22,480 nucleotides of DNA from the IMG/VR virus record IMGVR_UViG_3300017963_003465, positions 1 through 22,480 of that record, one strand, 5' to 3'. Under the pieces are notes generated by a model, which worked only from the letters and a program-made list of their open reading frames with translations, had not been told where the DNA came from and searched no databases. Shown here piece by piece: positions 1 through 22,480 of this stretch. Source of the stretch: a virus. Position 1 is the first letter of the stretch, and each line of letters starts with the position of its first letter. Both the position numbers and the translations under genes were made by a program.

Positions 1-1
1 A

Positions 2-139
2 AATTTCAGAGCATCATGGATATATATAAAACATAAATATAGTGAAACAAAAGAATTAAAGTTAAGACCTTATGACATTCCACCTGATAAATTTGAAATA
101 AAAGATGATATATTAAAGGAGAAATATGTACTTTATTGA
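2..139 (+). CDS. C-terminal end of an unidentified protein (5' cut by window)
   Basis: An open frame enters from the left edge and ends at a TGA at 137-139, giving about 45 residues. The tail is charged and hydrophilic (it contains RPYDIPPDKFEIKDD), looks like ordinary coding sequence, and has no motif I recognise. Its end overlaps the start of the next gene by 14 bases, the tight packing seen elsewhere in the window. This supports it as a real gene end and as the first visible member of the operon holding the radical SAM genes. Function cannot be inferred from this fragment. Confidence 0.5.
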   Translation, partial: NFRASWIYIKHKYSETKELKLRPYDIPPDKFEIKDDILKEKYVLY

Positions 140-965
140 ATTGATGTTGACAAAGAAATGCAATCATAGTTGTTATTATTGTACTACACACTCAAATGAT
201 GAAACAGAAGTTGATATTGATTACTTGGAATATGTACTTAAAACATTACCTTCTGAAACAGGAGTTGAGTTGACAGGTGGAGAAATAGGACTTGTTGAGA
301 ATATAGAAGAAGTTTATAGAACTGTAAAGAATCAACCTAATATTAAGCACATTATAGCATTATCTAATGGACTTTTAAGAAAGAAGGGGGTTGATTGGAT
401 AAAAGATGTTGAGTATTGGGAACACCTTATTTATGAAATTAAAGGAAAGGAGATAATTAAATTTTATGGCGATTTGGATTTGGGGCAACCTCATAGATAT
501 GTTATTGTCACTAGTGAAACAACTACGAAATCTTTACTTACGAATTGGGAGTACTTTGCGGAAATGGGCTTATTTAGGGATAACTTTTTTTATAAGCTAA
601 TGAATCATAAAAGCAGGATGGATATATACAAATATTATATGGATTTAAGTGACCTTTTCTTTAGATTGAACAATCAATATTTTTTAGATATGTTAATTCA
701 TTATAAAATGAGATCATTTCATCATAAAGAGAAGGTATTATGTGAAAAGAATTCACCAAATCCATTTGTTGATATTCAGAATAAAATATTAGGCCATTGT
801 GCAATAAATATTAAAGAATCCGATAAATGGGGATTCACTAAAGAAGCACTTGAAGATTTGAGATCAGGAAAGCTTTATAGAAAATGTGATTATTGTAAAA
901 ATTGCTATTCATTTGATGATGGATTTAAAAGAACTATTAACAATAATAGGAGTTATAAAAGATGA
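126..965 (+). CDS. Radical SAM enzyme with cysteine-rich C-terminus (first of two)
   Basis: A 279-residue protein with the radical SAM signature CX3CX2C at Cys12, Cys16 and Cys19, which would bind the [4Fe-4S] cluster that cleaves S-adenosylmethionine. A GGE motif at 51-53 (TGGEIGL) matches the usual SAM amino-group contact, and SNG near residue 80 fits the barrel. Further cysteines at 206, 225, 254, 257 and 260 (CDYCKNC) resemble a SPASM/twitch-type auxiliary cluster domain. The start is the ATG behind an AAAGGAG ribosome site. The 3' end overlaps the DegT aminotransferase by 4 bases, so the two are probably co-translated. It resembles the second radical SAM protein at 1968-2828 in the N-terminal motif, GGE-GLV and placement of Cys206 and Cys225, so the two are likely paralogues. 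Substrate unknown; sugar, peptide or nucleoside chemistry are all possible. Confidence 0.85.
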   Translation: MYFIELMLTKKCNHSCYYCTTHSNDETEVDIDYLEYVLKTLPSETGVELTGGEIGLVENIEEVYRTVKNQPNIKHIIALSNGLLRKKGVDWIKDVEYWEHLIYEIKGKEIIKFYGDLDLGQPHRYVIVTSETTTKSLLTNWEYFAEMGLFRDNFFYKLMNHKSRMDIYKYYMDLSDLFFRLNNQYFLDMLIHYKMRSFHHKEKVLCEKNSPNPFVDIQNKILGHCAINIKESDKWGFTKEALEDLRSGKLYRKCDYCKNCYSFDDGFKRTINNNRSYKR

Positions 966-1975
966 TGATAAAAAGAGTGAAACCATTTTATAAAAAAGAA
1001 TGGCTTGAAAATGTGGATAGGTATATAGAGAATTATGATTTTTGGAGTGAAGGTATCCTAGGTGAATATGAGAATAAGATGTGTAATTACATAGGAAGGA
1101 AATATGGTGTTGCTATAAATAGCGCAACCAATGGAATTTTTATGGCTTTATATGCATGGAGAAAATACTTTAAGAATAAAAATGAAGTTGTTTTAACAAA
1201 TTGGGGATATCCTGCTGCATATAAGGTTGCTATTGTATTGGGTCTTAAACCCGTAGCTGTTGATGTTGATAAAAAGACATTATCCATGACAGCAGAGGGA
1301 ATAAAAAAAGCTATCAATGGAAATACATTAGCTGTTATACACATAGAAAATAATGGTATTATAGGTAATGCAAAAGATTTTAAGGAAGTAATTCCTGATC
1401 ATGTTTTATTTATAGAAGATTGTGCTCCTTCTATGGTTCAGGAAAAAGCAGGGACATTTGGTGATGTTGCTATATTTTCTTCTAGCCCAACAAAGGTTCT
1501 TATGTCAGGTGAAGGTGGTATGCTTCTTACAGATAATGAGGTTCTTAAAAATGAATTTGAAGCTTTAAGATATGTCCATGATTATAACGATAGAACACCT
1601 TGTATGAACTTTATGTTATCTCCATTTCTTGCTGCATATATAATGCCTCAGTTTGGTTATCTTAATGACATTATTAATATGAGAGAACGGGTTCATGCAG
1701 AATATAAGAAATATATTGATATATTTGAAGAAGAATCCAATAGACATGGTGCTATAATGTATCTAAGTAAAAAAGCACAAAGAATACATGAAGCATTTGA
1801 TAGATTTAAAATACAACATAGATATAAACATTATGATTTATTTGATCCATCATCAAAATTTCCTCAATCAATAGAAATACGAAAAGAGATAATTGATTTG
1901 CCTATTCACCATGATTTAAAAGATTCTGAAATAGAAATGATCTGTAATATAATAAGGAAGGTAGAAAATGAGTAG
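962..1975 (+). CDS. DegT/DnrJ/EryC1/StrS-family PLP aminotransferase
   Basis: A 337-residue protein matching the fold-type I sugar aminotransferase family that transfers an amino group from glutamate or glutamine to a keto sugar nucleotide using pyridoxal phosphate. Visible landmarks are NSATNG at 53-58 (cofactor phosphate region), the pyridine-contacting Asp in IEDCAPS (Asp153), and the Schiff-base lysine Lys178 in SPTKVLMSGEGG. The length is slightly below the usual 360-400 residues. It starts at the first of two adjacent ATGs, 9 bases after AGGAG. It overlaps the radical SAM genes on both sides (4 and 8 bases), so the three form one translational unit and probably one pathway. An ArnB-like or perosamine-type amino-sugar step is the family expectation, but the actual substrate is not readable here. 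Confidence 0.85.
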   Translation: MMIKRVKPFYKKEWLENVDRYIENYDFWSEGILGEYENKMCNYIGRKYGVAINSATNGIFMALYAWRKYFKNKNEVVLTNWGYPAAYKVAIVLGLKPVAVDVDKKTLSMTAEGIKKAINGNTLAVIHIENNGIIGNAKDFKEVIPDHVLFIEDCAPSMVQEKAGTFGDVAIFSSSPTKVLMSGEGGMLLTDNEVLKNEFEALRYVHDYNDRTPCMNFMLSPFLAAYIMPQFGYLNDIINMRERVHAEYKKYIDIFEEESNRHGAIMYLSKKAQRIHEAFDRFKIQHRYKHYDLFDPSSKFPQSIEIRKEIIDLPIHHDLKDSEIEMICNIIRKVENE

Positions 1976-2828
1976 TTTTGCTTTTATTTTAACAGAAAAA
2001 TGTAATTGGAACTGTGAATATTGTGATTTTCCAAATGTAGAAAACCCAAAAGAAGCTACAATGGAAAGTATAGAATTACATATGCCATATATAAAGAAGA
2101 TAATTGATAAGCTTGATAAACATCATCTTCTTAGTTTCATTCATGTTGATGGTGGAGAATTGGGTTTAGTTAAAGTAGAAAAATTGGAAAGGTGGTTTAG
2201 AATTTTTGATAGAGAAGTGGTTGTCAGTACAAATGGTAAATTTTTAGAGAATGAGCATCATTTAAACCCTGTTATTTCACCTTATATCAGGCAAATATGG
2301 TATCATGTCAATACAGATGGAGTCACTAAATATGATGATGATAGGGTTGTTTATGGCTTAGTCCATAATGATATAGATGATATAGTTGATTTTGTAAAAT
2401 TACATGATGACATACCGTTTGGATATGTTGAGCTTGAATATGATATCACTCAACCAAAGGAAGTAGACCATCAGTTATATATAGAATTCTATGATAAGAT
2501 AAAAGACATAAAAAATATAGCAAATTCCGCAAAGGAAAATATAAAGAATAGGATAGAAGAAAGTTCTAATATGAGAAATAAATGCTATATGTACAATACT
2601 ACATGTGTGGTTGATTTGGTAAATGAGAATATAACACTATGTCAAAGAGCAATGAAATCAACAATTCCATTGACTCCTGAAAACTTTATTAAACGTCTAA
2701 CAAGCTTTCCAAAAAACCTATTTGAATCTAATGAGAATTGTAAATCATGCACAAGATTATTCAGAGGAAAGTTCCTTGATTCTAATATGGAAGACTTTTT
2801 TAAGGTTAAAAGACTATTTAGGCAATAA
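1968..2828 (+). CDS. Radical SAM enzyme with cysteine-rich C-terminus (second of two)
   Basis: A 286-residue protein with CX3CX2C at Cys12, Cys16 and Cys19, GGE at 62-64 (DGGELGLV) and STNG at 87-90, all typical of the radical SAM barrel. Cysteines 206, 213, 225, 258 and 261 (including a CKSC pair) suggest a SPASM-like auxiliary iron-sulfur domain. The first three cysteines and Cys206/Cys225 sit at the same residue numbers as in the protein at 126-965, which argues for paralogy. Translation starts at an ATG behind AAGGAAGG and overlaps the aminotransferase gene by 8 bases. It is the last gene before a 63-base gap, so it ends the left-hand cassette. The reaction is unknown; two different radical SAM enzymes around one aminotransferase suggests consecutive steps on one substrate. 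Confidence 0.85.
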   Translation: MSSFAFILTEKCNWNCEYCDFPNVENPKEATMESIELHMPYIKKIIDKLDKHHLLSFIHVDGGELGLVKVEKLERWFRIFDREVVVSTNGKFLENEHHLNPVISPYIRQIWYHVNTDGVTKYDDDRVVYGLVHNDIDDIVDFVKLHDDIPFGYVELEYDITQPKEVDHQLYIEFYDKIKDIKNIANSAKENIKNRIEESSNMRNKCYMYNTTCVVDLVNENITLCQRAMKSTIPLTPENFIKRLTSFPKNLFESNENCKSCTRLFRGKFLDSNMEDFFKVKRLFRQ

Positions 2829-2853
2829 AAACTCAAAAAAATTAACAAAAAAA

Positions 2854-2861
2854 TCTAAATA
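2854..2861 (+). promoter_or_regulatory. Possible T4-type late promoter (one mismatch)
   Basis: TCTAAATA in the AT-rich gap before 2892 differs from the T4 late consensus TATAAATA at one position. It lies about 30 bases before the start codon, a suitable distance for a short leader. In such AT-rich DNA a one-mismatch match is weak evidence on its own. Confidence 0.3.
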
Positions 2862-2891
2862 TAATTAGAAAACTAATTTGGGAGAGTTTCT

Positions 2892-3296
2892 ATGCAATTA
2901 CTGAAATATATAAATGAGGGAAGACAAGAATCAACAGGTTTGGGTGCTGATGGTTTATCTAAAGCTAAATTAAAGACTTTGATTTATAAAGAAACTAAAA
3001 AATGTACTCATAATAAACTATATAGTGATAAATATTGGAAGGGACCACAATGCGTATGGGATGCATTCAATAGACTCAACTTTAATTGGCACATAACCAA
3101 ATCAGAATACATGAACAATAAAGATGATGCCAAAATGGGAATCACAATGCCAAGTAGAAAAGAATGGCATTTTGAGATTATGTGGGATAACGATAAAGGC
3201 AAGCATACAAAAATGAATGGGCATTTAACAGCAGCAGGAGCAGGTAGTGTTAGTGATCCTTTAGAAAAGTATGATCTTGTATTAATTATGTATTAA
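2892..3296 (+). CDS. Candidate internal head protein, unknown function
   Basis: A 134-residue protein with no family I recognise. Its N-terminus MQLLKYINE|G is a short amphipathic stretch ending in I-N-E followed by Gly, the pattern of T4 capsid-targeting sequences removed by the gp21 protease (T4 Alt and internal proteins carry such signals). The rest is soluble, basic and rich in Trp, Lys and Asn, with two cysteines and no membrane segment. It starts 6 bases after a GGGAGAG ribosome site and ends 11 bases before the portal gene, whose ribosome site overlaps this gene's stop. It is the first gene of the head operon. Packaging into the head is an inference from the N-terminal motif and the position; an assembly factor is the alternative. 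Confidence 0.6.
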   Translation: MQLLKYINEGRQESTGLGADGLSKAKLKTLIYKETKKCTHNKLYSDKYWKGPQCVWDAFNRLNFNWHITKSEYMNNKDDAKMGITMPSRKEWHFEIMWDNDKGKHTKMNGHLTAAGAGSVSDPLEKYDLVLIMY

Positions 3297-3307
3297 GGAG
3301 TGAAAGT

Positions 3308-4912
3308 ATGGGAATCTTAAATAAACTTTTTGGTAAAGATGCAGATGAATCATTGCCAATTGAACAACCTGTGTTAAAAGAAGAAATAAAAGCGTTTAAG
3401 GGAATGGGTCAATATAATAGAAGCTTAAAGACTATCATGAACCAAAAAGGTGAAGGATGGGAAACACTAGCTGAAATCCCAGGATTTAGTAATGTTCAAG
3501 TTCAGGGATTTAATATGTTTTATAATACCTATATTAATAGGGTATATGAAAATGAAATACAACGTATTTTAGATTATAATCAAATGGCTACTACTCCTGA
3601 AATATCTGATGTTATTGAAGATGCTGTTAATGAATCTACTCAAGAAGATGAAACAGGTGAAGTATTTCACTTGGATATTTTAGATAAGGACTTACAAACA
3701 AATGAAAATATCGTAAATAATTTGAAAAGAGAATTTAATGACCTTTTCAGAGAAACACTTGATATGAAAGATAAGGTATGGAATATACTTTGGACATATT
3801 ATGTTGATGGAAGGGTATTTTATGAAAGAGTAATTGATAAAGCTAAACCCAAAAGAGGTATTATTAATATAAAAAGACTTCCATCAACAACAATGGACTT
3901 CTTTTATGATCCTATTTCAGGCGAAATTACTTCATTTATGCAGTATTTAACTCCTAGACCTAAAAAACCTCTTAATTTAGAAGAAGCAAGAAAAAGAGAT
4001 GGTAAGGACTTAACATTATTTGATCCTAATCAGATTGGATTTGTTGATTATGGTATTTATGGTAAATCACGATTAGAAATAATTGGCTATTTAGAAAAAG
4101 CAAGAGTACCTTTTAATCAGTTAAAGCTTCTAGAGACTTCTGTTATTATCATGAGGGTTGTTCGTGCTCCTGAAAGATATGTATTTAGAATTGATACAGG
4201 AAACATGCCTAGAGAGAAAGCTCTTAAGTATGTTGAAAAGATCAAAAATAAAATGTCTAAGAAGCAATCATATGATCCAAGTACGGGTCAACTTGCTAAT
4301 GAACCTGAAGTTATGGGAATATTAGAGAATTTTTATCTTCCTCAATCTGCTGATGGTAGAGGATCAAGTATTGAAACAATTGGTGGTAACACCAATATGT
4401 TTAGTGAGCTTGATGATGTTTATTACTTTCAGAAAAAGCTTTATAGATCATTGAAATATCCTATGTCAAGGGTTTCTGCTGCTCAAGAAGGAAGAAGTGG
4501 TGAGGATATGTTTGGTGGAAATCAAACATCAGAAATTTCAAGAGATGAGGTTAAATGGGCTAAGTTCTTGGAAAGACAACAAAAAAGATTATGTGCAAGT
4601 CTTACAGATATGTTCATTCTTCATTTAGAATTCAAAGGAATGAAGAAAGAATATGATCTTACAAATAAAAAGATTAAAGTTGTCATGAATGCACCATCTC
4701 AATACAAAGAACAAATGGAACAAATGTTCAATGATTCAAGATTTTCTAATTACCAACAGCTTGCAGACAGACCTGAATTTTCTAAATACTATTTAATGAA
4801 GACATACCTTAAATGGGATGATGAAGAAATTCAAGCTAATGTTGAAGGTAAGGAAAAAGACGTTAAATTAGGGTTGGCTGAAGAAGAAGGTGGTGGAACT
4901 CAGGCATGGTAA
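3308..4912 (+). CDS. 20: Portal vertex protein (T4 gp20-like)
   Basis: A 534-residue protein close in length to T4 gp20 (524). The family forms the dodecameric ring at one head vertex that nucleates prohead assembly, passes DNA during packaging and joins the tail. Supporting features are a long N-terminal helical region, the TTPEISDVIEDAVNES segment near residue 95 (gp20 proteins have a comparable run where peptide positions of the bound core pass), an FYERVID strand after DGRV, and a helical C-terminal half with EISRDEVKWAKFLERQQ. Position is strong support: the gene precedes a gp67-like and a gp21-like gene exactly as in T4. No [LI]xE cleavage site stands out at the N-terminus, in line with T4 gp20 not being processed. 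The start is 5 bases after GGAGTGA-type ribosome site. Confidence 0.9.
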   Translation: MGILNKLFGKDADESLPIEQPVLKEEIKAFKGMGQYNRSLKTIMNQKGEGWETLAEIPGFSNVQVQGFNMFYNTYINRVYENEIQRILDYNQMATTPEISDVIEDAVNESTQEDETGEVFHLDILDKDLQTNENIVNNLKREFNDLFRETLDMKDKVWNILWTYYVDGRVFYERVIDKAKPKRGIINIKRLPSTTMDFFYDPISGEITSFMQYLTPRPKKPLNLEEARKRDGKDLTLFDPNQIGFVDYGIYGKSRLEIIGYLEKARVPFNQLKLLETSVIIMRVVRAPERYVFRIDTGNMPREKALKYVEKIKNKMSKKQSYDPSTGQLANEPEVMGILENFYLPQSADGRGSSIETIGGNTNMFSELDDVYYFQKKLYRSLKYPMSRVSAAQEGRSGEDMFGGNQTSEISRDEVKWAKFLERQQKRLCASLTDMFILHLEFKGMKKEYDLTNKKIKVVMNAPSQYKEQMEQMFNDSRFSNYQQLADRPEFSKYYLMKTYLKWDDEEIQANVEGKEKDVKLGLAEEEGGGTQAW

Positions 4913-4932
4913 TTTAATTTTAGTCAAAAAAA

Positions 4933-4950
4933 TATAAATAAATATAAATA
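4933..4950 (+). promoter_or_regulatory. Two tandem T4-type late promoter motifs
   Basis: Two exact TATAAATA octamers, at 4933-4940 and 4943-4950, lie 10 bases apart in the gap between the portal gene and the gp67-like gene. In T4 this octamer alone defines a late promoter read by the gp55 sigma factor with the sliding clamp. The leader to the ATG at 4975 would be short. Such octamers also occur by chance inside coding regions of this AT-rich window, so the intergenic position is what gives weight. Confidence 0.55.
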
Positions 4951-4974
4951 ACTAATAGATAAGGAGAATGTGAT

Positions 4975-5199
4975 ATGGATAGAGCAAAAATTAGAAAAGC
5001 GTTAGATCATTTTGAAAATGATCAATATGTAGATGCAAAAGATATTATCTCTCAAGAAATAGCAGGAAAAAGAGATGTATTTATAAAAAACAAATTAGGG
5101 TTACAGAATGATTTTACACCTGCTCCTGAAGTAGACAATGCTGATGCTGATGCTGATGCTGATGTTGATCTTGATGATGCAGGTGATAATGATGAATAA
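4975..5199 (+). CDS. 67: Acidic prohead core protein (T4 gp67-like)
   Basis: A 74-residue protein with a helical N-terminal half (ALDHFENDQYVDAKDIISQE) and a strongly acidic tail made of Ala-Asp repeats (DADADADVDLDD). T4 gp67 (PIP) is about 80 residues with the same helix-plus-acidic-tail design, lies between gp20 and gp21, and helps set up the prohead core. Position and architecture both match here; direct sequence similarity is limited, as expected for such short proteins. The tail is encoded by a GCTGAT repeat at 5140-5163. The start follows AAGGAG by 7 bases, and the stop is 13 bases before the protease start. A generic acidic scaffold helper is the alternative. Confidence 0.7.
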   Translation: MDRAKIRKALDHFENDQYVDAKDIISQEIAGKRDVFIKNKLGLQNDFTPAPEVDNADADADADVDLDDAGDNDE

Positions 5200-5212
5200 T
5201 GGAGATAACATT

Positions 5213-5827
5213 ATGGCAAAATTAATTACAGAAACAAGTTATGATTTTGAATTACATGAGGATAAGAATTCCAAAGATATGTTCATTGTTGGTATTTTCT
5301 CTACTGCTGAAATGGAAAATAATAACAAAAGAAAATATGGTCGAAAAATTCTTGAAAGAGAAGTTGGAAAAGTTCAGGAAAAAATCGGTAAAAATTGTCT
5401 TTGGGGGGAATTGGGTCATCCACCTAATCCCGAAGTTAATCCTGATAAAATTGCATTAAAAATCGAAAACTTGGATTGGAAGGGGAATAACGTATATGGG
5501 AAGGCTAAGTTAATTGATACTCCTATGGGTCAAATTGCTAAAACATTAGTAAAAGAAGGGTCTATGGGAATTTCCTCAAGAGGACTAGGAACTGTTGCTG
5601 AAGATGGATATGTTAATGAAGACTTTCATTTAATCACATATGATCTTGTAACTGATCCAAGTAATAAACCTTCATGGGTAAATGGAATTTATGAAGGAAC
5701 GGATTTTAGAATCCCAGGAAATGAAATGACAGAGGAACACATAAAAGAGGAACAAATTAAAGAAGCTCAAAAAGCATATGCCAAACACATTTGGCAAGTA
5801 ATTGAGCAGATTGAAAAAAATATGTAG
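5213..5827 (+). CDS. 21: Prohead core protease (T4 gp21-like)
   Basis: A 204-residue serine protease of the gp21/U35 type (T4 gp21 is 212 residues). It cuts scaffold, capsid and internal proteins after [LI]xE-like sites during head maturation and then degrades itself. The likely catalytic His is His69 in GELGHP, and the nucleophile is in GSMGISSRG (Ser121 or Ser122), the classic pair of motifs of this family. The start is the ATG at 5213, 8 bases after GGAG. An in-frame upstream extension of repeated Met-Leu comes from the other frame of the gp67 GCTGAT repeat and is rejected. Immediate neighbours gp67-like and gp20-like genes support the call. Confidence 0.9.
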   Translation: MAKLITETSYDFELHEDKNSKDMFIVGIFSTAEMENNNKRKYGRKILEREVGKVQEKIGKNCLWGELGHPPNPEVNPDKIALKIENLDWKGNNVYGKAKLIDTPMGQIAKTLVKEGSMGISSRGLGTVAEDGYVNEDFHLITYDLVTDPSNKPSWVNGIYEGTDFRIPGNEMTEEHIKEEQIKEAQKAYAKHIWQVIEQIEKNM

Positions 5828-5858
5828 TGTACAAAACATTTACATAGGAGAATATATT

Positions 5859-6344
5859 ATGAATTACGCAACATTTGCAGCATTAACAAGTTATGACACA
5901 CCTGCATTAGCATTGGCAGCAAAGCCTGTTGATGGAAATGCATGGTTATTGAATGAAACTAAGATTTTTCAAGATGGAAGAATGCCTAAAGCAGGACCGA
6001 ATTCAGTAAAAAAAGGTAGACAAAACCAAATGGCAAGCACACTTGCACCTACTATTCAAAGAAATAAAATAAGTGCAGCATATACAGGTAGTCTTGGTCC
6101 TACAGGTACTTTACGTACATTAGGAAATAAGACAGCAGGGTATGCAAATACAACTAAAGGTGCAGGAACATGGGTAAATAGAGAAACTGTAGCTAATGGT
6201 AAAACACCTTCTATTAGACATAAGGTTTCTTGGTTTGTTACAGATAGTACACAAGCAGCAGGATACCGTAGAGTGTTTGGTATTCTTGAAGACCCAACTA
6301 CTACAAATGCTTACAGAGATGATGATGCTCAAGTAAGAAAATAA
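5859..6344 (+). CDS. Unassigned probable head protein between protease and scaffold genes
   Basis: A 161-residue protein rich in Ala, Thr, Gly and Asn, with many basic residues in the middle (KKGRQNQ) and an acidic end. It has no membrane segment, no coiled coil and no cysteine, so it looks like a beta-rich structural protein. Unlike its downstream neighbours it lacks an obvious [LI]xE site near the N-terminus. The start at 5859 is chosen because it follows TAGGAG by 8 bases; an earlier in-frame ATG overlaps the protease gene and has no good ribosome site. Being directly behind the protease gene suggests a shell-associated role such as a decoration or vertex protein, but this is inference from position only. 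Confidence 0.55.
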   Translation: MNYATFAALTSYDTPALALAAKPVDGNAWLLNETKIFQDGRMPKAGPNSVKKGRQNQMASTLAPTIQRNKISAAYTGSLGPTGTLRTLGNKTAGYANTTKGAGTWVNRETVANGKTPSIRHKVSWFVTDSTQAAGYRRVFGILEDPTTTNAYRDDDAQVRK

Positions 6345-6353
6345 GGGGCAATT

Positions 6354-6977
6354 ATGACATTATTTGAAAAGACTATTAGAAGGGATTCTAATACGAATAA
6401 GTATGAATCCCTTCAAGAAGCATATATGAAGGTATTGAATAATGAACCTGAAATAAATGAAAAAGAAATAGCAGGATGGATTGCTATATTTAATGGAAAG
6501 AAACTTGAAATAAAAAAGTCAGAAGCAAATGGTATTTATGGTGCTAAACAATTAGCTATTAAAAAGCTAAAGGTTCCTAAATCAAAACAAGGTCTTTTGG
6601 CAATAGAACCAGCATATGAAAGCACAATTGTTGAAGAACTTGATATGAGAACAATCAAGAGATATATACCAACAGGTGCTAAGGTAATGGCAGCATTAGG
6701 AACAAAAAGCCTAAAGCTTACATTCATAGATACGGTTTCTGCTCCACCATTAACAACAGCAGATATAAAAAGTGCTGAAATGAGACTAAAAAAGAATGTA
6801 GAAATGTTTGTTAAGGATGTGGGGTCTTCAATAAAATTAAAAGGAGTTGATTATGAACCTTATGTTTTCCTACAAGGTCAGAAAAACTCAATTGATTTTG
6901 TTTATTCTTTTAGGTTAAATGTATCAACTAAACCTGAAGAAAAAAAGCTTGAAAAATTATATCAAGCATTAAAATAA
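6354..6977 (+). CDS. Candidate internal head protein with KVPKSK-type domain
   Basis: A 207-residue protein in two parts. The N-terminal 36 residues contain SLQE|AYMKV (Glu22) and INE|K (Glu36), either of which fits a gp21-type cleavage site. Residues 40-90 form a compact domain WIAIFNGKKLEI...GAKQLAIKKLKVPKSKQGLLAI that I recall as a recurring small domain in large-phage hypothetical proteins (from memory, no search possible). The C-terminal half is basic and soluble with no recognised motif. It starts 9 bases after the previous stop with AAGGGGC as ribosome site. Neighbours in the same unit share the cleavable-looking N-terminus, so packaging into the head is the best guess; DNA binding is possible given its basic charge. 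Confidence 0.6.
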   Translation: MTLFEKTIRRDSNTNKYESLQEAYMKVLNNEPEINEKEIAGWIAIFNGKKLEIKKSEANGIYGAKQLAIKKLKVPKSKQGLLAIEPAYESTIVEELDMRTIKRYIPTGAKVMAALGTKSLKLTFIDTVSAPPLTTADIKSAEMRLKKNVEMFVKDVGSSIKLKGVDYEPYVFLQGQKNSIDFVYSFRLNVSTKPEEKKLEKLYQALK

Positions 6978-6989
6978 AAGGAGTTTAAA

Positions 6990-7280
6990 ATGAAATTATA
7001 TCCAGAAAGATTAAATAGAGATTTTGGTGGTACGGATGAAAATACACGTATTCTTGAGGCATATCATAAAGTCATTGATCAAAATACATGGCTGAATGAA
7101 GATGCAACTGCTGATGCAAAGAAAACATTGGATGCTATCATTGGGTCTCTTAAAGATGATAAAGAAAATGATATTTATAAAATGGCAGTTAGTATGAAAA
7201 AATCCTATGAGAAGAATAAAGGATTTTCTAAAGATCAAGCAAATTGGATTTATAATACATCTAAATCAATGTTTAAATAA
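6990..7280 (+). CDS. Small candidate internal head protein
   Basis: A 96-residue, mostly helical soluble protein. Near the N-terminus it has TRILE|AYHKV (Glu23) and further on WLNE|D (Glu37), both of the [LI]xE type expected for prohead protease cleavage. The AY-K-V sequence right after the site recurs in the neighbours at 6354 and 7290. The remaining part (KKTLDAIIGSLKDDKEND, then KKSYEKNKGFSKDQANW) has no family I recognise. The start follows AAAAGGAG by 7 bases. The position in the head operon between protease and scaffold suggests a head role. Confidence 0.6.
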   Translation: MKLYPERLNRDFGGTDENTRILEAYHKVIDQNTWLNEDATADAKKTLDAIIGSLKDDKENDIYKMAVSMKKSYEKNKGFSKDQANWIYNTSKSMFK

Positions 7281-7289
7281 GGAGTTGTG

Positions 7290-7775
7290 ATGAAAAGTAT
7301 TGATGAGAAAGTACTTGATGCTTATAGGAGTAGTGTTCTTAGTGAAAGCAGGATTACTAAAATATCTGAAGCATATAAGGTAGCTCAAAATCCAAGTGAT
7401 AAGTTATGGTATGCTTTGGGAAGTGTAGGTAAGTATTGGATGCCTGTATCAAGTGGGTATAAAAACAAAAAAGAAGCTGAAAAATTTGCAGAAAAACAAC
7501 CTAAAGTAGATAGAAAAGCAAGAGGATTATCAGAAGCTTCACAATCCTCATTTGATGATGTTGATCCTTATGTAAAAGAGTTTATTGAGAAGTTATTTAA
7601 AAATACTTCATATAAACTTGATAAACAAACAGTATTTGATGGTATACATGGAATTATCGTAAATTTTATGGATCAACTTAATACACCTAGTATCAGATTA
7701 AGAAAAACAGACCTTAAAAAAATAATGAGTGATAAAAATGTCAGATGGGTTGATATATCAGCAATCGGAATGTAG
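7290..7775 (+). CDS. Candidate internal head protein with several cleavage-like sites
   Basis: A 161-residue protein with three [LI]xE motifs in its first half: VLSE|S (Glu19), KISE|AYKV (Glu27) and GLSE|A (Glu82). Residues 38-75 form a small domain with LWYALGSVGKYWMPVSSGY and a following helix KKEAEKFAEKQ. After the third site, residues 85-161 are a separate helical region. If all sites were used the protein would be cut into pieces in the prohead, as happens to T4 core proteins. The ATG at 7290 is preferred over an adjacent in-frame GTG because it sits 5 bases after AAGGAGTT. No function recognised. Confidence 0.6.
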   Translation: MKSIDEKVLDAYRSSVLSESRITKISEAYKVAQNPSDKLWYALGSVGKYWMPVSSGYKNKKEAEKFAEKQPKVDRKARGLSEASQSSFDDVDPYVKEFIEKLFKNTSYKLDKQTVFDGIHGIIVNFMDQLNTPSIRLRKTDLKKIMSDKNVRWVDISAIGM

Positions 7776-7783
7776 GAGACATT

Positions 7784-8290
7784 ATGAGATTTAACAGTTT
7801 TGTAAAGAAATTAGATGAAGCATCAGGCTTAATGACTGTAGATGAATTCATAAAAAAATTAGAAGATGGAGTTAAAAAGATTTTTCCAAAGTCTTTTATA
7901 CAAATATATTCAGGCAAGAACTTAGGTTCTTCTATAACTTTTAAATTTGCTCTTGGAAAGGATAAATCAGAATGGAATAATGGAATTATTCATAATGATC
8001 CTTTATTTCATACATGGATGATTGGATGGGAATCATTTCAAGATAATGGATTTACGAAAGATAAAATACCTGCTGAACTTTCAATAGGTGGTTCTTTGGC
8101 TGTAAGACCTCAAGAAGGGTCTTATATGGCACAAGGAAGGGCTAAGATAGGTTGGCGAAAAAAGACAGCACCACCTGATAAAATAATTCAGCATTTCATA
8201 TCATATTTCAAGAAGATGAAGAAGGTATTAGTAGATAATAAAGATAATCTTCTTGATTATCATGTTAAAGTAGTGAAAAACAAGATATAA
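7784..8290 (+). CDS. Candidate internal head protein, unknown function
   Basis: A 168-residue protein whose first 13 residues, MRFNSFVKKLDE|A, closely follow the design of T4 internal-protein targeting sequences: a short amphipathic helix ending in L-D-E followed by Ala. The mature part would be a mixed alpha/beta domain with conserved-looking Gly and Trp positions (MIGWESFQDNGF, LSIGGSLAVRP, KIGWRKK) and a basic helical tail. No known enzyme motif is seen. It ends the head operon and is followed by a strong hairpin terminator. The start is 6 bases after TAGGAG, 9 bases from the previous stop. Confidence 0.6.
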   Translation: MRFNSFVKKLDEASGLMTVDEFIKKLEDGVKKIFPKSFIQIYSGKNLGSSITFKFALGKDKSEWNNGIIHNDPLFHTWMIGWESFQDNGFTKDKIPAELSIGGSLAVRPQEGSYMAQGRAKIGWRKKTAPPDKIIQHFISYFKKMKKVLVDNKDNLLDYHVKVVKNKI

Positions 8291-8317
8291 CAGATAGTTA
8301 GACCAAAGAAAAAATGA

Positions 8318-8358
8318 AGCTCAAAGATAGGAATATTTCCTATTTTTGGGCTTTTTTT
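8318..8358 (+). terminator. Strong rho-independent terminator
   Basis: A 16-bp stem (8318-8333 with 8337-8352, two G-T pairs) closes a 3-base loop and runs into seven T residues. It ends the unit that begins with the portal-region genes, and separates it from the scaffold and capsid genes, which have their own late promoter 20 bases further on. Confidence 0.85.
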
Positions 8359-8377
8359 ATGCATAACTTATTAATAT

Positions 8378-8385
8378 TATAAATA
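8378..8385 (+). promoter_or_regulatory. T4-type late promoter for scaffold and capsid genes
   Basis: An exact TATAAATA octamer lies directly downstream of the terminator and 34 bases before the scaffold start codon. Being placed between a terminator and a highly expressed structural operon makes it one of the better-supported promoter motifs here. Confidence 0.6.
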
Positions 8386-8418
8386 ATATATAGAAAACAC
8401 TATAGGAGGGTTACACTT

Positions 8419-9234
8419 ATGAATAAACTTCTGGAAATGCTTGGTGTTCACAAGTTAGATGAAAAGGAACAAGACGCAATCAAGGAAAAGTTAGAAACTT
8501 TGATTGAACTTAAGTCTAAAGAAATCGTAGATGAGATGCTTAAAGCAGAAAAAGAAAAGCTGATTGAGCAATATGAGGAAAAATTTGAAGCTTATAAAGA
8601 AGACATTACTTCAAAATTTTCTAATTTTGTTGATGAGATTCTTGATGAGCAAATGACAATTCCTGAAAAGGTTTTGGAATATGCAAGAAAGGGTGAGCTT
8701 TATTCTGATCTGATTGAGCAATTCAAAGTTAGACTTGGTGTGGATGAAGGACTATTAGATGAGGAAGTTAAAGCCTTATTGAAAGAAGCTAAACAAGAAA
8801 TTCAAAATTTGAGAAATAAACTTGATGAAAACATTGCTGAAAAGCTTGAAGTCAAGGGTGATGCTCAAGACCTTGCTGCTGAACTGTATGTTCGTAGAAA
8901 ATGCGATGGTTTGACAGTTGAACAATCTAATCACGTCATGGCTATGTTGGAAGGTATCAAAGACAGAAATGAAATTGACCGTAAGTTTACTGTTATTGTC
9001 GAAGCTTATAAAGCTGATGACGATGATGACGATGATGACGATGACAAGAAAAAAATGAAGAAAAAAGATAAAAAGAAAGATGATGACGATGATGACGATG
9101 ATGATATGGATGAAGGGAAGAAGGGCAAAGGAAAAGTCATAAATGAAGATATTGATCTTGATGAAGATGATGATTCCCCGTTTAAAGCTCATCTGAACAG
9201 ATATCTTAATGTCTTAAAAGAAAACAAACTGTAA
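8419..9234 (+). CDS. 22: Prohead scaffold (core) protein (T4 gp22-like)
   Basis: A 271-residue protein, the same size as T4 gp22 (269), the main scaffold around which the shell assembles before the protease digests it. It is almost wholly helical and coiled-coil-like, very rich in Glu and Lys, with the family-like stretch LEYARKGELYSDLIEQF near residues 86-102. Residues 200-209 and 221-229 are uninterrupted aspartates separated by a lysine-rich linker; the C-terminus DDDSPFKAHLNRYLNVLKEN resembles the end of gp22-type proteins. [LI]xE sites such as VIVE|A (Glu195) could be cut. It lies directly before the capsid gene, as in T4. The start follows AGGAGGG. Confidence 0.88.
   Translation: MNKLLEMLGVHKLDEKEQDAIKEKLETLIELKSKEIVDEMLKAEKEKLIEQYEEKFEAYKEDITSKFSNFVDEILDEQMTIPEKVLEYARKGELYSDLIEQFKVRLGVDEGLLDEEVKALLKEAKQEIQNLRNKLDENIAEKLEVKGDAQDLAAELYVRRKCDGLTVEQSNHVMAMLEGIKDRNEIDRKFTVIVEAYKADDDDDDDDDDKKKMKKKDKKKDDDDDDDDDMDEGKKGKGKVINEDIDLDEDDDSPFKAHLNRYLNVLKENKL
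9016..9105 (+). repeat. Aspartate-coding GAT/GAC repeat tracts in the scaffold gene
   Basis: Two tracts, 9016-9045 and 9079-9105, are made of GAT and GAC codons in a 9-base period (GAT GAC GAT) and encode 10 and 9 aspartates. They flank a lysine-rich linker. The regular DNA pattern suggests growth by slippage or unequal exchange, while the protein product stays an acidic patch. Confidence 0.8.
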
Positions 9235-9286
9235 GATGTAATTTTGTTAGAAGTGAATTAAAAAAATACTTAGGAGGAAACACAAT

Positions 9287-10522
9287 ATGAATATTAGAGA
9301 CTTAGTTAAAAAGTGGGATGCTGTTCTTCAGGAAGGGAAACAGATTACATCTGACAGCGTTAAAAAGTCTACGGCTATTATGCTTGAAAACCAACATAAT
9401 TTCCTGATGGAAACTACAGGTTGGGGTACAGGTGCAGATTCTTTAGGTGCAGGTGATGGTAGAGGTATTGATGGTGCTACTTATCCTACATCAGGTATGT
9501 TTCATAAGATTGCTGTTCCTATGGTACGTAGAACTTTCCCTGAATTGGTTGCTCATCAATTAGTTGGTGTACAGCCTTTAACCGGACCTGTTGGACTTGC
9601 TTTCGCTTTGAGATTTAGAGCAGGAACCACAGCAGGAAGTTACGTAGCTAATTCTACTGAACTTGGATACAATAACATTGATTCAAGCTATTCAGGGTCT
9701 TATATTACATCAGCAGGTGAAGCACTTGGTTCTAAAGCAGGTACAGGTGTTGGAAACGATATCGGTCTTGGTATTGGAGCAGGTACACATATCCGTGAAG
9801 TGAACTTGACTGTTGAAAAGACTCAAGTAGAAGCAAAAACAAGAAAATTGAGAAGCAGATGGTCTCTTGAGATTGCTCAAGACCTTAAAGCAATGCATGG
9901 ATTAAATCTTGAGGAAGAAATGATGGATATTCTTGCCTATGAGATTACCCAAGAAATTGACCGTGAACTTATGTCAGCTATTGATGCTACAGTACGTGGT
10001 GTTAGTGGATATGATACTACATGGGATTTTCTTGCAAGTGCTCAAGGTGTTAAGGGTAGATGGGAAATGGAAAGATATAGAGAACTGTATCACAACATTA
10101 TCCGTAGAACTCAAGATATTGCTATCAATACAAGACGTGGTAGTGGTAATTGGTTAGTTGGTAATCCAAGAGCCGTTGCTATTCTTGAGACATTGGCAGC
10201 TTTCGCTATTGCTCCTGTCCCTGGTGATGTTACCACACAACCTACGGGTGTCAGCAGAATTGGTTCACTTGATGGTAGACTTGTTGTTTATAGAGATACC
10301 TTTGAGAGTAGAGATCAATTGATTGTTGGTTATAAGGGACCAAGTGAGTATGATACTGGTGTTATTTATCTACCTTACATTCAATTATTGGCTAGTAGAG
10401 CAGTATTTGAAAACTCATTTCAACCTACTGTTGGATTGATGAGTAGATATGCCATTCATAACCATTTGTTTGGTGCGAGAGAGTATTACCAATTGATTCA
10501 GTTGGCAAATATTCCTCAATAA
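9287..10522 (+). CDS. 23: Major capsid protein (T4 gp23-like)
   Basis: A 411-residue HK97-fold shell protein. The segment MVRRTFPELVAHQLVGVQPL at about residues 78-97 followed by FALRFRA is the hallmark of gp23 homologues. T4 gp23 (521 residues) loses its first 65 residues by cleavage after I-A-E; here LQE|G (Glu16), MLE|N (Glu34) and FLME|T (Glu42) are candidates, and the last one sits just before the glycine-rich stretch that begins the mature protein in this family. The protein is about 110 residues shorter than T4 gp23, so an insertion domain is probably reduced or absent. It is preceded by the scaffold gene and a TAGGAGG ribosome site. It ends at a terminator shared with the opposite-strand operon. 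Confidence 0.93.
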   Translation: MNIRDLVKKWDAVLQEGKQITSDSVKKSTAIMLENQHNFLMETTGWGTGADSLGAGDGRGIDGATYPTSGMFHKIAVPMVRRTFPELVAHQLVGVQPLTGPVGLAFALRFRAGTTAGSYVANSTELGYNNIDSSYSGSYITSAGEALGSKAGTGVGNDIGLGIGAGTHIREVNLTVEKTQVEAKTRKLRSRWSLEIAQDLKAMHGLNLEEEMMDILAYEITQEIDRELMSAIDATVRGVSGYDTTWDFLASAQGVKGRWEMERYRELYHNIIRRTQDIAINTRRGSGNWLVGNPRAVAILETLAAFAIAPVPGDVTTQPTGVSRIGSLDGRLVVYRDTFESRDQLIVGYKGPSEYDTGVIYLPYIQLLASRAVFENSFQPTVGLMSRYAIHNHLFGAREYYQLIQLANIPQ

Positions 10523-10541
10523 TATATAAAATGAGGGGTTC

Positions 10542-10571
10542 AAAAGGGGGAGTTTTACTCCCCCTTTTTTT
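10542..10571. terminator. Bidirectional hairpin terminator between converging operons
   Basis: AAAAGGGGGAG pairs with CTCCCCCTTTT around a TTTTA loop, with seven T residues on the plus-strand side and an A run that reads as T on the minus strand. It can end both the capsid transcript and the minus-strand operon, whose last stop codon overlaps the T run. Confidence 0.85.
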
Positions 10572-10932
10572 ATCCTAATTTAAATCCTGCTTTTTCCTTC
10601 TGATTAGAATCAATAAGATATGCTATAGAATACATTTCTTGCAATGACATAATATACATAGGAGAATGAGAATTACATTCGATAATTCTATTTTGACCAC
10701 TTAACTTAATATCATATTCAGCACATTTAGCAAATACATTACCAAATTCAGTTTTACAATAATTAAGGTTTCTACAATTATAACACATACCAATTAAATC
10801 TTCTAATAATCCCTTTCTTTCATTACCATGAGAATTCCATGCTTCCATTCCCAAAGAAGAAGATATGGTTTCTAATTGTTCTTCTACCGCACGTCTATCA
10901 TCATTTTTTAATTCAGTTATTTTTTTTGCCAT
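10570..10932 (-). CDS. Cysteine-rich hypothetical protein, probable zinc binder
   Basis: A 120-residue protein with an N-terminal helical region and cysteines at 50, 53, 59, 70 and 86 (CYNCRNLNYC, then KC and EC). The spacing suggests a small zinc-ribbon-like site. No family name is recognised. It is the last gene of the minus-strand operon, 3 bases after the kinase-like gene, with GAAGGA as ribosome site. It may serve as a small nucleic-acid or protein-binding accessory factor, but this is only inferred from the cysteine pattern. Confidence 0.6.
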   Translation of the reverse strand: MAKKITELKNDDRRAVEEQLETISSSLGMEAWNSHGNERKGLLEDLIGMCYNCRNLNYCKTEFGNVFAKCAEYDIKLSGQNRIIECNSHSPMYIMSLQEMYSIAYLIDSNQKEKAGFKLG

Positions 10933-10935
10933 AAA

Positions 10936-11325
10936 TTATCCTTCCACCATCATTTCTTCATGATCAGGTTCTTCATAATCACTACCTTCCCATAATGTAC
11001 CATTAGGCATATAAATCAACATTGATTTATCAAATAATTTTCTTGCTTTCATTCTCCATTCCTTTTTAGGGGATATAATAGCAACAATAACAATAAATCC
11101 TTGCTTTTCAGCTATGGCAGCATAATTAGCAATTTTCATTATATGTTTTTCTCTATTATCATCTTGTGGAGAAGATATATCTTCAATTACATCCCCAAAT
11201 TGTTCCCTAACAATGTCACTATCTAAAAACAATACTTTTTGATCAAAAGATTCGAACATTCTTTTTAATCTTTTAGCATATACTGTTTTACCTGATGATG
11301 ACCTTCCTGTTATCCAAATTACCAT
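10936..11325 (-). CDS. Compact APS-kinase-like P-loop kinase
   Basis: A 129-residue P-loop protein. GRSSSGKT at residues 7-14 is the Walker A motif; DSDIVR (35-40), DDNREKHI (55-62) and ISPKKEWR (84-91) match conserved positions of adenylylsulfate kinase, which phosphorylates APS to PAPS. The usual enzyme has about 170-200 residues; here the region after the ISP motif is short and runs straight into WEGSDYEEPDHEE, which resembles the family's C-terminal FTGxxxPYExP. It is therefore a reduced version, and its substrate could differ (another nucleotide or a phosphosugar). It lies 3 bases after the deaminase-like gene with AGGAG as ribosome site, in an operon of sugar-nucleotide and nucleotide enzymes. 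Confidence 0.75.
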   Translation of the reverse strand: MVIWITGRSSSGKTVYAKRLKRMFESFDQKVLFLDSDIVREQFGDVIEDISSPQDDNREKHIMKIANYAAIAEKQGFIVIVAIISPKKEWRMKARKLFDKSMLIYMPNGTLWEGSDYEEPDHEEMMVEG

Positions 11326-11328
11326 ATT

Positions 11329-11961
11329 TTACTCCTTAATAAAATCATATGTTCTAATTGCAATTCCACTTTCTTTTAAAAGATATGGGGCTGATTGATC
11401 ATAAAATGATCCATCAAGTTTAGTAACAATAATTTCTTCAATGCCTGAATTGATTATTTCAATAAGACAAGGAGTACAAGGTACACCACATGTCATATAA
11501 ATTTTAGTTCCTTTCAATGCATGAAGACCTAATCTTGCAGCATTAACAATAGCATTTCTTTCTGCATGTCCTGCTACACACCATTCTAAACCTTGTCCTG
11601 ATTTAAATCCCATTTCAGGTACATATCTTGGACATTTACCTTTCAAATATTTATTGAAGAAATCTCCATTTGGTGAGATATAACCAAATGAACTTTTTCC
11701 ATCATTACCAGGATGTTCAACAGAATTAGCAATAGCAACCTTTCTCATATCTCCATCTACTAACCATCTTTCATCACATGTTCTTACGCCTCTAGGTGGT
11801 CCGTTATATCCTGTTGAAATAACTGTATTATCTAACACAATTGCTGCTCCAATTTTTCTTGAAAGACATTTTGAATTAGATGCAACCACTTTACAAATAT
11901 TATAAAAATATTCATCCCATGATTTGGGATTCTCCATATCCACAGTATAACTATTTATCAT
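11329..11961 (-). CDS. dCMP-deaminase-family zinc protein
   Basis: A 210-residue member of the cytidine/deoxycytidylate deaminase family. The zinc and catalytic motif HAE (132-134, GHAERNA) and the second zinc motif PCTPC (161-165) are intact. SRKIGAAIV and GYNGPPRGV near residues 34-60 match dCMP deaminases, which turn dCMP to dUMP for thymidylate synthesis; T4 encodes one (cd, 193 residues). An insertion at about 61-125 with Cys and Trp residues lies between the substrate region and HAE, a place where dCMP deaminases carry a regulatory or extra zinc segment. Its start overlaps the epimerase gene by 11 bases, with AAGGAG upstream. Other nucleotides or modified bases are possible substrates. 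Confidence 0.82.
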   Translation of the reverse strand: MINSYTVDMENPKSWDEYFYNICKVVASNSKCLSRKIGAAIVLDNTVISTGYNGPPRGVRTCDERWLVDGDMRKVAIANSVEHPGNDGKSSFGYISPNGDFFNKYLKGKCPRYVPEMGFKSGQGLEWCVAGHAERNAIVNAARLGLHALKGTKIYMTCGVPCTPCLIEIINSGIEEIIVTKLDGSFYDQSAPYLLKESGIAIRTYDFIKE

Positions 11962-12898
11962 TTTTCATCTCCTTTATTGTTTTCATTAATCCTTCTATTA
12001 ATCCTACTTTTGGACTCCATCCTAATTTAAATGTTGCTTCTGATATATCAGGTATCCTTTGAAATACTTCTGAATCAGACCTATCATCCATCAATTTAAA
12101 ATTTGGTCTTTCCACCATTAAATTAAAAATAAGATAAGCAAGTTTTTTAATTGATATATATCCTGATGGGTTTCCAATATTTATTGGTCTTGTTATTCCT
12201 TCTGTTTCCATTAACAAATTTAAAGCCTCTACTGTATCAGTAACATAACAGAATGATCTTTTTTGATCTCCTGAACCATGAATCTTGATTGGTCTCTCAT
12301 AGATAAAATTTGCTATAACCCTTCCATCATCTTTCGCCATTCTTGGACCGTAACAGTTAAATAGTCTTGCAATCCTAACTTCAGGTTCTTTATATTTCTT
12401 CAAATAGTTCCATATTAATGTTTCTGCTGCTCTTTTTCCTTCAACATAACAAGACCTATCAGATAATATATTAATATTTTCACCTATTTGAAGCTCATTT
12501 ATGGGTTGATTTTTAGTGTCACCATAAACTTCACTACTTGATGTAAATAGAAACCTTGCTTTACATTCAGTTGCTAATTGCAACATATTATATGTTCCCA
12601 TGATGTTACTCATCATTGTTTCTATTGGCATTTTCTGATAATGTACGGGGGATGCAGGACAAGCTAAATGATAAATTCTATCTATATTTCTATATTTCTT
12701 ATTGATATTACACCATATATAGGAATTTGACATTTTATTTCTAACATCAGCAATCAAAAAATGTACGTCTTTAGGTACATTATCTATTGATCCATTTAAT
12801 AGATTATCAATACCCACAACTGTATGTCCTTGATTTAACAACAAATCACATAAATGAGACCCTATTAAACCTGCTGCTCCTGTAACTAAAATATTCAT
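11951..12898 (-). CDS. NAD-dependent sugar-nucleotide epimerase/decarboxylase (UXS-like)
   Basis: A 315-residue short-chain dehydrogenase of the extended type. GAAGLIG at 7-13 binds NAD; the catalytic set is Ser122 or a neighbour in TSSSEVYG, Tyr151 and Lys155 (YVEGK). HLACPASPVHYQ (78-88), ARLFNCYGPRM and DQKRSFCYVTD match UDP-glucuronate decarboxylase (UDP-xylose synthase), giving that as the most likely reaction; a related 4-epimerase or dehydratase is the alternative. It is the first gene of the minus-strand operon, behind AGGAG and a sigma70-like promoter. With the DegT aminotransferase at the left of the window it could feed a sugar such as a 4-amino pentose, but the two are 10 kb apart and on opposite strands. 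Confidence 0.85.
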   Translation of the reverse strand: MNILVTGAAGLIGSHLCDLLLNQGHTVVGIDNLLNGSIDNVPKDVHFLIADVRNKMSNSYIWCNINKKYRNIDRIYHLACPASPVHYQKMPIETMMSNIMGTYNMLQLATECKARFLFTSSSEVYGDTKNQPINELQIGENINILSDRSCYVEGKRAAETLIWNYLKKYKEPEVRIARLFNCYGPRMAKDDGRVIANFIYERPIKIHGSGDQKRSFCYVTDTVEALNLLMETEGITRPINIGNPSGYISIKKLAYLIFNLMVERPNFKLMDDRSDSEVFQRIPDISEATFKLGWSPKVGLIEGLMKTIKEMKNDK

Positions 12899-12917
12899 AT
12901 TAACTCCTTTTTTGCAT

Positions 12918-12946
12918 AGTATACCACAAAAATCCCAAAATGTTAA
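12918..12946 (-). promoter_or_regulatory. Sigma70-like promoter of the minus-strand operon
   Basis: On the minus strand TTAACA (12941-12946) and TATACT (12918-12923) are separated by exactly 17 bases, and a TGG just before the -10 makes an extended -10 element. It lies 20 bases before the ATG of the UXS-like gene. This is a host-type vegetative promoter, in contrast to the TATAAATA motifs before the plus-strand late genes, and suggests early or middle expression. Confidence 0.7.
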
Positions 12947-12978
12947 TTGACTTTTTTAATTTTTTTTGGTAAAGAATG

Positions 12979-12986
12979 CATAAATA
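12979..12986 (+). promoter_or_regulatory. Possible T4-type late promoter before the small terminase gene
   Basis: CATAAATA, one mismatch from TATAAATA, lies 38 bases before the start codon at 13025 in the divergent gap. The spacing is like that of the exact matches elsewhere in the window. Confidence 0.4.
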
Positions 12987-13024
12987 TATACAGAAATACC
13001 ATTTATAAGGGGGAATTTGTATAT

Positions 13025-13498
13025 ATGCCAAGACATAATAATGAATTAAACTTAGATAATTTAGATCAAATTTTTCAGGAAACTGATAATCTTGATAGAG
13101 ACATGGAACAAAAAAGGGTTGACTTTCAAACCGATATAGACTATAGTGATGCAATAAAAACATTGGAAAGCAATATATATAATGCAAATCAATTATTGGA
13201 GAAAATACAGCATGAAATGAATAATGGTAATTTTTCCGCTAGATTAGCTGAAGTTGCGAGTACAGTTATTAATTCCATTACCCAAGCATCAAAAGAAATC
13301 CTTTCTGATGAAAACTATGGGGAATATATGGAAGTAAGAAGGGCATTGGTACAATTAAAGGCTAAGGAAATGGAAATTAAAGAGATGAGAGGGGTGAGAC
13401 CCACTAATCAAACCAATGTTCTTGTAACATCAAGGGAAGAACTTCTAAAAATGTTGCAGGATAAAAAGCCAAAGGAAATAGAATCAAACCAAACGTGA
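13025..13498 (+). CDS. 16: Probable terminase small subunit (T4 gp16-like)
   Basis: A 157-residue, mainly helical protein. T4 gp16 (164 residues) has an acidic N-terminus, a D-Y-x(3)-R entry, a central helical pair with an A-R/H-x-x-E-V element, and an end with a NA-V-x-x-S-x-x-EL motif. Here the order is DIDYSDAIKTLE (37-48), ARLAEVASTVINSI (72-85), then NVLVTSREELLKML (131-144), the same plan. It would bind the genome and stimulate the large subunit. The ATG at 13025 is chosen because AAGGGGG precedes it; an upstream ATG in frame lacks a ribosome site. In T4 gene 16 abuts gene 17; here it is separated from the large terminase by almost 7 kb holding the PrkA trio. The call rests on pattern, not on alignment. 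Confidence 0.65.
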   Translation: MPRHNNELNLDNLDQIFQETDNLDRDMEQKRVDFQTDIDYSDAIKTLESNIYNANQLLEKIQHEMNNGNFSARLAEVASTVINSITQASKEILSDENYGEYMEVRRALVQLKAKEMEIKEMRGVRPTNQTNVLVTSREELLKMLQDKKPKEIESNQT

Positions 13499-13511
13499 AA
13501 GGAGTCACAAT

Positions 13512-15500
13512 ATGGAAGTTTTGAATCAGGATTTTAGAGACATTATTTTAAAACAGCAAGAGGAAATTGGGCCTACTGTATGGGAAGGTAATGTTATAGA
13601 TTACATGGAGTTAGTAAAAGAAAACCCTATGCTTTCGATGCTTGCACCTGCAAGAATCTATAACATGATCATGAAAAAAGGTATTTCACCTGTTCCTGAA
13701 AATAGAAAAACTAGGGGATATGAAGACCTTGTATCATATAATTTCTTTAAGGGTAAAATCTTTGGAACATATGAGCCAATTCATGATATGATGAAGTTTC
13801 TCAAGGCAGCAGCAAGACGTACTGAAACAGGTAAACGTATTCTGATGCTTATGGGACCAGTTTCTTCAGGTAAATCTACCATTGCTTACCTTATTAAAAG
13901 AGGATTGGAAATGGATGATTCACCTATCTATGCTATTCAAGGGTGTCCTATTCATGAAGACCCACTTCATTCAGTTCCGTTAAGGTTTCGTGAAGAATGG
14001 AATGAAAAACTTGGTGTTCGTATTGAAGGTGAATTGTGTCCTGTATGTCAATTGAATTTGTTGAAAAATCATACATCTAAAGATGGTGTTGAAAAATGGT
14101 ATGAAATGCCTGTTGAAATGATTAAAATTTCAGAGCAAAGACGTACAGGTATTGGAACATTTTCTCCTACTGATCCTAAAAGTCAAGATATTACAGAATT
14201 GATTGGCAAGGTCAATATGTCAAAATTGCATATGTATGGTGAAAGTGATCCAAGAGCATATCAGTTTGATGGAGAACTTCAGGTTTCTAATCGTGGTCTT
14301 ATTGAATACATTGAAATCTTGAAAGCTGATCTTAAGTTTCACCATGTTCTTATTACGCTTGCTCAAGAACAGCTTATCAAAACGCCCGGATTTCCTCAAA
14401 TGTATCTTGATGAGCTTATCTTGTCTCATACTAATCAGACTGAATTTGATAAGTTTCGAAATGATCAAACCAATGAAGCTTTGCATAGCCGTATCTATCA
14501 TGTTAGAGTTCCTTGGAATGATACCATTAAAGATGAAATTGAGATTTACAAAAAACTGATTGCTGAATCTGAATTCAATAAGATTCATATTGCTCCGGGT
14601 ACTCTTGAAGTTGCTGCTCAATTTGCAATTCTTACAAGACTTGTACCTTCTAAAAAGATCAGTTTAATTAAAAAGATGAAACTGTATAATAATGAATACT
14701 TGGAAGAATTTTCTAAAGGTAAAGACAGAGATATCAAAGTTATACGTGAAGAAGGTAGAAAAAATGGGGAATGTATGAGTGGTATTGATCCACGTTTTAT
14801 CACTAATGCTATCAATATTGCTCTTGGTCAAAAAGAGCATGTTGAAACTGAAGATGAGAGATATCAAGGATGTATTACTCCACTTGATATGATTAGAGCA
14901 TTAAGAGATAATTTTGATCATCATATGGGTGGAAATGATAAAGACAAAGAAATGTTTATGAATCTTTTAACAGCAGGTGAAGATTCTGTTATTGCAGAAT
15001 ATAAAGAATTTGCTAAAAAAGAAGTAAGCAAAGCCTTTGTCCATGCCTTTGATGATCAAGCAGCAGAACTTTTTGAACGATATGATATCAACTGTAAAGC
15101 ATTCTGTAAAGATGAAACCGTTCTAGATGAGGTTACGGGTGAATATCATGAACCTGATGAAAAGATTCTAAGAGCAGTTGAAGAATTGATTCCTGTTCCC
15201 AATGAATCTAAACGTGAATTCCGTAAAGGGGTTTATGTTTATAAATCCGATTGCCTTGAACAAGGTAAAGAATGGAAATGGGATACTTATAAGCCATTAA
15301 AAGATGCAATTGAAAAGAAACTCATGGATGATCTTAAAAATGTTGTTACACTTTCAATTGCCAATACAGTATCTACTTCTTCTAAGGTTAAAGCAAGACG
15401 TTCAAGAGCTTTGAAGACTTTGAAGAAAAAAGGTTACTGTGTTCATTGTGCAAATGCTACTTTGGGTTTTGTAAGTGAAATCCTTAGACGTGAAAATTAA
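13512..15500 (+). CDS. prkA: PrkA-family AAA+ serine protein kinase (YeaG-like)
   Basis: A 662-residue protein, the size of E. coli YeaG/PrkA (644). The N-terminal AAA-type domain has Walker A GPVSSGKST at 115-123 and the family segments CPIHEDP (145), EGELCPVC (172-179), GTFSPTDPKSQD (215-226) and VSNRGLIEYIEILKA (258-272). The C-terminal PrkA domain is also complete: DEKILRAVEELIPVP, LKDAIEKKLMDDLKN and GYCVHCANATLGFVSEIL line up with the bacterial protein. PrkA is known as a kinase and, in some bacteria, an ATP-dependent protease linked to stress, starvation and sporulation. Here it is followed by DUF444 and SpoVR, its usual bacterial partners. The start follows AAAGGAGT, 13 bases after the small terminase stop. 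All key regions are intact, so it is probably active. Confidence 0.93.
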   Translation: MEVLNQDFRDIILKQQEEIGPTVWEGNVIDYMELVKENPMLSMLAPARIYNMIMKKGISPVPENRKTRGYEDLVSYNFFKGKIFGTYEPIHDMMKFLKAAARRTETGKRILMLMGPVSSGKSTIAYLIKRGLEMDDSPIYAIQGCPIHEDPLHSVPLRFREEWNEKLGVRIEGELCPVCQLNLLKNHTSKDGVEKWYEMPVEMIKISEQRRTGIGTFSPTDPKSQDITELIGKVNMSKLHMYGESDPRAYQFDGELQVSNRGLIEYIEILKADLKFHHVLITLAQEQLIKTPGFPQMYLDELILSHTNQTEFDKFRNDQTNEALHSRIYHVRVPWNDTIKDEIEIYKKLIAESEFNKIHIAPGTLEVAAQFAILTRLVPSKKISLIKKMKLYNNEYLEEFSKGKDRDIKVIREEGRKNGECMSGIDPRFITNAINIALGQKEHVETEDERYQGCITPLDMIRALRDNFDHHMGGNDKDKEMFMNLLTAGEDSVIAEYKEFAKKEVSKAFVHAFDDQAAELFERYDINCKAFCKDETVLDEVTGEYHEPDEKILRAVEELIPVPNESKREFRKGVYVYKSDCLEQGKEWKWDTYKPLKDAIEKKLMDDLKNVVTLSIANTVSTSSKVKARRSRALKTLKKKGYCVHCANATLGFVSEILRREN

Positions 15501-15501
15501 A

Positions 15502-15577
15502 GGGGTCAGTAGCTCAACGGGAGAGCAATGGCTTTGCAAGCCATAGGTTGGGGGTTCGAATCCCCTCTACTCCACCA
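15502..15577 (+). tRNA. tRNA-Ala (anticodon UGC), with one extra base in the acceptor stem
   Basis: Cloverleaf: D-stem GCTC/GAGC, anticodon stem ATGGC/GCCAT around TTTGCAA (anticodon TGC), variable loop AGGTT, T-stem GGGGG/CCCCT with loop TTCGAAT, and an encoded CCA end. The 3' acceptor strand CTACTCC pairs with GGGGTAG if the C at 15507 is bulged out, giving the G3-U70 pair that marks alanine tRNAs. It begins one base after the prkA stop, so it must be cut from the operon transcript. Confidence 0.88.
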
Positions 15578-15660
15578 TTAAGCTCTTGAGATTTCGGTTT
15601 GGTGGTTCTGTTAATAAAAGAGCCTAAAGATAAGTATGTAGAACCACCTTTATTTTTAAT
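15578..15660 (+). promoter_or_regulatory. Structured leader between tRNA-Ala and the DUF444 gene
   Basis: Two inverted repeats interlock here: TTA-GCTCTT (15578-15587) with AAGAGC-TAA (15618-15627, one A-C mismatch), and GGTGGTTCT (15601-15609) with AGAACCACC (15640-15648). The second stem is followed by TTTATTTTTAAT and then the AGAAAGG ribosome site at 15661-15667. The stems could coexist only as a pseudoknot, or act as alternatives. A role in attenuation or tRNA processing is inference. Confidence 0.45.
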
Positions 15661-15673
15661 AGAAAGGCTAACT

Positions 15674-17035
15674 ATGATTGTATATCATGATAATTGGGAA
15701 ACCGAAAAAGGTCTTAAAGATGCTAAGAGGCATCAAGAAAAGATTGATGAAGCAATACGTAAAAACGTAAGAGATGTTATAGGCAATGAAGATATTATTA
15801 CAGATAATGGAAAGAAAAGAGTACGTGTTTCTGTTAAAGGATTAAAAGATTGGAGATTTGTTCACGGTGGAACAGGTGGTGGTGGTGCAGGTGTAGGGCA
15901 AGGTGATAGTAAGCCTGGAGATATCATTAAAAGAAAACAAAAGCAGGGACAACCACAAAGAGGAAGTTTGGGACATTCAGAGGATATGGAAGTAGAAGTT
16001 GATATTGACTATCTACTTGATGTTATGTTTGAAGACCTTGGACTTCCTTGGTTGGATGAAAAAAAGAAAAATTCTATTGAAATTCCTAAAGGATGGAAGT
16101 TTGAATCCATATCTAAAACAGGTGTATATTCAAGAATTCATAAAAAAAGAACCATGAGAGAAGCAATAAAAAGAAGTGTTCTTTTTGTTCAGGAAATTAT
16201 TAGGAATACAAAACTCAAAGACATGGAGTTTGAAGAAGCTCAAGAATTAGCAGGTAAAGCACTTAATCAAGCTAAAGGTGATATAGAAAAAGCAATCGAA
16301 ATCGTTAATGAAGATAAGATTGATATGAATGAAGTTGCAGGATGTTTAATTCATGATGATGATTTACGCTTTAAGCAGATTACAGAAGATGTTGAAATTT
16401 GTTCTAAAGCTGTTGTATTTGCTATGATGGATGTATCAATGTCTATGACTCCTGATAAAAAATATCTTGTAAAGTCTCTTTTATTTTGGATGGTATCATG
16501 GTTACGTAAACAGTATGAATTTGTTGATATTAGATTTATTCAACATACTGAAATAGCAAGTGAAGTAGATGAAGATACATTTTTTTATGGTGGGTTGACA
16601 GGTGGAACACTTGCAAGTTCAGCTTTCAAAAAAGCCAACTATATTATTGATACAGAATATCCATTAAATGAATGGAATATTTATAGCATCTATTGTTCTG
16701 ATGGTGAAGATTTTGAACCGTTAGATGCAGTTAGTTCAATGGAAGATATGATAGAAAAAGGTATTAATATGTTGTCTTATATTGAAATTAAGCCATATCA
16801 TGATATGTTTGACCATGATATACAATACAGTTATGGATATTCAACATTACTTCCTGAATGTCTAAAAAGATGGAAATTCAAAGAAACCACATTGGGAAGC
16901 AATGAGAATCAAGGAAAATTTTGGATTAATAATGAAAAAAGATTTCTTCTTTCTGTTATTAAGGATAAATCTCAAATTTGGCCTTGCCTCCAGCATATGC
17001 TTGGTATTAATCATCCTGAAAGGACAGAAACATGA
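15674..17035 (+). CDS. yeaH: DUF444 / YeaH-family protein with von Willebrand A-like domain
   Basis: A 453-residue protein (E. coli YeaH 427). The N-terminus has a basic helical region and a glycine-rich loop (HGGTGGGGAGVGQG, 64-77), then DIDYLLDVMFEDLGLPWL (110-127) typical of the family. The C-terminal vWA-like domain keeps the metal-site motif DVSMS (253-257), the TGGT loop (309-312), WNIYSIYCSDGED and SYIEI. The segment between (about 180-225) differs from the enterobacterial protein. YeaH is the standard partner encoded with PrkA; its exact role is not known. The ATG at 15674 follows AGAAAGG by 6 bases; the frame stays open upstream to a TTG at 15599 but that would overlap the RNA leader. 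It overlaps the SpoVR gene by 4 bases. Confidence 0.92.
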   Translation: MIVYHDNWETEKGLKDAKRHQEKIDEAIRKNVRDVIGNEDIITDNGKKRVRVSVKGLKDWRFVHGGTGGGGAGVGQGDSKPGDIIKRKQKQGQPQRGSLGHSEDMEVEVDIDYLLDVMFEDLGLPWLDEKKKNSIEIPKGWKFESISKTGVYSRIHKKRTMREAIKRSVLFVQEIIRNTKLKDMEFEEAQELAGKALNQAKGDIEKAIEIVNEDKIDMNEVAGCLIHDDDLRFKQITEDVEICSKAVVFAMMDVSMSMTPDKKYLVKSLLFWMVSWLRKQYEFVDIRFIQHTEIASEVDEDTFFYGGLTGGTLASSAFKKANYIIDTEYPLNEWNIYSIYCSDGEDFEPLDAVSSMEDMIEKGINMLSYIEIKPYHDMFDHDIQYSYGYSTLLPECLKRWKFKETTLGSNENQGKFWINNEKRFLLSVIKDKSQIWPCLQHMLGINHPERTET

Positions 17036-18561
17036 GAATAGAAGAACTACCTAGACTTAAAAAAATAGAAGAACGTGTATATGAAATTTCAAAAGACATG
17101 GGACTTGACTTTTGTGATATTGAATTTGATGTTATCCCTAAAGAAAAAATGTTTGAAATGATGGCATATAATATGCCAGGACAAATTTCAAATTGGAAAT
17201 ATGGAAGGGATTATGAAAGAGTAAGAACCTTATATGAAAAACTTGGTCAAGCATTGCCTTATGAGGTAGTTGTAAATACTGTTCCTGCAAGAGCATATCT
17301 AATGATAGATAATACTATTGCTGTACAATCATTGATCATTGCTCATGTTGTGGGTCATGTTGCTTTTTATAAAATGAACAAATATCACTTTGAAAATGAT
17401 TCAAATATTTCAAGTAAGCTTTCTCTTGCTTCTAAAAGATTTGAAGAATATGAAAGAAGATATGGAATTGATATTGTTGAACAAACTGTTGATGCTGCTC
17501 ATGCTCTTATGTGGCATTCAAATCCTTGGTTGCCTGAAGAAACTGAACAAGAAAAACTTGAAAGAATGTTTGAAAGAATGAAGCAAAAAAAGCATGATAA
17601 ACAAGTAACAGAGTTTAATGATTTTTTTGAAAATGATGATGATGCTGAAATTGATAGGGAAAGATGGAATCATGATCTATATAGACAATTAAAAAATCAG
17701 ACTCCTGTTGAACCAACTGAAGACCTTCTAAGATATATCATAGACCATTCTAGAGTTCTTTCTGATTGGCAAAAAGATATACTTGAAATAGTTAGGGCAT
17801 GGGGTCAATATATTTGGCCTAGCATGAAAACAAAATACATGAATGAGGGGTTTGCTACCTATATACATGAAACCATTTTAAGACAATTGTTTAATGAAGG
17901 ATATTTAGATGCAACAGAACATGCAGAAACAAATTATTCCAATTCATTAGTTAAAGCTATGAATCCATATGCTATGAATCCTTATCTTATAGGAAGTGAA
18001 ATGTATTATGATATTATCGAAAGATGGGATACGGGTAGACATGGTAATGATTGGGATCAAATACAAAATCATGAAGAAAAAATCAATTATAATAATCAAT
18101 CCATGAAAGGTATAGAAAAAGTTTTTGAAATTGTTAGAACATCTAATGATTGGATGTTTATGAATAATTTCTTAACTACTGATCTTGTCAGAAAGCTTAA
18201 TTTATACCTATATATTAAGTCAAGTAATATATTTTATGAAGAATTGGTTGTTGCTGATAAAAAAGATGAGGAAATTAGAGATATCATCATTAGAAGTTTT
18301 TCTCATAGTGGAATTCCTAAAATATTTATAATTAATGGAAATTTTTATTCAAGAAATGAACTTTTATTGAAGCATGAACATATTGGTGTTGATCTTGAAC
18401 CTGAATATGCACAAAATACACTAAATCATATTCAATTTCTATGGGGTGAAAAATGCACCCTGAAAACCATTAGGAATAAACGTAAATTCAAATACGTTGC
18501 ATCTAAACCTAAAACAGAAGGGATTCCAGAATTAAGAATGAATCTTAATGATGATACTTAA
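17032..18561 (+). CDS. spoVR: SpoVR/YcgB-family protein
   Basis: A 509-residue protein, the same length as E. coli YcgB (510). Family signatures are GLDFCDIEFDVI (24-35), AHVVGHVAFYKMN (104-116), DLLRYIIDHS...LSDWQKDILEIVR (231-255) and YMNEGFATYIHE (269-280). The histidines of HxxxH (105 and 109) together with NEG...H279 look like a conserved metal-site set of the family. SpoVR is needed for normal spore cortex in Bacillus, but the family is widespread in non-spore formers as the third member of the PrkA-YeaH-SpoVR group, with unknown biochemistry. It begins in an ATGA overlap with the DUF444 gene, so the two are translationally coupled. The gene is full length with no visible damage. Confidence 0.93.
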   Translation: MRIEELPRLKKIEERVYEISKDMGLDFCDIEFDVIPKEKMFEMMAYNMPGQISNWKYGRDYERVRTLYEKLGQALPYEVVVNTVPARAYLMIDNTIAVQSLIIAHVVGHVAFYKMNKYHFENDSNISSKLSLASKRFEEYERRYGIDIVEQTVDAAHALMWHSNPWLPEETEQEKLERMFERMKQKKHDKQVTEFNDFFENDDDAEIDRERWNHDLYRQLKNQTPVEPTEDLLRYIIDHSRVLSDWQKDILEIVRAWGQYIWPSMKTKYMNEGFATYIHETILRQLFNEGYLDATEHAETNYSNSLVKAMNPYAMNPYLIGSEMYYDIIERWDTGRHGNDWDQIQNHEEKINYNNQSMKGIEKVFEIVRTSNDWMFMNNFLTTDLVRKLNLYLYIKSSNIFYEELVVADKKDEEIRDIIIRSFSHSGIPKIFIINGNFYSRNELLLKHEHIGVDLEPEYAQNTLNHIQFLWGEKCTLKTIRNKRKFKYVASKPKTEGIPELRMNLNDDT

Positions 18562-18597
18562 TGACAAATTTTGTCATATGTTTGACAATTTCTGTCA
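18562..18597. promoter_or_regulatory. Twin 15-bp palindromes, possible operator or activator sites
   Basis: TGACAAATTTTGTCA (18562-18576) is a perfect palindrome with one central base, and TGACAATTTCTGTCA (18583-18597) shares the TGACA-N5-TGTCA frame. Their centres are 21 bases apart, two helical turns, so bound dimers would lie on one DNA face. They lie 107-142 bases before the sigma54-like promoter, the usual place for enhancer-type activator sites. The binding protein is unknown. Confidence 0.5.
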
Positions 18598-18608
18598 TTA
18601 TTTACATA

Positions 18609-18642
18609 GCAGGGGGGTTGGATTTTTATCTGATCCCCCTGC
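18609..18642 (+). terminator. Hairpin after the SpoVR gene, probable terminator
   Basis: GCAGGGGG (18609-18616) pairs with CCCCCTGC (18635-18642) around an 18-base loop, followed by ATTAATTT. The T run is weak, but the place, just after the PrkA-DUF444-SpoVR unit, fits a terminator. Confidence 0.6.
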
Positions 18643-18703
18643 ATTAATTTAAAATATCTAATCAAAACAATCACTTATATTTTTTTTCATTTTTTATCCA
18701 CTT

Positions 18704-18720
18704 TTGGCATACCTGTTGCT
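18704..18720 (+). promoter_or_regulatory. Sigma54-like -24/-12 promoter
   Basis: TTGGCATACCTGTTGCT matches the sigma54 consensus TGGCACG-N4-TTGCW at the TGGCA and TTGCT parts, and the invariant GG (18706) and GC (18718) are exactly 12 bases apart start to start. Transcription would begin near 18731, after the first ATG at 18729 and before the ribosome site of the ATG at 18762. No good sigma70 -10 is present at the right distance. Activity is inferred, not shown. Confidence 0.5.
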
Positions 18721-18761
18721 CTATAGTAATGTCAGATAACGCAAACGAAAAGGGGAACAAA

Positions 18762-19082
18762 ATGGATTGGAAAGAAAGAGAAAAATTGGAAAATGCCAAA
18801 AAAGTTAAAGATGCTTATCAGGATGAAGATGGTGTTTACCGATGGAAAAGCAATAATCGTGTTCCTTTTTCTGATATGCTTGAATGTTGGAATCTTGATG
18901 AAGAAACCTTTGCCAAATGTGTAGCAGCAAGAGAAGCTGATACTTCCAAATTTGTTGCTGAATATAAGGAACGAATGAAAGATTATGTTCCTTCTGCTGA
19001 AGAAATGTTTGAAATGAGAGCAGCATTTGGTGAAGGAACAAAAGTTGTTAATGTATTGACAGGAAAAACCACTCAACTTTAG
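18762..19082 (+). CDS. Small phage hypothetical protein ending VVNVLTGKTTQL
   Basis: A 106-residue, charged helical protein. The end AFGEGTKVVNVLTGKTTQL is a motif I recall from many small phage and prophage proteins of unknown function; this is from memory. The ATG at 18762 is chosen over the one at 18729 because AAAAGGGGA precedes it by 6 bases and because the predicted sigma54-like transcript would start downstream of the earlier ATG. It is the first gene after the regulatory region and is followed 13 bases later by a 50-residue gene. No enzyme motif or membrane segment is seen. Confidence 0.65.
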   Translation: MDWKEREKLENAKKVKDAYQDEDGVYRWKSNNRVPFSDMLECWNLDEETFAKCVAAREADTSKFVAEYKERMKDYVPSAEEMFEMRAAFGEGTKVVNVLTGKTTQL

Positions 19083-19095
19083 AAAGGAGTCTATC

Positions 19096-19248
19096 ATGTT
19101 TGATCTCAAAGAAATCGAACGCAAACGTCAAGAGGGTGCTGCTTACTTGGATAAACTTCAGAAAAACCGTTCCAAAGCAGCAAAGGCCAAGAAACCTTAT
19201 TGGCAAAAACGGATTGATGATTATATGTTGAAGGGTGTTATGAAATAA
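19096..19248 (+). CDS. Small basic protein (50 residues)
   Basis: A short open frame with an excellent AGAAAGGAG ribosome site 6 bases upstream. The product is strongly basic and helical (KEIERKRQEGAAYLDKLQKN, then KAAKAKKPYWQKRIDDYM), possibly a small nucleic-acid or protein-binding factor. All four arginines use CGN codons, unlike the AGA-rich style of most genes here. Its place between two other small genes, with a hairpin immediately after its stop, supports it as real. Function unknown. Confidence 0.6.
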   Translation: MFDLKEIERKRQEGAAYLDKLQKNRSKAAKAKKPYWQKRIDDYMLKGVMK

Positions 19249-19258
19249 TCAATCCCTA

Positions 19259-19283
19259 ATAAGGGGGGGTATCCCCCCCCTTT
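19259..19283 (+). terminator. G/C-run hairpin after the small basic gene
   Basis: AAGGGGGGG at 19261-19269 pairs with a run of eight C followed by TTT, leaving a very short loop. The T run is only three bases, so it may be a partial terminator or an RNA-stabilising hairpin; the next gene begins 31 bases later with its own AAGGAG site. Confidence 0.5.
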
Positions 19284-19313
19284 AGGCGAATAAACCCTTC
19301 TAAGGAGAATATC

Positions 19314-19688
19314 ATGACCGAACTTATCCATTTTTCCAAAACTGACCTTTCTGATTTTTCCAAAGAAGCTTATGGTTTTCGTTGTCGTTCCTATAAAGAA
19401 TGGTGGACTAAGGATGAGCTAGAGGCTGAATATGCACGTTTATCCTTTATCTGTGATGATAACATGCTTTATGAAACTAAACGTGAATCTGAAGCTTTGG
19501 TTCAGTTTGAGATGCTTATCAAACGTACCATTGCTCTTGGTGCTAGTGATCGTGAAACTGCAATTCGATGGTTGGTTGATGGTGAAGACCTTGAAATGAC
19601 TGAACAAGACCTTCAATATTTCTTTTGGGGTCATGGGTTGTCCTATGAAATTCAAAATAAATGGGCAAAGGATTTATGTAATGACTAA
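19314..19688 (+). CDS. Small phage hypothetical protein (SKEAYGFR motif)
   Basis: A 124-residue acidic, soluble helical protein. The N-terminal DFSKEAYGFRCRSYKEWWTKDELEAEY pattern resembles a small protein I remember from many tailed phages (F-SK-AYGFR followed by a W and acidic helix); function unknown. The start follows AAGGAG by 8 bases. Six of its seven arginines use CGT and none uses AGA, unlike the general style of the window. It overlaps the next gene by 8 bases. Confidence 0.65.
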   Translation: MTELIHFSKTDLSDFSKEAYGFRCRSYKEWWTKDELEAEYARLSFICDDNMLYETKRESEALVQFEMLIKRTIALGASDRETAIRWLVDGEDLEMTEQDLQYFFWGHGLSYEIQNKWAKDLCND

Positions 19689-19881
19689 AATAAATCAAAT
19701 GTTGACATGGGAAAAAAAGCATGATATATGTGCTCATGAATTTAAAAAAGATTTTTCCCATTATACATCATTCGATGCTACTGAAAAGGAACCTTATTTC
19801 TATTGTCCCGATTGCCATACAAGATGGTATAAGAACATAATATGGAATCCCCAACAATGGGAAGAATGGATAAATGATTAA
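19681..19881 (+). CDS. Small zinc-ribbon-like protein
   Basis: A 66-residue protein with CAH near residue 17 and CPDC near residue 43 followed by HTRWY, a layout suggesting one zinc site (Cys/His plus CXXC). The ATG at 19681 is chosen because AAAGGAT precedes it and because the longer in-frame version would overlap the previous gene by over 50 bases. It overlaps both neighbours slightly, indicating translational coupling with the J-domain gene. No specific function recognised. Confidence 0.6.
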   Translation: MTKINQMLTWEKKHDICAHEFKKDFSHYTSFDATEKEPYFYCPDCHTRWYKNIIWNPQQWEEWIND

Positions 19882-20188
19882 TACAGATCAATATTTTAGA
19901 ATTTTTAAAATTAACAAGATTTCAGATATCTCTATGATTGAACTTAAAAGGAGATACCGTATTCTTGCAAAAAAATACCATCCTGATAAAGGTGGTAATT
20001 CTGCTAAATTTATTATTATTCAAAATGCATATAACTATATAAAACCATTAATTGAACGATATCAACAAATTGAAAATAGAAAATTCTTCAATAAAAATTT
20101 TCTTTATTATAGTAATGGAAGTATTTATGATAAAAAAAATCGTAGATGGATTAAATTAAAAGGACGTAAGATCAATGTAAATATATGA
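19874..20188 (+). CDS. J-domain protein (DnaJ-like co-chaperone fragment)
   Basis: A 104-residue protein whose first 60 residues form a J-domain: helix II IELKRRYRILAKKYHPDKGG with the essential HPD at 36-38, then helix III AKFIIIQNAYNYI. J-domains stimulate the ATPase of DnaK/Hsp70. There is no Gly/Phe or zinc-finger region of full DnaJ; the last 40 residues are basic (KKNRRWIKLKGRK). The gene lies directly before the terminator and the large terminase gene, so it might direct host DnaK to head assembly, packaging or regulation. The start overlaps the previous gene by 8 bases. The domain call is firm; the partner is inferred. Confidence 0.85.
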   Translation: MINTDQYFRIFKINKISDISMIELKRRYRILAKKYHPDKGGNSAKFIIIQNAYNYIKPLIERYQQIENRKFFNKNFLYYSNGSIYDKKNRRWIKLKGRKINVNI

Positions 20189-20216
20189 CATGACTGCCAG
20201 TTGTTTTATGTGCTCC

Positions 20217-20252
20217 AAAGGGGATAGGGGAAACCTTATCCCCTTTTTTTTG
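20217..20252 (+). terminator. Rho-independent terminator before the large terminase gene
   Basis: AAGGGGATA and its partner TATCCCCTT close a stem continued by GG/CC with a one-base bulge and a short GA-rich loop, followed by eight T residues. It ends the small-gene unit, after which a late promoter motif begins the terminase unit. Confidence 0.85.
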
Positions 20253-20272
20253 TCAAAAACTCACTTTAAAAA

Positions 20273-20280
20273 TATAAATA
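20273..20280 (+). promoter_or_regulatory. T4-type late promoter for the large terminase gene
   Basis: Exact TATAAATA, just downstream of a strong terminator and 31 bases before the ATG of the large terminase. Same arrangement as before the scaffold gene. Confidence 0.6.
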
Positions 20281-20311
20281 TATTTAGATATTTATGTTTA
20301 AGGGGTGATTT

Positions 20312-21880
20312 ATGGCAATTCGTTATGATGATAATTACATCAAAAGACCAAATACAGAATTAGAATATACAGATGAGCAGATACAAGAGCTATTAAAATG
20401 TAGAGATGATATATTATACTTTACAAAAAATTACGTTAAAATTGTTACATTGGATCAAGGTGAGGTTTTATTTGATCCATATCCATATCAAATTGATACA
20501 TTAAATCTTCTTGAACAAAATAGATTTTTTATTGGTCTTTGGGCAAGACAATCAGGTAAAACAACCATTGTAGCAAATTATGCTCTTTGGTATTCGATAT
20601 TTAATGATAATAAGAATATTGGTATTGTATCCAATAAAGAATCTTCAGCTAAAAGAATATTAGATAACATCAAAAAAATGTATGAAAGTTTACCTGCATG
20701 GGTAAAGCCCGGCGTAACAGAATATGCCAAAACCTCTATAACATTCGACAATGGAACAAAAATAATTATATCAGCTACCACACAAGATGCCTTTCGTGGT
20801 TGGCCTATGAATATCGTTATTTGTGATGAGTTTGCATTTGTTCCTTCTAATGCAGCAGAAGAATTTTGGGCAAGTAACTATCCTACTATTTCATCTTCTA
20901 CACAATCAAGAATCATTATTATATCAACTCCAAATGGCATGTTTAACATCTTCCATAGACTATGGATGGGTGCTAATGCTGATGGGGAACAAGGTAATTC
21001 TTTTGTTCCTCAAAAGGTAATTTGGGATAAGGTTCCGGGCAGAGATAAGGAATGGGCAAAAGAGCAGATCAAGAATCTTGGTATTCATGGATTCAATCAA
21101 GAATTTGCATGTAAGTTCCTTGGGTCTACAAATACAGTTATTAATCCTGAAGTATTAAGAACATTGCTTAGTATGGATATTGATCCAAGATTTATGGATT
21201 TAAAAGATAGATTGAGAATATGGGAAAAACCATTAGATGGATGTAAATATGTTATAGGTGTTGACCCTGCTAAAGGTACAGGAGAGCACTATTCTACAAT
21301 TCAAATCCTTAGAATAAACTCTACACTTCCCGTAGACCTTACTCAAGTTGCTGCATTTGAAGATAATCTAACGGATGTTTATGAATTTGCTCAAATAATT
21401 CATAGATTATCCATCTATTACAACAATGCATATATCCTATGTGAAAATAATGGTGAAGGTTCTGCTGTTATCAGTCAATTATGGTGGCATTGGGAGAATG
21501 AGAATTTAGTAAATACGGGGTCTAAAGAGGCGAATCTTGGTATTAGATCAAATAAGAATACCAAACCTAAAGCAGTACTGTTAATGAAGAAACTCATTGA
21601 AGATGGGTCTGTTGAGCTTAAAGATAGAGAGACCATTGAACAGTTGGGTTCTTATATTGAGGAAGAAGGGAAATTCTTTGGTAAAGACAAGGATGATGAC
21701 TTAGTTGATGCTTTATTTTGGGCTTGTTATTTATTTGAAATGAATATCTTAAGTGAGGAATGGTCATTTAAGGGAAATGAGGATGAAGATAAGGATGATG
21801 CATGGGGTATTCTTTCAGATATTGAAGATGATGTTGATGATTGGAGTTGGCTAACTAAATCAAGTGTTTTCGATATGTAA
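20312..21880 (+). CDS. 17: Terminase large subunit (T4 gp17-like)
   Basis: A 522-residue packaging motor. The ATPase domain has Walker A ARQSGKTT (78-85), Walker B IVICDEFAF (168-176) and a coupling motif STPNG (205-209). The C-terminal RNase H-like nuclease has GVDPAKG (Asp318), CENNGEG (Glu378) and KDDDLVDALFW (Asp462 or Asp466), the expected acidic triad. T4 gp17 has 610 residues; this one is shorter mainly at the N-terminus. It cuts concatemeric DNA and pumps it through the portal. The start follows AAGGGGTG by 6 bases. In T4 gene 17 follows gene 16 and precedes the tail sheath gene; here two small genes follow instead. Confidence 0.95.
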   Translation: MAIRYDDNYIKRPNTELEYTDEQIQELLKCRDDILYFTKNYVKIVTLDQGEVLFDPYPYQIDTLNLLEQNRFFIGLWARQSGKTTIVANYALWYSIFNDNKNIGIVSNKESSAKRILDNIKKMYESLPAWVKPGVTEYAKTSITFDNGTKIIISATTQDAFRGWPMNIVICDEFAFVPSNAAEEFWASNYPTISSSTQSRIIIISTPNGMFNIFHRLWMGANADGEQGNSFVPQKVIWDKVPGRDKEWAKEQIKNLGIHGFNQEFACKFLGSTNTVINPEVLRTLLSMDIDPRFMDLKDRLRIWEKPLDGCKYVIGVDPAKGTGEHYSTIQILRINSTLPVDLTQVAAFEDNLTDVYEFAQIIHRLSIYYNNAYILCENNGEGSAVISQLWWHWENENLVNTGSKEANLGIRSNKNTKPKAVLLMKKLIEDGSVELKDRETIEQLGSYIEEEGKFFGKDKDDDLVDALFWACYLFEMNILSEEWSFKGNEDEDKDDAWGILSDIEDDVDDWSWLTKSSVFDM

Positions 21881-21885
21881 AAATA

Positions 21886-21911
21886 TATAAATAGTATTAG
21901 GAATATAAATA
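21886..21911 (+). promoter_or_regulatory. Two T4-type late promoter motifs after the terminase gene
   Basis: Exact TATAAATA at 21886-21893 and 21904-21911, 18 bases apart, in the 52-base gap before the gene at 21933. As at 4933-4950, the motif is doubled. Confidence 0.55.
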
Positions 21912-21932
21912 TATTCAATGAGAGGGTTTAAT

Positions 21933-22298
21933 ATGGATTTAATAGAAAAATATTTAGGTGAGGGTTTATTAAAAGCTGGATTACCCGAAGCAGCAGTATT
22001 TATATTTCAAGATTATATAAAAAAATATAATAAATGGATGCCAAAAGCTTTTAAAGGAGCAAAAAAACCTTTGTTATTAACTGTTATTAAGTCCGTAACC
22101 AAAAAATTCAATTCATATGAAAATCCTGAATCACAATTCACAGTAGATGAATTAGTTGATTACTACATTGATTATCAACTAAATGATTATAAAGGTAAAC
22201 AAAGTCCCGAAGCAAGAAAAATGTATTTAGATTCATATGGATTTGATACTTTACCATCTAAATATAAATCAAAAATAAACAAATTTGAGGGAAAATGA
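21933..22298 (+). CDS. Candidate internal head protein downstream of terminase
   Basis: A 121-residue, mainly helical protein. Its N-terminus MDLIEKYLGE|G (Glu10), followed by LPE|A (Glu19), has the same design as the small head-operon proteins and T4 capsid-targeting sequences. The rest (FIFQDYIKKYNKWMPKAFKG, then VDELVDYYIDYQLNDYKGK) is basic to neutral with no known motif. The ATG at 21933 is chosen because GAGAGGG precedes it by 6 bases; an ATG 15 bases upstream has no ribosome site. It nearly abuts the next gene. Packaging in the head is an inference from the N-terminus. Confidence 0.6.
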   Translation: MDLIEKYLGEGLLKAGLPEAAVFIFQDYIKKYNKWMPKAFKGAKKPLLLTVIKSVTKKFNSYENPESQFTVDELVDYYIDYQLNDYKGKQSPEARKMYLDSYGFDTLPSKYKSKINKFEGK

Positions 22299-22300
22299 AC

Positions 22301-22480
22301 ATGAACATAGATGAAACATTAGATATGTATCTCAATGAGATACTAAAAAAAGTAATCAGAGCAGGTAAAATTAAGAGAAAAACTATATGTGCTGTTGCAG
22401 GAATGAAAGCACAAGATGGTAAATGTGTTATGATGAGTCCTGTTGAAAAAAAGAAAAGAAAAAAGGCAGCTATTAAAAGA
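22301..22480 (+). CDS. Start of a small basic protein with capsid-targeting-like N-terminus (3' cut by window)
   Basis: Sixty residues are visible before the window ends in frame. The N-terminus MNIDETLDMYLNE|I ends in L-N-E, similar to its neighbour and to the head-operon proteins. The following part is strongly basic (KKVIRAGKIKRKT, then KKKRKKAAIKR) and includes CAVAGMKAQDGKCVMMSP. The ATG at 22301 is 9 bases after GAGGG; an ATG at 22295 overlapping the previous stop is too close to that site. Basic internal proteins are typical of phage heads, but the family is unknown. Confidence 0.55.
   Translation, partial: MNIDETLDMYLNEILKKVIRAGKIKRKTICAVAGMKAQDGKCVMMSPVEKKKRKKAAIKR

Follow-up and report, generated by a model that had tools for sequence, protein, structure and literature searches.

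We have found that a large uncultured lineage of T4-like phages carries a complete PrkA-DUF444-SpoVR trio, in constant order, between the genes for the small (TerS) and large (TerL) terminase subunits. On balance, and with moderate confidence, we lean towards a reading in which the trio was captured once, is expressed late from the TerS promoter and acts as a protein-remodelling or quality-control machine that aids the starved cell until lysis. Gene content and order, the single origin of the trio, its purifying selection and conserved motifs, and the late-promoter pattern were computed from the window, which is a whole 22,480-bp IMG/VR virus fragment of metagenomic origin, and from its relatives.

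The window encodes a T4-type TerL, portal, protease, scaffold and major capsid protein and contains the late promoter TATAAATA, and can thus be assigned to the T4-like phages; its nearest cultured TerL is ~40% identical. These structural genes and TerS are the neighbours of the trio (Table 1), and the placement between the two terminase genes that had been proposed from sequence alone was borne out. The tight overlaps proposed with it hold for one junction: DUF444 and SpoVR overlap by 4 bp, the sole overlap among the trio genes, whereas TerS and PrkA are separated by 13 bp, and PrkA and DUF444 by 173 bp containing a tRNA-Ala gene. That gene, which falls within the inferred late operon, is found at the equivalent site in five relatives (L002, L004, L006, L009 and L010). 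Alignment makes ATG 15674 the most likely start of DUF444, rather than TTG 15599. The 1.75 kb between SpoVR and TerL hold small ORFs and a DnaJ-domain gene, the latter also found in nearer relatives. Two further regions of the window deserve mention. Upstream of the portal region, consecutive radical-SAM, aminotransferase and radical-SAM genes (126-2828) form a small biosynthetic set that is unusual in a T4-like phage. Between capsid and TerS lies a minus-strand island (10570-12898) with a dCMP deaminase and a nucleotide-sugar epimerase, part of which varies among relatives.

Table 1. Features of the trio region, in window coordinates.
Feature	Position	Strand	Basis
Late-promoter-like CATAAATA, 39 bp upstream of TerS ATG	12979..12986	+	One base off consensus TATAAATA
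TerS, gp16-like, first gene of inferred operon	13025..13498	+	phrog_445, E 1e-4, weak taken singly; family matched by 19/29 homologues
PrkA/YeaG-type AAA+ protein, 662 aa	13512..15500	+	Pfam, alignment, tree
tRNA-Ala (TGC)	15503..15577	+	ARAGORN
DUF444/YeaH-type vWA protein, 453 aa, intact MIDAS	15674..17035	+	Pfam, alignment
SpoVR/YcgB-type protein, 509 aa, HVVGH and NEGFA	17032..18561	+	Pfam, alignment, model
GC-rich hairpin 3' of SpoVR, possible operon end	18609..18642	+	Pattern match, not above shuffles
DnaJ-domain protein	19874..20188	+	Pfam DnaJ 2.5e-8
Late-promoter-like TATAAATA, 32 bp upstream of TerL	20273..20280	+	Motif match
TerL, gp17-like	20312..21880	+	Pfam Terminase_6N/6C, several PHROG terminase families

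The three proteins are full length, as the sequence-only reading had held, with Pfam matches spanning nearly the whole of each: AAA_PrkA (PF08298, 2e-110) and the C-terminal domain PF06798 (4e-55) in PrkA, PF04285 (4e-84) in DUF444, and PF04293 (3e-92) with SpoVR_C (PF24755, 3e-8) in SpoVR. Their signature motifs likewise proved intact, and the catalytic and ligand residues are kept on alignment of the relatives. In PrkA, the Walker A motif reads GPVSSGKST, and G115, P116, K121 and S122 are present in all 66 phage and all 80 bacterial sequences; DUF444 conserves the vWA MIDAS pattern DxSxS...T...D, and SpoVR has both HxxxH (HVVGH) and NEG (NEGFA). Conservation of the three motif sets extends over 66-75 phage relatives per gene, the exceptions being occasional gaps in the alignments and conservative substitutions.

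The predicted structure of SpoVR (pLDDT 87.5) resembles gluzincin peptidases in VIA-align, with Z scores of 13.0 to 3o0y and 10.8 to aminopeptidase N and later matches to ACE, M32 and M49, a comparison at fold level; Foldseek with the same model gave no significant match (E at least 0.1). A PDB sequence search returned one PrkA-related sequence (9xip/9xiq/9xir) and nothing for SpoVR or DUF444. SpoVR may have a gluzincin-like (M1-like) fold, without the HExxH glutamate. The canonical HExxH site was sought and is absent: the glutamate position is V (rarely A or C) in the phage proteins and V in 61/61 bacterial ones, and a canonical peptidase mechanism is therefore unlikely for SpoVR. A role in proteolysis, also suggested in the sequence-only reading, is possible for an AAA+ motor paired with a gluzincin-like protein, but that protein lacks the canonical catalytic Glu, and purified B. 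anthracis PrkA had negligible protease activity (PMC13001217). Each of the three proteins is interrupted at a conserved motif by inteins with LAGLIDADG domains in some contigs: PrkA in L159 (7988-11296), DUF444 at the MIDAS loop in L121 (12414-15077), and SpoVR right behind NEGFA in L039 (1462-4083), L086 (403-3090) and L161 (5261-7975). TerL also contains inteins in L057, L162, L161 and L214, some of them 3' of its Walker A motif RQSGK, and is broken into separate pieces in L035, L190 and L198.

Contigs gathered by PrkA, TerL and SpoVR searches formed 96 clusters when grouped by the exact 300-mers they have in common; the clusters share descent, so that counts among them are not counts of independent events. 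TerS-PrkA-DUF444-SpoVR-TerL lie on one strand in 50/50 IMG/VR contigs with all five genes, an order that is constant although TerL diverges to ~57% identity and that survives an inversion of the head module in L016. An assembly chimera or bacterial contamination, conceivable for a metagenome fragment, has a negligible probability given these junctions, repeated identically in dozens of contigs, and the deep clade that the phage genes form; the replicate contigs rule it out, and with it the contig break that could have undone the original observation. Among TerL-recruited contigs with >6 kb upstream, which were not selected for the trio apart from a few added contigs first met through PrkA, 34 have TerS and the complete trio, five have a partial trio at the contig end, and two lineages (L092 and L094) have TerS and TerL without it. 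The rooted TerL tree places L094 at the base and nests L092, on a long branch, among the trio phages through forks with support of 90-99. The history of the trio in this lineage is likely to comprise one gain and one loss. In place of the trio, the TerS-TerL slot holds a lytic-transglycosylase-like gene in L092 (9364-9978) and a PIN-PhoH-like gene in L094 (8685-9872), both named by eye from sequence, and a gene for an F5/8-type-C protein in the T4-like phage Melnitz (L302, 2894-4927). Since relatives keep such other cargo in this slot, position alone is a weak guide to function.

The origin of the trio was addressed with three trees. The 66 phage PrkA sequences form one clade (SH-aLRT 100) on a long stem, and the phage sequences are likewise united, separately from bacteria, in SpoVR and DUF444 trees built with a simpler model (SH-aLRT 100 in both). 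A recent transfer from one bacterial genus, the outcome that would have deflated the initial proposal, is ruled out by these three trees. Among the 80 bacterial loci listed, the closest are 40-44% identical and the best belong mainly to Chloroflexota, Acidobacteriota and Bacillota; the order PrkA-DUF444-SpoVR occurs in 56 of these 80 nearest loci. No close cellular relative pointing to a host was seen among them. In the PrkA tree, Thermus-phage PrkA is a separate clade, and L160 and L163 nest within bacteria. The L160 trio (9965-15739), on a 105-kb IMG/VR contig, is nested among Chloroflexota sequences; either the trio was captured a second time, independently, or the contig is bacterial and misclassified. 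L163 (1-4902) and Enterobacter phage LAU1 (L021, 1-3308) have prkA-DUF444 pairs at the edge of phage or prophage records, followed in L163 by a recombinase-like gene; these pairs are probably host flank, not phage cargo.

The trio is under purifying selection. Its dN/dS values (~0.02-0.18, for pairs with finite dS) are near those of TerL and capsid, and PrkA is conserved to the level of the capsid protein (median distance 0.33 versus 0.32). The earlier suggestion that selection retains the whole module is strongly supported by the 50/50 order, the low dN/dS and the conserved motifs. That the three are passenger genes of no benefit to the phage would suit a TerS-TerL interval tolerant of varied inserts, but is very improbable in view of the strong purifying selection, the intact motifs and an order kept while TerL diverges to ~57% identity.

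The late promoter of T4-like phages, TATAAATA, has 13 occurrences in the window, where 4.5 would be expected. The 150 nt upstream of a gene contain it in 31/58 contigs for TerS, 38/78 for TerL and 9/27 for portal, compared with 3.5% of random windows; NATAAATA is found in that stretch ahead of TerS in 48/58 contigs. No TATAAATA was found within 150 nt upstream of PrkA (0/69), DUF444 (0/73) or SpoVR (0/78). Because the motif precedes TerS and TerL and never the three trio genes, the trio can probably be placed in a TerS-led late operon; most simply, TerS and the three genes would be transcribed as a single late unit. Counts of sigma-70-type promoters and terminators were not above shuffles, and the gp55 sigma factor is not named in the examined stretches of the Melnitz annotation.

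This layout bears on the idea, which goes back to the sequence-only reading, that the trio is a host-takeover module altering dormancy or sporulation when infection begins. The bacterial genes do act in starvation, stress and sporulation (PMC4664914, PMC13001217), and some phages are known to carry other sporulation genes (PMC10294663, PMC9429907). However, there is no sign of a spore-forming host, the trio sits in the late structural block, and its late-type promoter arrangement suggests that it is expressed alongside the packaging genes, once the host has been taken over. Action on dormancy early in infection agrees poorly with that arrangement, and we consider it improbable.

A closer contender is an accessory role in packaging or head assembly, in which the trio would remodel terminase, portal or prohead, or strip DNA-bound proteins before packaging. 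We regard this as a lesser possibility: the trio has a fixed place between TerS and TerL throughout the lineage, probably shares a late unit with TerS, has a PrkA conserved to capsid-protein level and lies near portal/TerL or TerL even in the unrelated Thermus phages Lalka27a and phiYS40, but the nested lineage L092 lost it and retains TerS and TerL, the terminase is 30 kb from the trio in Thermus phage MN1 and far from PrkA/SpoVR in RsoM2USA, and unrelated cargo occupies the slot in other T4-like phages. The nested loss, MN1 and RsoM2USA weaken a packaging-essential role in particular. The more specific proposal of a dedicated late-stage machine, in which AAA+ motor, vWA adaptor and metal-site subunit are coupled to TerS and remodel terminase, prohead or packaging-stage DNA-bound proteins, is unlikely; if true, the TerS-coupled trio would represent a packaging accessory of a new class, and the bacterial family as a whole would gain its first defined substrate.

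For the capture and late-stage remodelling that we favour, the steps would be as follows. An ancestor of the lineage may have taken up a complete bacterial prkA-DUF444-spoVR operon once, which then became fixed in the TerS-TerL slot. Transcribed from the late promoter ahead of TerS, its products would arrive together with the head and packaging proteins. PrkA would act as the ATP-driven AAA+ motor, DUF444 as a vWA (MIDAS) adaptor and SpoVR as a metal-site protein of gluzincin-like fold, the three forming a remodelling or quality-control machine for proteins in late infection that could keep the exhausted, starved cell productive up to lysis, much as its bacterial counterpart sustains starved cells. 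Late expression, complex formation, remodelling activity and a benefit to the phage are all what we infer here. E. coli mutants in yeaG and in yeaH have a nitrogen-starvation phenotype in common, and mutants in the AAA+ and kinase domains do not complement (PMC4664914). In B. anthracis, prkA is required for sporulation and survival of osmotic stress, and both kinase and protease activities of the purified protein were negligible in vitro (PMC13001217). That Thermus phages, jumbo phages and possibly L160 acquired such genes separately speaks for a general benefit at the level of the cell.

Retention of the trio implies that the phage gains something from it late in infection. A phage lineage that has all three genes in fixed order, and apparently controls them as late genes, makes a compact model in which to study a trio that is widespread in bacteria. 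Particular residues to probe are suggested by the inteins at conserved motifs and by SpoVR itself, apparently gluzincin-like but lacking the catalytic Glu.

Phage carriage of the trio is not new. The sequence-only reading had asked whether such trios were already described, and they are: the complete trio has been annotated in tailed phages since phiYS40, namely in the Thermus phages phiYS40, TMA, phiLo, MN1 and Lalka, and PHROGs contains families for all three proteins. The conserved late-operon arrangement between TerS and TerL was not found described in the open-access literature, subscription papers being mostly outside the search. Against ~2,500 public phage records with a TerL match, mostly enterobacterial and cyanobacterial T4-like phages, only 11 Thermus phage records, four uncultured jumbo phages and LAU1 have a PrkA match. 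The Thermus-phage trio lies near TerL in Lalka27a and phiYS40, as in the lineage described here, but has the order vWA-SpoVR-PrkA, ~23-35% identity, its own PrkA clade, unrelated phage backbones and a location that is not between TerS and TerL. The Ralstonia jumbo phage RsoM2USA has PrkA (ORF30) and SpoVR (ORF28) close together, with proteobacterial best matches and the terminase ~135 kb off; DUF444 is not among the genes given in the available part of that report (PMC8504454).

Like the trio, the pairs MoxR-vWA, RavA-ViaA and CbbQ-CbbO place an AAA+ ATPase beside a MIDAS vWA partner, but PrkA belongs to another AAA+ family and is accompanied by SpoVR. A close counterpart is the bacterial PrkA-YhbH/YeaH-SpoVR (yeaG-yeaH-ycgB) module, with the same three families and motifs, from which the phage trio differs in forming its own deep clade, at no more than 44% identity to the 80 listed loci, and in its linkage with terminase genes and with a late promoter of phage type.
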